Part shown: positions 1 to 64,000 of the stretch, in pieces
Numbering within the stretch: position 1 is the first letter of the stretch
Layout of the letters: each line of letters opens with the position of its first letter
Source of the DNA: Nitrosopumilus sp.
Lineage (GTDB): Archaea > Thermoproteota > Nitrososphaeria > Nitrososphaerales > Nitrosopumilaceae
Direction: 5' to 3'
DNA: 64,000 bases
NCBI RefSeq assembly: GCF_025698945.1
Contig: NZ_JAILWM010000001.1
Location: 62,001-126,000, forward strand
Made by a program: the position numbers and the translations under genes
Notes under the pieces: model-generated
Database searches by the model: none
What the model saw: the letters and a program-made list of their open reading frames with translations, nothing else
What the model was told of the DNA's origin: nothing

Positions 1-58
1 AAAGTTTATTCTATGATTTTATTTTTGTTTTTGAAATTCATTTTTTAATTGAAATTTT

Positions 59-86
59 TCTATATAGTATTACGATGATATCCTAT
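59..86 (+). promoter_or_regulatory. Candidate phosphate-regulon motif, copy 1
   Basis: The run CTATATAGTATTACGATGAT followed by ATCCTAT lies upstream of the TATA box of the secreted repeat protein. Closely related sequences occur upstream of pstC (2877-2902) and of the DUF47-PiT pair (6399-6418). The sharing is seen directly. A role as a phosphate-responsive operator is inference. Confidence 0.4.
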
Positions 87-90
87 GCCT

Positions 91-112
91 ATATTCTACT
101 TGGATAGAATAT
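91..112. repeat. Perfect 8-bp inverted repeat (ATATTCTA-N6-TAGAATAT)
   Basis: ATATTCTA at 91-98 and TAGAATAT at 105-112 flank a 6-nt spacer, just upstream of the TATA-like CTTATAATG at 121-129. Outer arms TATCC (79-83) and GGATA (113-117) extend the symmetry across a bulge. It could be a dimeric-regulator operator. The core ATTCTA-N6-TAGAAT recurs upstream of sufB at 14713-14730. Confidence 0.4.
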
Positions 113-151
113 GGATACAGCTTATAATGAAACAAAATAATTTAATTTACA

Positions 152-1762
152 ATGACTTGTAAAAACACAACAAACATTGCACTTTTAAGTATTGTTGCAG
201 TTTTGGCAATTAGTCCATTTGTTTTCTCAAATGTATTAGCTGAAGAAAGTGAAGGTTACAAAATGATAGGTGATATTTCTCCTGTTCTAACTTTTACTTT
301 TAGAGAGGGAGTTGAAATTTATGAATTCCCCGTATTTGAAATGGGAGAAAATTTTGCACAAAATTCAGGAACCTCTTTTTCAGTTGAAGGAACAGTTACC
401 AAATCACCTCTTTTGCATAAAGCCATGGATGAAGCATACAAATACAGATTATCAAATGCAGCCTATGATCATCAATTCAAATACTTTGATGTAGACGCAA
501 ATTTTGTACAAGGAGATAAATCAATACTTACACTTGATTACAATAATTGCAGAGTTGAAAATTATCAAATAGAAACCCTTGATTCTAATGATTATGAAAG
601 TTATTTCAAGGAAGTTGGATTTGCTATTGTTGATAAGATAGATTTTGTATGTAGTGGAGTAAATATCGCTAATGTGGAAAAATCCTCTCTTGCAGAAACT
701 ATGGTAGATTATGGTAGTTCTGGATTCAATTTTGCTAATGATGTTAAACCTTTGGCTACATTCAAATTTGATTCTGGAATTGAAAAAATTGAATTTCCTG
801 TTTTTAATTTAATTTCAGGTTATCAAGAATCATCTGATAATGTAGTTACCCAGTTTCAACTTGAGGGTATTTTAGATTATTACCCATTATTGTACAATGC
901 AATTGACAAATCAAGACAGGTATCGGGAATTTCTTCTGCATCACATATTGACTTTGATGTGTTGGTAGAATTTGCAAATTCTAATTCTACTCTCAGAGGT
1001 TTTAATTTTAAAGATTGTAGAATTTCTGATGCTAAAATAACTACTCAAAGTGACAAAGAAGAAGGATTTACTGGAAAAAGTGGATTTGCTCTAGTTCATC
1101 AATTAACTTTTACCTGCTCTGGACTTGCTCCAATAAACATGAATTATTCTAAACTTGGAGGAAATGGTCCAAGTTGGAAAGTTTCACAAATATACAATGC
1201 GTATACAGAACCAATTCAAAACACTGACAAAGGTCTAAAGACAGTTAGTACTTTTACTTTTGCAGATGGAATTGAAGAAATAGAATTCTCTATGTTTACT
1301 CAGAGTGATGTTTTAACTTCTACAGTTGATACAGGTTCTCCAGATATTACTGATAAACCTGCAGCTCCCACATTGGAATTGCGTGGAATTGTTGGAGACT
1401 ACCCAATGCTTTACAATTATGTAGATAAAATTCGTAAAGTGCAAGGTGTGGCTGGAACTCAGTTTAAAGACTTGGCAGATATTGATGTGAAAATAATTTC
1501 TAATGAAGAAATAATTCGCAGCTTTAACTATCAAAACTGCAGACCTACAGACTACAGCATATCTACTAACACTAACAGTGAAGAAAGTTATATGAAAAAC
1601 TCTTTTGCAATAGAGAGTATATTTGACTTTGAATGTCAGGGGTATCATCCAAACAATCCTGTATATGATGCAATGTTTGATGTAAAAAAAGCAAATACTG
1701 AAAGCTCAAAAGATCTTAGAAATACAGATCAATGGCGCGACGGTTTCACAGTTAGAAAATAA
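152..1762 (+). CDS. Secreted protein with three internal repeats
   Basis: I do not recognise a named family. Residues 1-30 look like a signal peptide (hydrophobic core around 9-28, possible cut after VLA), so the protein should be exported. Three related domains follow at about 41-170, 197-325 and 360-515. Each begins with a FTF-x-GIE-x-x-EFPVF-like strand, has a (D)YPLLYN-like middle and ends with NCR...F-x-C-x-G, leaving two conserved cysteines per repeat (for example C133/C167 and C289/C322), possibly a disulfide. There is no C-terminal membrane anchor. The ATG lies about 26 nt after a TATA box, so a leaderless start is likely. It precedes the phosphate cluster and shares an upstream motif with it, so a phosphate-related cell-surface role is possible but unproven. 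Confidence 0.85.
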   Translation: MTCKNTTNIALLSIVAVLAISPFVFSNVLAEESEGYKMIGDISPVLTFTFREGVEIYEFPVFEMGENFAQNSGTSFSVEGTVTKSPLLHKAMDEAYKYRLSNAAYDHQFKYFDVDANFVQGDKSILTLDYNNCRVENYQIETLDSNDYESYFKEVGFAIVDKIDFVCSGVNIANVEKSSLAETMVDYGSSGFNFANDVKPLATFKFDSGIEKIEFPVFNLISGYQESSDNVVTQFQLEGILDYYPLLYNAIDKSRQVSGISSASHIDFDVLVEFANSNSTLRGFNFKDCRISDAKITTQSDKEEGFTGKSGFALVHQLTFTCSGLAPINMNYSKLGGNGPSWKVSQIYNAYTEPIQNTDKGLKTVSTFTFADGIEEIEFSMFTQSDVLTSTVDTGSPDITDKPAAPTLELRGIVGDYPMLYNYVDKIRKVQGVAGTQFKDLADIDVKIISNEEIIRSFNYQNCRPTDYSISTNTNSEESYMKNSFAIESIFDFECQGYHPNNPVYDAMFDVKKANTESSKDLRNTDQWRDGFTVRK

Positions 1763-1786
1763 CTTTTTTTTCTTTTTATTTTTTAT

Positions 1787-2830
1787 TTATTCTTCTAAAA
1801 TTATATTTTGAATGTTATCATCAATTGCAACTTCTGCAATATCACTGGAATACTCTGCTATTCTTCGTAAATCTTCTAATGCAAACCTAATGACGCTAGA
1901 ATTTTTCTCATTTTCATTAATTTTATTCATTATCTGTTTTTCATCATTAATTATCTGCGTAACTTTTTGAGCTACATTTTCTGCTTTTTCAAAATCATGT
2001 TCTTGAACTGAAGTAATTGATTTCTCAAAAACATCCAAAGCATTTTCTGATAATTTTTTTATTTTGCTGATAATTTTTGGATCAATTTTGCCTTCCATGA
2101 ATTTTACTCTCTTTGCAATGAGACTTGCATGATCTGCAATCCTCTCAATTCTGCTAACTATGGTTCTATATCCTAAGCAGTCGGAGGGCTTTTTCAATCC
2201 CATATCTTGAAGAATACTTTCATTACCCACTGCTAGAACAAGATTTCTTCTCATATAGAGGCTAAATCTATCCACCTCATCATCCATGTTTGCTACTTCA
2301 TCTGCATGTTCTTTTTCTGCTTCTTCTAAGGCTTCAATTGATTCTCTTACCATGTTGTTTGCCATTAGGTACATTCTCTTTAGTGCGGTCTCAAACGATA
2401 ATTCAGGAAGTCTTGTAAGAATTTGAATGCTCATTGTTTCTGAACTTGATTCTACAATCTCTGTTCCAATCATTTTTGATCGAACTAATTGTCGTATACT
2501 GCTTGAATGCTCAGAAAATATCCTCATGCCTTTTGTTGTAATTTTAATTGTCTTGTAACCTGCAAGGTATGTTGCTATAATTTTTCGTTTAATTGATTCA
2601 CCTGAATCTTTTTGAGTTGTATAGATAATTGCAGTACTTTTTTTATCTTGCTCGTTTCTGTTTATTGGAAATAATGTCAATGATTGATTGGAATTTTTAA
2701 CGATAGTGACATTTTCACCAGCTTTGATTTTTAATTCATCGATCCAATTCTTTGGAAGTGAAATAATAAATGTGGCGCCTCCACTAAGCTGCATCTTTCT
2801 TGTTTGAGATTTATTTTCAACTATTTCCAA
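1787..2830 (-). CDS. PhoU-family phosphate regulator with N-terminal AbrB/SpoVT-like domain
   Basis: This 347-aa protein starts with a SpoVT/AbrB-type DNA-binding motif (about residues 10-50, GGATFIISLPKNWIDELKI), the swapped-hairpin fold typical of archaeal PhoU-like regulators. A helical PhoU region follows (about 130-335) with acidic metal-binding-type helices such as EVANMDDEVDRF and RIERIADHASLIAKR. It is divergent from pstC, so it probably controls the pst operon or its own promoter. The start is TTG at 2830; no upstream ATG fits. The family links phosphate transport with signalling; DNA binding by this copy is inferred from the N-terminal domain. Confidence 0.85.
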   Translation of the reverse strand: MEIVENKSQTRKMQLSGGATFIISLPKNWIDELKIKAGENVTIVKNSNQSLTLFPINRNEQDKKSTAIIYTTQKDSGESIKRKIIATYLAGYKTIKITTKGMRIFSEHSSSIRQLVRSKMIGTEIVESSSETMSIQILTRLPELSFETALKRMYLMANNMVRESIEALEEAEKEHADEVANMDDEVDRFSLYMRRNLVLAVGNESILQDMGLKKPSDCLGYRTIVSRIERIADHASLIAKRVKFMEGKIDPKIISKIKKLSENALDVFEKSITSVQEHDFEKAENVAQKVTQIINDEKQIMNKINENEKNSSVIRFALEDLRRIAEYSSDIAEVAIDDNIQNIILEE

Positions 2831-2876
2831 TTGATCTTAAATTATCAAAATTCCTATTTACAATATAGTTGAGGAT

Positions 2877-2902
2877 CTATATAGTACTATGAGTGTCCTA
2901 TA
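2877..2902 (+). promoter_or_regulatory. Candidate phosphate-regulon motif, copy 2, with overlapping TATA box
   Basis: CTATATAGTACTATGAGTGT-CCTAT lies in the divergent region between the PhoU-like regulator and pstC. It resembles the element at 59-86 (shared CTATATAGTA and TCCTAT) and overlaps the presumed pstC TATA box (CCTATAAAAT, about 2897-2906). Confidence 0.45.
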
Positions 2903-2947
2903 AAATATGATCAAATCTTAGATATCTCATTTTTCATCAAAAAATCT

Positions 2948-3925
2948 GTGAGTAAACCTAAACTTTACACTCCGAAAACTGGTAAACGACAGATCTCTGA
3001 TAAAATTTTTAAAATTGCTGCAACTGTTGCAGGAGTTTATGTTTTAGCAATTATTGTTTTATTGGTCTTTCAATTATTTACGGAATCTTATCCAATTTGG
3101 GAAGAGGATGGATTTTCATTTATCACAGGTACTGATTGGAATGCTGTAGAGGGTAGAGAGTCATTTGGCGCTTTACCATATATTTTTGGAACTTTGGTTA
3201 CTTCTGCACTTGCTATGGCAATTGGTGTCCCTCTAAGTATTGCTATTGCAATGTTTATCTCTGACGCTCCGGCAAAAATTGGTGGTCCTCTAGGTTTTCT
3301 GGTTGAACTTTTAGCTGCTGTTCCAAGTGTAATTTATGGACTATGGGGTCTTTTTGTGTTTAGAATTTATTTTAAAGATTGGATTGAGACCCCTATTCAT
3401 AACGCATTTGGAGATTCAATATGGTTATTTTCAGGAACTCCTTTTGGACTTGATATAATCACGGCTAGTGTAATTTTATCTATCATGATTATTCCTACTG
3501 TGTCTGCTGTGTCTCGTGAAGTTATGAAAGCTGTTCCACAACAGCAAAGAGAAGCAGCATACATGTTAGGTGCAACAAAATGGGAGATGTTCAAGCTTGC
3601 AGTTTTTCCATATTCGAAAACTGGATTAATTGGTGCTTCTATTCTGGGCCTTGGAAGAGCTGTTGGTGAAACTATGGCAGTAACTATGTTAATTGGCAAT
3701 GCTACGGGCATTGCTGCAATTCCCTCATCATTATTCAAACCCAGTCAAACAATGTCTAGTATTATTGCAAATGAATTTGTTGAAGCTTCTCCTGCATCCT
3801 TACATCTTCCAGCTATCATTGGCATTGCCTTGATTCTCTTACTCATTGCAATTATCATTAATGTTGTAGCCCATATTTTAGTAACAAGAATGATGAAAGT
3901 CAAAGAGGGAGCAATTAACAATTGA
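2948..3925 (+). CDS. pstC: Phosphate ABC transporter permease PstC
   Basis: This is an inner permease subunit of the Pst high-affinity phosphate importer. It is 325 aa with a first membrane segment at about 24-44, a periplasmic-type loop, and a binding-protein-dependent transport core at about 75-315. The EAA cytoplasmic loop that docks PstB is at about 202-220 (EAAYMLGATKWEMF). The start is GTG at 2948, placed by the N-terminal length and the TATA box about 45 nt upstream. It overlaps pstA by four bases (TTGA), so translation is probably coupled. Length and motifs are normal for the family. Confidence 0.95.
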   Translation: MSKPKLYTPKTGKRQISDKIFKIAATVAGVYVLAIIVLLVFQLFTESYPIWEEDGFSFITGTDWNAVEGRESFGALPYIFGTLVTSALAMAIGVPLSIAIAMFISDAPAKIGGPLGFLVELLAAVPSVIYGLWGLFVFRIYFKDWIETPIHNAFGDSIWLFSGTPFGLDIITASVILSIMIIPTVSAVSREVMKAVPQQQREAAYMLGATKWEMFKLAVFPYSKTGLIGASILGLGRAVGETMAVTMLIGNATGIAAIPSSLFKPSQTMSSIIANEFVEASPASLHLPAIIGIALILLLIAIIINVVAHILVTRMMKVKEGAINN

Positions 3926-4848
3926 GTACCACAATTGAAAAAAGACAAGAGTATAGAGCTTTATTCAAAAACAATGTTAGTAAGAGGCTAGTTGTAGATA
4001 AAGTAGTTAGAATCATAGTATTTTCATGTGTTATAATTGCAATTATTCCACTTGGAAGTATTCTTTTGGAAGTTTTCAAAAATGGAATTTCTGCTATAAG
4101 TTATGAATTTCTAACTGCAACTCCGGGATCTATTGGTTCTGGAGAAGGTGGAATAGGTCCTGCCATTCAAGGAACTTTGATAATCATTGGGCTTTCCAGT
4201 TTGGTTGGAGTTCCAATCGGTGTAATGTCTGGGATATATTTGTCAGAATATGGTGATAACAAACTAGCAAGATCCATTCGATTTTTTACTGATGTGTTTA
4301 TGGAATTTCCATCTATTGTTTTAGGTATTTTTGCATTTTTAGTAATTGTTTTAATTCTTGGTCATTTTTCAGTGTGGGCAGGAGCTTTTGCATTGTCATT
4401 AATCATGTTTCCAATTGTAGCAAGAACTACTGAGGAATCTTTGAAGATGGTGCCTATTACTTATCGTGAAGCAGGAACTGCTTTGGGTTTAAAAAAATGG
4501 GTGATTACATTTAGAATTGTAATTTCTGCAGCAAAAAGTGGAATGGTTACTGGAATTTTACTTTCTGTTTCAAGGATTGGTGGTGAAACTGCACCATTAA
4601 TTATGACTATACTTGGCAGTAGTCAGTTCTTTAGCAGTATGGATGTGCCTATGGATGCTCTCCCATTAAGAATTTGGAGATTGTCTCTATTGCCATATGA
4701 TAGCGCACAACTACAAGGTTGGGGGTCTGCATTGGTATTGATAATGATCATTCTTGGAATAAATCTTGGTGTACGATATTATTTTGCTAGTAAGCAAAGA
4801 AATAAGATCTTTGGTAGACTACTTAAACTGGGGGCTCGCGTGAAATAA
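3922..4848 (+). CDS. pstA: Phosphate ABC transporter permease PstA
   Basis: This is the second permease subunit of the Pst importer, 308 aa. Membrane segments begin at about 30-50 and the transport core covers about 80-300. The EAA loop is [17 protein letters not shown] at about 181-198. The start is a TTG inside the pstC stop (TTGA overlap), and the gene ends in TAATG shared with pstB, so pstC-pstA-pstB form one tightly coupled unit. No substrate-binding pstS lies in this operon. Confidence 0.95.
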
Positions 4849-5687
4849 TGACGGCATTGACAATAAATCCAACATCGCTTAACAGTTCACCTGAATCTGA
4901 ATCTCATTCATTACCATCAAACACTGAAACAAAATACAAGATGATTGCAGAAAATGTAACTATAAAGTACGGTGATTTCGAAGCTGTAAAAAACATCACA
5001 ATGAAATTTCCTGAAAAATCGGTGACAGCATTGATTGGGCCTTCAGGATGTGGGAAAACTACTTTTCTTAGATGTTTAAACAGAATGCATGATATGACAA
5101 AAAATGCTAAAGTGATTGGTAAAGTAATGCTTGACAATATTGATCTTTATGATAAGTCAATTGATCCTATCTATCACAGACGAAAGGTTGGGATGGTATT
5201 CCAGAAACCTAACCCTTTTCCAACCATGTCTATATATGATAATGTGACAGCAGGACTAAAACTCAATGGAGTTAGAGATAAAAAAATTCTTGATGAAATT
5301 GTTGAAGACTCTTTGAAGATGGCATATCTATGGGATGAAGTTAAAAATGACTTAAAAAAATCTGCAATTGAATTATCTGGTGGACAACAACAGCGTCTTT
5401 GTATTGCACGTGCATTAGCAATACAACCCGAAGTGTTGTTAATGGATGAGCCTGCTTCTGCACTTGATCCTATTGCAACACAAAAAATTGAAGAAACCAT
5501 TACAGAATTAAAAAAAGAGTATACAATTATTATTGTAACCCATAATATGCAACAAGCTGTTAGGGTTTCTGATTATACTGGATTCATGTATCTTGGTGAT
5601 CTAGTTGAATTTAGAGAAACAAAAAAGCTCTTTACAGATCCAAAAAATGATTTGACTGCAAAATATGTACAAGGACAGTTTGGTTAA
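4848..5687 (+). CDS. pstB: Phosphate ABC transporter ATP-binding protein PstB
   Basis: This ATPase of the Pst importer has 279 aa. Walker A is GPSGCGKTT (about 64-72), the Q-loop is near Q119, the ABC signature LSGGQ is at 176-180 and Walker B LLMDEP at 197-202. Residues 1-30 form a polar Ser/Glu-rich N-terminal extension before the ABC fold, longer than in most bacterial PstB. The ATG overlaps the pstA stop by one base, and phoU starts immediately after its stop. Confidence 0.96.
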
Positions 5688-6344
5688 ATGGCTAGGCTAA
5701 TAGATCCTTCTTTGCAAAAACTCTCCTTTATCATGGGCGAAATGGGTGATATGGTTACCGAATCTATTTCCCTTGCTATTGACTCCTACCTTGATGGTAC
5801 AAACACTATGGATAAAGTACTTGCTTTATCTGATTCTATTCGTTCAAAGTATTTTGAAGTTGAAGACTTGACATTTGACATGCTTTTAAAATATCAACCA
5901 GTTGCAGATGATTTCAGATTAATTCGATCATCTACAGAAATTTCTTATGCATTTTCAAGATTTGGAAGATATGCATATGATATCACTCAAGTTCGAGATT
6001 TATTCGGTGATGTGTCTGAATGCAAAAATGCCTCTTTGGTTGAATCATCAAAAAAAGTCAAACATATGATCAAAGAAGCAGTTTTGTCATTTGCAGAGCT
6101 TGATGTAAGAAAAGCAATCAAAATTCGTGAAGATGAAAAGGTAATTGATCAAATTTACAAAGAGCGACTTCCCAAACTCATTGAATCAAAAAATACCAAA
6201 TGTGCTTTAGCAGAAGCCCTACTATTGAGATATCTTGAAAGAATTGGAGATCATGCAGTGTTCATGAGTGATGCCATTAATTACATTGTTACTGGAAAAC
6301 ATAGACCTAGTGAGGAAAGGATAGCTTCTCATACTAAAAATTAA
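5688..6344 (+). CDS. phoU: Phosphate transport regulator PhoU
   Basis: This 218-aa all-helical protein has two PhoU-type three-helix repeats (about 10-95 and 115-205). It carries the usual acidic metal-binding helices, for example LLLRYLERIGDHAVFMSDAI near the C terminus. PhoU proteins restrain Pst activity and relay phosphate status; the partner here is most likely PstB. The ATG abuts the pstB stop with no gap. It lacks the N-terminal DNA-binding domain seen in the divergent PhoU-like gene at 1787-2830. Confidence 0.93.
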   Translation: MARLIDPSLQKLSFIMGEMGDMVTESISLAIDSYLDGTNTMDKVLALSDSIRSKYFEVEDLTFDMLLKYQPVADDFRLIRSSTEISYAFSRFGRYAYDITQVRDLFGDVSECKNASLVESSKKVKHMIKEAVLSFAELDVRKAIKIREDEKVIDQIYKERLPKLIESKNTKCALAEALLLRYLERIGDHAVFMSDAINYIVTGKHRPSEERIASHTKN

Positions 6345-6398
6345 TCCTAATTTTAAATCATTAACTAATCGTAATTTTTACATTTTTTAGAATAAGAT

Positions 6399-6418
6399 CT
6401 ATAGTTGCTATATGATGG
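6399..6418 (+). promoter_or_regulatory. Candidate phosphate-regulon motif, copy 3
   Basis: CTATAGTTGCTATATGATGG lies just upstream of the TATA-like TTTATTACTT (6419-6428) of the DUF47-PiT pair. It resembles copies 1 and 2 (CTATA..GT..TATGA), though more loosely. A regulatory role is inferred. Confidence 0.3.
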
Positions 6419-6448
6419 TTTATTACTTACGTAATTTTCGTAAACAAT

Positions 6449-7078
6449 ATGGGACAATGGCTATCTTGGATTAAATCCAACGAAAAAGAACTTTTAACAA
6501 TTCTTGATAACTTAGCAAAAAAAGCTGTGGAGACATCTGAAGCCGTAGTTGTCTTACTATCTGATCTAAACAATGTTGAACAGCATCAAAAAATTCATCG
6601 ACTTGAAACAGAGGCTGATCAATTAACTCGTGATATTTTCTCCGAACTAAACAAGACCTTCATCACTCCGCTTGATCGTGAAGATATGCAGAGAATAGCC
6701 TCAAAAATCGATGATGTCATTGATTTCATGGATGGAATTGCTGCAAGACTATACAGTTATCAAATTACTGAAACTCCACCGTATTGTCTAAAAATGGCTG
6801 ATGAGCTTGTTAAAGCCACTCAAGAAGTTCAATACATGATATCAAAATTACAGAAAATAAAAAATCCAAAAGACATGATTGAGCACTGCAGAAACACAAG
6901 TGATATTGAGCATGCAGTTGATGATTTGTATAGAGATGCAATCAAAGAACTGTTTGAATCAAATGATGCAATCAAAATCATTAAACTAAAAGATATCTAT
7001 GAAACAATGGAGACAGCATCTGATAGATGTGTAGATGTTGCAGATGTCATTGAGGATATCGTTTTAAAATATACCTGA
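6449..7078 (+). CDS. DUF47/PhoU-like protein, PiT partner
   Basis: This 209-aa helical protein belongs to the DUF47 (PhoU-related, YkaA-like) family commonly encoded next to PiT phosphate permeases. Acidic helices such as HRLETEADQLTRDIF (near residue 50) and the C-terminal ETASDRCVDVADVIEDIV resemble PhoU metal-site helices. It lies 9 bp before the PiT gene on the same strand, and both are probably transcribed from the TATA box near 6422, about 26 nt before the ATG. It most likely modulates the adjacent permease. Confidence 0.9.
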   Translation: MGQWLSWIKSNEKELLTILDNLAKKAVETSEAVVVLLSDLNNVEQHQKIHRLETEADQLTRDIFSELNKTFITPLDREDMQRIASKIDDVIDFMDGIAARLYSYQITETPPYCLKMADELVKATQEVQYMISKLQKIKNPKDMIEHCRNTSDIEHAVDDLYRDAIKELFESNDAIKIIKLKDIYETMETASDRCVDVADVIEDIVLKYT

Positions 7079-7087
7079 GATGATTAC

Positions 7088-8074
7088 ATGTTAGAGCTAG
7101 CAATAGGCGCAATAATTGTAGCACTAATCTTTGATTTTGTAAATGGATTCAATGATTCGGCAAATTCTGTTGCAACTGTGATTGGTACTCGTGTTTTAAA
7201 ACCAATTCAAGCAGTAGGATTGTCTGCTGCAATGAATTTCATTGGGCCATTTGTTTTTGGTGTTGCAGTAGCCACTACCATTGCAAAAGGAATAGTCAGT
7301 CCTGATGATATTACTGTCTATATGATAGTGGGTGGCTTGTCTGGCGCAATTGCATGGAGTACTCTATGTACATATTTTGGATTGCCTATCTCAAACAGCC
7401 ATTCTCTAATTGGAGGCATAATGGGTGCCGGCATTGCAGGATTAGGATTTGAAAAATTAGTTCTAGGTGGACTAACAAAAGTATTTGCAGGAATTGTTAT
7501 TGCTCCAATAGGTGGAATAATCTTTGGACTTTTACTAACAACTGCAATCATTACTATATTTGCAAGTAAAAGACCCGGACCTGTTAACAAAACTTTTGGA
7601 AGGCTACAAATCATTTCATCAGCTTGGTTTGCTTTAACTCACGGAGCAAATGATGGACAAAAAACTATGGGAATTATTGTATTGATATTATTCTCTGCTG
7701 GAATGATTCCAGATCTTGAAATGCCGCTATGGGTTATTTTTGCAGCTGCTACAGCTATGGGACTAGGAACTTTCTTTGGTGGATACAAAGTAATCAAAAC
7801 ATTAGGCGTAAAAATTACAAAACTCAAACCATATCAGGGATTTGCTGCAGAAACTGGTGGGGGTCTAATGTTGGCAATCTTTGCTGTATTTGGAATCCCT
7901 GCTAGTACCACCCATGCAATTACCGGAACTATAATGGGTTCAGGTGCTGCCCGTAGAAAACGCGCTGTAAGATGGAAGGTGAGTCGACAAATTGTGTTTT
8001 CATGGGTGATCACTATTCCTGGTGCTGCCTTATTTGGAATTGCCTTTACTTATGTTATTGATCTATTTGTGTGA
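7088..8074 (+). CDS. pit: PiT-family inorganic phosphate permease
   Basis: This low-affinity, ion-coupled phosphate transporter has 328 aa and about 9-10 membrane segments. Both PiT signature repeats are present: DFVNGFNDSAN at about 16-26 and THGANDGQK at about 184-192. It is shorter than bacterial PitA (about 500 aa) because the central cytoplasmic loop is minimal, which is normal for archaeal PiT. It pairs with the upstream DUF47 protein and follows the Pst operon, so the cell carries two uptake systems side by side. Confidence 0.95.
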   Translation: MLELAIGAIIVALIFDFVNGFNDSANSVATVIGTRVLKPIQAVGLSAAMNFIGPFVFGVAVATTIAKGIVSPDDITVYMIVGGLSGAIAWSTLCTYFGLPISNSHSLIGGIMGAGIAGLGFEKLVLGGLTKVFAGIVIAPIGGIIFGLLLTTAIITIFASKRPGPVNKTFGRLQIISSAWFALTHGANDGQKTMGIIVLILFSAGMIPDLEMPLWVIFAAATAMGLGTFFGGYKVIKTLGVKITKLKPYQGFAAETGGGLMLAIFAVFGIPASTTHAITGTIMGSGAARRKRAVRWKVSRQIVFSWVITIPGAALFGIAFTYVIDLFV

Positions 8075-8125
8075 CTTTATCATACCTTGATTTTTATTTC
8101 AGCCAAATTTTTTTGATATATTATA

Positions 8126-9211
8126 ATGGATGTTTTAGAACTAATTCAAGCTAATCTTCTTACGCCAATAATTCTATTCTTCCTGTTTGGAATTATTGCA
8201 GCAAGAATAAAGTCTGATTTGAAAATTCCTGAAGCAATTTCTGAATTTTTGCCAATCTATCTTCTTGCCGCAATCGGCCTTCATGGAGGAATAGAGATGA
8301 GAAACACTGGTTTTGAAAACATGTTACTTCCAATGTCAGTGGCAATTGGATTATCTCTGTTGTTTACTCTGAATCATTACCAGATACTTCGAAGATTAGG
8401 AAAATTCAATATCTTTGATTCGTATGCTCTAGCATCAACTTATGGTGCAGTAGGTGCAGTGCATTTCTCAGTTGGTTTATCATTTTTGAAAAATCAAGGA
8501 GTGACTTCTGAGGGTTACATTGCAGCAATTCTTGCAGTGTTAGAACCACTTGCATTTATTTTGGCAATATTTATGACAAACATGGCAGTTTCAAAACAGA
8601 TCAAAGCCAAGAAACAATCTTTTGGAGATAATGACTCTGCTAAAATAGATGTTGGATCAAGTCAAACAAAAACAAAACTTTCTCAAGTACTACGTGAATC
8701 TATTACCGGAAAAGCTATTGTCATTCTTCTAGGTAGTATTGTAATTGGTTACATTATCGGTGAGGACGGTTTTGAATCCATCAAGATTGTTTTTGATGAA
8801 ATGTTTACTGGAGCATTAGTGATTTTCATGATTGAAATGGGAATTATAGCCGGTCAAAGACTAGATGATATTAAAAAAGTAGGTATTTTTCTTACTGCAT
8901 TTGCCATAATTGTGCCTGTGTTCAATGGAATAATTGGGGTTCTAGTTGCAACTATGCTGGGATTAAGCATTGGAGGAGCAGTTATGTTTGGATTGCTGAT
9001 GGCAAGTGCATCATTTATTGCAGCACCTGCAGTTTTACGACATGCAATACCTCAAGCAAAACCCAGTCTATACATAACATCTGCTTTGGGAATTACATTT
9101 CCATTTAATATCATTGTTACATTACCAATCCTATTTTCAATATCTACACTTGTTCACACTGGAGAGGGAACGATAGACTTATTCCAACAAATTGCGGAGG
9201 TATTTCGATGA
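8126..9211 (+). CDS. sbtA: SbtA-like sodium-dependent bicarbonate transporter
   Basis: This 361-aa membrane protein has about ten hydrophobic segments in two inverted halves split by a polar cytosolic stretch (about 155-190). It matches the SbtA/DUF897 family by overall pattern: N-terminal LTPIILFFLFGIIAARI, LPIYLLAAIGLHGG, and the second-half MIEMGIIAGQRL. In cyanobacteria SbtA imports bicarbonate with sodium. The gene overlaps the SbtB-like PII gene by four bases (ATGA). In an ammonia-oxidising archaeon this would feed bicarbonate to the biotin carboxylase of the 3-hydroxypropionate/4-hydroxybutyrate cycle. Substrate identity is inferred from family and context. Confidence 0.85.
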   Translation: MDVLELIQANLLTPIILFFLFGIIAARIKSDLKIPEAISEFLPIYLLAAIGLHGGIEMRNTGFENMLLPMSVAIGLSLLFTLNHYQILRRLGKFNIFDSYALASTYGAVGAVHFSVGLSFLKNQGVTSEGYIAAILAVLEPLAFILAIFMTNMAVSKQIKAKKQSFGDNDSAKIDVGSSQTKTKLSQVLRESITGKAIVILLGSIVIGYIIGEDGFESIKIVFDEMFTGALVIFMIEMGIIAGQRLDDIKKVGIFLTAFAIIVPVFNGIIGVLVATMLGLSIGGAVMFGLLMASASFIAAPAVLRHAIPQAKPSLYITSALGITFPFNIIVTLPILFSISTLVHTGEGTIDLFQQIAEVFR

Positions 9212-9510
9212 AACTCTACACTGTAAAGTTACTAACAATTACCTGTGAAATTTTAGCACAAAAAAACATTATTGATATTTTAAAAAAACACAACATAACT
9301 GGATATACAACATATGAGGTTGATGGAAATGGTTCACGTGGATTAAGAGGTCAGGGTTTAAAAAATGAAAAAAATGTCAAAGTAGAAGTTATCATGAGAG
9401 AAGAAAAACTATCTGATGTGGTTGAGGAGATTTCTAGAACATTATTTGCAAATTTTGCAATAGTGCTTTATGTTAGTGATGTAGGTGTAGTAAGAATTGA
9501 AAAGTTCTAA
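9208..9510 (+). CDS. sbtB: SbtB-like PII-family regulator
   Basis: This 100-aa PII-like protein has a ferredoxin-like fold. It shows the SbtB-type T-loop region GYTTYEVDGNGSRGLRGQG (about 32-50) and a C-terminal FAIVLYVSDVGVVRI strand. The ATG overlaps the sbtA stop, as in cyanobacterial sbtAB pairs. In those, SbtB binds adenyl nucleotides (including cAMP) and gates SbtA. The canonical PII uridylylation tyrosine context is absent, as expected for SbtB, and the C-terminal Cys-containing R-loop of many cyanobacterial SbtB proteins is also missing. Confidence 0.85.
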   Translation: MKLYTVKLLTITCEILAQKNIIDILKKHNITGYTTYEVDGNGSRGLRGQGLKNEKNVKVEVIMREEKLSDVVEEISRTLFANFAIVLYVSDVGVVRIEKF

Positions 9511-9806
9511 CAACAAGTGTCTTCTGAGCATAAAACAGGAATTTTTTTACTTGCCTTTGTAACATTTGAGATTAAATCTGATAACTGATTACTTGATATT
9601 GCATACATTGCTTTTTTACCTTCATCTCTTGATTTGACAATACCGCATTTTTTCAATGTCTTTAGATGGTGTGACACTAGGGGTTGATCTTTTTTTAATT
9701 TTTCAACAAAATCATTTACGCAAAGCTCCTTGTCTTTTTGTAATAATTCTAAAATCTCAAATCTTGTTTCGTCACATATGCATTTTAGAAGACTGATTCC
9801 ATTCAT
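9507..9806 (-). CDS. arsR: ArsR-family metalloregulator
   Basis: This 99-aa winged-helix repressor has its helix-turn-helix at about 28-60 (LCVNDFVEKL...LVSHHLKTLKKCGIV). The classical ELCVCDL arsenic-sensing motif is reduced to ELCVND, with only C29. Other cysteines lie at C9, C11, C54 and a C-terminal C93/C98/C99 cluster, so the metalloid site is probably arranged differently. It is divergent from arsC across a 40-bp gap holding a 10-bp imperfect palindrome. Its 3' end overlaps sbtB by four bases in convergent orientation. Arsenite sensing is inferred from context. Confidence 0.9.
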   Translation of the reverse strand: MNGISLLKCICDETRFEILELLQKDKELCVNDFVEKLKKDQPLVSHHLKTLKKCGIVKSRDEGKKAMYAISSNQLSDLISNVTKASKKIPVLCSEDTCC

Positions 9807-9834
9807 ATCAATTTAAATTTATATAAACTGATAT
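9805..9834. promoter_or_regulatory. Candidate ArsR operator with divergent TATA boxes
   Basis: ATATCAATTT (9805-9814) and AAACTGATAT (9825-9834) form a 10-bp inverted repeat with one mismatch around a 10-bp AT spacer. TTTATATAAA (9817-9826) sits about 25 bp before the arsC ATG, and ATAAATAT on the minus strand (9831-9838) about 28 bp before the arsR ATG. An ArsR dimer here would block both promoters. Confidence 0.6.
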
Positions 9835-9846
9835 TTATGTGATAGT

Positions 9847-10251
9847 ATGGTTGAGCCTAAAAAATTACTTTTTGTATGCGTAGAGAATGCAGGCCGAAGT
9901 CAGATGGCCGAAGCATTCCTTAGAAAATATGCTCCTGATCTTCAGGTAGTTAGTGCAGGAACTAAACCCAATGTTGAGCTTAACCCAATTGTTGTAGATG
10001 TAATGAGTGAAATTGGAATTGATATGACAAATCAAAAACCAAAAGAATTAACCTCTCAAATGATAGAAGAATCAATTACCGTTAACATGGGGTGTATGGA
10101 TAAGGAATCATGTCCTGCATTATTTGTAAAGGATGTGATTGATTGGAACATTCCAGATCCTAAAGGCAAAGACATTGCACAAGTTAGAGAAATTCGAGAT
10201 AAAATAAAATCTCAAGTCATTGAACTCTTAGATTCTATTCAGGACAAATAG
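9847..10251 (+). CDS. arsC: Thioredoxin-type arsenate reductase ArsC
   Basis: This 134-aa enzyme has the low-molecular-weight tyrosine-phosphatase fold. The P-loop CVENAGR (C11-x5-R17) is followed by SQMAEAF. The pair C83 and C89 matches the spacing of the redox cysteines of Staphylococcus-type ArsC, and D104 in DPKG is the likely general acid. It reduces arsenate to arsenite with thioredoxin. The ATG lies about 25 bp after the TATA box inside the arsR operator, so it is probably leaderless and repressed by ArsR. The next gene is a MIP channel two bases downstream. Confidence 0.92.
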   Translation: MVEPKKLLFVCVENAGRSQMAEAFLRKYAPDLQVVSAGTKPNVELNPIVVDVMSEIGIDMTNQKPKELTSQMIEESITVNMGCMDKESCPALFVKDVIDWNIPDPKGKDIAQVREIRDKIKSQVIELLDSIQDK

Positions 10252-10253
10252 TA

Positions 10254-10937
10254 ATGACATATTCAAATTTACAAATTTTTACTGTAGAGTTGATTGGAAC
10301 ATTTATTCTTGTAATATTTGCAACTGGCTCAATTGTATATGATGCAGAAGTCTTTGATGGTAAATTGGGAATCCCTTTTGCTGCTCTTGCACCATTTATT
10401 GCATTATTAATCGGAGTGTATTCTTTTGGAAAAATTTCTATGGCTCATTTTAATCCTGCAGTTACTATTGGTTATTACATTACAGGACATATCTCAAAAA
10501 TTCAGATAGTATATTATTTTGCAGCTGAAATTATTGGAGCGATATTGGGTTCTTTGTTTGTTTTATTGTTTATTGGTGATAAAGCAAATCTTGGAGCAAA
10601 TGCTCCTAACTATGATCATTCTATATTTTTAATATTTCCTGTTGAAGTATTGGCATCTGCCATGCTAATGGGTGTGATTTTTTATGTAGTTTATACAAAA
10701 GGATTGAAAGGATTTAGCGGTGTAGCGATTGGTGGAATTGTTGGATTGGATATTTTATTTTTAGCTTTTATTTCTGGAGCATCAATGAATCCTGCAAGAG
10801 CATTAGCTCCTGCGTTATTGTCTGGCTCTTTAGGTGATTTGTGGCTATATTGGAGTGCTCCATTTGTTGGAACTATAATTGTGGCATTTCTCTTTCGAAA
10901 CAAATTCCAAGCCCAGCGAGCCTCAAATTACGAATAA
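10254..10937 (+). CDS. MIP-family channel (aquaglyceroporin), probable arsenite exit
   Basis: This 227-aa protein has six membrane helices and two half-helix NPA motifs: HFNPAV (N67) and SMNPAR (N179), with selectivity-filter Arg182. It starts two bases after arsC, so it is cotranscribed with it. No ArsB, Acr3 or ArsA gene is nearby. MIP channels in ars operons (for example AqpS of Sinorhizobium) let arsenite leave down its gradient, so an arsenite channel is the best reading. Plain water or glycerol transport cannot be excluded from sequence. Confidence 0.9.
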   Translation: MTYSNLQIFTVELIGTFILVIFATGSIVYDAEVFDGKLGIPFAALAPFIALLIGVYSFGKISMAHFNPAVTIGYYITGHISKIQIVYYFAAEIIGAILGSLFVLLFIGDKANLGANAPNYDHSIFLIFPVEVLASAMLMGVIFYVVYTKGLKGFSGVAIGGIVGLDILFLAFISGASMNPARALAPALLSGSLGDLWLYWSAPFVGTIIVAFLFRNKFQAQRASNYE

Positions 10938-10959
10938 TAATGACTAATATTCAGAGTTG

Positions 10960-12240
10960 ATGTTGTCTAATTCCAAAAAATTATTCAATATTGCCAAAAA
11001 AGTAATTCCTTCAGGAGTTAATAGTCCTGTTAGATATTTTGAGCCATATCCATTTTTTACGAAAAAAGCAAATGGTGCATACATTTGGGATGAGGACAAT
11101 AATAGATACATTGATTTTTGCAATGGTTATGGTGCCTTACTGTTAGGACATAGACGAAAAGAGATTCTTGCTTCTGTAAAAAATCAACTCAATAAAGGAA
11201 CTCTTTACTGTACTCCAACTGAAGCTGAAATTGAATTATCAAAACTAATCATTGGAAATTTTCCATCAATTGACAAAGTCCGACTAGTAAACACTGGTGG
11301 AGAAGCTACAATGACTGCAATTAGATTAGCGCGTGGTTTTACAAAAAAGAAAAAGATCATAAAGTTTGAAGGATGCTATCATGGCGCACATGATTCTGTA
11401 TTAGTTAAAGCAGGATCTGGCTCAGCTCATAATGGAATTTCAGTATCTGATGGTGGATTAGATGAAGTATCAAAAAATACCCTTGTTGCACAGTATAACA
11501 ATATAGAAGATTTTCAAAAAATAATTCGTAAAAATAAAGATATTGCTGGAGTTATTGTAGAGCCAATCTTAGCTAACATGGGATTGATTTTACCAGAAAA
11601 GAATTTTCTCTCTGATTTGAGAAAAATTACAAAAGAAAACGATATTCCATTAATTTTTGATGAGGTAGTTACAGGATTTCGTGTGGCCCCTGGTGGCGCC
11701 CAAGAACATTTTGGAATCAAACCTGATATTACTACAATGGCAAAAGCACTAAGCAATGGTTTTACAATATCTGCCGTTGGAGGGAGGAAAGAAATAATGG
11801 ATTTGCTATCTCCTGCAGGTAAAGTCTATCAGGCCAGTACCTTTGCAGGAAATCCTATATCTGTTAGTGCTGCAATTAGTTCGATTAAGACAATTAACAA
11901 AATCAAAAATAAACTATATTCAAAACTAGAGCGATTCAATTTGTTACTTAGCACATCCATTGATGATATGGCAACAGACATGGGAATTGCTCACCAAATC
12001 AATTTTACTGCATCTATGTTTCAGATCTTCTTTACTAGCAAACCTGTAGTTGATTTTAAAACCTCAAAAAATGCAGATGCAAAAAAGTTTCAAAAAATGT
12101 TCAAGACATTACTAAAACATGGTATATTCATTGCACCATCACAATTTGAAGTGGTTTTTCTCTCTGATGCTCACACTGAAAATGATTTAAACAAAACACT
12201 TGATGCATATCATACTGCATTCAAATCGGTGAAAAATTGA
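10960..12240 (+). CDS. hemL: Glutamate-1-semialdehyde 2,1-aminomutase HemL
   Basis: This PLP enzyme converts glutamate-1-semialdehyde to 5-aminolevulinate, step two of C5 tetrapyrrole synthesis. It has 426 aa. Key parts are the PLP phosphate-binding NTGGEATM (about 111-118), FDEVVTGFR and the Schiff-base lysine K262 in TTMAKALSNG. I place the start at ATG 10960; a TTG directly upstream (10957) would add one residue. It heads hemL-hemC-SUMT-hemD and overlaps hemC by four bases. Confidence 0.95.
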   Translation: MLSNSKKLFNIAKKVIPSGVNSPVRYFEPYPFFTKKANGAYIWDEDNNRYIDFCNGYGALLLGHRRKEILASVKNQLNKGTLYCTPTEAEIELSKLIIGNFPSIDKVRLVNTGGEATMTAIRLARGFTKKKKIIKFEGCYHGAHDSVLVKAGSGSAHNGISVSDGGLDEVSKNTLVAQYNNIEDFQKIIRKNKDIAGVIVEPILANMGLILPEKNFLSDLRKITKENDIPLIFDEVVTGFRVAPGGAQEHFGIKPDITTMAKALSNGFTISAVGGRKEIMDLLSPAGKVYQASTFAGNPISVSAAISSIKTINKIKNKLYSKLERFNLLLSTSIDDMATDMGIAHQINFTASMFQIFFTSKPVVDFKTSKNADAKKFQKMFKTLLKHGIFIAPSQFEVVFLSDAHTENDLNKTLDAYHTAFKSVKN

Positions 12241-13172
12241 AGTATGTAGTAGGTGCACGTGGTAGCCAATTATCAGTTGCACAAACAAACTGGGTAATTT
12301 CGGAATTAAAAAAAGCAAATCCTGATTCTGAATTTGAAATTAAAACCATCACAACAAAGGGTGATACTGATGCACGACCACTCTTTACAATTGATCAAAA
12401 AGGAATCTTTGAAAAAGAGGTTGATAAAGCCGTATCTCAAAATGAAATTGATTTTGCAGTTCATAGTCTCAAAGATGTTCCATCACAAATAGATGAAAGA
12501 TTAACTTTGGCATGCATTCCAAAACGAGAAGTAGTCAATGATGTTTTTATCTCAACAGATAATTCAACTCTTGATACTATCAAATCTGGATCTGTTATAG
12601 GAACTAGTTCACTTAGACGTGCTGTACAAATTTCTAGAATTAGATCTGATGTTAAAGTAAAACCAATTCGTGGAAATATTGAGACCCGGATTAGAAAAGT
12701 TAATGGTGAAAATTATGATGCAGTTGTTCTTGCACAGGCTGGAATATCTAGATTGGGACTGGATGTAAAATACTCTCAACTGCCCATTGATGATTTTTCT
12801 CCCTCTCCAGGACAAGGGGCAATAGCTATTGTTGCACGTATTGATGATTCTCAAACCATTTCCATGCTAAAATTAATTGAAGATTCTAATTCAAGATTTG
12901 AGATAGAGGCAGAACGTGCTTTATCTGACTTTGTTGATTCTGGTTGTAGGTTTCCTGTAGGTGCATATGCAAAATCAAATGGATCCGAGATTACACTTGA
13001 TGTGAAAGCATTCTCAGTTGATGGGAAAAAATCATTGCATGTGAAAAAATCTGGTGATAAAACAAATCCTGAATTTATTGGAAAGAGTGCAGGAGAAGAA
13101 CTTCGTGAACAGGGAATAAATGATCTTGCATTAAATTGGAGAGAAAAAGTAGAGGAGTGGAATAATTTATGA
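12237..13172 (+). CDS. hemC: Porphobilinogen deaminase HemC
   Basis: This enzyme joins four porphobilinogens into hydroxymethylbilane. It has 311 aa and shows ARGSQLSVAQT at the N terminus, HSLKDVP (76-82), the catalytic Asp region, SLRRAVQ and the dipyrromethane-cofactor cysteine C237 in DSGCRFPVGAYA. The start is TTG inside the hemL stop (TTGA), and the end overlaps the methyltransferase gene (ATGA), consistent with a single coupled operon. Confidence 0.95.
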   Translation: MKYVVGARGSQLSVAQTNWVISELKKANPDSEFEIKTITTKGDTDARPLFTIDQKGIFEKEVDKAVSQNEIDFAVHSLKDVPSQIDERLTLACIPKREVVNDVFISTDNSTLDTIKSGSVIGTSSLRRAVQISRIRSDVKVKPIRGNIETRIRKVNGENYDAVVLAQAGISRLGLDVKYSQLPIDDFSPSPGQGAIAIVARIDDSQTISMLKLIEDSNSRFEIEAERALSDFVDSGCRFPVGAYAKSNGSEITLDVKAFSVDGKKSLHVKKSGDKTNPEFIGKSAGEELREQGINDLALNWREKVEEWNNL

Positions 13173-13909
13173 CTGGAAAAGTGTATCTTGTTGGAGCAGG
13201 ACCTGGAGACAGTAAACTAATTACTTTGCGAGCAGTAGAATTACTCCAAAAGGCAGATGTTGTCTTGTATGACAGATTGGTAAGCAAAAAAATTATTTCA
13301 ATGATTCCAAAGTCTGCAGAAAAAATCTATGTGGGAAGAGCAGTAGGTGATGATACTACTCATCAAAACTCTACAAATGATTTGATGGTAAAATATGCAA
13401 AATCTAGAAAAAATATTGTTAGACTAAAGGGTGGTGACCCAATTATCTTTGGACGTGGTGGTGAAGAGGCAGAATTTCTTAAAGAAAACAAAGTAAAGTA
13501 TGAAATTGTTCCTGGAATTACTTCTGGAATTGGTTCTGCAACTTATGCAGGAATTCCTCTTACTCATAGAAAATTTGCATCTTCGGTAGTATTTGTAACT
13601 GGACATGAGGATCCTGAAAAGAAAACCGAAGTTGTAAAATGGAAAAGACTAGCAAAATCAGTTGATACCATAGTAATCATGATGGGGCTATCTCGAATTG
13701 ATATTATTTGCAAGCAACTTATTGCTGGGGGTATGGATAAAAATACGCCTGTGGCTGTGATTCAGAATGGTACTACCCCTAAACAAAAAATGATCAAAGG
13801 AACTGTTTCTAATATTGCAAAAAAGATCAAAGAAAATAAAATCACCCCTCCTACAAACATCATAATTGGTAAAGTAGTTGATTTATCTGATATAATAGGA
13901 TGGAAATAG
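13169..13909 (+). CDS. cobA: Uroporphyrinogen-III C-methyltransferase (SUMT)
   Basis: This SAM enzyme methylates uroporphyrinogen III at C2 and C7 to give precorrin-2, the branch point to siroheme and cobalamin. It has 246 aa with motif VYLVGAGPGDSKLITLRA (about 5-22), LYDRLVS, LKGGDPIIFGRGGEE (about 88-102) and the PGITSG loop. It is the stand-alone form rather than a CysG fusion. Its position between hemC and hemD fits an organism whose tetrapyrrole flux passes through siroheme, and it extends ten bases past the hemD start. Confidence 0.94.
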   Translation: MTGKVYLVGAGPGDSKLITLRAVELLQKADVVLYDRLVSKKIISMIPKSAEKIYVGRAVGDDTTHQNSTNDLMVKYAKSRKNIVRLKGGDPIIFGRGGEEAEFLKENKVKYEIVPGITSGIGSATYAGIPLTHRKFASSVVFVTGHEDPEKKTEVVKWKRLAKSVDTIVIMMGLSRIDIICKQLIAGGMDKNTPVAVIQNGTTPKQKMIKGTVSNIAKKIKENKITPPTNIIIGKVVDLSDIIGWK

Positions 13910-14709
13910 AAATGCTGGATGGAAAGATAATCGCAATTACTCGCTCAGAAGATGATGCCTCAGAGTTCATAGAACTTGCAAACCAAAACAATGCAACCCC
14001 AATTGCATTGCCAACAATTGAGCTAGTTAGTAAGGGTGAAAAAATTGTCGATGAATTTTTAGAAGCAATTCAAAACTATGATCCTGACTATTCTGTTTTT
14101 ATGAGCTCAAAGGCAGTCAAACTATTATTTGATACTGCACGAAAAGTCGGAAAACTGGAGAAACTACAATTGGCAGTTGCAAACACAAATGTGATGTCAG
14201 TTGGTCCAAAGACTACAGTTGCCTTAGAGCAAGAGGGTATCAAAGTAAATCATCAACCAACGACTTTTTCATCAGTAGGAGTTGGTGAGGAATTCACACA
14301 GCTCAATGTAGTTGGAAAAAAAGTAATTGTTCCACGTAGTGGTGCATCAACTCCATTTCTTAAGGAATTACTTGACAAGATTGGAATTGATGTTATGGAA
14401 ATTCATCTTTATGATGTTTGCTCCTTTAGAGACACAACTCAATGGAATGGATTCAGAGAATTATTCTCACAAAACAAAATAGATGGTGTGATATTTACTA
14501 GTGCATCATCAGTTAGAGGCTTTTTTGATATAATGTCAAAAGACTATGATGAGAATTCCTTACTTGAGCATCTAGCAAAATTATCTGTAGTGTCTATTGG
14601 ACCATTTACCTCAGATGAGCTAAAAAAATTCAAAGTCAAAAATACTGTTGCAGAGGTCCATACTGTTGCAGGGGCATTTGATGCGATAAAAAATACATTG
14701 ACTGCTTGA
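13900..14709 (+). CDS. hemD: Uroporphyrinogen-III synthase HemD
   Basis: This enzyme closes hydroxymethylbilane with ring-D inversion to uroporphyrinogen III. It is 269 aa, bi-lobed, with the family's low conservation. Recognisable parts are FMSSKAVKLLFDTA (about 66-79), VGPKTTVALEQEG, VPRSGASTPFLKELL and FTSASSVRGFFDI. The ATG at 13900 overlaps SUMT; a second ATG at 13912 is an alternative start. It is the last gene of the operon; sufB begins after a promoter region. Confidence 0.9.
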   Translation: MEIEMLDGKIIAITRSEDDASEFIELANQNNATPIALPTIELVSKGEKIVDEFLEAIQNYDPDYSVFMSSKAVKLLFDTARKVGKLEKLQLAVANTNVMSVGPKTTVALEQEGIKVNHQPTTFSSVGVGEEFTQLNVVGKKVIVPRSGASTPFLKELLDKIGIDVMEIHLYDVCSFRDTTQWNGFRELFSQNKIDGVIFTSASSVRGFFDIMSKDYDENSLLEHLAKLSVVSIGPFTSDELKKFKVKNTVAEVHTVAGAFDAIKNTLTA

Positions 14710-14712
14710 TCT

Positions 14713-14730
14713 ATTCTAAACGCATAGAAT
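14713..14730. repeat. Inverted repeat ATTCTA-N6-TAGAAT upstream of sufB
   Basis: ATTCTA (14713-14718) and TAGAAT (14725-14730) form a perfect 6-bp dyad with a 6-nt spacer, about 40 bp upstream of the sufB TATA box. The same arms and spacing occur at 93-110. It may be an operator or, since it follows hemD closely, a 3' hairpin. Confidence 0.35.
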
Positions 14731-14771
14731 TTAGCTCAACCTATTTAGCTGTGCCTATTTTTCCTCATGTA

Positions 14772-14779
14772 TTTATAAT
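14772..14779 (+). promoter_or_regulatory. TATA box of the suf operon
   Basis: TTTATAAT is centred about 25 bp before the ATG at 14800. The usual archaeal TATA-to-start distance places transcription initiation at that ATG and favours it over the in-frame ATG at 14791. Confidence 0.5.
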
Positions 14780-14799
14780 ATAACGGGGTTATGACGAGC

Positions 14800-16200
14800 A
14801 TGGCCACAGAAAATCTTGACATGGATTATTCAAAATATGATTTTAAAGACTCTACAGAGTTGTATGTCCACCTTAGTAAGAAAGGACTCTCAAAAGAGAC
14901 AGTAATTAGCATCAGTAAAATGAAAGATGAGCCACAATGGATGCTTGATTTTAGGTTAAGATCATTTGAGATCTTTATGAAAAAACCAATGCCAACTTGG
15001 GGTGGAGATCTTAGTACTATTGATTTTCAAAATATTTACTATTATGCAAAAGCATCTGATAAAGTAGAGAAGAGCTGGGATGATGTTCCAGATAACGTCA
15101 AAAAAACATTTGACAAACTTGGAATCCCAGAAGCAGAAAAGAAATTCTTAGCAGGTGTTGGTGCACAATACGAATCTGAAGTTGTATATCACAGTCTACG
15201 AGAAGACTTGGCAAAACAAGGAGTTCTCTTTTTAGATACTGATGCAGCTCTCAAAGAACATCCTGAAATTTTCAAAAAATATTTCGGTAAAATTATTCCT
15301 CCCGAGGATAACAAATTTGCAGCACTAAACAGCGCAGTTTGGAGTGGTGGCTCATTTATCTACATCCCACCAGGTGTCAAAGTCGACATGCCTCTACAAG
15401 CATACTTTAGAATTAACGCTGAAAACATTGGACAATTTGAAAGAACTCTAATCATTGCAGATGAAGGTTCTGAAGTTCATTACATTGAAGGATGCACAGC
15501 TCCTGTTTATTCTTCTGAATCATTGCATTCAGCAGTTGTTGAGCTTGTTGCACACAAAGATGCAAAATTACGTTACACCACAATTCAGAATTGGAGTAGC
15601 GATGTCTATAATCTAGTTACAAAACGTGCTTATGCATATGAAGGTGCAACCGTTGAATGGATTGATGGAAACATTGGAAGTAAACTTACAATGAAATATC
15701 CTGGAATCTATTTGATGGGCGAGAGAGCATATGGTGAAACACTATCTATTGCCTTTGCAGGCAAAGGTCAACATCAAGATACAGGCGCAAAAATGGTTCA
15801 TCTTGCACCAAATACAACATCCAAGATTACATCAAAATCTGTCAGCAGATTAGATGGACGTTCAACTTACAGAGGATTACTCAATGTTGCAAAAGGTGCT
15901 ACAAATGTCAAAGCCACTGTAAGATGTGATGCATTGCTATTAGATGATACATCAAAAACTGATACTTATCCATACATGGAAATCAACCAAGAGGATGCAA
16001 CTATTACTCACGAAGCAACAGTTGGAAAAATTGGAGATGAACAAATCTTCTATTTGATGACAAGAGGCTTTACTGAAGAAGAAGCATTATCGTTAATCGT
16101 TAATGGCTTTATGGAACCTTTCACCAAAGAACTACCAATGGAATATGCAGTTGAACTAAACAGACTCATCAAACTAGAAATGGATGACTCTGTGGGATAG
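14800..16200 (+). CDS. sufB: Fe-S cluster scaffold subunit SufB
   Basis: SufB is the scaffold of the SufBCD complex that assembles Fe-S clusters. It is about 466 aa with the beta-helix core and typical segments: [52 protein letters not shown] and the C-terminal [12 protein letters not shown] favour the ATG at 14800, which fits a leaderless start from the TATA box at 14772; an ATG at 14791 would add three residues. It leads sufB-sufD-Rieske-sufS-sufU. Its ATPase SufC is encoded elsewhere (32891-33661, minus strand). Confidence 0.95.
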
Positions 16201-16225
16201 TTCCCTCACTTCCTTTTGAATTATC

Positions 16226-17626
16226 ATGTCTCAAGAAACTTTATCAAAACTTAACTCAAGCCACATTGATGAGATTTCTTCATCCCGCAATGAACCTGAC
16301 TGGCTAAAAGATTATAGAAAAAATTCTCTCTCTATCTATTCTAGCCTCCCAATAGAAATGTCTCCTTTATACAACAAATACACTGATGCAAAAAAAATGG
16401 ATCCTGAAAAAGTATCTCTGTCAAACTCTACAACTGAAACAATACCAAGCTTTCTTGAAAAAAGATTGTCAGAATTACAAAATGAAATATGTGTTATTCA
16501 AATTGGAACTAACATTCACCGAATCAATCTTCCTGAAGATCTAAAATCAAAAGGACTTGTAATATCTTCAATATCTGATGCAATCAAAAACAATTCAGAA
16601 CTTGTTAAAAAAGCATTAGAAGCATCAAACTCTAAAGATGATAAATTTACAGCACTAAACAATGCAGCCTTTAATTCAGGCGTATTTATTCACATTCCAC
16701 GTAACCTGATGTTGGATAAAGCAATTCATTTTTTGACTTGCCTCTCTGAGGATGGTCACTCTACAATATCTAGAAATGTAATTTTTGCCGATGAGGGTAG
16801 CAAAGCAATAATTGTACAAGAGATGTATTCCCCAAAGATTGAAACACAACAAGCATATCTTGAATTACTAAACACAACTCTTGGAGCAAATGCCCAACTA
16901 GATGTTACAACTTTACAGATGATGGATCAAAACGCTGTAAACTTTTCAACTCGTAGAACCGATTTGGGACAAGATGCCAAAGTTAATTGGTACTCTGGTT
17001 TGTTTGGTTCAATGTTGTCTAGATACAGGATAGACTATTTCCTTAATGGTTCTGGCGCATCAACTAATGATTCAGAAGTAATATTTGGAAATAATGAACA
17101 ATCATTTGATATTCAAACCAATGTTAATCATGAAAGCCCATCTACTGAAGCTAGAGTAGTTGAGAAATCAATTTTGCGAAACAAATCAAAATCTCTTTTC
17201 AAGGGAATGATTAGGATTAAAGAACATGCTGCAAAATCTAACTCATTCTTGTCTGGTCGCTCTATTTTACTAGATAAAGATGCAAAATCTGACGCAATTC
17301 CAGGACTGGAAATCTTTACAAATGATGTAAAGGCAACTCACTCTGCATCAGTTGCCCAAATTGATGAAGAGCAAATATTCTATCTTAAAACTAGATGTCT
17401 AAGCCATGAGGAAGCAGAGAGAACCATTGTTGAAGGATTCTTAGAGCCACTGTCAAGAAAGATGTCATTTCAAGTTAGAGCATGGATTGCATATCTTATT
17501 GAATCTAAATGGGATAACAAAGAACTTACAATAAACACCGATGAAGAATTAGCAAAGTTTGTCGAAATTGAAGAGACAAGATATAACGAAGACTCTGAAA
17601 TTGAGCAGCACTACAAGTATAGGTGA
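16226..17626 (+). CDS. sufD: Fe-S cluster assembly protein SufD
   Basis: This SufB paralogue forms the SufBCD core and accepts SufC. It has 466 aa, with a divergent N-terminal half and a conserved C-terminal beta-helix (FNSGVFIHIPRNLMLDKAIH, HSASVAQIDEEQIFYLKTR, EGFLEPLSRKM). It starts 25 bp after sufB and overlaps the Rieske gene by four bases if that gene uses GTG. Confidence 0.93.
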   Translation: MSQETLSKLNSSHIDEISSSRNEPDWLKDYRKNSLSIYSSLPIEMSPLYNKYTDAKKMDPEKVSLSNSTTETIPSFLEKRLSELQNEICVIQIGTNIHRINLPEDLKSKGLVISSISDAIKNNSELVKKALEASNSKDDKFTALNNAAFNSGVFIHIPRNLMLDKAIHFLTCLSEDGHSTISRNVIFADEGSKAIIVQEMYSPKIETQQAYLELLNTTLGANAQLDVTTLQMMDQNAVNFSTRRTDLGQDAKVNWYSGLFGSMLSRYRIDYFLNGSGASTNDSEVIFGNNEQSFDIQTNVNHESPSTEARVVEKSILRNKSKSLFKGMIRIKEHAAKSNSFLSGRSILLDKDAKSDAIPGLEIFTNDVKATHSASVAQIDEEQIFYLKTRCLSHEEAERTIVEGFLEPLSRKMSFQVRAWIAYLIESKWDNKELTINTDEELAKFVEIEETRYNEDSEIEQHYKYR

Positions 17627-17940
17627 TTTTTTTGTCTGAATGGATAAAGGCTTGCAAATTAGACCAGGTAAAGGAAGGTCAGCTTTTTGGATTTACACAT
17701 GATGATAAGAAAATACTTTTGGCAAATCAAAAGGGAAAAATTCATGCAACTGATTTGATTTGCACACATGCTGATGCTGATTTATCTACTGGAATTCTTA
17801 GTGAAGAAGGTGTAAGATGTCCATTACATCTCTCTGTTTTCAACTTGGAGAATGGAGAGCCACAAAATCTTCCAGCTGAAGTTGCACTCAAAGTATACAA
17901 TGTTAAAATAGACGACAACGAAATTTATGTGGAGGTTTAA
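17623..17940 (+). CDS. Rieske-type [2Fe-2S] ferredoxin-like protein
   Basis: This 105-aa soluble Rieske protein has cluster ligands C47-x-H49 (CTHADADL) and C66-x2-H69 (CPLHLS), the spacing of the NirD/dioxygenase-ferredoxin type. It has no membrane helix, so it is probably a cytosolic electron carrier. The GTG at 17623 overlaps the sufD stop (GTGA); an in-frame TTG at 17632 is an alternative start. Its place in the suf operon suggests a redox partner for assembly or a local cluster recipient; the exact role is not known. Confidence 0.9.
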   Translation: MIFLSEWIKACKLDQVKEGQLFGFTHDDKKILLANQKGKIHATDLICTHADADLSTGILSEEGVRCPLHLSVFNLENGEPQNLPAEVALKVYNVKIDDNEIYVEV

Positions 17941-17944
17941 AGAT

Positions 17945-19189
17945 ATGCAAAGTCAACAATCAATTTTTGAAAATTTAAGAAAAGATTTTCCTATATTGTT
18001 AAGAACTGTTAGAGATAACAAACCACTAGTATATCTTGATAATGCATCAACTACACAAAAACCAAATCAAGTTATTGATTCTATTACTGATTACTATCAA
18101 AATCATAATGCTAACATCCACAGAGCAGTATATGCTTTAGCTGAAGAAGCTACAGAAGCTTATGAGCAAACCCGTGACAAGATTGCAAAATTCATTAACA
18201 TAAAAGATCGTCAAGAAATTATCTTTGTAAGAGGTACAACTGAAGCAATTAATCTTGTTGCATATGCATGGGGAAGAGCCCATGTCAAAGAAGGTGACAT
18301 TATTGTTACTACTGAATATGAACACCATAGCAATATTGTTCCATGGCAACTTCTTACTCAAGAAAAACATGCAAAACTAGAATACATTGGAATGAATGAT
18401 GATGGAGAATTAATTCTAGATGATCTTGATAAAATACTCGCAACCGGAAAAGTAAAACTTGTAACTTTTAGTTTAATGTCCAATGTTTTGGGAACAATTA
18501 CTGATGCCCAAAAAATCATTGAGAAATGTAAGGCAGCAGGAGTTTTGGCACTAATTGATGGCGCACAAGCAGTTCCTCACATGAAAGTTGATATTGAAAA
18601 ACTAGGATGTGACTTTTTTGCATTTTCAGGTCATAAGATGCTAGGTCCTACAGGAATTGGTGTTTTGTGGGTAAAAAAATCTGTTTTAGAAACCATGAAT
18701 CCATTCCATGGCGGTGGTGATATGATAAGAGAGGTTCACAAATACGAGACAACATGGAATGATTTGCCATACAAATTTGAAGCAGGAACCCCTAACATTG
18801 CTGACGTTGTAGGATTGGGGGCTGCAATTGACTATCTAACAAAGATTGGAATGGATAACATAAGAGAACATGAGATTGAATTGACTAAATATGCAATTGA
18901 AAAACTTTCACAAGTAAAAGGACTTCATATCTATGGAACCAAAGACATTTCAAAACGCGGAGGTGTGATTTCATTTAATTTTGCAGATGTTCATCCACAC
19001 GATGTTGCACAAATCATTGATGAAGAAGGAATTGCAGTTAGATCTGGTCATCATTGTGCACAAGTACTAATGGAGAGATTAAATGTTGCAGCCACATCTA
19101 GGGCAAGCTTTTACATTTACAATAATCATGCCGATGTAGATGCACTGGTTAATTCATTAAATACTGTTGCGAGGCTGTTTAAACTATGA
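17945..19189 (+). CDS. sufS: Cysteine desulfurase SufS
   Basis: This PLP enzyme removes sulfur from cysteine for Fe-S assembly. It has about 414 aa, with PLP lysine K231 (FSGHKMLGPTG), the histidines in TTEYEHHSNIVPW and the active-site cysteine C371 in RSGHHCAQVL, as in group II desulfurases. The start ATG 17945 is chosen because a strong Shine-Dalgarno GGAGGT (17931-17936) sits 8 nt upstream; the earlier in-frame ATG at 17927 lies before that site. It overlaps sufU by four bases (ATGA). Confidence 0.95.
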   Translation: MQSQQSIFENLRKDFPILLRTVRDNKPLVYLDNASTTQKPNQVIDSITDYYQNHNANIHRAVYALAEEATEAYEQTRDKIAKFINIKDRQEIIFVRGTTEAINLVAYAWGRAHVKEGDIIVTTEYEHHSNIVPWQLLTQEKHAKLEYIGMNDDGELILDDLDKILATGKVKLVTFSLMSNVLGTITDAQKIIEKCKAAGVLALIDGAQAVPHMKVDIEKLGCDFFAFSGHKMLGPTGIGVLWVKKSVLETMNPFHGGGDMIREVHKYETTWNDLPYKFEAGTPNIADVVGLGAAIDYLTKIGMDNIREHEIELTKYAIEKLSQVKGLHIYGTKDISKRGGVISFNFADVHPHDVAQIIDEEGIAVRSGHHCAQVLMERLNVAATSRASFYIYNNHADVDALVNSLNTVARLFKL

Positions 19190-19629
19190 GTAGTAATGCC
19201 GATATTTATCATGAAATGATTGTTGATTATTCAAGAAATCCAATCAACTATGGAAAAATTGAAGATCATGATGTGACATTTCATGATTCAAATCCATTAT
19301 GCGGTGATAGCATTGACATTGATATGAAAATTGATGATAACAAAGTAAGTGATATAAAATTTCATGGAAAAGGCTGTGCTATTTGCATTGCATGTTCCTC
19401 TGTTTTAACTGAAATTACAAAAGGCAAAAGTCTTGATGAAGTCAGAAAAATTGAGAAAAATGATGTTCTTAGTGAATTAGGTCTTGAACATCTCCAAGCG
19501 GTTAGAATAAAATGTGCTTTGTTATCATTGAAAGTTCTAAAATCTGCACTTTACACCTATCTTGGAAAGCATCTAAAAGATTCTCCTGATATGGATAAAC
19601 TAAAAGAAGAGGCAGCCAATCTGTATTAG
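19186..19629 (+). CDS. sufU: SufU/IscU-like scaffold or sulfur-transfer protein
   Basis: This 147-aa NifU/IscU-fold protein has conserved cysteines in NPLCGDSIDID (C39 region), GCAICIACSSVL and RIKCALL near residue 107. It acts next to SufS as sulfur acceptor or scaffold. The ATG overlaps the sufS stop. It is shorter than classical NifU and has no C-terminal ferredoxin domain, so it fits the SufU group. Confidence 0.92.
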   Translation: MSSNADIYHEMIVDYSRNPINYGKIEDHDVTFHDSNPLCGDSIDIDMKIDDNKVSDIKFHGKGCAICIACSSVLTEITKGKSLDEVRKIEKNDVLSELGLEHLQAVRIKCALLSLKVLKSALYTYLGKHLKDSPDMDKLKEEAANLY

Positions 19630-19630
19630 C

Positions 19631-19978
19631 ATGAGTGATTTTACTCCTGCAACTCCTATTGAACTTCAAATAAGAAAAATAATCTTTGAGAAATTCAATA
19701 ATGTAGATGATAAATTCACCAATGATGAAATCTTTGAAATAATCAAAAAAAATGGTGACATTGATCCTTCTTGGATTATTGATGATGCTGAATCCTTCTT
19801 TACAAAAATCTGTGATTCTGGTTTGGTAAGAAATATTGCACAAAATTTCACTACTATCTGGATGAAACTATTTGATCCTGTGGAAAAACTACATTGTAAT
19901 TCTTGTAACAATGATATCTATCTTGGAACATCCGAGGACAGAATATGTCCCAATACTTCTTGTAATTCTTCTATTTAG
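19631..19978 (+). CDS. Uncharacterised protein with C-terminal zinc ribbon
   Basis: I do not recognise a named family for this 115-aa protein. Residues 1-80 are helical and resemble a small winged-helix-like domain (TPIELQIRKIIFEKF, FTNDEIFEIIKKNG, GLVRNIAQNFTTIW). Residues 90-113 form a four-cysteine zinc ribbon (CNSC...CPNTSC). It starts right after sufU on the same strand, so it may belong to the suf transcript. Its 3' end overlaps that of pgk by eight bases in convergent orientation. A DNA- or RNA-binding role is a guess. Confidence 0.75.
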   Translation: MSDFTPATPIELQIRKIIFEKFNNVDDKFTNDEIFEIIKKNGDIDPSWIIDDAESFFTKICDSGLVRNIAQNFTTIWMKLFDPVEKLHCNSCNNDIYLGTSEDRICPNTSCNSSI

Positions 19979-21197
19979 AACGATATTTTATTGCAGCCTC
20001 TTCAAGAGCTTTAATCATTGGTAATTTTTCTCCTGTAAGATACAAGACCAAAGCTCCGCCTGCAGTGCTTACATGATCAATCTTGTCAGCTAATCCTTGT
20101 TGTTTTAATGCTGTAGTTAAATGGCCTCCGCTGACAATTGTAGTGGCCATTGAATTTGCAACTGCATTTAGTAGTTCTTTTGTTCCATACCTGAATCTTT
20201 CTTTTTCAAAAAATCCTGCTGGACCACTAAAAAATACAGTTCCTGCACCTGAAATTAATTTTGAATAATACTCTACAGTTTTTGGACCCAAATCATAAAT
20301 TTTATCACCTTTTCCCATCTCTCTTACGTCCATCTCGATTCTCTCACCATCTTTGTCAATTGCAATATCTACAGGAGTAGCAAAAACATCTGGATATTCA
20401 CCAATTAATGCATGTGCTTTTGCTACTACTTCATCTTCTCGTTTAATTCCTAACGGTGATTTTATTCTGGCCTGTGCTCTCATGAACACATTTCCAATTA
20501 GTCCAGTTAGCAAAACATGGTCTGCCCTGCCATTTTGAATTAGTTGCTTGATTGCCTCCAGTCTGTCTATTACTTTGGAGCCTCCAAGTACAATCACGTG
20601 TGGTGCCTTGGCTACAGTCATTATTTCATCTAGATTTCTAACTTCTCGCTCTACAATTCTTCCTGCACATGCAGGAAGTACTTGTGCAAATCCAACAATT
20701 GATGGATGTGATCTGTGGGCACTAGGAAAGGAATCCAATACTACAAGATCAAATAATTTGGCTAACCGCGTTACCATGATTGTTTTAGCTGCATTTTCTG
20801 GTTTGAATTCATAATTTTCTTCAGCACACAGTCTTAGGTTGTCTAATAGTAGGATGTCTCCATCTTGTAAATTCTTAATTGCATTTTGTGCAGCTTCTCC
20901 AATTGTATCTTCAACATATTTTATTTTTTTATTCATAAATTTTTCAAGAACTTTTGCATGTTTGTCCATTCCTGTATAATCATTGTTTCCAACTCTTCCT
21001 TGGTGAGACGCTACTACAACTTTGGCATCTTTAAGAGATTGCAATGTCTCAATTGCCTCTTCGATTCTTTTAGTACCTGAAATTTCTAGTGTATCTGGAT
21101 CAATTGGACAATTCATATCGACTCTCAAAAAAACAGTCTTGCCTTTTAGATCAAAATCATCTAGTGTGAGTACTTTCACGACTTTTCTATTATGCAC
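19971..21197 (-). CDS. pgk: Phosphoglycerate kinase
   Basis: This enzyme interconverts 1,3-bisphosphoglycerate and 3-phosphoglycerate in gluconeogenesis/glycolysis. It has up to 408 aa. Segments include FLRVDMNCPIDP, VVASHQGRVG, the basic patch LDSFPSAHRSHPSIVGF, VLGGSKVIDR and the nucleotide site GPAGFFEKERF...TIVSGGH. The start is uncertain: GTG at 21197 as listed, or GTG at 21179 giving a usual MKVLTLDDF N terminus. It works with ApgM (47752-49038) in the same pathway. Confidence 0.94.
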   Translation of the reverse strand: MHNRKVVKVLTLDDFDLKGKTVFLRVDMNCPIDPDTLEISGTKRIEEAIETLQSLKDAKVVVASHQGRVGNNDYTGMDKHAKVLEKFMNKKIKYVEDTIGEAAQNAIKNLQDGDILLLDNLRLCAEENYEFKPENAAKTIMVTRLAKLFDLVVLDSFPSAHRSHPSIVGFAQVLPACAGRIVEREVRNLDEIMTVAKAPHVIVLGGSKVIDRLEAIKQLIQNGRADHVLLTGLIGNVFMRAQARIKSPLGIKREDEVVAKAHALIGEYPDVFATPVDIAIDKDGERIEMDVREMGKGDKIYDLGPKTVEYYSKLISGAGTVFFSGPAGFFEKERFRYGTKELLNAVANSMATTIVSGGHLTTALKQQGLADKIDHVSTAGGALVLYLTGEKLPMIKALEEAAIKYRSK

Positions 21198-21316
21198 TTG
21201 GTTAAATTCTTTGAGCCGATCAGAATTATTTTCCCCAATCGTGTTTCTAAATAATGTTCTGCAATTCCAAAACTTATGTATTGTTAAAAATTAAAAATCA
21301 CTTGAGGTTTAATTAA

Positions 21317-21985
21317 TTGCAAAATTGGATTTTTGATATTAGGTCACGTTCATTTGTATTACTGACAATATTATTTCTGATTTTAACTACGCTTGTTTAC
21401 TATGGGATAACTGAGAGTTTTGATCAAAGTGTAATAGAATATTTTTCTCAAAATGTAGGTAATACTTCACTAGACCTCTTTATGCAGTATGTTACTGAAA
21501 GTGGTGAAGCTCTTTGGATGTTAGGATTTGGAATACTGATGTTGGTTATTCCAAAAACAAGAAGAATCGGAATAACCCTGATGATTTTGATTGTACTCTC
21601 TACACTTCTAACTGGATATATCAAATGTGGGGTAGATAGAGAAAGACCTGATTTTGAATACGAGGGTGCTCCATTCCCAGTTCCAATTAGCAAGGATACA
21701 TTTGCTTTATTTTGTGAGGGTGGCTATGACGCATCTTTTCCATCTGGGCACGCTGCAAGATCTGTGATATTTGCGATAATCTTAGGTTATGCCTTATCTG
21801 AACGATTTCCACGTGGTGCTTATTTGATGTTCTTGTATCCTGTCATGATATCTATTAGCAGAATCTATGTTTTACAACACTATCCAATGGATGTGATTGG
21901 TGGGGCAGTAATTGGTGTGATGCTTGCAGGTGTATTGGCAAAGAGAACAAAATTATACAAATTTTTTGAAAAATCAAAAACCTAA
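21317..21985 (+). CDS. PAP2-family membrane phosphatase
   Basis: This 222-aa integral membrane protein has about six helices and all three PAP2 motifs: K103-x6-R110-P111, PSGH at 142-145 and S181-R182-x5-H188-x3-D192. Such enzymes dephosphorylate lipid phosphates such as phosphatidic or polyprenyl phosphates on the outer face. The start is TTG at 21317, supported by GAGGT at 21304-21308 eight nt upstream. The lipid substrate is not evident. Confidence 0.9.
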   Translation: MQNWIFDIRSRSFVLLTILFLILTTLVYYGITESFDQSVIEYFSQNVGNTSLDLFMQYVTESGEALWMLGFGILMLVIPKTRRIGITLMILIVLSTLLTGYIKCGVDRERPDFEYEGAPFPVPISKDTFALFCEGGYDASFPSGHAARSVIFAIILGYALSERFPRGAYLMFLYPVMISISRIYVLQHYPMDVIGGAVIGVMLAGVLAKRTKLYKFFEKSKT

Positions 21986-22285
21986 ATCTGAAACTACATT
22001 ACTACTAATCAAAACTATTGCATAATGATCATCATCATGGTGATACGTCCAATATCTAATATCTCTGGTTTCATTTTTTTGTTTTAACCCATACGTCACA
22101 CCTGTGGTAACTGTATATCCTATTCTTTTTGCAATTTTTGATTCCTTTGGCATCAAAACCCTGAATCCTTCTTTCTTATCTTTGAATCCTAATCTTACCA
22201 TATCTTCAACTGCATCTGCAGCGTCTTTTTCATCTTTTAGATCATATGTTTTTGATATTGGCAAATCTTTTGGATGAAAATCCAT
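21974..22285 (-). CDS. Uncharacterised small protein
   Basis: I do not recognise this 103-aa protein. It is charged and soluble, with a helical N-terminal half (LKDEKDAADAVEDMVRLGF) and a His/Asp-rich stretch YHHDDDHYAIVLIS near the end that could bind a metal. Its 3' end overlaps the PAP2 gene by 12 bp, tail to tail. Confidence 0.65.
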   Translation of the reverse strand: MDFHPKDLPISKTYDLKDEKDAADAVEDMVRLGFKDKKEGFRVLMPKESKIAKRIGYTVTTGVTYGLKQKNETRDIRYWTYHHDDDHYAIVLISSNVVSDLGF

Positions 22286-22421
22286 GATTTTAATAAAATC
22301 TCTGTACTAATATTTTTTAAAAAATGTTTTTTGCGATCAAAGTTAGTTAATTTTCTTAACTGGTAAGTCAAATCATGATTATATTAACAACTTAACCGAG
22401 TCATTTGCTTTGATTTGATTA

Positions 22422-23366
22422 TTGGCATCATTAGAAAAATTAGTAGTAAAACTACGCCAAAAGAAACAAGAGGCAACAAAGCTTAGAAAAAAGGCTGAAC
22501 AGCAACTCAAAGAGTTCCGTTCTGCAGAAAGACGATCTTTATCATCATTAAATACAATTGATAAAAAAATTGAATCCGCCAAAGAAGACACATCTGATCT
22601 TTCAGATGTTCTTACTCAAAAAACTGCTCAGATAGAGAGTATTGAGAGATTGGTTAATGCTGCCCAAGAACGACTAGTCAGAGAAAAAGAAGTACTTGAG
22701 CAAGTTCAACAAGAAATAGAATTTTCAGATAATCCCGAGGAAAAACAGAATGCTGAGGCTAGATTACGCTCAATTAATGATCGAATTGAAGAGCTTAATT
22801 CTGAGATTAAAAATAGGCAAAAAACTGCTAAAAAAATATCTGATGAAGTTGCAAAATATTCTGCAATTAAATCCAAGATTGCAACAAAAATTCAAAAACA
22901 ATCACAATCAAAACCCTCCTTACGAGAAACTATGGCTTCTAGTAGAAAAGAAGCAGCAAAACTTGTAAAAGAATTAGAACGACGTATCAAAGCAGAAGAA
23001 TCTGCAAAAAATGCATTAGATAAGGTCTCTACAAAACTTCAGGAATTATTAGATAAACGAAAAACAGCTAAAAAGAGACCAGCAAAAAAGAAAACTGCAG
23101 CTAAAAAGAGACCAGCAAAAAAGAAAACTGCATCTAAAAAGAGACCAGCAAAAAAGAAAACTGCAGCTAAAAAGAGACCAGCAAAAAAGAAAACTGCATC
23201 TAAAAAGAGACCAGCAAAAAAGAAAACTGCAGCTAAAAAGAGACCAGCAAAAAAGAAAACTGCAGCTAAAAAGAGACCAGCAAAAAAGAAAACTGCAGCT
23301 AAAAAGAGACCAGCAAAAAAGAAAACTGCAGCTAAAAAGAGACCAGCAAAAAAGAAAAGAAGATAG
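22422..23366 (+). CDS. Histone-H1-like lysine-rich protein with tandem KKRPAKKK tail
   Basis: This 314-aa protein has two parts. Residues 1-215 are a long charged helical region, probably coiled coil (heptad-rich LEKLVVKLRQKKQEATKLRK...). Residues about 218-314 are nine tandem copies of an 11-residue unit, KKRPAKKKTA plus A or S, ending in KKKRR. This resembles linker-histone H1 C-terminal tails and bacterial H1-like proteins and should bind DNA or RNA electrostatically. The start is TTG at 22422, about 40 bp after the TATA-like ATTATATTAA; there is no ATG upstream. Nucleoid organisation is likely but inferred. Confidence 0.8.
   Translation: MASLEKLVVKLRQKKQEATKLRKKAEQQLKEFRSAERRSLSSLNTIDKKIESAKEDTSDLSDVLTQKTAQIESIERLVNAAQERLVREKEVLEQVQQEIEFSDNPEEKQNAEARLRSINDRIEELNSEIKNRQKTAKKISDEVAKYSAIKSKIATKIQKQSQSKPSLRETMASSRKEAAKLVKELERRIKAEESAKNALDKVSTKLQELLDKRKTAKKRPAKKKTAAKKRPAKKKTASKKRPAKKKTAAKKRPAKKKTASKKRPAKKKTAAKKRPAKKKTAAKKRPAKKKTAAKKRPAKKKTAAKKRPAKKKRR
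23067..23358 (+). repeat. 33-bp minisatellite, nine copies, coding
   Basis: The unit GCTAAAAAGAGACCAGCAAA plus AAAGAAAACTGCA repeats from 23067; the ninth copy begins at 23331 and diverges at its end. Copies are identical except that GCT is TCT in two of them (Ala to Ser). The synonymous identity points to recent copy-number change rather than only protein-level selection. Confidence 0.95.
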
Positions 23367-23413
23367 CTAATACCTCTTATATGATATTGAAGTAATGATT
23401 TAATTAAATTATA

Positions 23414-24016
23414 ATGAAAAAACGTGGACCGATAATTGCTATTGTTGGAGTGATTATGGTGATGGCCTCTCTTTCTATAGCAATGTCTATTGTTCCATCA
23501 ACCATGATTGATTCTAATTCTTTACAGGCCTCTTCTCTTTTTGAAGGAATGTTTGATGAAGTTTCAAATGAGATTCAAATTATGCCTGGAAAATCTGAAT
23601 ATGTCTCCTATAGTACACTTTCAAATGTTCCATTACTTTGGGGAATTCAAATTAATGATTACCAGCCTGATGATTTACTTTCAATAAAAATATCCAATAT
23701 TTTTGGAGATGAATATGGAACATTTACACAAGATTCACCGATTCTTTTTGATATGTTGGAAATCAAACAATCTGATACTTTGAATTTAGAAATTCAAAAT
23801 CTTGGTCCGAGAAATGTTCACATTGTAACAATGTTTTCTGAAGATCCTGAAAACTCTGATGCCTTTTCTAATCCTAATTCTCCAATTGCAACTATGATAT
23901 TGCCTCTTGCCATTTCTGGATTTTTTCTAATTTTGGGAGCAATTGTTACGATAGTTGGAATAATTGTAATTTTAGTTGATTGGAAAAATAATCAAAACAA
24001 TAAAAGAAATTATTGA
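23414..24016 (+). CDS. Uncharacterised membrane-anchored protein
   Basis: This 200-aa protein has an N-terminal membrane segment (about 7-28) and a second one near the C terminus (about 158-188, LPLAISGFFLILGAIVTIVGIIVILV). Between them lies a 130-residue, probably extracytoplasmic, beta-rich domain (for example KSEYVSYSTLSNVPLLWGIQ) followed by a short basic tail. I recognise no catalytic motif. Similar two-anchor proteins are common in Nitrosopumilus-type genomes, but no function can be assigned. Confidence 0.75.
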   Translation: MKKRGPIIAIVGVIMVMASLSIAMSIVPSTMIDSNSLQASSLFEGMFDEVSNEIQIMPGKSEYVSYSTLSNVPLLWGIQINDYQPDDLLSIKISNIFGDEYGTFTQDSPILFDMLEIKQSDTLNLEIQNLGPRNVHIVTMFSEDPENSDAFSNPNSPIATMILPLAISGFFLILGAIVTIVGIIVILVDWKNNQNNKRNY

Positions 24017-24324
24017 GGATTGATCTCCATCTGACCAAATTTGCCTTTGGTTAGAGATACTTCTCCTTTAAACTCATTTGTATATCCATTAGTAATGACA
24101 ACTCTATCTCCAACATTTACTGCTTTGATATCGTCACCCCACAATGTGAGTTTCATTTGGTCATCTTCAGTCTCACCGTTAGAAATTATTGCATCACAGA
24201 CATCCACTGTTCCTCCGCTTTTGAGATTCACAGTTCTTGGGTCTCCTTTGCTCTTTACTTCGGCGTCTACGTTAACCCCACTTCGCATTTTTTTTGCTTG
24301 TGAAATTGGTATGAATTCTGCCAT
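24010..24324 (-). CDS. ssb: OB-fold single-stranded DNA-binding protein
   Basis: This 104-aa single OB-fold protein resembles crenarchaeal-type SSB/RPA. Segments include GVNVDAEVKSKGDPRTVNLK, VDVCDAIISN, MKLTLWGDDIKAVNVGDRV and ITNGYTNEFKGEVSLT. The W of LTLWG and the aromatic residues in the strands are typical nucleic-acid contacts. It lacks the acidic C-terminal tail of bacterial SSB. It converges on the membrane protein gene with a 7-bp overlap. Confidence 0.85.
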   Translation of the reverse strand: MAEFIPISQAKKMRSGVNVDAEVKSKGDPRTVNLKSGGTVDVCDAIISNGETEDDQMKLTLWGDDIKAVNVGDRVVITNGYTNEFKGEVSLTKGKFGQMEINPQ

Positions 24325-24445
24325 CTATTTTTGAAACAAATTTGCACGATTATAAGCTTTGTTAAAAAATCTTCAAAATCATGGATCAATTATTTTCTAT
24401 ACTCTAATAGCAATTGAAAAATATCGGTCTATTGCATTTCTTTTT

Positions 24446-24546
24446 GCAGAGGTATCGAAGCCCGGTCAACCGAGAGGGACTCAAGATCTTCTAAATAGGA
24501 AATCCCTTCTCTCAGGAGTTCGTGGGTTCAAATCCCACCCTCTGCA
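24446..24546 (+). tRNA. tRNA-Leu(CAA) with a short intron
   Basis: Acceptor GCAGAGG (24446-24452) pairs with CCTCTGC (24539-24545), discriminator A. The T-arm is GTGGG-TTCAAAT-CCCAC (24522-24538), with a class II variable arm CTC-TCAG-GAG. The anticodon stem AGGGA (24475-24479) pairs with TCCCT (24503-24507) only if an intron of about 16 nt (near 24486-24501) is removed after position 37. The anticodon is CAA (24482-24484). CCA is not encoded. Confidence 0.92.
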
Positions 24547-24587
24547 TTATTTAATATTCAAAATTGATTTGTTTAAAATTGCACAAA

Positions 24588-24710
24588 TTATGCAACTAGA
24601 ACTTTAACTTTGGTTATAGAATGATTTGATATTTTTTTATGAACTTCGGCTAATTCTTTTTCTTTAAAAGTTAGATTGCATCTAAAACACTTCCAAATGG
24701 CCTCAGTCAT
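24588..24710 (-). CDS. 40-aa zinc-finger-like protein
   Basis: The 40-residue product begins MTEAIWKCFRCNLTFKEKEL and continues to two histidines (VHKKISNHS), giving C-x2-C...H-x6-H, a minimal C2H2-like finger. I place the start at ATG 24710 because the minus-strand TATA sequence TTTATAAG (24733-24740) lies about 26 bp upstream, fitting a leaderless mRNA; the longer in-frame extension would include that promoter. Function unknown; nucleic-acid or protein binding is plausible. Confidence 0.65.
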   Translation of the reverse strand: MTEAIWKCFRCNLTFKEKELAEVHKKISNHSITKVKVLVA

Positions 24711-24895
24711 GAATAAATATAAGTACAAATTGCTTATAAAGATATTGCATGATTGATCCAATTTGTTACAAATCATGATCAATGTTTTGAAAATTATGTA
24801 ATTTTTATAATTTTTTAGATCATTTTGAAATTATTTCCTGACTAGTTAATGATCCAAGGGTTTAGAAGCAAAAAAAGTGGTATGATTTTAGAAAT

Positions 24896-25516
24896 ATGAT
24901 TGATATTTTTGAATTATTTGCAGAATATTCGTATTTTGGAATTTTTCTAGTTCTAATTGGTATTAATGCATCCCCAATTCTGATGCCACCAAGCTGGATT
25001 GTTCTAACATCTTTTTACCTTCTAGATCCAACACTGAATGTAGTACTTCTTGCAATTGTTGGTGCAACTGGCGCAACAATTGGAAGGTATTTTCTCAAAA
25101 GAATTAGTGGATTGTTTAGAAAATTCGTCGGAGAAGAACAGAAATCTAATCTTGATATTATTGGCGATTATCTAAATCATAAAAAATATGGCTATGTAAT
25201 CGCGTCTTTTCTCTTTGGCGCCACACCCCTTCCAAGTAACATGCTCTTTATTGCATATGGTTTGATGCGTGCAAAAAGCATCGGGATTTATGTTGGATTC
25301 TGGTTTGGACGTGTATTATCATATATTGTTATGATTTACTTTGGAAATGCTGTTTTACGTCCATTCTTTGAAATATTTGAAGATAGGTTAACTGGAATTT
25401 TATTGATCGATGGTGTTGGGATTGGTGTACTTGTAATATTTGCATCAATTAACTGGACTGTATTAATTACTGAGAAAAAAATTAAATTTGTAAAACCAAA
25501 AATTTGGAGATTCTAA
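24896..25516 (+). CDS. DedA/VTT-family membrane protein
   Basis: This 206-aa membrane protein has about five hydrophobic segments and resembles the DedA/SNARE-associated (VTT) family. It has a re-entrant Gly/Pro-rich region (SFLFGATPLPSNMLFIAYGL, about 101-120) and an upstream GATGATIGRYFLKR loop with a conserved arginine. Members are linked to lipid scrambling or undecaprenyl-phosphate recycling and membrane homeostasis in bacteria; the archaeal substrate is unknown. The HD-domain gene starts at its stop. Confidence 0.75.
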   Translation: MIDIFELFAEYSYFGIFLVLIGINASPILMPPSWIVLTSFYLLDPTLNVVLLAIVGATGATIGRYFLKRISGLFRKFVGEEQKSNLDIIGDYLNHKKYGYVIASFLFGATPLPSNMLFIAYGLMRAKSIGIYVGFWFGRVLSYIVMIYFGNAVLRPFFEIFEDRLTGILLIDGVGIGVLVIFASINWTVLITEKKIKFVKPKIWRF

Positions 25517-26136
25517 TGAAAGTTCTTGATTCCTTGAGAGAAGAAGTAAAGAAAAGAATGCAAAATGACTCTGCACATGATTTTGACCATATAATGAGAG
25601 TGTATAAAAATGCTCAAAAAATTTGCAAAAAAGAAAAGGCAAATGAAAAACTAGTTCTTAGTGCCGTATTACTACACGACATTATATCATACCCAAAATC
25701 CCATAAGCGCTCAAAAAATTCTTCTATTGAGAGCGCAAAAGAGTCTCAAAAAATTCTTAAAAAATATGATTTTACCCAAAATGAAATTAGCATTATTTCA
25801 GATGCTATTCGTGATCATAGTTTTTCGCAAAACAAAACTCCTAAAACTCTAGAAGGAAAAATTCTTCAAGATGCTGACCGACTAGATGCACTAGGTGCAA
25901 TTGGCATTGCAAGAGTATTTGCTACTGGTGGCTCTTTAGGGAGGCCTTTTTACAATCCACGTGATCCTTTTTGCAATAAAAGAAATCCCGATGATAAAGT
26001 GTGGACTGTTGATCATTTTTTCCAGAAATTACTCAAACTAGAATTATTGATGAATACAAAATTTGGAAAAATTGAAGCAAAAAAGAGAACTAGGATTTTA
26101 AAAGAATATCTTAAACAACTAAAACAGGAACTCTAA
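25516..26136 (+). CDS. HD-domain phosphohydrolase
   Basis: This protein of about 206 aa has the metal-dependent HD hydrolase signature: H25 in HDFDHIMRV, H54-D55 in LLHDI, and D-R-L-D in DADRLDALGAIG. It belongs to the YedJ/YfgF-like small HD group that acts on nucleotides or phosphoesters. The start is ATG 25516, six nt after GGAG (25506-25509), rather than the upstream TTG at 25504. The substrate is not inferable. Confidence 0.88.
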   Translation: MKVLDSLREEVKKRMQNDSAHDFDHIMRVYKNAQKICKKEKANEKLVLSAVLLHDIISYPKSHKRSKNSSIESAKESQKILKKYDFTQNEISIISDAIRDHSFSQNKTPKTLEGKILQDADRLDALGAIGIARVFATGGSLGRPFYNPRDPFCNKRNPDDKVWTVDHFFQKLLKLELLMNTKFGKIEAKKRTRILKEYLKQLKQEL

Positions 26137-26444
26137 CCATAATCTACATATCTGTCGTATCTTTTTTCAACTTCTTTGTTGTTCCCAGATTGTATTTTTT
26201 TATATTCCTCGTTTTTTCTAAAATCAATGTATTTATGAATATCCTCAAATTCTTTCTCTTTTGGATATGAAATAAAGACAGGTTCAACCAGTTTGAAATA
26301 TTCAAGGGTTTTCTCTCTATATTCTTCTCTAGTTGGTTTCTTGATTCCTTTCATTCTAAACCAAATTACTGCCCAACTAGAGCCTATCACATGTGGCAGT
26401 AGATCAAATGCTCTTTCTATCTCAAATCTTTCGTCGTTTCTCAT
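26133..26444 (-). CDS. Uncharacterised protein cotranscribed with hemB
   Basis: I do not recognise this 103-aa charged protein. It is mostly helical, with a Trp-containing segment (GSSWAVIWFRMKGIKKPTREE) and a basic C-terminal half; there is no signal peptide and no cysteine. It overlaps the hemB stop by four bases, making it the last gene of the met8-hemA-hemB operon. A role in tetrapyrrole metabolism is possible from position only. Confidence 0.7.
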   Translation of the reverse strand: MRNDERFEIERAFDLLPHVIGSSWAVIWFRMKGIKKPTREEYREKTLEYFKLVEPVFISYPKEKEFEDIHKYIDFRKNEEYKKIQSGNNKEVEKRYDRYVDYG

Positions 26445-27421
26445 GATTCCTGAAGAAATCTAGAAGCTGATTTTGCAAAATATGTGACAATCATGTCTGC
26501 ACCTGCTCTCTTAATAGAGTAAAGAATCTCTTCAGTAATGTCTTTCTCATTGACATATCCTAACTGTGAAGCTGCCTTTACTAATGCATATTCTCCTGAA
26601 ACGCTATAAGCAGAAACTGGAATGTTATACTTTCTTCTAGTCTCTGCAATCAAATCCAAATAAGACAATGCAGGCTTTATCATTACAATGTCTACTCCTT
26701 CGTTTATGTCTGCTTCTACTTCCATCATGGCTTCTCGTGCATTCGTATATGGGACCTGGTAAGTTTTTCTATCTCCAAATTTTGGTGCACATTCTGCTGC
26801 ATCTCTAAATGGAGAATAAAAGTTTGAGCGATGCTTGGCTGAATGAGACATTATTGAAACATCTGTAAATCCTTCATCATCAAGTGCTTTCCTAATTGCT
26901 GCAACTTGACCATCCATCATTGCAGATGGTGATACAGTATCTACTCCTGCTTTAGCTTGACTAACTGCTATTTTTGATAATGTTTCAAGACTAGTGTCAT
27001 TATCAATTTTATCTCCTTGAATTATTCCACAATGTCCAGTTGATGTAAATTGACAGAGACAAACATCTGCCATGATCACAATCTTATCGCCAAAATTTTT
27101 TCTAATCTGAGATATTGCTTTTTGAACAATTCCATTATCATCAAATGCCGATGAACCTGCTTCATCTTTTTGTGATGGAATACCAAAAAGCATTATTGCT
27201 GGAATTCCTAAATCACTAATTGTTCCCACTTCATCATTTATGTCATCTAAAGGTAATCTCTCAATTTCTGACATTGATTCGACTTTGACTCTTGTTTTTA
27301 GATCTTCTTGAACAAACACAGGACAAATGAAGTCTTTTGGTGAGAGTGTGGTCTGTTGAACTAACTCTCTCATTTTATTTGAAATTCTTAATCTTCGCAG
27401 TCTCTTAGTAGGAAATGACAT
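26441..27421 (-). CDS. hemB: Porphobilinogen synthase (ALA dehydratase) HemB
   Basis: This enzyme condenses two 5-aminolevulinates into porphobilinogen. It has 326 aa with substrate lysines K196 (SHSAKHRSNFYSPFRDA) and K249 (MIKPALSYLD), and a cysteine zinc site C121/C123/C131 (DVCLCQFTSTGHCG). It is therefore the zinc-dependent form rather than the Mg-only form. It lies 31 bp after hemA on the same strand. Confidence 0.96.
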   Translation of the reverse strand: MSFPTKRLRRLRISNKMRELVQQTTLSPKDFICPVFVQEDLKTRVKVESMSEIERLPLDDINDEVGTISDLGIPAIMLFGIPSQKDEAGSSAFDDNGIVQKAISQIRKNFGDKIVIMADVCLCQFTSTGHCGIIQGDKIDNDTSLETLSKIAVSQAKAGVDTVSPSAMMDGQVAAIRKALDDEGFTDVSIMSHSAKHRSNFYSPFRDAAECAPKFGDRKTYQVPYTNAREAMMEVEADINEGVDIVMIKPALSYLDLIAETRRKYNIPVSAYSVSGEYALVKAASQLGYVNEKDITEEILYSIKRAGADMIVTYFAKSASRFLQES

Positions 27422-27452
27422 GTTTGAATTTTCCTTTTGCTAAAATATAATC

Positions 27453-28718
27453 CTAGTCTGCCTTTTTCTGTTTTTTATAGTCAAATAATTTACCTGCAAG
27501 CTCCACAATATCTGGATTTCCTTGCTCCGAAGCTTTTCTAATGTTATTCATTGGGGTTGAAACAATGCTTTCAACAACTGCCTTTGTTAACTCTTCAATT
27601 ATTTTGATTTTCTTTTCATCTTTTTCATCAAGCATTTGAAGTGCTTTTTGTAGTTCTTTTTCTCTAAGACTTTCTATGTTTTTGAATACGTCTTTTACAA
27701 GTGGTTCTGCTTCTAATCTTTTCATTGAGGCTTCTAATACAGATACTTCCTCGTTAATTATATTTTCAATGGATTTTACCTTGTTTAATCGAGCATTCAT
27801 ATTCTTTTCAACCATTTCAGCAATTTGATCCAGATTCATCAGTTTCACTCCTCCTATGGTTGCAACTTTTTCATCTACTGTTCTAGGATTTGATAGATCT
27901 AAAATCATCATTCCTTTCTTGTTATTGCTCATGGCTTTGGTTAATCTTTCATGTGTTACAAGAAAATATGGAGCTGTGGTTGCAACAAATAGTACATCAT
28001 AGTTGTTAAACCCTGTTAGAACTTCTTCAAATTTAACTGGTCTTCCGCCCATTGTTTCACAAAACGTAATTGATCTTCCTATTGTCCTACTTGTTACATC
28101 AAAAGCATATCCTCGTCTTTGTAATGATTTTGCAACAAGAGTTGAAACTTCTCCTGTTCCAATCAGCAAAACTTTCTTTGTTTTTAATTCATCAATGTTT
28201 TCCTCTGCAAGCTTTACCGCCATAGAGCCAACTGAAATTCCGCCTTTTCCAATTCCGCTAGAATTTCTAATTCTTGTACCAATTCGAATTGCTTTATCAA
28301 ATAATGTGTTGAGATGTTGGCCTGATGCCTTTGTCTTTCTAGCTGATGTAATTGAGTTTTTTATCTGTCCTAGTATTTGTTCTTCTCCAATAACCATTGA
28401 ATCTAATCCCGATGTTAGTTTTAATAGATGATGAATTGCTTCTTGGTTTTCTTCAAACTCTACATTTTCATTAAATACTTCAACTTCTAATCCTGTAATT
28501 GAAGCCCAAGTTTTTTTGATTTTTTCAAGATCATATTGATGAGATTTTCCAAATAATTCTATTCTATTACATGTCTGAATAATTACACATTCATCAAGAT
28601 CTGAATGATTGATGAATTGCTCATATGCATTTTCAATATCTTTGATTGTAAATTGTTCAAGAACATGGATTGGAGAGTTACGAAAAGTTACACGTGCATT
28701 AATGATATTTTGACTCAT
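27453..28718 (-). CDS. hemA: Glutamyl-tRNA reductase HemA
   Basis: This first enzyme of C5 tetrapyrrole synthesis reduces glutamyl-tRNA to glutamate-1-semialdehyde. It has 421 aa: catalytic domain with nucleophile C50 in IIQTCNRIELFG, NADPH Rossmann domain around VLLIGTGEVSTLVAKSL, and a helical dimerisation domain to the C terminus. The N terminus (MSQNIINARVTFRN) departs slightly from bacterial forms. It overlaps the precorrin-2 dehydrogenase gene by four bases. HemL, the next enzyme, is at 10960-12240. Confidence 0.95.
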   Translation of the reverse strand: MSQNIINARVTFRNSPIHVLEQFTIKDIENAYEQFINHSDLDECVIIQTCNRIELFGKSHQYDLEKIKKTWASITGLEVEVFNENVEFEENQEAIHHLLKLTSGLDSMVIGEEQILGQIKNSITSARKTKASGQHLNTLFDKAIRIGTRIRNSSGIGKGGISVGSMAVKLAEENIDELKTKKVLLIGTGEVSTLVAKSLQRRGYAFDVTSRTIGRSITFCETMGGRPVKFEEVLTGFNNYDVLFVATTAPYFLVTHERLTKAMSNNKKGMMILDLSNPRTVDEKVATIGGVKLMNLDQIAEMVEKNMNARLNKVKSIENIINEEVSVLEASMKRLEAEPLVKDVFKNIESLREKELQKALQMLDEKDEKKIKIIEELTKAVVESIVSTPMNNIRKASEQGNPDIVELAGKLFDYKKQKKAD

Positions 28719-29368
28719 TTCCAGTTCCTCAATATTGTAATTGCTCGCTTTTCAGCTTTTTTCAGATTTCCGTCTTTTATTAATTGATCAATATCTTTGT
28801 CTGCTAAAACAGCATGTAGGTATTCTTTTCTTTCTAATTGAGTAGGAATTTGCTCTTTTGCTAGTTTTCTTGCGATCTTTTGAATCTTGATTTGAGAAAG
28901 ATCTTCCTTTGTAATTATTTTTTTAAATATCTGCTCTGATTTTGTTTTTAGTTTTTTTGCCATTGCAGGACTTCGACCTCCAGTAAATATTGCAATTTGA
29001 ATGATTTTCTCAAAATCTATTATAGCTGGATTTGAAAAATCACTCTCTTCAGGATTATCTGAACTGTAAACAATTATCTTTCTTTTTTTAGCAAAATTGA
29101 TAATTTTAGAATTAAGTTTACTGTCATTTGTTGTAGTAATTATGATATCTGGATTTAATTTTGAAATAAGTGTAGTATCATTCATTTTCTTTTTTTCTAA
29201 CTTTATCTTTTTTTTACTTCCAAGATTTTTGATTGTTGAGTTTACAGAATCACTAATTACTGTAATATTGCAATTTTGGTTTAACAATGAGTTGATTCTT
29301 TTTTGAGCCTCGTTTCCACCTCCGATTATTAGGATTTCTTTTCCATGGAGATTAAGATCAACTATCAT
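28715..29368 (-). CDS. Precorrin-2 dehydrogenase / sirohydrochlorin ferrochelatase (Met8/CysG-N type)
   Basis: This enzyme oxidises precorrin-2 to sirohydrochlorin with NAD and may insert iron to make siroheme. It has 217 aa. The Rossmann motif is IIGGGNEAQKRINSLL (about 15-30), followed by VYSSDNPEESDFSNPA and the GGRSPAMAKKLK motif typical of the family. It is the first gene of the operon with hemA and hemB and is divergent from the AhbA/B gene, which uses its siroheme product. Confidence 0.92.
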   Translation of the reverse strand: MIVDLNLHGKEILIIGGGNEAQKRINSLLNQNCNITVISDSVNSTIKNLGSKKKIKLEKKKMNDTTLISKLNPDIIITTTNDSKLNSKIINFAKKRKIIVYSSDNPEESDFSNPAIIDFEKIIQIAIFTGGRSPAMAKKLKTKSEQIFKKIITKEDLSQIKIQKIARKLAKEQIPTQLERKEYLHAVLADKDIDQLIKDGNLKKAEKRAITILRNWK

Positions 29369-29460
29369 CTATTCAATGCACTGGAGTTTCTATTTATGTA
29401 TTAGATTGATGCGTAAATTCCTAGCTACATTTTTAATTGAATGGACAACTTTATGACATA

Positions 29461-30486
29461 ATGACTAGTATGAATGAATTTGATAAAGAACTCTTAAATG
29501 AAATTCAATGGACTTTTCCACTAGTTACAAGACCCTTTGATGCCATTGCTAAAAAATTTGATACTACTCCAGAAATTGTAAAGCAGCACATGAAAAATCT
29601 AAAAGAGATGGGAGTTTTAAGACAACTAAGTGCAATTTTTGATACAAGGAAACTTGGATACACAAGTTCTCTTGTGGCAATGGAGATTGAACCTGATAAA
29701 CTAGAGTATGTTGCTAATCAAATTAATCGTCATCCTGGTGTCAGTCATAATTATGAGCGTGATCATGAGTTTAATCTCTGGTTTACTTTAGCTGTTCCAC
29801 CCGGCTCTGATTTGAAAGTAGAATTGGAAAAATTCAATGTTCTTAAAGGAATTAAAAAAGTAAGAATGCTTCCTACATTACAACTATTCAAGATTGGTGT
29901 CAAGCTAGACATGGTTGATGAAAAGAAACATGAAGTAGCGCCATCAGAGGCAAAAAAAGAAATTAAACATATTGAATTTGTTCCAACGGAACAAGACAAA
30001 GAGTTTATACGAGAATTACAAAAAGACATGGAAATAATTGATGAGCCTTTTGTAAAGGCTGCAAAAAATCTTGGAATTACTGAAGATAAGCTGTTTGAAA
30101 AAATGAAATATTATGAAGAGATTGGTGTGATGAGAAGATTTGCTGCAATTTTACGACACAGACAAGTTGGTTTTACTGCTAATGGTATGATCGTATGGAA
30201 AGTTCCTGAAGATAGAATTTCTCAAGTAGGAGAAACCTTGGGCTCTTTTCCACAAGTTAGTCACTGCTATGAAAGACCGACATATCCGGATTGGCCATAC
30301 AATGTATTTTCCATGATCCACTGCAAAACACATGAAGAAGCAAATGAGATGGCAAAAACTATTCAGAATCAAATCCATGTTGATGATTATAGAATCTTGT
30401 TTAGTTCTCGCGAATTTAAAAAAACACGTGTTGAATATTTTGTAGAGAATTCATTTACTTTAGAAGAAACAGTTCAAGTATCTTAG
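29461..30486 (+). CDS. ahbAB: Fused siroheme decarboxylase AhbA-AhbB (Lrp/AsnC-like fold)
   Basis: This protein of about 341 aa holds two similar halves (about 1-140 and 175-335), each with an AsnC-type helix-turn-helix and an alpha/beta domain. It carries the heme-binding signatures of siroheme decarboxylases: VSHNYERDHEFNLWFTL in half one and VSHCYERP...DWPYNVFSMIH in half two. The pair makes 12,18-didecarboxysiroheme in the Ahb heme route; in many organisms AhbA and AhbB are separate. Automated pipelines tend to call it an AsnC regulator. I use ATG 29461; a TTG at 29437 is also in frame. The divergent neighbour makes sirohydrochlorin/siroheme, which supports the call. Confidence 0.85.
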   Translation: MTSMNEFDKELLNEIQWTFPLVTRPFDAIAKKFDTTPEIVKQHMKNLKEMGVLRQLSAIFDTRKLGYTSSLVAMEIEPDKLEYVANQINRHPGVSHNYERDHEFNLWFTLAVPPGSDLKVELEKFNVLKGIKKVRMLPTLQLFKIGVKLDMVDEKKHEVAPSEAKKEIKHIEFVPTEQDKEFIRELQKDMEIIDEPFVKAAKNLGITEDKLFEKMKYYEEIGVMRRFAAILRHRQVGFTANGMIVWKVPEDRISQVGETLGSFPQVSHCYERPTYPDWPYNVFSMIHCKTHEEANEMAKTIQNQIHVDDYRILFSSREFKKTRVEYFVENSFTLEETVQVS

Positions 30487-30821
30487 ATTTCATTCTCATC
30501 ATGTCCAACGACATGTATTGTACAAAAATACTGATCGTTCATGTTACAATAGTATTGTGAAATATCTCCACATGTCTTACATGGTGGCTTTTCATCATGT
30601 TCGGATAGTTTTGAGTGAAAAATTTTACTCCTGTGTGTAATCTTTGAATCTTTGTAAATTCTAGTTAAATTCGAATAATATTCTAACTCTTCAGCATTTA
30701 ATTCCTGCTCTTTTTTTAATTTCTTGATAATTTTTTCCCATTTGTTGTATTGGCCGATTTTGGCCAGTTTCATTCTCTCTATGATTTCTAGAGTTTTTTT
30801 TGCATCAAATGGATGTTTCAT
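30483..30821 (-). CDS. Uncharacterised protein with C-terminal zinc-binding motif
   Basis: This 112-aa protein has a charged helical N-terminal two-thirds (MKHPFDAKKTLEIIERMKL...) and a C-terminal Cys/His cluster CKTCG...YYCNMNDQYFCTIHVVGH, resembling a small B-box/HIT-type zinc finger. I do not recognise a named family. It overlaps the ahbAB 3' end by four bases, tail to tail, and follows the aldo/keto reductase gene by six bases. Confidence 0.7.
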   Translation of the reverse strand: MKHPFDAKKTLEIIERMKLAKIGQYNKWEKIIKKLKKEQELNAEELEYYSNLTRIYKDSKITHRSKIFHSKLSEHDEKPPCKTCGDISQYYCNMNDQYFCTIHVVGHDENEI

Positions 30822-30827
30822 TTAGAA

Positions 30828-31826
30828 TTAATTTGCTTGCGGAGTTGCCTTTAATTCATAGGATGGCCATGTGTCGTATAGCTCTTGAATCTCTTTCATA
30901 TCTGATGCTGAAATATATTCTCCTTTTGTCATCTCTGCATAGTCCACAATCTCTTCTTCACTAACAACTGTTGGGAACACTGATGCAAAGCCTTTCTTTG
31001 ACATAATAAATTTCATAGATAATTCTGCAATGTTTAATCCATTTCTCTGTGCAATTGGTTTTAGTTGCTCAACTTTTTGTAGTGACGCTTTAATCCATTC
31101 TCCTTTTCTAACTGATCTATGATCTTTTTCATCAATTTTTGTTTCTGCATTAACTTTACCTGTTAGGATGCCTGATGCTTCTGGAACTCTAACTAAGATC
31201 CCGACATTTTTCTCTTCTGCTTTTTTCATCAATTCATTTCCAGGAGTTTGCTCTAAAATATTATACACTGTTTGAACTGCACTAAGATTAGGCCTGTCCA
31301 TTGCTTCAAGTCCCTCTTGTGTCCATCCAATTGCTGGACCTAATGCAACTTGATATGTTCTAATGGTTTCATCTTTGATAAAATCATCAAGAACATTGAA
31401 GATAGAATCATCACGAATATGTGATAGTTTTGGATTGTGTAGTCCATACATGTCAAGATGATCTGTTTGTAATCGCTCTAGACTGTTTTTTAATGCATTT
31501 CTAGTAAATGTCTCATCAAATTTTTGTGGGAGTTCGCTATGACCGATTTGTTCTACACTTTCAAAATCATAACCATATTTTGTTGAAATGACTATTTCAT
31601 CTCTCATATCTTTGAAAACTTCACCGATTAATCTCTCGCTTTTTCCTTTACCGTACATGTCTCCTGTTTCAAAAAAGTTAATCCCTACATCGTATGCTTT
31701 TTTTAGCATTCGTTTTGCTTCGTCTTCTTCAATTTTCTTCCCCCACCAATCTAGTGCAATAGACCATGCACCAAATCCTATCTCTGATACCTTGATGTCT
31801 GATTTTCCTAGTTTATTGTAATGCAT
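30828..31826 (-). CDS. Aldo/keto reductase
   Basis: This 332-aa NADPH-dependent TIM-barrel oxidoreductase has the catalytic set D-Y-K-H: FETGDMYGKGKSERLIG, VISTKYGYD and MYGLHNPK. NADP-binding segments lie near the C terminus. It belongs to the YghZ/Tas-like aldo/keto reductases. The physiological carbonyl substrate is not inferable. It lies upstream of the small zinc protein on the same strand. Confidence 0.9.
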   Translation of the reverse strand: MHYNKLGKSDIKVSEIGFGAWSIALDWWGKKIEEDEAKRMLKKAYDVGINFFETGDMYGKGKSERLIGEVFKDMRDEIVISTKYGYDFESVEQIGHSELPQKFDETFTRNALKNSLERLQTDHLDMYGLHNPKLSHIRDDSIFNVLDDFIKDETIRTYQVALGPAIGWTQEGLEAMDRPNLSAVQTVYNILEQTPGNELMKKAEEKNVGILVRVPEASGILTGKVNAETKIDEKDHRSVRKGEWIKASLQKVEQLKPIAQRNGLNIAELSMKFIMSKKGFASVFPTVVSEEEIVDYAEMTKGEYISASDMKEIQELYDTWPSYELKATPQAN

Positions 31827-31927
31827 TTCGTTTCCTTTATTTTTTAAAATTCATCATTTATGTTTATCCAAGATTTGCAGATTTGAATCTAAATTATGTG
31901 AATAAACCTTGTAGTTTTTTTGAATTT

Positions 31928-32602
31928 CTAGCCTAGACTGGATATTAATGGAACAAGATCTTTTTTCACACACACAATCATTGGAACGTCATTTTTTACA
32001 TATGTGGAAACTTGTGTTTCCCTCAAATCCATGATGAGATCCTGAAAATCTCTAATATTGTCCACCTCAAATGCAAGCATGAAATCTTCATCATGTATCC
32101 CAAAAGAGTATGTTGTGTTGAGAATGACTTGGGGGTATCTTTTGCTTACCTCAATATGCTCATCCATTATTTCTTGACGTTTCTCTTTTGGCAATAGGTA
32201 CCATTCTCTAGTTTTAGTAAATGGATATACTATGACATGTTTTTTGGGTTCTATCCCCGTGACAAAACCATGGGATTTTTGTTCTTGAACATAAATTGAT
32301 GGTCGTGTGCATGACAAATATGTCATTGAAGGATTGATATATTTTCCAAAAACTGTTTTGTATAATTTTTCTATCGCCACTTGAATCTCTTCAACTGATT
32401 TTGCAGCAAACCAAAACAAAAAATCAGTATCGTCTCTTAATCCTAAATTTGAATAAGATCTAAACATTATTCCTGAATTTTTTATTACGTTTTCAACTTC
32501 TTTTGCAGATTCTTCTTTTGCCAAATCTGCCATCCATCTCCATTTAGGATCCACTTTGAAAAATGAGAAATTAAAATAGTATTGTTCATATGATTCTGAC
32601 AT
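31928..32602 (-). CDS. chdC: Chlorite-dismutase-family protein, probable coproheme decarboxylase (ChdC/HemQ-like)
   Basis: This 224-aa protein resembles Firmicute/Actinobacterial ChdC (HemQ). It has the catalytic tyrosine context VIVYPFTKTREWY (Y126, W134, Y135), then LLPKEKRQEIMDEH with H149 as probable proximal heme ligand, and the C-terminal DFQDLIMDLRETQVSTY. It lacks the distal Arg context of true chlorite dismutases. ChdC turns coproheme into heme b; coproheme is also an intermediate of the Ahb route, so it could replace AhbD. The start is ATG 32602; GTG at 32611 adds three residues. Confidence 0.82.
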   Translation of the reverse strand: MSESYEQYYFNFSFFKVDPKWRWMADLAKEESAKEVENVIKNSGIMFRSYSNLGLRDDTDFLFWFAAKSVEEIQVAIEKLYKTVFGKYINPSMTYLSCTRPSIYVQEQKSHGFVTGIEPKKHVIVYPFTKTREWYLLPKEKRQEIMDEHIEVSKRYPQVILNTTYSFGIHDEDFMLAFEVDNIRDFQDLIMDLRETQVSTYVKNDVPMIVCVKKDLVPLISSLG

Positions 32603-32648
32603 AATTTCCACAGACTTGAAACCCTATTTAAACAAAAAACTAAATTCT

Positions 32649-32861
32649 CTATTGTAGAATCTCGATAATCTTCTCAGTAGATTTATGGCCTTTTTTTATC
32701 TTAACCTGTGATGATGAAATTTGGAAATGTTTTGCAATTTTTTTAATTAATTCTTTATTTGCTTCCCCTTTGATTGGTTTTGAGCTTATTCCTATGTTGA
32801 TATGATTATCCTTTATATCTAAAAATTCTTTGGTAAAATCAACACTAAGTGTGTAAATCAA
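32649..32861 (-). CDS. YggU/DUF167-family small protein
   Basis: This 70-aa protein matches the DUF167 (YggU) family: an N-terminal strand region (YTLSVDFTKEFLDIKDNHINI), then GEANKELIKKIAKHFQISSSQVKIKKGHKSTEKIIEI, the typical GxANxxLixxLA...KixxGxxsr pattern. These are ancient proteins of unknown function in bacteria, archaea and eukaryotes. It lies between the ChdC-like gene and sufC on the same strand. Confidence 0.85.
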   Translation of the reverse strand: MIYTLSVDFTKEFLDIKDNHINIGISSKPIKGEANKELIKKIAKHFQISSSQVKIKKGHKSTEKIIEILQ

Positions 32862-32890
32862 TAATTTTTAGGAAATTTTTCTGTTTAAAT

Positions 32891-33661
32891 TTATGCTGTT
32901 TGCTCTAATACCCAGTCATATCCCTCTGCTTCTAATTTATCTGCAAGGGATGCATCTCCTGTTTTCAATACCTGTCCTCTGGCAAATACATGAACAAAGT
33001 CTAACTTGTCTAAGAATTTTAGAATTCTGGCATAGTGAGTAATTACAATAACTGTTGCATCTTTTCCAGATACTTTACTGATTGCTTGTGCTACTGCTTG
33101 GACTGCATCAATATCTAATCCTGAATCTGGTTCATCTAAAATTGAAATCTTTGGTTTTAGTACAGCCATTTGTAAAACTTCTGCTCGTTTCTTTTCTCCT
33201 CCTGAGAACCCTTCGTTAAGATATCTTGAAAGAAACTCTTCTTTTAATCCGACTTTTTCTAAATTCTCTTTTAGATATTTTTGAAATTCTCTTACTGTGA
33301 TGAATACTTCTCTATTGTCTCCTCCTATTGCTTTACTCAATGAATTATATGCTGTTCTTAGAAAATGGGAAAATCCTACCCCTGAAACTTCTGTTGGATA
33401 TTGAAAACCTAAGAACAGTCCTTTCTTTGCTCTCTCATCAGCTGATAATTCTAAAATACTCTCTCCATCTAATAAAATATCTCCCTTTGTAACTTCGTAT
33501 TTTGGATGTGCAAGTAATGTATATGCTAATGTACTCTTTCCTGAACCATTTGGTCCCATGATGGCATGTACTTCTCCAGGTCCTGTCTTTAGATTGACTC
33601 CTTTGAGAATCTCTTTGCCTTCCCTAGAAACATGAAGATCTTTGATTTCTAAAACTGCCAT
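32891..33661 (-). CDS. sufC: Fe-S assembly ATPase SufC
   Basis: This ABC-type ATPase energises the SufBCD scaffold. It has 256 aa: Walker A GPNGSGKST (about 36-44), a SufC-type region YPTEVSGVGFSHFLRTAYN, the signature NEGFSGGEKKRAEVLQ (about 150-165), Walker B ISILDEPDSGLD and the H-loop VITHY. It is separated by about 15 kb from sufB/sufD and on the other strand, with its own upstream region (33662-33753). Confidence 0.95.
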   Translation of the reverse strand: MAVLEIKDLHVSREGKEILKGVNLKTGPGEVHAIMGPNGSGKSTLAYTLLAHPKYEVTKGDILLDGESILELSADERAKKGLFLGFQYPTEVSGVGFSHFLRTAYNSLSKAIGGDNREVFITVREFQKYLKENLEKVGLKEEFLSRYLNEGFSGGEKKRAEVLQMAVLKPKISILDEPDSGLDIDAVQAVAQAISKVSGKDATVIVITHYARILKFLDKLDFVHVFARGQVLKTGDASLADKLEAEGYDWVLEQTA

Positions 33662-33744
33662 GATAAAATTATTCTTCTTCTATATATAATGCCGACGAAA
33701 TTTAGCTGATCCTAACGGAAATTTTTGATAATAAAATGAAAAGA

Positions 33745-33753
33745 GGGGGGGGG
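33745..33753 (+). repeat. Homopolymer of nine G
   Basis: A run of nine G (C on the coding strand) sits directly after the tfb stop codon in very AT-rich DNA. It is non-coding here. Such runs are prone to slippage. Confidence 0.9.
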
Positions 33754-34710
33754 TTAAAATTTGGCCAGAGATGGTCTCAAAGTAATTTTGAGTTTGTAGC
33801 TTGTAAGAATCTCTTTACATCTATTTCTGATAGTGACTTCTGTAACTCCTGCGATGCTTGAAACGTCTCTTTGAAGGACGTTTTGTCCAAGTAGAACTGA
33901 GGCTACATACAGATATGCTGCTGCAATTCCATTTGGTGCTTTTCCATCTGCAATGTTACTTTCTTTAGTTTTTTCTGCAATTTCTAAGGCTAGTCTTTCA
34001 ACTCTGACCTCAGTTTGTGTCATGTTTGCTATCTTTGAGATGTATTTGTCCATGGTTACAACTGGGGCAGTTAATTGTCCCATTTCCATTACCATGGTTC
34101 TATAATATCTAGCTGCAAGTTTTGTTTTTGATTTTACGTCTTTTGGTGGACAAATTCCTCTACAAATTTCTTCAAGGGATCTTACAACTGAACATTGTTT
34201 GCATGCCATGTAAATTGTAGCTGCCGTAATACTGACAACTGATTTTCCTTTTACATCTACATATCCATCCAAGTTTCTGTAAATCATTGAAGCTGTTTCT
34301 AAGACGTTCTTTGAAAGGCTAAGATCATTGCATGTTTCACCCATCTTTGATAAAACATTTGCAAGTCGTCTCTCTCTTGGAGAGGCAACTCTGACTCTTT
34401 GTTGCCATTTTCTTAGATTGTGCATTTGATTTGCAACTTCATGATTGATTGTTTTTCCGCTAAAGTCTTTTGTACTGATTGAAATCTCTGTTGTTATTCC
34501 CAAATCATGTTGAGAATAAGTTGTTTGTCCTGTTGCTCTTGCTAACTTCATCTTGTCTTCGAGATTTGAGCTAATTGTTTCTGGACCACTGTCTGCAATC
34601 TGGTCAGCAACTACTACACCGCAACCAGAGCAGATTATTTCACCATTCTGCATGTCATCAACTAATGATGATTGACATTCAGGACAGCTTTGGGGTTCAA
34701 GTATGTTCAT
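33754..34710 (-). CDS. tfb: Transcription initiation factor B (TFB)
   Basis: This TFIIB homologue recruits RNA polymerase to TBP-bound promoters. It has 318 aa: an N-terminal zinc ribbon C9/C12/C27/C30 (CPEC...CSGCG), a B-reader/linker region, and two cyclin repeats at about 120-205 and 215-310. The C-terminal recognition helix, which contacts the BRE, is VSSIAGVTEVTIRNRCKEI. It overlaps gar1 by four bases. Thaumarchaea often have several TFBs; which paralogue this is cannot be told from one window. Confidence 0.95.
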   Translation of the reverse strand: MNILEPQSCPECQSSLVDDMQNGEIICSGCGVVVADQIADSGPETISSNLEDKMKLARATGQTTYSQHDLGITTEISISTKDFSGKTINHEVANQMHNLRKWQQRVRVASPRERRLANVLSKMGETCNDLSLSKNVLETASMIYRNLDGYVDVKGKSVVSITAATIYMACKQCSVVRSLEEICRGICPPKDVKSKTKLAARYYRTMVMEMGQLTAPVVTMDKYISKIANMTQTEVRVERLALEIAEKTKESNIADGKAPNGIAAAYLYVASVLLGQNVLQRDVSSIAGVTEVTIRNRCKEILTSYKLKITLRPSLAKF

Positions 34711-34976
34711 TTTTTTCGTCTCCTAAATTTTTTCTTTGAATTGTCAGGGGAATATTCAGCGGCAAATACACTTTTGCCAATGTATTTTTTGATGCTATTT
34801 GTTAACGGCGTTGCTGATGCAAATGGTCTTTTTACTGGACCTATCAATTCCATTACTTTTGCAACTCTAGTACCTTTTTCGTCACAGAGTATTTGTCCTT
34901 CAACTAGTTCTTTAGATAGTTGAATGATTACCCTGCCGCTACCGGCTAGGTGCATTATTTCGCCTACCTCCTGCAA
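34707..34976 (-). CDS. gar1: H/ACA RNP component Gar1
   Basis: This 89-aa Gar1 beta-barrel protein is part of the archaeal H/ACA ribonucleoprotein that makes pseudouridine in rRNA with Cbf5, Nop10 and L7Ae. Features are GRVIIQLSKELVEGQILCDEKGTRVAKVMELIGPVKRPFASA split across the barrel, and a basic C-terminal tail KKKFRRRKK. It sits directly before tfb, an arrangement widespread in archaea. Confidence 0.88.
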   Translation of the reverse strand: MQEVGEIMHLAGSGRVIIQLSKELVEGQILCDEKGTRVAKVMELIGPVKRPFASATPLTNSIKKYIGKSVFAAEYSPDNSKKKFRRRKK

Positions 34977-35050
34977 TTAAAAATTATAATTATCATATTC
35001 TTATCATAGACTTCTGTCAACTTTACTTTAGCTAAGAGCTAGAATTGATT

Positions 35051-35350
35051 TTATTTTGATTGTTTGGTTCTTCTTGCTACCAGTTTTTCTGAAATTTTGT
35101 TAAGAATAGTTGTCTTAGAGGATCCTTTTGGTAAAATCACATACCCTGATCTTACAAATGGTCTTCTTGGAAATCTAACTTTATCATCTGATTCTTTAAT
35201 TTCAAATCCTGCATCTTTTGTGGCATCCATTAATTCTTTTAATGAGGGATCAAACACACATTTGTTTAACCCAACTCTTCTGCCTTTTGATTTTTTTAAA
35301 TTCTTATTAAAATAATCCAACCAGACTACGACATGCTCGTAATCTTTCAT
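35051..35350 (-). CDS. srp19: Signal recognition particle protein SRP19
   Basis: This 99-aa RNA-binding protein clamps SRP RNA helices 6 and 8 so that SRP54 can bind. Key segments are VVWLDYFNKNLKKSKGRRVGLNKCV (split over residues 8-32) and FEIKESDDKVRFPRRPFVRSGYV. It starts one base after the S8e stop, in the same unit. Its partner SRP54 is at 43151-44476. Confidence 0.9.
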   Translation of the reverse strand: MKDYEHVVVWLDYFNKNLKKSKGRRVGLNKCVFDPSLKELMDATKDAGFEIKESDDKVRFPRRPFVRSGYVILPKGSSKTTILNKISEKLVARRTKQSK

Positions 35351-35351
35351 T

Positions 35352-35735
35352 TTATTCCTTTAGTAAAATTGCGTTTGCTATTCCGTTTTGTCCTGGTCTA
35401 GAAACTACTTTGCATTTTCCTTCTTGTGTTTCTAGTATTGCACCTTTTGTAATGATGCCTCTTCTTTGATAATCATTATTTGTAGCATTTTCTAAAACTT
35501 TGATTATTTTTGTTTTCTTTACTTTAGCATTACCTGTTGCAAGATTAACAAAATCAATTGACTTTAATGCCGTTTTACTATTTTTTCCACGAACTCTTCT
35601 TGTTACAGTTACTTGAGCTGCATTTACAGCTTCATTTGGATACCTATCAGTTTCATATTTTCTTCTAATTCTTAATGGATGTCTTCTTCCTCCAGTTATT
35701 TTACTGGTTGCTAAATTCTCTACTGATTTTCTCAC
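35352..35735 (-). CDS. rps8e: Ribosomal protein S8e
   Basis: This 127-aa archaeal/eukaryotic small-subunit protein has the N-terminal GGRRHPLRIRRKYETDRYPNEA, RRVRGKNSKTALKS and the C-terminal RRGIITKGAILETQEGKCKVVSRPGQNG. It lies between scpB and srp19 on the minus strand with one-base spacing to srp19. Confidence 0.95.
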   Translation of the reverse strand: MRKSVENLATSKITGGRRHPLRIRRKYETDRYPNEAVNAAQVTVTRRVRGKNSKTALKSIDFVNLATGNAKVKKTKIIKVLENATNNDYQRRGIITKGAILETQEGKCKVVSRPGQNGIANAILLKE

Positions 35736-35798
35736 GAAATTATCACTAAATTACTCTAATTTATACAAAACGCAAAAAATTAGCCTTAAACCAATAAC

Positions 35799-36374
35799 TT
35801 AGTTTAGTTCTGAAACCATTTGTGGGGTAGGAGTTTGTCTCATACTGGCCGTTTTTCTAACTTTGGAAAATAGTCTTTGTTTTAGATCTTCTACATCTCC
35901 TTGAATTCCAAAATATTTTTGGAACTTTTCAGTTGTTGTGTAAATTTTCATTCTTCCGACATTTTGGTGATTGATAAAATCTAACTGTCTTAATTCTTTA
36001 AGATGTGCATAAACTCCAGATCCTCTTGTTTCTACAAGTTGTTTTGATGAAATTGGTTGCATGTATGCAATGTATGATAATGTCTTTAGTGTGGCATTTG
36101 GTAAAATTGGCTTTGATGCATATCTTTTCACAGTTGCGCTATATTCTGGTTTTAACTGCATAACATAGGAGCCATCTGGAAGAATTACTACTTCAAGTGC
36201 TTTGAATACTGACTTTGTTTTTTTCATTATACTGTTGAGTAAATCAAGAGTTTTTGTTCTTGATTCTGTGCCTGAGGCTCGAATAATATCTTCTATTTTT
36301 AATGGCCTACCTGCTGAATACAGTGCAGCCTCTATCCTTGCTGTTGCCTCATCAAGATTTTCTATTTTTGCCAA
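35799..36374 (-). CDS. scpB: Segregation and condensation protein ScpB
   Basis: This 191-aa kleisin-associated protein has two winged-helix domains (about 8-85 and 90-165), with the hallmark IEAALYSAGRPLKIEDI at the start and LSYIAYMQPISSKQLVETRGSGVYAHLKEL (split over about 97-126). It works with ScpA and SMC in chromosome condensation. The gene follows scpA by 53 bp on the same strand. Confidence 0.9.
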   Translation of the reverse strand: MAKIENLDEATARIEAALYSAGRPLKIEDIIRASGTESRTKTLDLLNSIMKKTKSVFKALEVVILPDGSYVMQLKPEYSATVKRYASKPILPNATLKTLSYIAYMQPISSKQLVETRGSGVYAHLKELRQLDFINHQNVGRMKIYTTTEKFQKYFGIQGDVEDLKQRLFSKVRKTASMRQTPTPQMVSELN

Positions 36375-36427
36375 TTACTATCTCTTTTTCTGAAATATAG
36401 TTAAAGAAACCCTTTGTTCATTTTTGA

Positions 36428-37105
36428 TCAATTTGTTAACTCTTCTTTTATTGCAATAATTTTGATGTCGTCTCCTGCTTGTTCTAAATCTACTTTTTGA
36501 TCCCTTGCCAAAAATAGTACCGCAAAAAAGCATCTAATAGAATCAATCTCATCAAGATCTACGATGATGTCCTGTAGTAGTCCAAATCCTGCATCTTTAA
36601 TTTTTTTCATTATCAAATCCTCATATTTTCCAATAATGCTCTCAAGTGAGATAAAATAATCTTTGAAATCTGGAGCTTCTATTGGTTCGATATCTAACTG
36701 TCTGTTTCTTCTTAACTGAGGATTTGCAATTGTTCCAATTAGATTTTGTAACAATCCCAATAAATCATCTAATGATACAGGGTATGTTGATTCATGTCTG
36801 TATGGAAAATCAATTAATTCAATATCTACATCTGTTCTTTGGTGCATTGGTTTTTTCTCCATTGCAGCTCTTTGTAATGCAAAAATACTCTCAACTTTCA
36901 TTCTATAAATTAAAGATGATGAGAGAGCTGCCATTCCGGCAACTTTGAGATCTTTTTTGCCTGATTTTTCGAGAATTTTTATTAATAAATTCAAAATTTG
37001 AATAAGATCAATTTCCCAAACATCTTTTTTTGCAACAGATGTAGGACTAAATAGAATATTTACTGGTTCTTGAGAAATACTATTTGGTGTTTCTGCTTCA
37101 CTCAC
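36428..37105 (-). CDS. scpA: Segregation and condensation protein ScpA (kleisin)
   Basis: This 225-aa kleisin bridges SMC heads. The N-terminal region (VWEIDLIQILNLLIKILEKSGKKDLKVAGMAALSSSLIYRMK in pieces over about 29-72) and the C-terminal winged helix (SIRCFFAVLFLARDQKVDLEQ, about 195-215) match ScpA. It is first in the block scpA-scpB-rps8e-srp19-gar1-tfb. Divergent from the alcohol dehydrogenase gene. Confidence 0.88.
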   Translation of the reverse strand: MSEAETPNSISQEPVNILFSPTSVAKKDVWEIDLIQILNLLIKILEKSGKKDLKVAGMAALSSSLIYRMKVESIFALQRAAMEKKPMHQRTDVDIELIDFPYRHESTYPVSLDDLLGLLQNLIGTIANPQLRRNRQLDIEPIEAPDFKDYFISLESIIGKYEDLIMKKIKDAGFGLLQDIIVDLDEIDSIRCFFAVLFLARDQKVDLEQAGDDIKIIAIKEELTN

Positions 37106-37200
37106 ATAACAATTTCATTCCTATTCAATAATATCTTAGGGCTCTACTTTTTTCTCACATCCAGTCAACTCTTATATTGTTCAGGCAAAAAATTACCTTG

Positions 37201-38277
37201 ATGAAATCTGCTAGAATTACTGGTCCAAATGAGCCTCTAGCAGTATCTGAATCTGAGACCCCTAAACCACAAGGAAACCAAGTTTTAGTCAAAGTAAAAT
37301 CTGTAGGTGTCTGTCATAGTGATTTGCATTTGTGGGAAGGTGGATATGATTTGGGTGATGGTCAATTCATGAAAGTAACTGATAGAGGAGTAAAGTATCC
37401 TGTAACCCCTGGTCATGAAATTGTTGGCACTGTTGAGGAAATAGGAGATACAGTATCTGGAATACAAACCGGGGATGAAGTTCTAGTTTTTCCATGGATT
37501 GGTTGTGGTGAATGTCCTGCATGCAAAGTAGGTAATGAAAATCTATGTGATACTCCAAAATCAATGGGTGTTTTTCAAGATGGTGGTTATTCTGATTATG
37601 CTTTAATTCCAAATTTTAAGTACTTAGCAAAACTTGATGGTGTAAATCCTGATGCTGCTACATCATTAGCTTGTTCAGGACTTACTGCATATAATGCTGT
37701 TAAAAAAGCAAATTCCAATTCTCCTGAATTTTTACTAATTATTGGTGCTGGTGGTTTGGGGTTGATGGCAATTCAAATTGCCAAAGCAATCACTAAAGCC
37801 AAAATTATTTGCATTGATAATGACGATAAAAAATTTGATACTGCCAAAAAGATGGGCGCAGATTTTGTAGTAAACACCAACGTGGTTGGCTCTTTATCTT
37901 CTGGTGGAGGTAGTCCAATACAAAAAATAATTTCAATTTGTAATGGCAAAGGTCCTGACAGTGTAATTGATTTTGTAAATGCCCCTCAAACTGTTAAAGT
38001 GGCACTTGGTGTTTTACGTAAACGAGGAAATCTTATTCTTGTAGGATTATTTGGTGGATCATTGGAAATTTCTCTAGTATCGATTCCACTCAAATCTATT
38101 GTGATTCAAGGTGCATATACTGGAAATTACACTGATATGGTTGAACTACTTGATTTAGCAAGAAAGGGAGTTATCAATCCCGTAATATCCAAGCGATATT
38201 CTCTTGAGCAAGCAAACAATGCTTTAGAGGATCTTAAAGCACGAAAAATTATTGGCCGTGCAGTAATTAATCCATAA
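37201..38277 (+). CDS. Zinc-containing alcohol dehydrogenase
   Basis: This medium-chain dehydrogenase of about 358 aa has catalytic zinc ligands in VGVCHSDLHLWEGG and the PGHEIVG motif. Structural zinc cysteines are in GCGECPACKVGNENLC, and the NAD Rossmann site is IIGAGGLGLMAIQIAK. I place the start at ATG 37201 (MKSARITGP); the longer TTG form at 37177 adds eight residues. The alcohol/aldehyde substrate is unknown. Confidence 0.92.
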   Translation: MKSARITGPNEPLAVSESETPKPQGNQVLVKVKSVGVCHSDLHLWEGGYDLGDGQFMKVTDRGVKYPVTPGHEIVGTVEEIGDTVSGIQTGDEVLVFPWIGCGECPACKVGNENLCDTPKSMGVFQDGGYSDYALIPNFKYLAKLDGVNPDAATSLACSGLTAYNAVKKANSNSPEFLLIIGAGGLGLMAIQIAKAITKAKIICIDNDDKKFDTAKKMGADFVVNTNVVGSLSSGGGSPIQKIISICNGKGPDSVIDFVNAPQTVKVALGVLRKRGNLILVGLFGGSLEISLVSIPLKSIVIQGAYTGNYTDMVELLDLARKGVINPVISKRYSLEQANNALEDLKARKIIGRAVINP

Positions 38278-38324
38278 CTTTGCTACTACAAAATGTTATA
38301 AAATCAAAACAATTGTAATCACTC

Positions 38325-39074
38325 ATGGATGCAAAAACTACTTGTGAAATTGCACTTACTCATCTAAAGAATAAACAATTCATTACTGCTCATAATTTAC
38401 TAATCAATCAAGCAGAATCTATGAAAAAAACTGAATTACTAAAATCTGCCCTACTTTACATGCTAGCATCTGAATGCAAATCACGACAAGGCAAAGTATC
38501 CCAAAATGAAATTAAAGAAGCAAGTGAGTTGTTTTTGAAATATTCAAATTCAAAGAATGCATCCAATGTAAAAGGTGCATTGCTTTGTGCATCAAAATGT
38601 TTGTTGACTCTAGGTGAATTTGATAAGGCAAAAGATGCTTACCAAAAAGCCAAATCTATTATCTCAGAAAATATTCAGATTGCAAGACCTATTGTGATTA
38701 TTGATGATAGTGCTGCAATTGCAATGAAGCTCAAAAATTATGCTGAAAAATTAGGGTACTCTGAAATTCTAGTCTTTGAAAATGGAAAAGATGGGTTAAA
38801 GGGATGTAAAAAATTATTTTCTGAAAATAAAGAACCTGTTGTTTTACTAGATATGGGATTGCCTGACCTTGATGGTGATGTTGTTGCTACAAAATTACTA
38901 AAGGATAAAGTAAACCTGCAAATCATAGTAATTACTGCTGATGAGAAATCAACATCACGTGTAAATAAAACTATCAGTACTGGTGTTTCTGCATTTATAC
39001 AAAAACCATTTACACTAGATGAGGTTAAAAAAGCAATTGATATTGCTGAATCAGAATATTCTCTCTTACAATAA
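38325..39074 (+). CDS. Response-regulator receiver protein with TPR-like N-terminal domain
   Basis: This 249-aa protein has residues 1-115 helical and TPR-like (ALLCASKCLLTLGEFDKAKDAYQKAK at about 85-110). A CheY-type receiver domain follows from about 121: acidic pair D127/D128, phospho-acceptor D176 in LLDMGLPDLDG, T204 and K227. There is no DNA-binding or enzymatic output, so it would signal by protein contact. No histidine kinase is adjacent. It converges on the Lrp-type regulator gene with a 9-bp overlap. Confidence 0.88.
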   Translation: MDAKTTCEIALTHLKNKQFITAHNLLINQAESMKKTELLKSALLYMLASECKSRQGKVSQNEIKEASELFLKYSNSKNASNVKGALLCASKCLLTLGEFDKAKDAYQKAKSIISENIQIARPIVIIDDSAAIAMKLKNYAEKLGYSEILVFENGKDGLKGCKKLFSENKEPVVLLDMGLPDLDGDVVATKLLKDKVNLQIIVITADEKSTSRVNKTISTGVSAFIQKPFTLDEVKKAIDIAESEYSLLQ

Positions 39075-39566
39075 TAATAATGACATGTTGAGAATATTTA
39101 CATCTCTTATGTCGATTTCATTAATTCTATAATCGATTAGTTCTTCAGAAAATTTCTCAACAATTTTTTGTGCTGTGTTTGCTTTTTCTGAATTTATCTG
39201 AATGATTGATAACATATTCCATTCGCCTTCCATACTTGCAATTAGTACATAATTATCTAGTTTTTTTATAAATTCTTTAATTGAGTCTTTTACAGCCTCT
39301 ATTGATTTTGATGGCTTTATCTTCATCAAAACAATTTGATATGTGTTAATCCCTGAGACATCAGTTAAGACTGCCTTGTATCCTTTGATAATTCCGCTTT
39401 TTTCTAAACGTTCAATTCTTTTTCTAATGGTTCTATCTGAAACATCGTGACCTGATTTTTTTAATTCTAATGCAATTTCTTTTGATGGGGTCCTGGCATT
39501 GTTGTTTAGAATTTCTATGATTTTTTGATCAACCTTATCTAAATTCGACCAGGCATCCTCACTCAT
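39066..39566 (-). CDS. Lrp/AsnC-family transcriptional regulator
   Basis: This 166-aa protein has an N-terminal winged helix-turn-helix (about 8-62: LDKVDQKIIEILNNNARTPSKEIALEL...SDRTIRKRIERL in pieces) and a C-terminal RAM-like domain (about 75-150). It is a single-copy regulator, unlike the two-domain siroheme decarboxylase at 29461. The target genes and effector are unknown. Confidence 0.88.
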   Translation of the reverse strand: MSEDAWSNLDKVDQKIIEILNNNARTPSKEIALELKKSGHDVSDRTIRKRIERLEKSGIIKGYKAVLTDVSGINTYQIVLMKIKPSKSIEAVKDSIKEFIKKLDNYVLIASMEGEWNMLSIIQINSEKANTAQKIVEKFSEELIDYRINEIDIRDVNILNMSLLLL

Positions 39567-39638
39567 ACTCTGTCAATATTGTAATGCCTTTTGAATTTTT
39601 GGATGGTATTATGCTGACAATCAATATTTGTAAATTAC

Positions 39639-40199
39639 CTATTCTAAGAACCAACCTGATTCAATTTCAGATTGATCCTCTTTTTCTCCAATACCCGTTG
39701 CATATCTCCAAATAACTTTTGCATCTGTATTCATAGTCTCTTTTATTTTTAACAATGATTCTGTTTCTGATGTTAAATTCTGATCTGCATTCCCACAATC
39801 TTGGCAAAACTTGCATTTTTTATCTAGAGTGATAGGTTGTGACTCAATTAATGGATAAGCACCACATGCAAGTGGTCTTTGATTGTAAATCTTACAAGGA
39901 AATCCTCCATGTGGTGATTTTTCTTCACTCTCTTTATCTAAAAATGGGCAAGTATTCCCATTATCTTCTATCCCCATTAACTGATACGCCAAAATTTTTG
40001 TAGGCAACTCATTTGGATCGTTAGAAATTCCAATTCTTGGCAAAATTTGAATTTTCAAATTTTTAGATAGTGCTAATTTTTCAATTATTTCTTTTTCTTT
40101 AGGTAATATGAGTACTCCTATTTTTCCAAACTTTTTACTGGGATAGTACTCTCTTTCAATGCAGCACTGTGAGCAATCCTCCACACAATGAAATTCCAT
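39639..40199 (-). CDS. YkgJ-family cysteine-cluster protein
   Basis: This 186-aa protein has the N-terminal cysteine cluster C5-x3-C9-x2-CC (CVEDCSQCC), a central CPFL...FPCKIYNQRPLACGAYPL and a C-terminal CKFCQDCG. This is the CxxxCxxCC (YkgJ) family, proposed to bind zinc or an Fe-S cluster. The RPLACGAYP core is the strongest family mark. Function is unknown; small oxidoreductase annotation is common but unproven. Confidence 0.85.
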   Translation of the reverse strand: MEFHCVEDCSQCCIEREYYPSKKFGKIGVLILPKEKEIIEKLALSKNLKIQILPRIGISNDPNELPTKILAYQLMGIEDNGNTCPFLDKESEEKSPHGGFPCKIYNQRPLACGAYPLIESQPITLDKKCKFCQDCGNADQNLTSETESLLKIKETMNTDAKVIWRYATGIGEKEDQSEIESGWFLE

Positions 40200-40281
40200 T
40201 GTTATAATTTTGATCTAATAGATAAAATCCCTTGCGGATTTTGATAAATTCTTGATCTAAATCTACCAAAAACCCTACCAG

Positions 40282-40289
40282 TTATATGC
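40282..40289 (+). promoter_or_regulatory. TATA box of the aIF-1A gene
   Basis: TTATATGC is centred about 25 bp before ATG 40310. It overlaps the earlier in-frame ATG at 40286, which shows that the upstream ATG cannot be the start of a leaderless message. Confidence 0.55.
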
Positions 40290-40309
40290 TCATTATGATA
40301 AATTACATC

Positions 40310-40621
40310 ATGGGAAAGCGCCAAGTAAAAAATGAAAGTGCTCTAAAAGAGATTAGACTACCTGAAGAAGGAGAGCTCTTTGGTAGAGTTTTGAAAATGC
40401 TTGGAGGAGAAAATGTTATGATAAAATGCACTGATGGAATTACTAGACGTGGAAGAATAAGAGGAAAACTGAAGAGACGCGTTTGGATTAGAGATAATGA
40501 TATTGTAATTATTGCGCCTTGGGATTTCAAAGAAGATGAAAGAGGCGATATAGTTTGGAGATTTACTCTTCCTCAAGTTGAGTGGCTAAAGGAAAATAAT
40601 CACATTCCAAAAGATTTCTAA
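40310..40621 (+). CDS. eif1A: Translation initiation factor aIF-1A
   Basis: This OB-fold factor of about 103 aa binds the 30S A site. Signatures are MGKRQVKNESALKEIRLPEE, the OB core GRVLKMLGGENVMIKCTDGITRRGRIRGKL (in parts) and RVWIRDNDIVIIAPWDF. The ATG at 40310 gives the usual basic MGK N terminus and lies 25 bp after a TATA box. No Shine-Dalgarno is visible, in line with a leaderless mRNA. Confidence 0.95.
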   Translation: MGKRQVKNESALKEIRLPEEGELFGRVLKMLGGENVMIKCTDGITRRGRIRGKLKRRVWIRDNDIVIIAPWDFKEDERGDIVWRFTLPQVEWLKENNHIPKDF

Positions 40622-40662
40622 TCTTTTTTTGCTTTTTACTTTATTACTATTTGATGACTTAG

Positions 40663-40670
40663 TTAATATA
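40663..40670 (+). promoter_or_regulatory. TATA box of the cold-shock gene
   Basis: TTAATATA is centred about 27 bp before the ATG at 40694. The distance fits a leaderless transcript. Confidence 0.5.
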
Positions 40671-40693
40671 GCGAATCCGTTTTGCAAAAGTAA

Positions 40694-40885
40694 ATGGAAC
40701 AAGGTACCGTAAAATGGTTTAACCGTACTAAGGGCTTTGGTTTTATCGAAAGAGAATCTGGTGAAGATCTATTTGTTCACAAATCAGATGTTGACGGATT
40801 CATCAATGAAGGCGATAAAGTCGAGTTCGAAGTGGGCGAAGGTAAAAAAGGACCTGCAGCTCAAAAAGTCAAGAAATCAGCATAG
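40694..40885 (+). CDS. Cold-shock-domain protein (CspA-like)
   Basis: This 63-aa single cold-shock domain has RNP1 KGFGFIE (residues 13-19) and RNP2 LFVHKSDV (26-33), preceded by [11 protein letters not shown]. It is an RNA/ssDNA chaperone of the bacterial Csp type. Such genes are rare in most archaea but present in mesophilic/marine lineages, probably gained from bacteria. It is a single-gene unit with its own promoter. Confidence 0.95.
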
Positions 40886-40972
40886 GCATAGTTTTTTAAT
40901 TTAAGACTTCATCTTTGTTTTCTTAAATCAGTCTATCTTTTTATTATTTTTACAAATTATTAGAAAGGATTG

Positions 40973-41099
40973 TGGTCCCAAGCGAAGGAATTGAACCTTC
41001 GACAACCCGGTTTCTGTATGCCTGATATGCTGTTTTTCGGTCAGCCATCTAAAGCCAACAACTACAGCCGGAAGCTCTACCAGGCTGAGCTAGCTTGGG
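40973..41099 (-). tRNA. tRNA-Tyr(GTA) with an intron of about 50 nt
   Basis: On the minus strand the acceptor CCCAAGC (41093-41099) pairs with GCTTGGG, giving the C1-G72 pair typical of archaeal tRNA-Tyr. The discriminator is A and CCA appears encoded (40973-40975). D-arm GCTC/GAGC, T-arm GAAGG-TTCAATT-CCTTC, and anticodon stem TCCGG/CCGGG. Anticodon GTA is at 41063-41065. The intron spans about 41012-41061, after position 37. Its 3' part TACAG can pair with CTGTA of the anticodon loop, as in a (relaxed) bulge-helix-bulge splice site. Confidence 0.93.
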
Positions 41100-41208
41100 A
41101 CAAGAAAACCGAAGTTATCTGCTATTAAAAAACTATCGTAGGTAATTTTTTCCTGATGATCGTCCGATCTCTATATGCATAAATACCCTGTTTCGTTTTT
41201 TATGATCT

Positions 41209-41820
41209 GTGTCTAAACTAGAATTATCCTACTTTGGTTATGTGTGTGCACCATACTTGCATACCCATGAATCTGTTGAACTAAAAGAATCTTGGATGAA
41301 TTCTAAAAACATTGAAAAATTATATTTTGTAACCGGAACATTTTCTTCTGAAAGCAAACCCTACTTTTCTGATTCTACTAATCATTATCTATTAGCTAAA
41401 TTCAAAGACAGTGAAATTATCTCCAAAGATCTAACTGAACATAATCAAGACAAGACCTCATTTGTTTTCAATATCAAAGATGATTTATTCCAAAGAGAGG
41501 TTCAAGGAGAGACCAACTTTGTATCTGTGTATTATTTAGAATATGGAGAAGATGCTGAAGACTTGGAAGAAGTAGCAAATCTATTACTTAAACGAGACAA
41601 AATTGAGAAAGCAGGACTAGGAAATATGAAAACATATTGTACAACTCCTTCAAAATTTACATTCCCTTATTCTGAAAATGTGGTGGTAATTGAGGTGGCC
41701 AGTGAGAAAAGCCATCAAAGTGTCAAAAAATACTGTGAGCAGACAAGACGTGATGTGAATAGAAAGGGGCTAACAATGACTAATTTAATGAGTCTTTCAC
41801 TTCTTGATCAATTAAAATAG
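41209..41820 (+). CDS. Uncharacterised protein
   Basis: I do not recognise this 203-aa protein. It looks soluble, with alternating strands and helices, no signal peptide and scattered cysteines. It includes LELSYFGYVCAPYLHTHES at the start and EKSHQSVKKYCEQTRRDVNRK near the end. The start is GTG 41209, about 26 bp after the TATA-like ATAAATAC (41180-41187). It is a single gene between tRNA-Tyr and aIF-5A. Confidence 0.75.
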   Translation: MSKLELSYFGYVCAPYLHTHESVELKESWMNSKNIEKLYFVTGTFSSESKPYFSDSTNHYLLAKFKDSEIISKDLTEHNQDKTSFVFNIKDDLFQREVQGETNFVSVYYLEYGEDAEDLEEVANLLLKRDKIEKAGLGNMKTYCTTPSKFTFPYSENVVVIEVASEKSHQSVKKYCEQTRRDVNRKGLTMTNLMSLSLLDQLK

Positions 41821-41941
41821 AAAAATTTGACTTGTTTTCTTGATGAAATCATATCTTATTGAATCATCATTATTTCAAAAATATTTAGAGTTTCAATGAT
41901 TTTTGAGTAAAGTTAAATATTCGTGCAAAAACTGTTTTTTC

Positions 41942-42352
41942 ATGAGCAAACCATCAGATCTTGGATCATTAAAGATAGGATCATACATTCTATTGCCACA
42001 CTCTGATCAACCAAGTGGCGAACCATGCAGAATCGTTGAATATGATACATCAAAACCTGGAAAACACGGCGCTGCAAAAGCAAGAATTGTTGGTGAAGGT
42101 GTTTTTGATGGACAAAAAAGACCTCTTGTAGGTCCTGTCAGTATGCAAGTTCACATTCCGTTAATTAACAAAAAAGTAGGTCAAATCATATCAATTAATG
42201 GTGACACTGTTCAAGTAATGGACTCTGAAACCTTTGAAACAATAGATGTAGTTCTAATTGATGATGAGGTAAAAGGAAAATTAGAAAATGGCCAAAATGT
42301 AGAATATTGGGTTGTTATGGATAAAACTAAAATCATGCGCATTAAGAACTAG
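41942..42352 (+). CDS. eif5A: Translation factor aIF-5A
   Basis: This 136-aa SH3/OB two-domain factor helps ribosomes through difficult peptide bonds. The hypusination loop is KPGKHGAAKARI with the modified lysine K41. The OB domain begins near residue 72. I use ATG 41942, which gives the usual MSKPSDLGSLKIGSY N terminus and lies 26 bp after TTAAATAT (41913-41920); the longer in-frame TTG form at 41903 would run through that promoter. Confidence 0.95.
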   Translation: MSKPSDLGSLKIGSYILLPHSDQPSGEPCRIVEYDTSKPGKHGAAKARIVGEGVFDGQKRPLVGPVSMQVHIPLINKKVGQIISINGDTVQVMDSETFETIDVVLIDDEVKGKLENGQNVEYWVVMDKTKIMRIKN

Positions 42353-42355
42353 TGC

Positions 42356-42420
42356 GGATGCTGATGATGAGCGGAAAAGCCGTCTGAATGTTGATGAGGA
42401 TTATGAGTAATGAAGCATCC
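42356..42420 (+). ncRNA. C/D-box sRNA, predicted 2'-O-methylation guide for a CAU anticodon loop
   Basis: A 7-bp terminal stem GGATGCT (42356-42362)/AGCATCC (42414-42420) encloses box C ATGATGA (42364-42370), D' CTGA (42384-42387), C' TTGATGA (42391-42397) and a D-like ATGA (42410-42413), with 12-13-nt spacers. The guide GGATTATGAG (42398-42407) is complementary to CTCATAATCC, the 32-41 region of a tRNA with a CAU anticodon. The fifth base upstream of box D faces C34. The D' guide GCGGAAAAGCCGT has no target I can name. It lies 3 bp after aIF-5A. Confidence 0.75.
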
Positions 42421-42468
42421 TTTTTCAACAAATCTTACAAGTTTGTTGAATTGAATATTTTTTAGATT

Positions 42469-43158
42469 ATGAAATTAGCATCTCTGTTTTCCGGTGGAAA
42501 GGATAGTACTTTTGCAATATATTTAGCAGAAAAACAAGGACATGAGATTTCTTGTCTTCTTAGTGTATTTCCAAAGTCTGATGAAAGTCATCTATTACAT
42601 TATCCGAATTTGAAATGGACTAAACTACAATCAGAATCCATGAAAATTCCACAATTAATTGCAGAATCTAATTCTGATGAGACTGATAATGAATTATTTC
42701 AATTAGAGAAATTGCTGCAAAATGCAAAAGAGCAATTTGGCATTGAAGGATTAGTTCATGGGGGTATCAAAAGTAAATTTCAATACGAGAAATTTGAATC
42801 CCTATGTTCAAAGTTACATTTGACTGCAATAACTCCATTGTGGAATTTAGAACCAATTCAATACATGAATGATTTAGTTGATTCAAACTTTGAATTTATA
42901 CTGACAACTGTAACTTCAGATGGTCTTGATGATTCATGGCTTGGTAAAGTAATTACAAAAAATGATATAGAAATTTTACAAAAACATTCTGAAAAATATG
43001 GATTTAATTTAAATTTTGAAGGTGGAGAAGCTGAGACATTTGTAATTAACTGTCCTATGTTTTTACATTCAATCAAAATTAAAGAATTTAAAAAAACATG
43101 GGATGGATATAGAGGAAGGTTTGAAATAGTGGATGCGGGGTTAGATTTCCATGCTTGA
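42469..43158 (+). CDS. dph6: Diphthine-ammonia ligase Dph6
   Basis: This 229-aa adenine-alpha-hydrolase-type ATP pyrophosphatase has the PP-loop FSGGKDST (about 8-15) and the family segments EGLVHGGIKSKFQ and NFEGGEAETFVINCPMF. It performs the last step of diphthamide synthesis on elongation factor 2. The gene extends 8 bp past the ffh start in the same orientation. Confidence 0.9.
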   Translation: MKLASLFSGGKDSTFAIYLAEKQGHEISCLLSVFPKSDESHLLHYPNLKWTKLQSESMKIPQLIAESNSDETDNELFQLEKLLQNAKEQFGIEGLVHGGIKSKFQYEKFESLCSKLHLTAITPLWNLEPIQYMNDLVDSNFEFILTTVTSDGLDDSWLGKVITKNDIEILQKHSEKYGFNLNFEGGEAETFVINCPMFLHSIKIKEFKKTWDGYRGRFEIVDAGLDFHA

Positions 43159-44476
43159 TGGACTCAAAAATAGCCTCAGTGATGCAATCAAAAAAATTGT
43201 AAAATCCTCGGGGATTGATGAGGAACTAATCAAAGAACTGTCTAAAGATGTTCAGAGAGCACTACTTCAATCCGACGTTAATGTACGCCTAGTTTTAGAA
43301 ATTACAAAGCATCTTGAGGAGCGAGCAATTAATGAAACTCCTCCACCAGGGTTATCGCGAAAAGATCATATCGTGAAAATTCTTTACGATGAACTCTCAA
43401 AATTACTTGGAAATGAGTCTGATTTTGATTTCAAACCTGGAAAACAAAATAAAATAATCTTGCTTGGTATTCAGGGAAGTGGTAAAACAACTGTTGCATC
43501 CAAACTTGCAAAGTTTCTAACACGACAAGGATACAAAGTTGGAGTTATAGGTGCTGATACCTACCGACCAGGGGCCTTGGTTCAGCTAAAGACTATGTGT
43601 GAAAAATCAGGTGTTGAAGTTTTTGGTGAGGAAAACAACAAAGATTCTCCAAGTATTGTAAAAAATGGTTTAAAATATTTTGCAGAACAACCTCTTGATG
43701 TAATTCTAATTGACACCGCAGGTCGTCATAAAGAGGAAAAAGATCTTCTTGAAGAAATGGATAGAATCAACAAAGTTGCAGATCCTGATTTGGCATTACT
43801 TGTAATTGATGGAACAATTGGACAACAATGCTTCAATCAAGCAGAGGCATTTCATAAAACTATTCCAGTCGGTGGAGTAATTATTACAAAACTAGATAGT
43901 TCTGCAAAAGGAGGTGGAGCACTTGCTGCATCAGCTGCTACTGGTGCACAAATAATGTACATTGGTACTGGTGAAAGAATTGATGATTTAGAAAAATTCT
44001 CCCCAACAAGATTTGTTGGACGTTTACTTGGAATGGGTGATATTCAGGCTGTCTTGGATTTGGCAAAACGTCTTGAAGAAGAAGGAGACGATGTCCGAAT
44101 GAAAAGAATCTCTAGTGGGAAAATGAATATGGATGATTTCTTTTACCAATTAGAAGAAGTCACAAAAGTAGGTTCACTTCAAGGAATTCTAGAGAGTATG
44201 CCGGGCTTGTCTGGTATGGTAAAAGATGATCAGCTAAATCAAATGGAAGGTAGAGTTTCCAAATGGAGGTACATTATTCAAAGTATGACAAAAGCTGAAA
44301 AAGCAGATCCTGATTTACTAAATTCCTCTAGAATCAAAAGAATATCACGAGGCTCTGGATGGCCAGAAGGTGAAGTCAAAGAACTGATCAAAAATTACAA
44401 AAACTCTAAGAACATGATGAAGGCATCCAAAGGCCGCCAAATGCAAGGTACCCTTAGAAGAATGGGATTAGGTTAG
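43151..44476 (+). CDS. ffh: Signal recognition particle GTPase SRP54/Ffh
   Basis: This 441-aa SRP GTPase targets nascent membrane and secreted proteins. It has an N domain (1-90), a G domain with GIQGSGKTT (about 105-113), DTAGRH and [11 protein letters not shown], and a methionine-rich M domain (about 305-441) with the RNA-binding [11 protein letters not shown]. It overlaps dph6 by 8 bp. Partner SRP19 is at 35051-35350; SRP RNA is not in the window. Confidence 0.96.
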
Positions 44477-44495
44477 TTATCTCAATTTTTCTACC

Positions 44496-45638
44496 ATGTC
44501 TACACATCAAAAAATACTTCCTATTGCAAATCAAATCTTAAAAAAACATGAACTCTGTGATAATTGCCTTGGAAGATTATTTTCTAAAAAACTACATCTG
44601 TCTTCAAATAAACTACTAGGAAAAAAATTACAAAAAAATTCAAATTCAAAACATTCATGCTATATTTGTAAAAATATCTTCAATGACCTTGAATATTTTT
44701 TGAAATTAATGATTGATACATCTTCATCATATTCATTTAAGACGTTTAGTGTTGGAGCAATGATAAAACCTTCAATTATTGATAGGGATGATTATATTCG
44801 ATCTAAATTCAAACTAAGAGGAATTGATGGAATAAAAACTGACATTACAAAAGAATTAGCAAAATTATACACTAGAAAAACGAAAAAAACTCTTGATACC
44901 GTGGATTCAGATGTAACATTTACTGTAAATATCAAAGATGGCACTTGTGATCTTAGAGCAAAATCTATCGTATTTTATGGAAGATATGTAAAATTAACTA
45001 GAGATCTTCCTCAAAAGCAAAAGCCATGTGAAAATTGTCAAGGAAAAGGATGTCGACTATGTAATTTTCATGGTATTTCAGAATTTCAAAGCATTGAAGG
45101 AATTATTTCAAAATTTCTTTTTGAGAAAATTGGAGGAAGTACTGCAAAATTTACTTGGATTGGAGGTGAAGATAAAACTAGCCTAGTTTTAGGCAAGGGA
45201 AGGCCATTTTTTGTAAAAATTCAAAATCCAAATAAACGTAAAATGAGATCTACATCTTTTAAATCTGAATCAGTAAAAATCACTAATCTCAAAATTGTTA
45301 ATAATTCCCCCAAACATCCTCTTAAATTCAAATCAACAATAGAAATAAAGATCTTAGCAAATTCTGAAATTAACTCTAATGAAATCCTAAAATTAAAGCA
45401 TCTAACAAAACAACCAATAGTTGTTTATGAAAAATCTGGAAAGCGCTCAGAGAAAAATATCTTTTCCATAAAATACAAAAAAAACTCAACAATTAGTTTT
45501 ACTCTAATTATCAAAACTGATGGTGGTCTTCCTGTTAAGCGATTTGTCACAGGTGATGATGTGACTCCTAGTATTTCTAAAATACTCAATAACACCTGTA
45601 ACTGCCAAAAATTTGATTTTCTTGACATTGATGTATAA
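44496..45638 (+). CDS. pus10: tRNA pseudouridine synthase Pus10
   Basis: This 380-aa archaeal enzyme makes pseudouridine 54 and/or 55 in tRNA. It has an N-terminal zinc-binding CDNCLGRLF...CYIC, a THUMP-like part, and a catalytic domain with TWIGGEDKTSLVLGKGRPFFV. That matches the family GRED-x-DVR-x-LG-x-GRPF motif, with D as nucleophile; the first R is G here. A second CxxC pair (CENCQGKGCRLC) lies in the middle. It follows ffh by 19 bp. Confidence 0.9.
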   Translation: MSTHQKILPIANQILKKHELCDNCLGRLFSKKLHLSSNKLLGKKLQKNSNSKHSCYICKNIFNDLEYFLKLMIDTSSSYSFKTFSVGAMIKPSIIDRDDYIRSKFKLRGIDGIKTDITKELAKLYTRKTKKTLDTVDSDVTFTVNIKDGTCDLRAKSIVFYGRYVKLTRDLPQKQKPCENCQGKGCRLCNFHGISEFQSIEGIISKFLFEKIGGSTAKFTWIGGEDKTSLVLGKGRPFFVKIQNPNKRKMRSTSFKSESVKITNLKIVNNSPKHPLKFKSTIEIKILANSEINSNEILKLKHLTKQPIVVYEKSGKRSEKNIFSIKYKKNSTISFTLIIKTDGGLPVKRFVTGDDVTPSISKILNNTCNCQKFDFLDIDV

Positions 45639-45676
45639 TGATAACAATTAACTAGCGCAAATTCTCGTAAAAAAGC

Positions 45677-45775
45677 ATGCCAGTAAGAAAAAAAGGTAAA
45701 CATCAAAGACATGCTGATCAAAGAGCAAATACACGCAAAAGAAAGAAGGCAAAGTCTGGAAAACCAAGATCCTGA
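45677..45775 (+). CDS. 32-aa highly basic peptide
   Basis: The ATG at 45677 opens a 32-residue product starting MPVRKKGKHQRHADQRANTR and ending in SGKPRS, almost half Arg/Lys. An in-frame stop lies just upstream at 45668-45670. No long competing frame covers it. It sits between pus10 and a metallopeptidase-like gene. The composition is that of a small ribosome- or RNA-associated protein; I do not recognise a named family. Confidence 0.6.
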   Translation: MPVRKKGKHQRHADQRANTRKRKKAKSGKPRS

Positions 45776-45817
45776 TTAAATCAACCTTTTTACATTCAAA
45801 ATTATCGAGGGGATACA

Positions 45818-46525
45818 ATGGATCCGTTAGTTCGCTTAAGAGATGCACATTCCAAGGGAATAATTCCTGATGATGTCTATGATCTTACTATAAAGCGATT
45901 CCCCATTACTGTTGAGGGGATTAATAGAATCGAAAAAGCTTCAGGAATTCGTTATCCTGTAGCATATGTTGAACCATCGCTTATTCTAACTGCTCCAAGC
46001 TCAAACTCTTATCAATTTGGAATTTTATTTGCAAGAACAATTCCTGTTATGTTTGAAGAAAAATTTCAAGTTGTTATTCAGATTTCAGCCCCCCTTGTTG
46101 CCTATGGGTTAAAGGGTACAATTCATGCTATTTTGGCTCATGAATTTCTTCATTTTCTAGAATTGATGAGAAAAATCTCAAAGATGGAATTACTTTCTGA
46201 TGAAATTTCTGGGAATTTATTTGAGAATGTTTATAGTGATGAGACAAGATTGTTTGAACCAAGAGTTGTCTTTAAAGATAGAACATTACTAAATCATATT
46301 ACAAAAAAATTTCCTTCAGGATTTCGTGATTACAAACTAGAAGATAAGGTTATGAAATTTTGGGCAGATAGAAATCTTCCAAAAGCAAACATTTCTTTAG
46401 ATGAAAATACTGTAAAATTATCTGCAGAATCCTTATCTAAAATTAAACTTGATCCTGCATTTATCTCAAAAATAAATTCACTAGAAGAAAAAAGTTCTAA
46501 AATTCGCAAAAAACGATTATATTGA
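45818..46525 (+). CDS. HExxH-motif putative metalloprotease
   Basis: This 235-aa protein has H108-E-F-L-H112 in ILAHEFLHFLELM, the zinc-protease signature in an alpha helix. It looks cytoplasmic, with no signal peptide; a short hydrophobic stretch (about 84-100) precedes the motif. A third zinc ligand could be one of the acidic residues near DEISG (about 126-132). A basic tail KIRKKRLY ends it. I recognise no closer family. Confidence 0.75.
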   Translation: MDPLVRLRDAHSKGIIPDDVYDLTIKRFPITVEGINRIEKASGIRYPVAYVEPSLILTAPSSNSYQFGILFARTIPVMFEEKFQVVIQISAPLVAYGLKGTIHAILAHEFLHFLELMRKISKMELLSDEISGNLFENVYSDETRLFEPRVVFKDRTLLNHITKKFPSGFRDYKLEDKVMKFWADRNLPKANISLDENTVKLSAESLSKIKLDPAFISKINSLEEKSSKIRKKRLY

Positions 46526-46536
46526 ATTTGTAATTT

Positions 46537-46710
46537 TTATTGAATGAATTCTGTTAGACCGCATTTTCCACATGTGTGTCTGTCTTTATGCTCTGACATG
46601 AAAACTCCTTTGCCGCATCTTGAGCAAATTTTTCTAATACGTGATACTTTATCTCCATCCACTTTGAAATATTTGTAAACATTGGGACTGGAGCCTTTTT
46701 TTCCTGCCAT
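46537..46710 (-). CDS. rps27ae: Ribosomal protein S27ae
   Basis: This 57-aa zinc-ribbon ribosomal protein begins [20 protein letters not shown] and has cysteines in [14 protein letters not shown] and [11 protein letters not shown]. It is the archaeal counterpart of the ubiquitin-S27a ribosomal part. The ATG shares one base with the S24e stop (TAATG), so the two are coupled. Confidence 0.95.
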
Positions 46711-47126
46711 TATTCTGATTTCTCCTCTTTTACTTCTTCATCTTTTGCTTCTGTAGGTGTTTCTTCCGCTGGGGCTTCTACTGCTTCGGCTTTAGCCGCC
46801 TCTTCAGCTTCTTTTGCAGCAGCATCAGCTTCTGCAATTTTTGCTTTTGTCTTCTCTAATCTTGAAAATATTGTTGGATTGACATGTTTTTTTGCCAAGC
46901 CTTCATCTTCATAAACATAGAAAGTTCCCGTCACCATTGGTTTTCCAACATGTGTCTTTAGTCTCATTGGGATTACGACTTTACCGTCAAGTTTGAATTC
47001 TTTTGTAATCATATCTACTGCTTCAAGTTTTTTGAGTTTGCCTCCTAGTCCTGCAAAGTTGCAGGTAAGCTCTCTTCGTGAGAGAAATGCATTTTCCACA
47101 TCTGTGACTGTCTCAATGATGGACAT
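46710..47126 (-). CDS. rps24e: Ribosomal protein S24e with acidic/alanine-rich tail
   Basis: This protein of about 138 aa has a core at residues 1-98 matching S24e: [36 protein letters not shown] and a KKHVNPTIF segment. A 40-residue tail rich in Ala/Glu/Lys follows (from about residue 98), not present in minimal S24e. The start is set at ATG 47126; the longer in-frame form to 47228 would overlap the divergent gene and lacks S24e similarity. Confidence 0.92.
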
Positions 47127-47207
47127 GTACCCAAAATCTCTGGATATTTCATATAAACCTTGATTGTAATAGAGAAGAAATTTATGAAATTCCTGTAAAA
47201 TTATACT

Positions 47208-47768
47208 ATGGAACGCTATATGCTTCATCTAGAAAACACTCGCTATAGACCGGAGCATTCTCGTGAAGTAGTTTACAAGGCAAGGGATCTGGCATCTGAT
47301 ATGAATGTCTCAGTTCGTGTTGCACGAATTGCACAAAAATTTGTCGAGTTGGATGTCTCAGTTGAAAAAGATGATCTTGATCATCTATTGAAAAAATTAG
47401 AACCTATTGGTTCTGTTGTTGATATCAGACATGTCTTTGAAGAGGAGATCGAAAAAGAGAAGGGAATTACTGATGGAATATTTTATTTTAACAATGAAAG
47501 ATTTTGGGAAAGCCATGAAGCATTTGAAGGTGTTTGGAAGAAATGCTATGGCAGGGAAAAAGAATTGGTTCAAGGAATTATTCTAATCGCAGTTGCTTTT
47601 GCACATGCACAAAAAGATGAACAAAGTATTGGAATTGGAATGCTTAGCAGAGCATTAGAAAAATTAGGAACCTCTCCATCAATGTATCATTCCATTGATG
47701 TTGATAGAATTAGAAAAAAAGCAGTAGAAATGCAACAATCCAATCAATTAACTACTTTTGAGATTTAA
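47208..47768 (+). CDS. DUF309-domain protein with extra N-terminal domain
   Basis: This 186-aa protein has a C-terminal DUF309 domain (about 90-175) with the hallmark FNNERFWESHEAFEGVWKKC and ELVQGIILIAVAFAHAQ. Residues 1-85 form an additional alpha/beta domain (MLHLENTRYRPEHSREVVYK...) that most bacterial DUF309 proteins lack. The function of DUF309 is unknown. It is divergent from S24e and overlaps apgM tail to tail by 17 bp. Confidence 0.8.
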   Translation: MERYMLHLENTRYRPEHSREVVYKARDLASDMNVSVRVARIAQKFVELDVSVEKDDLDHLLKKLEPIGSVVDIRHVFEEEIEKEKGITDGIFYFNNERFWESHEAFEGVWKKCYGREKELVQGIILIAVAFAHAQKDEQSIGIGMLSRALEKLGTSPSMYHSIDVDRIRKKAVEMQQSNQLTTFEI

Positions 47769-49038
47769 TTAATTCAAGAGCTTTTGATACTACTTCTGCA
47801 CCTTGCAGTAAGCCAATACTTCCTTTCTTTGCTTGTTGTTCTGTCATTCTAGTAGTACCATCATTTTTTATGAAATTAGCTGAAACCAGTACTGGTACAG
47901 GATCATCACTATGTCCTTTATTGATGCAAGGAGTAGAATGATCAGCTGAAATTACTATTGCAACCTTGTCTGAATCAATATTTTCAACAAGTGTCTTGAA
48001 GAATCTTTGGTCAATCTCCTCTATGTTCTTCATCTTGCCTATGGCATCTCCATCATGTCCAAATTCATCAGGTCCCTTCAGATGCACATAGATTGAATTT
48101 TGTGTTTCCATTGCTTTAGCTGCAACCTTGGCCTTTTCTTCATAGTCAGTTAACCCTCCCGCTTCAAATGCCTTCATCTCTAAAACATCTGAAATTCCAA
48201 GTTCAACTGGCATATCTACAATACATGAAAAATTCATTCCATATTTTTGATTAATTGGAATTACGTCAGGATATTTGTTTCCTGCATCTCTTAATAGAAT
48301 ACAACTAAGTAGTTTTTTGTTTTGCTCTTTTCTTTTTGCATTAATTTGACTATTCTTTAAAATCTCAATTGATTTGTCTGAAAACTCATTGACAAGATTT
48401 GCAGTTATCTTAGAATCTTCTGTATCTTCTAATGGAAGACATCTCTCGATTTTGAGATAATCTCCAACAGCTTTTGCAACTCCCATGCCTCCAATGTTAC
48501 TATAAGCAGGATCTGTGTTTGTAATTCTTGAAGATAATTTTTTACCATTAGTTCTTATTCTAACTGTCACTCTGTGACCTATTGTTGGGGCTACAACTAC
48601 AGATGTGTCTGGATTTGAAAACTTGATATTCTTCTCAATTTCTTTTGCAACCCCAACTGCATCCTCTTTTTCAATATGTCTTCCTGCTCTTCTGTCTATG
48701 ATTACTTGTTGATCATCTAATGTGGAATAATTCCCTCTAAGAGCTAAATCTCCATCCCTGAAATCAATACCAATTCCAATTGCTTCAATTACTCCTCTTC
48801 CAACATAATCTGCATGTTTGAATTTGTAACCTAACATGTTAAAGACTGCAATATCTGATTCAGGCGCTATACCTTTTCCAACAGAAATTACTTCTCCAAT
48901 TACTCCATTACTTGCAATTTTGTCCAAAATTGGAGTTTTTGCAGCCTCAAGAGGTGTTTTTCCATTCAAATCTGGGTGTGGCAAATCTCCTACCCCATCT
49001 AATAAAACGTAAATCATATGAACATCTGAATTATCCAT
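47752..49038 (-). CDS. apgM: Archaeal cofactor-independent phosphoglycerate mutase ApgM
   Basis: This 428-aa alkaline-phosphatase-superfamily enzyme interconverts 3- and 2-phosphoglycerate. Metal-site segments are YVLLDGVGDLPHP at the start and VISADHSTPCINKGHSDDPVP near the C terminus. IAVFNMLGYK follows the catalytic residue region. It is the aPGAM form rather than bacterial GpmI, and works with Pgk in gluconeogenesis. Confidence 0.94.
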   Translation of the reverse strand: MDNSDVHMIYVLLDGVGDLPHPDLNGKTPLEAAKTPILDKIASNGVIGEVISVGKGIAPESDIAVFNMLGYKFKHADYVGRGVIEAIGIGIDFRDGDLALRGNYSTLDDQQVIIDRRAGRHIEKEDAVGVAKEIEKNIKFSNPDTSVVVAPTIGHRVTVRIRTNGKKLSSRITNTDPAYSNIGGMGVAKAVGDYLKIERCLPLEDTEDSKITANLVNEFSDKSIEILKNSQINAKRKEQNKKLLSCILLRDAGNKYPDVIPINQKYGMNFSCIVDMPVELGISDVLEMKAFEAGGLTDYEEKAKVAAKAMETQNSIYVHLKGPDEFGHDGDAIGKMKNIEEIDQRFFKTLVENIDSDKVAIVISADHSTPCINKGHSDDPVPVLVSANFIKNDGTTRMTEQQAKKGSIGLLQGAEVVSKALELIKSQK

Positions 49039-49263
49039 AATATCCCCTGTTTAACACAGACCTGAAGCTCTGCTTTAAAGCTTGCATGATCTACACGATC
49101 AAAAATCAGAGTCTTTCAACTATTGAAAAATTTTAAAAATTGCTATTTGATTAAATTACGTTTTTCATAAATTTATTATATTTTTTTTGAAAAATATTTT
49201 TCATTTTTCATTTGAGTGTGTCTTAGTAAACGTTTTAACAGACATTTACTTCAAATTACAATT

Positions 49264-50280
49264 ATGGGAGATATGCGTAAGGATTATGTTTCAGAGCGTT
49301 TTATGATTGTCTCTAAAAAAGATGACAAAGTCGTTGATCCAAAAAAATCTCCCTTTGCTCCAGGAAATGAATCAATGACAAATCCATCTGTCTTATCCCT
49401 TGTAGCCAAAGATGGAATGCTGCAACGTCTTCAAGATAATGAAGATGAATATGTTGAAGGATGGTCCATTAGAGTTTTTGAAAGCAAAAATCCTATAGTC
49501 TCAATTGAAACTGAAAATTCTTACAGCGACAGACCTTTTTACAGTGAACCTGCATATGGATATCATTACATTGTTGTTGCATCTCCAAATGAAAAGGATA
49601 CTTTTGCAACTATTGATTCTGAACAGTGGTCAAATGTTTTAGTTGTTGTTCAAGATAGATTAAGATGGCTTTACACCCAAAAAGGAGTTACATACGTTTC
49701 AATTTATGCAGATCAAGGTGATTTGGCGGGAAGTCAAAATCCCCATCCTCATCTTAATATTCTAACATTCTCAACCATTCCTCCAATCATCGAAGAAGAA
49801 GCAGAAGCATCCCATAAGATTCTAAATGAAAAAGGCGTTTGTCCAATGTGTCAAACCGTCAATGAGGAGATTGGTGGCCCACGACAAATACTCCAAACTG
49901 AGGGGTTTATCGCATATTGCCCATGGTCTCCTTCATATCCATATGAATTTTGGATATCTCCAAAAAAACATACCACAAGTTTCTCTAAAATCACTCAAAA
50001 AGAAATCAATGACTTGTCATTAATTTTACGTGCCACTTTGGGAGGACTATCAAAGACTATCAAAAATGTCTCATACAATCTTGTATTTCATTTATCTCCT
50101 GAAAAGAAAAATAGTCGTCAAATTCATTGGCACATTGAGGTTTATCCTATCACAAAATCATGGTCTGGTCTTGAACGCGGTTACGGTATTTTCTTAAATG
50201 ATATTTCTCCAGAGCAGGCAGCAGAAAAACTAGGAGCTGCATGTAGGAAAGAATTAGCTAACTTAGTTGGCATTGTTTGA
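49264..50280 (+). CDS. galT: Galactose-1-phosphate uridylyltransferase-like protein (HIT superfamily)
   Basis: This protein of about 338 aa has the two-domain GalT layout. The N-terminal domain contains QNPHPHLNILT, and the second half has CPMCQ (zinc-type), AYCPWSPSYPYEFWI and the terminal IHWHIEVYP. The HPH triad and C-x2-C are kept, fitting transfer of a nucleotidyl group to a sugar phosphate. I use ATG 49264 (MGDMRKDYVSERFMIVS); the GTG-initiated extension to 49216 looks non-coding. Real substrate may differ (for example ADP-sugar phosphorylase). Confidence 0.85.
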   Translation: MGDMRKDYVSERFMIVSKKDDKVVDPKKSPFAPGNESMTNPSVLSLVAKDGMLQRLQDNEDEYVEGWSIRVFESKNPIVSIETENSYSDRPFYSEPAYGYHYIVVASPNEKDTFATIDSEQWSNVLVVVQDRLRWLYTQKGVTYVSIYADQGDLAGSQNPHPHLNILTFSTIPPIIEEEAEASHKILNEKGVCPMCQTVNEEIGGPRQILQTEGFIAYCPWSPSYPYEFWISPKKHTTSFSKITQKEINDLSLILRATLGGLSKTIKNVSYNLVFHLSPEKKNSRQIHWHIEVYPITKSWSGLERGYGIFLNDISPEQAAEKLGAACRKELANLVGIV

Positions 50281-50322
50281 ATTTTTGAATGGTTTATTTA
50301 TCAACTAAGACTTGTTAGAACT

Positions 50323-50763
50323 GTGGCAATAGAAAAATGGCTTGCAATTACAGCAGTTGGACTTTATGCAATGTTTGCAGGCGAAATGATTTCCATTTAT
50401 AATTTTATGATTAATGTTCCTCCAGATTTTGAATATGCACAAATGTTCTCTGCAGATCCAAAACTTATTCAGTTTGTATCTATCGGTGTAGCTCCTGCAT
50501 CCATTTTAGCTGCAGTTTCATTTATCATGACAAAACAATATGGTTCAAAATCTATTGGTGGTTTTATTGTAATTGGTGGTATTATCATGTTGGCTGGAAT
50601 GTCTGTGTGTTATACTATGCTTGATCAAATAGAAGACAAATATCTCACTGATGCAGTAAAAATAGTTCCTCCATTGTTTATGATTTTATCTGCTCCAGTA
50701 ATTGGAACTGGAATATATTTAATTAAAAATATAAAGAAACGTCCAAAGAAAGAATTTTTTTAG
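50323..50763 (+). CDS. Small four-helix membrane protein
   Basis: This 146-aa protein has four hydrophobic segments (about 5-30, 50-70, 76-98 and 112-134) and a basic tail KNIKKRPKKEFF. I see no catalytic motif. The start is GTG 50323. Its function is unknown. It overlaps the GNAT gene by four bases, tail to tail. Confidence 0.75.
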   Translation: MAIEKWLAITAVGLYAMFAGEMISIYNFMINVPPDFEYAQMFSADPKLIQFVSIGVAPASILAAVSFIMTKQYGSKSIGGFIVIGGIIMLAGMSVCYTMLDQIEDKYLTDAVKIVPPLFMILSAPVIGTGIYLIKNIKKRPKKEFF

Positions 50764-51197
50764 ATGTGATCAAATCTAAGCTCATTTCCTACATTCTTAA
50801 AGCCTAGTTTTTCATAAAATGGCTTTACATCATCTGTGCAATCCAAAATTGTCTTATAACACCCAGATTCTTTTGCAATGTGGAGCAAGAAATTCATAAT
50901 TTTTGCTCCTATTTTTTGTCCTTGGAAGTTTTTATCTACAACCACATCTTCAATATGCCCTACTAGTCCGCCTTCGTGGATGAATTTTTGTTCTATTAGT
51001 AGAGTTGTTGTACCTACTATTTTTCCATTCAGTTCTGCAACAGCAATGATATGATTTGGATTTGAATTTATTTTTTCAAATATCTCTTCTGCTTTTTTAA
51101 TATTGATGCTACTTGTTTTTCTTAACGAGTCAAGAGTTTTTAGAAATCCATTTTGGAGGTCTTGCTTTTGTAATTTTCTAATAATTGGCTCACTCAT
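50760..51197 (-). CDS. GNAT acetyltransferase, GNA1-like
   Basis: This 145-aa GCN5-fold enzyme resembles glucosamine-6-phosphate N-acetyltransferase. Features are GTTTLLIEQKFIHEGGLVGHIEDVVVD (in parts), the acetyl-CoA loop FQGQKIGAKIMNFLL and a C-terminal YEKLGFKNVGNELRFDH. With the adjacent sugar nucleotidyltransferase gene it suggests amino-sugar nucleotide synthesis for glycans. Confidence 0.85.
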   Translation of the reverse strand: MSEPIIRKLQKQDLQNGFLKTLDSLRKTSSINIKKAEEIFEKINSNPNHIIAVAELNGKIVGTTTLLIEQKFIHEGGLVGHIEDVVVDKNFQGQKIGAKIMNFLLHIAKESGCYKTILDCTDDVKPFYEKLGFKNVGNELRFDHI

Positions 51198-51205
51198 CTT
51201 AATTT

Positions 51206-51907
51206 TCAGATCTTGCCTAGTTTTTGAATATAGTCTTGATATGTTTTCTTGTATGTTGATTTATTGCCAATGTCGATAAATCCATTTTTTGTAATAAAAC
51301 TATTAACAAATTTTTTTCTGTTCATGACTTTTTTAATGACATCATCCATTCCATATGGCTTGTTTTTTGGGATAAAACTCATAACTTTTGGATCCATGAC
51401 ATAACATCCCATATTCACATTAGCTTTAATCTCGGGTTTTTCATTCCAACTGATAACTTTTCCACTCTTTGATGTCTCAATGACTCCATAAGGTAGATTT
51501 GTTTTGTATTCATTGAGGCTCATTGTGACGAATGCTTTTTTCTTGTTGTGTTGTTTAATCATATTTCTAAGACTAAAATTGAAAATTGAATCTCCATACA
51601 TACAAACAAAAGTGTCATCAATAAATTCTTCAGCTGTTTTTAATTGACCAGCGGTTGCAAGTGGTTTGTTTGAAATCGCATATTCTATATTTACCCCAAA
51701 TCTTTTACCGTCTTCAAAATAATCCTCTATCGTCTTTCTGAGATAACTTACACACAATACAATTGATTTTACTCCGTTTTTCTTTGTCCAGTCTACTAGG
51801 TGCTCTAAGATTGGTTTTTCTCCCAATGGCAACATTGGCTTTGGAAGAAATGTTGTGTATGGTTGCAGTCTTGTTCCTAATCCACCAGCAAGAATTACGG
51901 CTTTCAC
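51206..51907 (-). CDS. Sugar-phosphate nucleotidyltransferase
   Basis: This 233-aa NTP-transferase has AVILAGGLGTRLQPYTTFLP-KPMLP at residues 3-26 and the metal site CMYGDSIFNF. It is a short, catalytic-domain-only form with no hexapeptide or acyltransferase tail. It activates a hexose-1-phosphate (glucose, mannose or similar) for glycan synthesis. It is 8 bp upstream of the GNAT gene on the same strand. Confidence 0.9.
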   Translation of the reverse strand: MKAVILAGGLGTRLQPYTTFLPKPMLPLGEKPILEHLVDWTKKNGVKSIVLCVSYLRKTIEDYFEDGKRFGVNIEYAISNKPLATAGQLKTAEEFIDDTFVCMYGDSIFNFSLRNMIKQHNKKKAFVTMSLNEYKTNLPYGVIETSKSGKVISWNEKPEIKANVNMGCYVMDPKVMSFIPKNKPYGMDDVIKKVMNRKKFVNSFITKNGFIDIGNKSTYKKTYQDYIQKLGKI

Positions 51908-51959
51908 AACTGGTATTTGAATAATGACTATTTATGTTCAAGGATGTTTTTTGACCATC

Positions 51960-53255
51960 TTAAACAATCTTCAATATTTTTTGTAATACGTCATCTGGTG
52001 TTTTCCCAAAAACCAAAATCATGGGTTCCTTTCCAAAATCTCCTTTGTGATAAATTATATCCGGAGTTTTTTTAGAATTTTTAATTGCATGTTTAATTCC
52101 CCATTGTATGGTGGATCCTTTGTTTTTTACATTTTTGGGTTCATCTAATCTATTATAGCTTGTCATGACGAATTTTGATTTTTTAATTTTAGAAATGGTG
52201 CTTGTTTGAAATTTTAGATTTATGGCTGAATTGATCTCAGGGAATTTTTTATTTATTACAAGTAATGCTGTTGCCACATGTTTTGATCCACCATATTCTA
52301 AATTTCCAGCTACAATTACTTTTTTTCCTGCTTTAATTATTCTTCCAGAAATTCCTAGAATGTCTTTAGTAGATTTTGGTTTTTTCTTTGCAAATACAAA
52401 ATTTGTCTGACATTCTGGAATGTTTTTGTAGATATTTTTCATCGCTACAAATTTGTTAATTGATTCTGATAATTGTGAAATGTATTTGTCTTCTAGAACA
52501 TCTGTAATTACTATTCCACGTCCCAAATTTTTTGCATTTTTAATTGAATTGAAAGTGAATTCTTTTGCAAATTTTACTGATTCTTTGATGTTTTTCTTTT
52601 TTGCCAGTGAATAGATTATTGCTGCCGAATAATTGCATCCACTTCCGTGATTGATACTATCAATTTTATTACTATAAATTGCATATTTGGTATTTTTTTC
52701 TAGAACAAAATCTGAAATTTTGTTGTTTTTAGTCTCTATTCCAGTAATGACTACATTTTTTGCTCCCATTTTCTGAATCTTTTGTGCAATTTTATTTGGG
52801 GGATTTTTTAAATCTATTTTTGAATTTGATAAAATTTCGGCCTCAAATTTATTGGGTGATATGACTGTCGCAAGTGGAACAATTAATTTTTTAAAATCTT
52901 TTATTGCAGATTTTTCAATTAAATCCCCTCCAGTAGTTGATCTAATTACGGGGTCAACTACAATGGGAATTTTCAACTTCTTTAATCTATTATGAATAAC
53001 TTTCATGATTCTGGAATTATACACCATTCCAATTTTTATCCCATCAACTTTAAAATCAAAAAAAACCTTGTCTAACTGATTTTTTAAAATTTCGTCTGAA
53101 ACTGGTTCTACCATTCCAAATGATGATGTATTTTGTCCAGTAATTGCAGTAATTACAGTTAATCCATGTGCCTTTAATGTTGAAAATACTTTAATGTCGC
53201 TTTGGATTCCTGCCCCTGATGATGGATCAGATCCTCCAATTGATAATAAATTCAT
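51960..53255 (-). CDS. thiDN: Bifunctional HMP/HMP-P kinase and thiamine-phosphate synthase ThiD-ThiN
   Basis: This 431-aa fusion has an N-terminal ThiD ribokinase-type domain (1-255; GGSDPSSGAGIQSDIKVF, PVIRSTTGGDL, HGSGCNYSAAI). It is followed by the archaeal ThiN domain (about 262-431; ISGRIIKAGKKVIVAGNLEYGGSKHVA and DIIYHKGDFGKEPMI in parts). ThiN replaces bacterial ThiE and joins HMP-PP to the thiazole phosphate. ThiC, which makes HMP-P, is 0.8 kb away. Confidence 0.92.
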   Translation of the reverse strand: MNLLSIGGSDPSSGAGIQSDIKVFSTLKAHGLTVITAITGQNTSSFGMVEPVSDEILKNQLDKVFFDFKVDGIKIGMVYNSRIMKVIHNRLKKLKIPIVVDPVIRSTTGGDLIEKSAIKDFKKLIVPLATVISPNKFEAEILSNSKIDLKNPPNKIAQKIQKMGAKNVVITGIETKNNKISDFVLEKNTKYAIYSNKIDSINHGSGCNYSAAIIYSLAKKKNIKESVKFAKEFTFNSIKNAKNLGRGIVITDVLEDKYISQLSESINKFVAMKNIYKNIPECQTNFVFAKKKPKSTKDILGISGRIIKAGKKVIVAGNLEYGGSKHVATALLVINKKFPEINSAINLKFQTSTISKIKKSKFVMTSYNRLDEPKNVKNKGSTIQWGIKHAIKNSKKTPDIIYHKGDFGKEPMILVFGKTPDDVLQKILKIV

Positions 53256-53359
53256 TACATTTTCTTGTTGTTTGTCCTAATCTATATTTCCTTTAATTCT
53301 TGAATTTCTTTTTTAATTTTTAATATCTGTTTTATACTTCATACACCTACATAGAATCA

Positions 53360-53551
53360 ATGACGAAATTTCCTTTTGTTGATGATACTATCCCCAAAGA
53401 ATTAAGGTGTAGTACTTGCTTGTTACCAATGCAGTATCAAACAAAAAAAGATGAAAAGTTTCTTTGGCAATGTTTCAAGTGTGGCAAAAAATTTCTAGTG
53501 TCTGAAAATAATGACGATGCTGTTGAAGAGAGTTGGAGTCCTCCAAGGTAA
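53360..53551 (+). CDS. Small zinc-ribbon protein
   Basis: This 63-aa protein has two CxxC pairs, RCSTCLLPMQY and WQCFKCGKKFLV, forming a zinc ribbon with an acidic C-terminal part. I do not recognise a named family. It is followed directly by a small coiled-coil protein gene on the same strand. Confidence 0.75.
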   Translation: MTKFPFVDDTIPKELRCSTCLLPMQYQTKKDEKFLWQCFKCGKKFLVSENNDDAVEESWSPPR

Positions 53552-53556
53552 TTCAC

Positions 53557-53775
53557 ATGTCTGATATTGAATTCTTAAAATCTGAGAATCAAAGACTGCG
53601 AACTTACATATCATTAGTTCTAGCAGAAAATGAATTAATTCAACGTGTATCTGAAATTAGAGAAAATTTTACAAATTCGTCTGAATCTGAGCATATTATT
53701 GAGCCTATTTTGAGAAGAATTGATAAAATAAAATCTGAAAAACTGATTTTAGAAAATGATTTGAAAATAAAATAG
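53557..53775 (+). CDS. Small coiled-coil protein
   Basis: This 72-aa, highly charged, helical product has leucine heptads (FLKSENQRLRTYISLVLAEN). The ATG at 53557 lies five bases after the zinc-ribbon stop; an in-frame extension starting at 53533 would overlap that gene. Function unknown; cotranscription with the zinc-ribbon gene suggests a joint role. Confidence 0.65.
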   Translation: MSDIEFLKSENQRLRTYISLVLAENELIQRVSEIRENFTNSSESEHIIEPILRRIDKIKSEKLILENDLKIK

Positions 53776-53779
53776 ATGG

Positions 53780-53878
53780 TTATGATGACGCTTGATTTAC
53801 ACAATCAAACGAACAAAACTCATCTTTCATACTGTAAAATTCTCTACCACAATGTCTGCATTCCCTACTTGTTCTCAT
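53780..53878 (-). CDS. 32-aa zinc-finger peptide
   Basis: The minus-strand ATG at 53878 opens a product starting MRTSRECRHCGREFYSMKDE, with four cysteines as C-x2-C...C-x3-C (CRHC...CSFDC). A TATA sequence CTTATATG (minus strand, 53901-53908) is centred about 27 bp before the ATG, so a leaderless mRNA is likely. Function unknown; it resembles short zinc-binding proteins common in archaea. Confidence 0.6.
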   Translation of the reverse strand: MRTSRECRHCGREFYSMKDEFCSFDCVNQASS

Positions 53879-54010
53879 ATGAATATAATACCAATTATTA
53901 CATATAAGATCGATCATTTTTCTTAATATAATGCTAAGAGGAATGCAATACTCTAGTATGTTATGTAATTCTCAGATTGTTTAAATCAGGGAAATCCCCT
54001 ACAATACACT

Positions 54011-55339
54011 ATGGCAACTCAAATGACTGCTGCACGACGTGGAGTTGCCACTGATCAAATGAAACAAGTTGCAAAAGATGAAGATGTTTCACTTGACTGG
54101 TTAATTCCAAAAATTGCACGTGGCTCAATAATTATTCCTAGCAATAATGAACGACCGCAAAAGATTCACAATGTTGGAATTGGTAAAGGACTAAAAACCA
54201 AAGTCAATGTTAACATTGGAACTTCCACATTGAATGTGAATTTGGATGAAGAAATTGAAAAAGCTAAAGTTGCAATAAAATATCATGCTGACACCATTAT
54301 GGATTTAAGTGATGGAGGGGATGTAAAAAAAATCAGACAAACTCTCTTAGAAGCTGCACCTATTACTTTTGGAACAGTTCCAATTTATGAAGCATACAAT
54401 TATGGTGTTGAATATCATAAAAATCCTCTAAATCTAACAGAGGATGATTATCTTAATGCATTTGAAAATAATGCAAAAGATGGTGTTGATTATACTACAA
54501 TTCATTGTGGGATTACAAAAGATATTGCAAAACGAATTCTGAAAGTTCAAAGATACGGTGGTGTTGTTAGTAAAGGTGGTACCATCACTGCAGCTTGGAT
54601 GCTAAAACATGATAAAGAAAATCCATACTTGACTCATTATGATTATCTTATTGAAATTGCAAAAAAATATGATGTTACATTTAGCCTCGGAGATGCACTA
54701 AGACCAGGCTCTATTTTAGATTCTCATGATGAGTTACAAGTTCAAGAGATGATCAATATCTCTCAACTAACAAAACGTGCTCATGAGCAAGACATTCAAG
54801 TAATGGTTGAAGGACCAGGCCATGTTCCATTAAATGAAGTTGCTGCAAATGTTAGATTGGCAAAATCTCTAATTGGGGATGTGCCCTACTATGTACTTGG
54901 TCCACTAGTTACTGATATTGCATCAGGTCATGATCATATTGCAAGTGCAATTGGTGCTGCAGTTTCTGCAAGTGAAGGAGTAGATCTACTATGTTATCTT
55001 ACACCTTCTGAGCATTTAGCATTACCAAATACTGAAGAAGTAAAAGCTGGATTAATTGCATATCGAATTGCAGCTCATGCTGGTGATCTTGTCAAAATAC
55101 GTGATAAGGTCATTAAATGGGATATGGAAATGACTGAAGCAAGACGTACACTTGATTGGGAAAAACAACTTGCATTATCCATTGATCCTGAAGAAGCAGC
55201 TAGAATCCATAGTAGAACAGGACAACATCCCGGAAATAATGTTCCATGTACCATGTGTGGTGGCGCATGTGTGTATATGATGTTGCCACAGCAAAAAAAA
55301 TATGAAAAAGAAAACAAAAACCTACAACAAGTTGAGTAA
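54011..55339 (+). CDS. thiC: Phosphomethylpyrimidine synthase ThiC
   Basis: This radical-SAM enzyme converts aminoimidazole ribotide into HMP-P for thiamine. It has 442 aa with ADTIMDLSDGGD, DYTTIHCGIT, SLGDALRPGS, EGPGHVP and the C-terminal cluster motif CTMCGGAC. That reads C-x2-C-x3-C, one residue tighter than the C-x2-C-x4-C of enterobacterial ThiC. It is the shorter archaeal-type ThiC without the long bacterial N-terminal extension. Confidence 0.95.
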   Translation: MATQMTAARRGVATDQMKQVAKDEDVSLDWLIPKIARGSIIIPSNNERPQKIHNVGIGKGLKTKVNVNIGTSTLNVNLDEEIEKAKVAIKYHADTIMDLSDGGDVKKIRQTLLEAAPITFGTVPIYEAYNYGVEYHKNPLNLTEDDYLNAFENNAKDGVDYTTIHCGITKDIAKRILKVQRYGGVVSKGGTITAAWMLKHDKENPYLTHYDYLIEIAKKYDVTFSLGDALRPGSILDSHDELQVQEMINISQLTKRAHEQDIQVMVEGPGHVPLNEVAANVRLAKSLIGDVPYYVLGPLVTDIASGHDHIASAIGAAVSASEGVDLLCYLTPSEHLALPNTEEVKAGLIAYRIAAHAGDLVKIRDKVIKWDMEMTEARRTLDWEKQLALSIDPEEAARIHSRTGQHPGNNVPCTMCGGACVYMMLPQQKKYEKENKNLQQVE

Positions 55340-55726
55340 AACTTTATCTAGACTTGGAACTGTTTCATAATTTTCCAACTCTTCTATACCAATCCATTTG
55401 AATTCTGAATTCTCCCAGTTTAATTTTATTGTGGGATTTTTCACTTCAAACAAAAATGGAAATATTTCCCATTCGTGATTTTCATATTGTGGTGAATTTA
55501 CTCGCATTTCGTCTGCTGATTTGATTAATGTAATTTTATCTTCAGTAATTCCAACTTCCTCAAAAATTTCAATCTTTGCCCTTGCTAATGGTTCCTCATT
55601 TTTCTCAATAATCCCACTGATTCCTGCCCAAAGACCTTTCATGGACTTTACTTTATCACTTCTCTTTAGAAGTAGAAGTTTATCGTTATCTCTAATAAAA
55701 GAAGTGACAATCTTCGTTGAGCGCAT
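55322..55726 (-). CDS. NUDIX hydrolase
   Basis: This 134-aa NUDIX-fold protein has the box GIIEKNEEPLARAKIEIFEE followed by VGI. The glutamates EE and final G-I are kept but the arginine of the canonical REUxEE is replaced (IEIFEE), which may alter activity. It may cleave a nucleoside diphosphate derivative. It overlaps thiC by 18 bp, tail to tail, and is the last gene of the tyrA side of the aromatic block. Confidence 0.85.
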   Translation of the reverse strand: MRSTKIVTSFIRDNDKLLLLKRSDKVKSMKGLWAGISGIIEKNEEPLARAKIEIFEEVGITEDKITLIKSADEMRVNSPQYENHEWEIFPFLFEVKNPTIKLNWENSEFKWIGIEELENYETVPSLDKVLLNLL

Positions 55727-55731
55727 ATCTA

Positions 55732-56583
55732 TTATTTTTCAACGACTTTTACCATTTTTGTTAATTTTTTATATGATTCATTAATGTCAGTGTGCTTGGC
55801 TAGTCTTTCTTGACACTCTTTGATGTAGTTGATTACTTCTTCAGTCTTTGATTCCTGTACTGCAGTAAGTAGTCTACCTATGTCTTTCCAAAGCTCTTCT
55901 GCAACCCTTCGAATTTCTGGATTTGCAATAATAGTTTCAATAAGTTCTGGAGATTCAGTCATGATGCTTTCGGCTAATGTTTTTTGAACTCTAAATGTAG
56001 TGCCTGACATCTTTTCTGTTAGGAGCATCTTTTCATCTTTTGAAATGATATTTGCAAATACTAAGTTCATCAAATGAGTTAATCCCAAAATCACTGCAAT
56101 CTTTTTGTCATGCTCTACTGCATCAATCGTGACAAAGTTTGCCCCTTCAAATAATGACTTTGCAACTGTGAGTTCTTTCTTTGCATCTTTTATAGGAACT
56201 GAAATAATATTTTGACCTTTGATCGTTTTTACACCTGGTCCAAACATTGGGTGAATACAAATTGGGTTGATCTTTGCAGGCATCTTTGATAATGATGAAA
56301 CTACTTTTGATTTTTCTGATGAAATCTCAATGAGGTATGTTCCTCTTTTCATCTCTTTTGCAATTAATCTAATAATCTCCGGTGTTCTTCTAGTTGGTGT
56401 ACATAATACTACATAATCTGCTTTAAGAATGGCACCTACTAGAGAATCTGATTCAATTATGTCTTTTCCGCCTATCTTTGATTCTGAATCATAACCTGTA
56501 ACCTCAAATCCTTTTGACGCAAAATATTTTGAAAACCATTGTCCCATTTGACCGCCGGCACCAATCACTGTAACTTTTTTCAT
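55732..56583 (-). CDS. tyrA: Prephenate dehydrogenase TyrA
   Basis: This 283-aa enzyme has the NAD Rossmann motif VIGAGGQMGQWFSKYF and the prephenate-site region PICIHPMFGPGVKTIKGQ. It makes 4-hydroxyphenylpyruvate for tyrosine. There is no ACT domain, so no obvious feedback control by tyrosine. It overlaps the chorismate mutase-aminotransferase gene by four bases, supporting a shared transcript. Confidence 0.92.
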   Translation of the reverse strand: MKKVTVIGAGGQMGQWFSKYFASKGFEVTGYDSESKIGGKDIIESDSLVGAILKADYVVLCTPTRRTPEIIRLIAKEMKRGTYLIEISSEKSKVVSSLSKMPAKINPICIHPMFGPGVKTIKGQNIISVPIKDAKKELTVAKSLFEGANFVTIDAVEHDKKIAVILGLTHLMNLVFANIISKDEKMLLTEKMSGTTFRVQKTLAESIMTESPELIETIIANPEIRRVAEELWKDIGRLLTAVQESKTEEVINYIKECQERLAKHTDINESYKKLTKMVKVVEK

Positions 56584-57950
56584 CTATTCTCACTCATAAT
56601 ATTACCAAGTATATTCATTCCGTCAATTAGTGTTTTTTCTTCTTGACATGCTGAAATTCTAATGAAATTTTTGTAATCCCCAAAACCCTCTCCTGGAGCA
56701 ACTGCTAATCCTTTCTCTAGCGTATCATTTGCAAATTTTACTCCGTCAAATCCTTCTTGATTAATTCGGGCAAAGAGATACATTGCACCATCTGGGGAAA
56801 CAAAATCTAATCCCAAATCTTTTGCTTTTTGTTCCAATACATTTAGTCTATTCTGTACAGTATTAGTATTGTTGGATATGTCTGCTTCAAGTGCCTTCAT
56901 AGCAACATATTGGATAGGCTCTGACACATTTGTGAGGCACAAAGCCTCTAATTTTGACATTTTTTCAATTATTTTCTTATCAGCTATGGCATATCCTATT
57001 CTAAATCCTGTCATAGCATGGGATTTTGAGAATGATTGTGTTATGATGCTTTTATCATAATTGTAACTTAGAATACTTTTCCATTCTTTTTTAGCATATT
57101 CTGAATAGATCTCGTCACTTAACACAAAGAGATTATTTTCTCTTGCAATTTCTACTATGTTGTCTTGAAGTTTTTCTGGTAATATTTTTCCTGTTGGATT
57201 ATTTGGATAGTTTAGTACTATTAACTTTGTATTCTGATTTATGACATTTCTGATTTGCTCAACTGATGGCTCCCATTTTTCTTCCAGTGTTGTATTGATT
57301 GTTCTGACTTTAATTCCCGCATTGAGTGCACAATCTTTGTATGCAGGCCATGCAGGCTCGATTACAATCATTTCATCACCTGGATTAAGAAGAGTAGAGA
57401 TTGCTGTAAATATTGAAAACCTAGCTCCTGGACTAACTATGATGTTGTCTTGAGTTACTTTGGCATTGAATTTTTTAGTTACATAATTTGCAAGTGCCTC
57501 TCTGAAACTAGGCATTCCTTTAGATTGGCCATACTTTACAAATCCTTTATTGAAAACTTCTTCTAATGCTTTTTTTACAATTTGAGGTGGCATGAAATCT
57601 GGTTCGCCCACTTCCATGTGGATAATTTTTTTCCCTTGCTGTTCAAGTGATTTTGCTTTTAAGAAAATTGATAGATGTGTTTGTTTGTTACCTGATTGAA
57701 CTTTTATTGATTCATTTAAAAGAAAATTTAAAAATTTAGTTGCAATTGACTCATCAAATTCTAATTCTTTGCACAGTTTGATTACTTTTGCTCGTAAATT
57801 ATCTTCTCTCTTTTCATCGGTAATTCCCTTACCAATGCTTTTTTTTAACTCCCCAATTTTTTCAGCAATTTCAGTTCTTGTTTTTAGTAACTCTATCATT
57901 TCTAGAGTGACTTCATCCATCCTATTGCGGAGCTCATCAATATCTGCCAT
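56580..57950 (-). CDS. Chorismate mutase-aminotransferase fusion
   Basis: This 456-aa protein joins an AroQ-type chorismate mutase (1-85: IDELRNRMDEVTLEMIELLKTRTEIAEKIGELK in parts, basic catalytic residues R8, R25, K36) to a class I PLP aminotransferase (about 92-456). The aminotransferase has YPNNPTG (248-254), DEIYSEY and PLP lysine K309 in SFSKSHAMTG. It could convert chorismate to prephenate and then transaminate prephenate or the aryl-pyruvates for Phe/Tyr. It lies between aroC and tyrA, fitting the last steps. Confidence 0.92.
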   Translation of the reverse strand: MADIDELRNRMDEVTLEMIELLKTRTEIAEKIGELKKSIGKGITDEKREDNLRAKVIKLCKELEFDESIATKFLNFLLNESIKVQSGNKQTHLSIFLKAKSLEQQGKKIIHMEVGEPDFMPPQIVKKALEEVFNKGFVKYGQSKGMPSFREALANYVTKKFNAKVTQDNIIVSPGARFSIFTAISTLLNPGDEMIVIEPAWPAYKDCALNAGIKVRTINTTLEEKWEPSVEQIRNVINQNTKLIVLNYPNNPTGKILPEKLQDNIVEIARENNLFVLSDEIYSEYAKKEWKSILSYNYDKSIITQSFSKSHAMTGFRIGYAIADKKIIEKMSKLEALCLTNVSEPIQYVAMKALEADISNNTNTVQNRLNVLEQKAKDLGLDFVSPDGAMYLFARINQEGFDGVKFANDTLEKGLAVAPGEGFGDYKNFIRISACQEEKTLIDGMNILGNIMSENR

Positions 57951-57954
57951 TTTA

Positions 57955-59052
57955 TTACAAAACTGGTTTTATTATGCCTGAAATTAGTGCATGATCTGCT
58001 ATAGTTAAGGCTACAAGTGAGTCTACTACTGGTGGTGCTCTAGGCACTACACATGGATCATGTCTTCCTTTCACCTGAAGTATGGCTTCTTTCTTTGTTT
58101 TAATATCTACTGTACTTTGTTTTTGTGCAATTGATGATGCTGGCTTGAATGCAATTCTCATGGTAATTGGCATTCCGTTTGAAATTCCCCCCAGAATGCC
58201 TCCTGAATTATTTGTCTTTGTAGTGATTTTCCCTTTCTTTATTGTATAAAGATCATTATTCTCTGAGCCAAATAATTCTGAACCTCTAAATCCTGAACCA
58301 AATTCTATTCCTTTGACAGATGGAATTGAAAATATTGCTTTACTCAAATCTGATTCTAATGAGCTAAAGATTGGTTCTCCTAATCCAACTGGAACTTTAG
58401 TTGTAGTTGATTCAATTATTCCTCCAAGTGAATCTCCCTTCTTTCTAGCATTCAATATTGCTTCTCTCATCTTCTTTGCAGTTTTATCTTCAGGACATCT
58501 TACCTCATTTCTATAAATTGATTTTATCATTTTTTCATTAAATTCTCTTTCCATCTTTATTTTTCCAATCTGTGTTGTATAGGAATTTGTCTCAACACCT
58601 AATGCTACTTTGAGTAATTTTCTTGCAATTGCACCGCCCATAACATGCGTTGCCGTTAATCTTCCTGAAAATCTTCCTCCTCCTCTATGATCATTATAGT
58701 GATTATACTTTATCATTGCAGTGTAATCTGAATGACCCGGTCTAAGCTTTGTTCTCAAGTTTTCATAATCTTTTGATTTTTGATCACTATTCCAAATTAT
58801 CATTGTGATTGGAGCTCCTGTTGTGTGTCCTCTAAAAACCCCTGAAATAATTTCTACAACATCACCTTCTTTTCTCTGTGTTGAAATTAAATTCTGACCC
58901 GGCTTTCTCAGATCCAGCATTTTTTGAATGTCTTTTTCATCAATTTCTAAACCTGCTGGGCATCCATCTAAAACAGCACCAATTGATTTTCCATGACTTT
59001 CACCAAAACTTGTTAGAACAAGGCGCTGGCCAATTGAACTTCCGGGCAACAT
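57955..59052 (-). CDS. aroC: Chorismate synthase AroC
   Basis: This FMN-dependent lyase makes chorismate from EPSP. It has 365 aa and starts MLPGSSIGQRLVLTSFGESHG, with PGHSDYTAMIKYNHYNDHRGGGRFSGR (in parts) and GRHDPCVVPRAPPV. It has its own TATA box (ATTATAAG on the minus strand, 59073-59080) about 25 bp before the ATG, so it can be transcribed separately from aroA upstream. It ends 4 bp before the mutase-aminotransferase gene. Confidence 0.96.
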   Translation of the reverse strand: MLPGSSIGQRLVLTSFGESHGKSIGAVLDGCPAGLEIDEKDIQKMLDLRKPGQNLISTQRKEGDVVEIISGVFRGHTTGAPITMIIWNSDQKSKDYENLRTKLRPGHSDYTAMIKYNHYNDHRGGGRFSGRLTATHVMGGAIARKLLKVALGVETNSYTTQIGKIKMEREFNEKMIKSIYRNEVRCPEDKTAKKMREAILNARKKGDSLGGIIESTTTKVPVGLGEPIFSSLESDLSKAIFSIPSVKGIEFGSGFRGSELFGSENNDLYTIKKGKITTKTNNSGGILGGISNGMPITMRIAFKPASSIAQKQSTVDIKTKKEAILQVKGRHDPCVVPRAPPVVDSLVALTIADHALISGIIKPVL

Positions 59053-59072
59053 TCAAACAAAGTTAAATGATG

Positions 59073-59080
59073 CTTATAAT
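59073..59080 (-). promoter_or_regulatory. TATA box of aroC
   Basis: ATTATAAG on the minus strand is centred about 25 bp before the aroC ATG (59052). It implies a leaderless aroC transcript independent of aroA. Confidence 0.5.
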
Positions 59081-59257
59081 TCCTCATTCTGTATTTTTTA
59101 CAATTTTTAAGCTGAAAGATTCCATGTAAGCCTATTCATGACTGAATAAAATTTATAAAAAATACTATAATTTAATGAAATAATTATAATATAATCTTAA
59201 ATATAATAATAACATATATGATATATGCGAAATCGTGTAAATTCTAACAAATAGTTT

Positions 59258-59341
59258 GCGCGGCTCTGCGAAAAAGACATGTTATCTACGCAAAAGCGTT
59301 GTGGGTGAGGAGAATGCTTTTCACTCTATACAGAGTCGCGC
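59258..59341 (+). ncRNA. Structured non-coding RNA candidate between aroA and aroC
   Basis: GC-rich island in AT-rich DNA. GCGCGGCTCTG (59258-59268) pairs over 11 bp with CAGAGTCGCGC (59331-59341). Inside lie a hairpin ACGC-AAAA-GCGT (59288-59299) and a second hairpin GTGAGGAG-AATG-CTTTTCAC (59305-59324). Three pairs are G-U on the plus strand and would be A-C mismatches on the minus strand, so the plus strand is the RNA. TATA-like CATATATG (59213-59220) and ATATATGC (59221-59228) lie upstream and CTTTT follows the closing stem. It matches no family I know. The rest of the 325-bp gap (59053-59377) holds AT-rich DNA and the aroC promoter. Confidence 0.6.
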
Positions 59342-59377
59342 CTTTTACCCTTAAAGTTAATTTTTTGAAAAATATTT

Positions 59378-60646
59378 TTACTGACTGTGTATTTTAGCCC
59401 CTAGTCGATTCATTTCTGAAATAAAATCTGGATATGATACATTCACTGATTCTGGATCTGTAATTATACAATCCCCAACAAACATTCCTGCAATACAGAA
59501 TGCCATGAATAATCTATGATCATTTTCTGAATTTAATTTAGCTCCAACAAGTTTTTCTGACGATTCTAAAACTAATCCGTCTTCGTTTTCTTGAATCTTG
59601 ATTCCTATTTTTACTAACTCTCTTGCAATTATTGCAATTCTATCTGTTTCTTTTAGTCTTGCATGTTTTACATTTACAATCTCTATTGGCGTTGATGATT
59701 TTAATGCTAGAATTGAAAGTGGAGGAAGAAGATCTGGGGAGTTACTCAAATCAAATTTACCACCTCTTAATTTTTCAGGAGATTCAATCTTGATTTGCTC
59801 ATCGTCCATCATTATAGTTACCCCTAATTGTTCAAGTATGTCAATAAATACCTCATCACCTTGTGGTAAATTTCCAATATTACCTTTGATTGTTACATCT
59901 TTACCATTTAACACTACAGCTGATAGTAGTAATGCTAGACTTGAAAAATCAATTGGAACTACAAATGTGGCACTGTTGTAAATTTGTGGAGAAATATTGT
60001 ATCTTTTGTAAGGGATTGATGTTTGAACAGAGACTCCGAACTTTCTCATAGTTGCAATTGTTGCATCAAGATATGGTTTTGAAACTAGATTTCCTTCAAT
60101 TGTTAAATTGATTCCTTTATCAGTTAAAGGGGCACAAATTAACAAAGATGAAATGAATTGACTAGAAAAATTTCCTGGAATAGATACATTGCCACCTGTT
60201 ATTTTTCCTTTGATTGTAATTGGTGGATTACCATTAGTTGATGTACAATGTGCTCCGATATTAGTTAGTGCATCTAATAGAGGTTGCATTGGTCTTTTTT
60301 GCAAACTTGCATCTCCTGTCAATGTAATCTCTTGTGAAAATAAACTTGCAATTCCTGAGGCTATTCTTATAGTGGTTCCTGAGTTTTCAGTGTTGATTTC
60401 GGGAACTTTTGTGCTTAAATTAATCGGATTTTTGACAATTATTGATGAATTACTGGTTTCTATCTCTGCTCCAAATTTCCTACATGCTTCTATTGTCGCC
60501 CTAGTATCTGCAGATAGAAGAACATTCTCCACCTTACTATTATTTCCAGCAAGTGATGCGAGAAAGATTGCTCTATGTGTGTAACTTTTGTTTGCTGGAC
60601 AAATAATTTCTCCTGTGATGCTTGATTTTTCTATCTTACAACTCAT
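59378..60646 (-). CDS. aroA: EPSP synthase AroA
   Basis: This 422-aa enzyme transfers enolpyruvate from PEP to shikimate-3-phosphate. Signatures are CPANKSYTHRAIFLASLAG, ENSGTTIRIASGIASLF, GDASLQKRPMQPLLDAL, the PEP-site FSSQFISSLLIC and KHARLKETDRIAII. It extends 11 bp past the shikimate kinase stop and is followed by the 325-bp gap before aroC. Confidence 0.96.
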   Translation of the reverse strand: MSCKIEKSSITGEIICPANKSYTHRAIFLASLAGNNSKVENVLLSADTRATIEACRKFGAEIETSNSSIIVKNPINLSTKVPEINTENSGTTIRIASGIASLFSQEITLTGDASLQKRPMQPLLDALTNIGAHCTSTNGNPPITIKGKITGGNVSIPGNFSSQFISSLLICAPLTDKGINLTIEGNLVSKPYLDATIATMRKFGVSVQTSIPYKRYNISPQIYNSATFVVPIDFSSLALLLSAVVLNGKDVTIKGNIGNLPQGDEVFIDILEQLGVTIMMDDEQIKIESPEKLRGGKFDLSNSPDLLPPLSILALKSSTPIEIVNVKHARLKETDRIAIIARELVKIGIKIQENEDGLVLESSEKLVGAKLNSENDHRLFMAFCIAGMFVGDCIITDPESVNVSYPDFISEMNRLGAKIHSQ

Positions 60647-61490
60647 TTACTTCGGCCTTTTTGTTACTTATTTTTGAAACGATTACATTTCCCTCAAGTG
60701 TAGAAAATATTTTTTTAATATCTGATTCATTTTCTTTTTTTGTTACAGCAGCAATTGCTGGTCCATTACCTGAAACTGATGCAGCAAGTGCCCCTTTCTC
60801 TATTAAATTTGTTATAATTTTGGGATCTGAATTTAATATTGATGCTGTTGCCAATCCGTTAATTGTCATTGCCTCCCAATAGTTTCCCTTTCTAGCAAGT
60901 TCCCATGCTTTCTCAAAGACAGTAGATAATGAACTAAGATTTTTTAGATTTCCTCTTTTTCTGTTTTTTGGAATAAATATTATTGCAATTAAATTTGAAG
61001 GGCCATTTTCAAAATGAACTCTTTTCCTTCTTGCATTATCTGTAACATTGAATCCTCCGTAGTAACATGAACATGCATCATCATATGCTCCAGTAATGCT
61101 TACTTTGGATTCAATTGATGCATCAACTCCAGCAAGAAGAATTTGTTGGTCTGTTAGTTTTGGTTTGAAGATTTTTGCACATGCCAATGCTACTGCAGAT
61201 GATATTGCACTTGAACTTTTGAGTCCATATCCTGTTGGAATCTCTGAATCAAGTGTTACTGTAATCTTGTTTTGCTCCAGATCTTTTTTTGCAATGATTT
61301 TTTCAATTGTTTTAGTAATTAGACGAGAACTAATGCTTTTGTTCTCTGATTGAATGATGATGCCTTTACCTGGTGTTGCTTCTACTTCTGACTCTACTTT
61401 TAGTGCTATGCCCAGCGTGGCCCCTTTTTTGTTTGCAATTGCATTAACTAGTGATATGGCTCCATGGACAGTGGCCTTTGCTTTTACCAT
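60636..61490 (-). CDS. aroK: Archaeal GHMP-type shikimate kinase
   Basis: This 284-aa enzyme phosphorylates shikimate with ATP. It belongs to the GHMP kinase superfamily rather than the bacterial P-loop AroK, with motif IPTGYGLKSSSAISSAVALA (about 84-103) and VSGNGPAIAAV near the end. The ATG at 61490 follows GAGGAG (about 4 nt away) and shares one base with the aroE stop; a TTG codon precedes it. Confidence 0.93.
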   Translation of the reverse strand: MVKAKATVHGAISLVNAIANKKGATLGIALKVESEVEATPGKGIIIQSENKSISSRLITKTIEKIIAKKDLEQNKITVTLDSEIPTGYGLKSSSAISSAVALACAKIFKPKLTDQQILLAGVDASIESKVSITGAYDDACSCYYGGFNVTDNARRKRVHFENGPSNLIAIIFIPKNRKRGNLKNLSSLSTVFEKAWELARKGNYWEAMTINGLATASILNSDPKIITNLIEKGALAASVSGNGPAIAAVTKKENESDIKKIFSTLEGNVIVSKISNKKAEVNEL

Positions 61491-62311
61491 CAAACTCCTC
61501 CTAACAGTGCTTTTTTCATGGCATTATAAGGTGCTTCTATGCCATGCCAAATCTCAAAGGCCCTAACAGCTTGGCCCAATAGCATCTCGTAACCATAAAT
61601 TACAGTTGCCCCTTCTTCTTTTGCTTTTTTGATAAAGTCTGTGTTCATTGGCATATATACAATGTCATACACAATTGTTTTTTCATTAATTCCTTTTAAT
61701 GAAATTGGTGATAATTCGTTTTTGAGGCCAATTGATGTTGCATTTATAATAAAGTCATAATCTTTTGCAGAATCTCCTACATCCTCAATTTTGATTGGAT
61801 TGGAATCTAATCCAATCTTTTTTGCAAACTCTGATAATTTTTCTGCATTTTCAAGTGTTCTGTTTGCAATAGTAATGCTTTTTGCTTTCTCTTTTGCAAA
61901 ACCTGCTACGATTGCTCTTGCAGCTCCGCCTGCTCCAAGAAGAAGAACTTTTTTGTTTGCAATAGTAATGCTTCTTTTCTTTAGTGGATCTAAAAACCCA
62001 TCCATGTCTGTATTGTATCCTTTTAGAACTCCGTCCATATTTTTTACTGTGTTGACTGCCCCAATCAAACTACAAGACTCATCAATTTTATCTAGATATT
62101 TCATCATTTCAACTTTATGTGGAATTGTAATGTTAAATCCATCTATCTTTATTTTTTTTAATCCTTCAATTCCTTCTGCAAGTTCTCCTACGGGAATTCT
62201 ATATGCAATGTAGGAGCTATCCAAATTTAGTTCTCTAAATGCTGCACTGTGAATGTTAGGGGATAATGAGTGATCAATAGGATCTCCAATTACTGCAAAT
62301 GATTTTCCCAT
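61490..62311 (-). CDS. aroE: Shikimate dehydrogenase AroE
   Basis: This 273-aa NADPH enzyme reduces 3-dehydroshikimate. It has IGDPIDHSLSPNIHSAAF, the catalytic lysine in FNITIPHKVEMM, NTDMDGF, the Rossmann LLLGAGGAARAIVAG and the NADP-type NRTLENAEKL. It lies between aroD and the shikimate kinase in the same orientation. Confidence 0.96.
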   Translation of the reverse strand: MGKSFAVIGDPIDHSLSPNIHSAAFRELNLDSSYIAYRIPVGELAEGIEGLKKIKIDGFNITIPHKVEMMKYLDKIDESCSLIGAVNTVKNMDGVLKGYNTDMDGFLDPLKKRSITIANKKVLLLGAGGAARAIVAGFAKEKAKSITIANRTLENAEKLSEFAKKIGLDSNPIKIEDVGDSAKDYDFIINATSIGLKNELSPISLKGINEKTIVYDIVYMPMNTDFIKKAKEEGATVIYGYEMLLGQAVRAFEIWHGIEAPYNAMKKALLGGV

Positions 62312-62362
62312 CTTAATTTTTAGAATATTTTGATTGATTTAAACTCTCAACTTTTGGTTTGA

Positions 62363-63034
62363 TTATTGTTTTAGATTTGTGATTTTTTTAATTTCGTCTA
62401 CACTGAATTGTCCTGGTGCTACTGGCTTTCCAAGTGAGACATATGTATATGGACTTCCCAAATATAGGCACAAAATCCTTGATATTCTTCCAAAATCCCC
62501 CATGGCAAACGAAATTAGAGTATTATTGCCTTTTTTGCTATACAATTCTAACATTCTCGTTGAATCATTTGGTGACTTTGCAGTACTTACTATTTTTACA
62601 AATGATGAGAATTTACTCATTTGATTAATTTTCTTTTTTAGATTTTCTGAACTTGGTGTTTTTTTAAAATCATGCCATGATACAAGTAATTTTGTTTTAG
62701 TTGATTTTAGATATTTTGCTAAAGATGGATTTTTTTGTAATGTATTAAACTCTACATCTAGTAAGAATGGATTGTATTCTGCAATTAATTTGAGAATTGC
62801 AATTCTTTCAGTTTCATTTCCTGTAAACCTTCCTCCCTCATTTTTTGGACGTAATGTGCAAACAGATTTTTTAAGATCTTTTTTTATCATCTTGATTGTT
62901 TCAGGAATTTTTTCAGGATTTAGAAAATCAAATCTTATTTCAGCATAATCTGATTTTTTTAAAGCAATTTTTAATGTCTGTGCTACTTTTTTTGGTGTTT
63001 TTTCTGCAATTGAAACACATGTTTTGTATTTCAT
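62363..63034 (-). CDS. aroD: Type I 3-dehydroquinate dehydratase AroD
   Basis: This 223-aa Schiff-base enzyme dehydrates 3-dehydroquinate. It shows YAEIRFDFL, CTLRPKNEGGRF, LLVSWHDFKKTPS and the Schiff-base lysine in SFVKIVSTA. It starts one base before the DHQ synthase stop region, so the two are coupled. It is the small stand-alone archaeal form. Confidence 0.93.
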   Translation of the reverse strand: MKYKTCVSIAEKTPKKVAQTLKIALKKSDYAEIRFDFLNPEKIPETIKMIKKDLKKSVCTLRPKNEGGRFTGNETERIAILKLIAEYNPFLLDVEFNTLQKNPSLAKYLKSTKTKLLVSWHDFKKTPSSENLKKKINQMSKFSSFVKIVSTAKSPNDSTRMLELYSKKGNNTLISFAMGDFGRISRILCLYLGSPYTYVSLGKPVAPGQFSVDEIKKITNLKQ

Positions 63035-63035
63035 C

Positions 63036-64000
63036 TTATTTTTCTAATATGTACTCGTCTGAAACTTCCATACCAAAATGTCTTCCAGTTGCAGGTTTAG
63101 AATGAACCATTACTGTATCTCCTTTTTTTAGATGTGTTATTGACACTAGTTGGCCATTTGGTTTTACAAAGCGTATTGTTTCGGCATCCTGTGCAATAAT
63201 TCCGCCAATCTCTCCTCCTGCTGATGCTTTAATCATTAGCATTGGTCTTCTTTCTATCTTTGATCTTCCTACTGTGGCCCTTCTTGCTTTTCCTTTAGAG
63301 TTTAGAATCAATACTTCTGAACCTGTCTCAACTTCTGATAGATAGTTTGTAGTTCCATCAGGTGATAGAGTGTAGCAATGTACAGCTCCTGCATTTACTC
63401 TAAATGGTCTTGGTGATGTAAAAGATGAGCCAACTGATTCATTATGGACTAAAAACAAAAAGTTTGATCTGCTACCAATTAACATTCCTTCTCCTTTGTG
63501 AAGCATTGATGCTGTATCTACACAAACTCTTTCTCCATCCCCAACTTCTTTAATTTCAATAATTTTAGCTGGCATCATTTCAAAACTCCGAGTGCCTAAA
63601 TACACCATTGCCTCCCTTACTTCGTTAATTGATGATGTGCTGAAAATTACTCCATCTACCCCTACTTCTAAAATTGAAAACATTTTTCTTACTTCCTCAG
63701 GGGTTCTTGCAATTGCAAAAATTTTGGTATGGATTTTGTGAAGTTTTGCAATAATGTTTTCAAGTGGAATAATTTTCCAATCCTTTACTTCTACTATTAC
63801 AAAGTCTAATCCTTTCTTTGCAATAGCTAGGGTATTTTCAATATCTGCATTAGATAAAACTTGAAATTTCTTTCCTATTTTTTTGCCCTTTGGTTTTGTA
63901 GACCCTTCTTTTTCTAAAACAACATAATTTGCTGAGCTTGAAGGATACACTGTTTGCATTTTTGTCTTTTTCTTGCCTAATTTCTTTGGGTCAAGATATA
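63036..64000 (-). CDS. aroB': 3-Dehydroquinate synthase II (archaeal), 5' end cut by the window
   Basis: The archaeal NAD-dependent enzyme closes 2-amino-3,7-dideoxy-D-threo-hept-6-ulosonate to 3-dehydroquinate. Visible parts are GVDGVIFSTSSINEVREAM, AKIIEIKEVGDGERVCVDTAS, GEGMLIGSRSNFLFLVHNES, RPFRVNAGAVHCYTL and the C-terminal KPATGRHFGMEVSDEY. The frame stays open beyond the ATG at 63959 to the edge (..YLDPKKLGKKKTK before it), so the real start lies outside; about 50 residues should be missing. Confidence 0.93.
   Translation of the reverse strand, partial: YLDPKKLGKKKTKMQTVYPSSSANYVVLEKEGSTKPKGKKIGKKFQVLSNADIENTLAIAKKGLDFVIVEVKDWKIIPLENIIAKLHKIHTKIFAIARTPEEVRKMFSILEVGVDGVIFSTSSINEVREAMVYLGTRSFEMMPAKIIEIKEVGDGERVCVDTASMLHKGEGMLIGSRSNFLFLVHNESVGSSFTSPRPFRVNAGAVHCYTLSPDGTTNYLSEVETGSEVLILNSKGKARRATVGRSKIERRPMLMIKASAGGEIGGIIAQDAETIRFVKPNGQLVSITHLKKGDTVMVHSKPATGRHFGMEVSDEYILEK

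Follow-up and report, generated by a model that had tools for sequence, protein, structure and literature searches.

The window, by which we mean the whole 64,000-nt stretch of Nitrosopumilus DNA analysed here, carries aroC (57955-59052) and aroA (59378-60646) on its minus strand. Between them, on the plus strand, lies an 84-nt sequence (59258-59341), the core of what is well supported, as far as sequence can tell, as a stand-alone gene for a structured non-coding RNA (ncRNA) with its own promoter. The plus-strand fold of the core has an energy of -34.8 kcal/mol (z -4.6), which none of 200 shuffled sequences equalled, and the minus strand folds less well (-27.1 kcal/mol, z -3.6). The first-pass annotation had described an 11-bp closing stem with two internal hairpins, and these are present where it had placed them. 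It had also seen G-U pairs on the plus strand, correctly, but the copy in the window has four (59263/59336, 59304/59325, 59309/59320 and 59310/59319) and not three. The TATA-like box upstream (59197-59203) and the T-run downstream (59361-59366) are there as well, and the fold does stop short of the 3' end of aroA, 36 nt before the last base of that gene (59378). The extent needed revision: the 84-nt core is real, but the conserved unit is larger: it begins with the promoter (about 59190), takes in a leader hairpin and extends to about 59351, with the T-run in addition. This hairpin, which competes with the closing stem, had been missed. At the aro locus, conservation stays at about 0.8-0.97 between the promoter and about 59351, and drops to about 0.6 in the spacer (59092-59143). 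The transcribed region is predicted to span roughly 59224-59366, or about 140 nt (Table 1).

Table 1. Features of the predicted ncRNA gene, in coordinates of the window.
Feature	Position	Strand	Remarks
TATA-like box TTAAATA, own promoter	59197-59203	+	spacing to P1 conserved
Predicted transcription start region TATATG	59222-59227	+	spacing from TATA about 25-28 nt, inferred; TATG/AATG conserved in both genus groups
Leader hairpin P0	59235-59261	+	arms 59235-59243 / 59253-59261; 97.2% of cells paired, 83 sequences
P1 closing stem, 5' arm	59258-59268	+	98.9% paired (68 sequences); 6 of 11 pairs changed on both sides
Junction J1/2, CGAAAAAnACAUGUUAU	59269-59285	+	nearly invariant in the Nitrosopumilus/Nitrosarchaeum group (alignments A1, A4)
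Hairpin P2	59286-59301	+	arms 59286-59291 / 59296-59301; 6 of 6 pairs changed on both sides, 88.9% paired
Hairpin P3, loop AAUG	59303-59326	+	arms 59303-59312 / 59317-59326; 97.6% paired, 5 of 10 pairs changed on both sides
Junction J3/1, UAUA	59327-59330	+	invariant
P1 closing stem, 3' arm	59331-59341	+	covariation with the 5' arm (68 sequences)
3' tail CCUUUUAYC ... UUUUUU, presumed terminator	59342-59366	+	conserved to about 59351; T-run 59361-59366 in most copies

Two further stretches of the intergenic region deserve mention. The sequence TTTTTTGAAAAATATTTT at 59361-59378, between the ends of the ncRNA gene and aroA, has T-runs on both strands and may be a shared two-way terminator; the two genes appear to end, from opposite sides, in a common T/A-rich terminator region, and to overlap hardly at all. 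A second conserved block (TGATG.TTATAATTCCTCATTCT) is found at 59066-59091, just upstream of aroC. A similar block of the TTATAAGCATCAT type persists in relatives that have no ncRNA, and the block in the window is thus probably the promoter of aroC itself.

A covariance check in related genomes, suggested in the first-pass annotation, establishes the structure as far as sequence comparison can. An alignment of 53 distinct cores gives P1 with 11 bp, P2 with 6 bp and P3 with 10 bp, with 95.7% of the cells paired and double changes in 13 pairs against 3.8 in shuffles. With 68 homologous sequences 96.2% of the cells are paired, and double-sided compensatory changes are seen in 17 of the 27 pairs and in 199 cells, where the cells of such a table are not independent events. 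None of 500 shuffles reached this level of covariation, and slid controls were far below it. Alignment A6 follows the structure of model R1, to which it was fitted, and its counts lean towards that structure; alignments made with MAFFT only (A1 and A4) agree with the picture that it gives. At the paired positions of P1, P2 and P3 there are 213 G-U cells and 11 A-C cells, and the ncRNA is therefore read on the plus strand, the strand that had been assigned earlier from the G-U pairs.

In a blastn search of 60 relatives with a 161-nt query, the ncRNA turned up in 22 further genomes, all of the genus to which the window belongs, and an AroA search gave 80 loci from named records, more than half of them carrying it. 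With a covariance model, whose E-values are rough, 103 of 400 genomes of the order were positive, 102 of them in the family of the window. The carriers span five genera of this family, including Nitrosotalea (genus names were taken from named loci), and each genome has one copy, with the exception of one that has two matches, both at contig ends. A second model (R2, 68 sequences), used on class-wide and phylum-wide samples (400 and 398 genomes), added no new genus, and no homologues were found in other families in these samples; a whole-genome search scores few candidates per genome, and very divergent copies may be missed. A match of 27 bits in another family, beside an APS kinase gene (L153), is no more than chance would give among 400 genomes, and it is absent with R2.

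The ncRNA of Nitrosotalea (genus g28) has diverged further, scoring about 45-64 bits with the first model, and sits at another locus. There it adjoins sir2, with a tRNase Z-like gene beyond; on the other flank is a gene for a membrane-protein-like or an RNA-binding protein, and in one genome an HxlR-type regulator. On one contig (genome G228) the ncRNA lies near 219 kb and aroA near 721 kb, and the AroA tree places the record JAGWFT010000001.1 with Candidatus Nitrosotalea. The genes around the ncRNA in a Nitrosotalea-type sequence (L142, 1-4001) and its relatives encode tRNase Z, an RNA-binding protein, a LigT-type RNA ligase/phosphoesterase and Sir2. A sigma-70 promoter scan is uninformative for archaea. 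The distance from the start of the string TAAATA to P1 is 60 nt in 31 of 34 aligned intergenic regions of the Nitrosopumilus/Nitrosarchaeum type, a nearer match to the string having been picked up in the other three, and 62 nt in 24 of 25 copies of the Nitrosotalea type. From these spacings, 60 nt at the aro locus and 62 nt at the sir2 locus, the promoter travels with the ncRNA as a unit. A covarying structure and a promoter of its own, two marks of an autonomous ncRNA gene, have thus both been found. As Nitrosotalea carries the ncRNA with its promoter elsewhere, dependence on aroA or aroC is unlikely, and on the comparison of loci the gene is independent of the aro locus. This also bears on three points raised at the first reading: the ncRNA is not always found between aroA and aroC, since the Nitrosotalea copy lies beside sir2, hundreds of kb from aroA; a role tied to the 3' ends of aroA finds no support, both on that account and from the apparent near absence of overlap with the end of aroA in the sequence; and the proposal that the RNA could act in trans is supported.

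The gap between aroA and aroC is about 330 nt with the ncRNA and mostly about 115-180 nt without it, and in one Nitrosarchaeum locus (L078, 6267-6320) just the last part of the ncRNA, its 3' end, remains; the shorter gap and this remnant together indicate that the unit was lost as a block. A decayed copy with indels (38 bits) is found in a Nitrosopumilus (L067, around 6280-6370; L152, 1968-2048), and in this case as in L078 the gene is apparently in the course of being lost. In sampled relatives without the ncRNA, from other genera of the family, neither the aro nor the sir2 locus is occupied (full model, no filters; best score 12 bits). On the AroA tree the carrier label needs 9 changes, at least 6 of them forced by well-supported branches, far fewer than the 21.6 of shuffles, which fits a largely vertical descent in which changes, plausibly losses, occurred repeatedly. 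Having been lost several times, the gene would not be essential in all lineages. Three loci labelled as KSB1 bacterium or Nitrososphaeraceae (L036, L079 and L093) have both an AroA and an ncRNA of the Nitrosopumilus group, and these bins are therefore probably mislabelled or mixed.

The leader hairpin P0 adds a second layer to the fold. Four nucleotides (59258-59261) belong both to its 3' arm and to the 5' arm of P1, and P0 and P1 can therefore not fully coexist. The P0 cells of 83 sequences hold 113 G-U against 13 A-C, a bias that speaks for an RNA hairpin rather than a DNA operator. The pair 59235-59261 is GC in 42 and AU in 29 of these sequences, and position 59261 covaries with both 59235 in P0 and 59338 in P1: the three read G-C-G in 42/83 and A-U-A in 28/83, and A-C-G, with an A-C mismatch at 59235-59261, in 11/83. 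For the most part this switch is one change between the genus groups. Within the Nitrosopumilus type there are only three C-to-U changes, on separate branches of the AroA tree, each accompanied by A at 59235 (Fisher p 0.012, with no correction for relatedness). When transcripts of increasing length are folded at minimum energy, P0 is present as far as about 59335 and P1 appears from 59341; at full length P1 is strongly favoured, with -38.3 kcal/mol (59224-59341) compared with -8.8 for P0 on its own (59224-59265). We think that P0 is probably a guide for co-transcriptional folding, or a switch. It would form first during transcription and keep the 5' arm of P1 occupied while the 3' arm is still being made, to be displaced by P1 afterwards, much as the transient 5' hairpin H1 of E. 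coli SRP RNA rearranges later (PMC6954663); alternatively, the P0 and P1 states could themselves act as a switch.

The ncRNA does not fall into the known classes with which it was compared. Rfam 15 gave no match over it at the gathering score, nor at E 10, and ARAGORN and Rfam find no tRNA over it (the only Rfam matches in the window are two tRNAs elsewhere). By inspection, the RUGAUGA and CUGA boxes of C/D sRNAs are absent from the consensus, P1 is followed by CCUUUUAYC with no ACA, and no pocket flanks an upper stem as in an H/ACA sRNA. The first-pass annotation had judged the RNA to be none of these three, and the comparisons agree with it. The genome has its archaeal RNase P RNA (RF00373) at G000:C1:184998-185278 and its archaeal SRP RNA (RF01857) on contig C5. 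One copy per genome speaks against the end of a mobile element or a repeat, including the transposon end that had been considered earlier, and viral contigs contain no exact match to the P3 motif. Nor is it a short ORF: the AUG of the P3 loop is AAG in many copies, and indels do not come in threes. Literature searches found no description of this ncRNA. Elsewhere in the window there are tRNA matches at 24446-24546 (plus strand, 101 nt) and 40976-41099 (minus strand, 124 nt) that ARAGORN missed in its bacterial mode, and they are probably intron-containing archaeal tRNAs.

What has been kept across genera gives some indication of the role. The strongly conserved tip of P3, GAGAAUGCUUUU, is retained together with GCGAAAAA, ACAU..GU and UAUACAG, and J1/2 of Nitrosotalea largely keeps GCGAAAAA and ACAU-GU. 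The P3 tip and the junction strands are thus maintained, and the sole long unpaired stretch with the potential of an antisense guide drifts from genus to genus, which suggests a protein-binding or tertiary core rather than a guide. We infer that this is a new family of trans-acting archaeal ncRNA, probably bound by protein. The mature form would be a three-way junction of P1, P2 and P3 with the junction strands GCGAAAAA...ACAU..GUU and UAUA, and the RNA would work in trans and would most likely serve a small RNA-protein particle as its scaffold. On balance we favour an autonomous gene for a trans-acting ncRNA of about 140 nt, probably such a scaffold, with staged or switched folding of P0 and P1. 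A stronger version, that the RNA represents a new class in archaea and is the core of an RNA-protein particle of ammonia oxidisers, and that its 5' leader has been selected to compete with the closing stem in staged or switched folding, we put forward only tentatively.

A different role would be that of a base-pairing regulatory sRNA, whose unpaired ACAUGUUAUC pairs with mRNAs and blocks their translation or changes their stability. The stretch is almost invariant in the Nitrosopumilus/Nitrosarchaeum group and unpaired in the conserved fold, and its complement GAUAACAUGU contains an AUG, but GATAACATGT occurs just 3-10 times per genome, the ncRNA gene itself included, and 30 sites in ten genomes have no gene start in common, the shared ones lying inside genes and mostly antisense. 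In Nitrosotalea, moreover, the stretch has become roughly AYAU(A/G)GU(A/U)(A/G)A, and we regard this role as unlikely. Many archaeal RNAs of similar size are guides, and a small, structured, single-copy RNA could be an atypical H/ACA-like or C/D-like guide for modification of rRNA or tRNA. Against this stand the missing C/D boxes, the missing ACA after the stem and the lack of an Rfam match even at E 10, and the best duplexes of the unpaired segments with the 23S rRNA of the genome were no better than shuffled (a comparison limited to 23S), which makes a guide very improbable.

Four of the five carrier genera have the ncRNA between aroA and aroC, which could also suggest a cis element of the aro operon, be it a riboswitch or leader of aroC on the minus strand, or an antisense or 3'-end element of aroA. 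This is largely refuted, and we find it scarcely credible: the RNA occupies two unrelated loci, with a different orientation to its neighbours in Nitrosotalea, at the aro locus transcription of the plus strand would lead into convergent genes, the conserved G-U pairs exclude a fold of the minus strand, and many relatives keep aroA and aroC without the ncRNA. Finally, P0 and P1 are mutually exclusive and covary separately, as would be expected if they were an on/off switch of a free-standing RNA under the control of a ligand or protein, but P1 is so favoured at full length that a strong effector would be needed, and there is no downstream gene to control; we give this idea little credence. The probable scaffold of a small particle, as set out above, is the reading that we favour.

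Ammonia-oxidising archaea are among the most abundant cells of the ocean, and literature searches returned almost nothing on their ncRNAs. At least five genera have a single-copy ncRNA that covariation supports; its coordinates, promoter and fold are at hand, which makes its transcript, its partners and the effect of its deletion directly testable. Archaeal trans-acting sRNAs from intergenic regions, for example those of Methanosarcina and Haloferax, are short, have their own promoter and a U-run, and are confined to a single lineage. The ncRNA resembles them as a short intergenic predicted transcript with its own promoter and U-run in one archaeal lineage, but it differs in its strong covariation, its three-way junction with invariant strands and its competing leader hairpin, and we found no sequence relation to them. 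It can also be compared to Tan1, a structured ncRNA of marine Thalassoarchaea found by RNA-seq (PMC5069720), in being a lineage-specific structured archaeal RNA with no assigned function, but by its description Tan1 is 229 nt long and belongs to another phylum. The closest parallel to the folding is E. coli SRP RNA, where the 5' hairpin H1 can likewise sequester the 5' arm of a long closing helix until the 3' arm has been made (PMC6954663). That is a different RNA, the SRP RNA of this genome being encoded elsewhere, and the folding role of P0 is a proposed one; with its separate covariation, P0 would be an unusual natural case of a competing folding intermediate of a stand-alone RNA that is apparently under selection.
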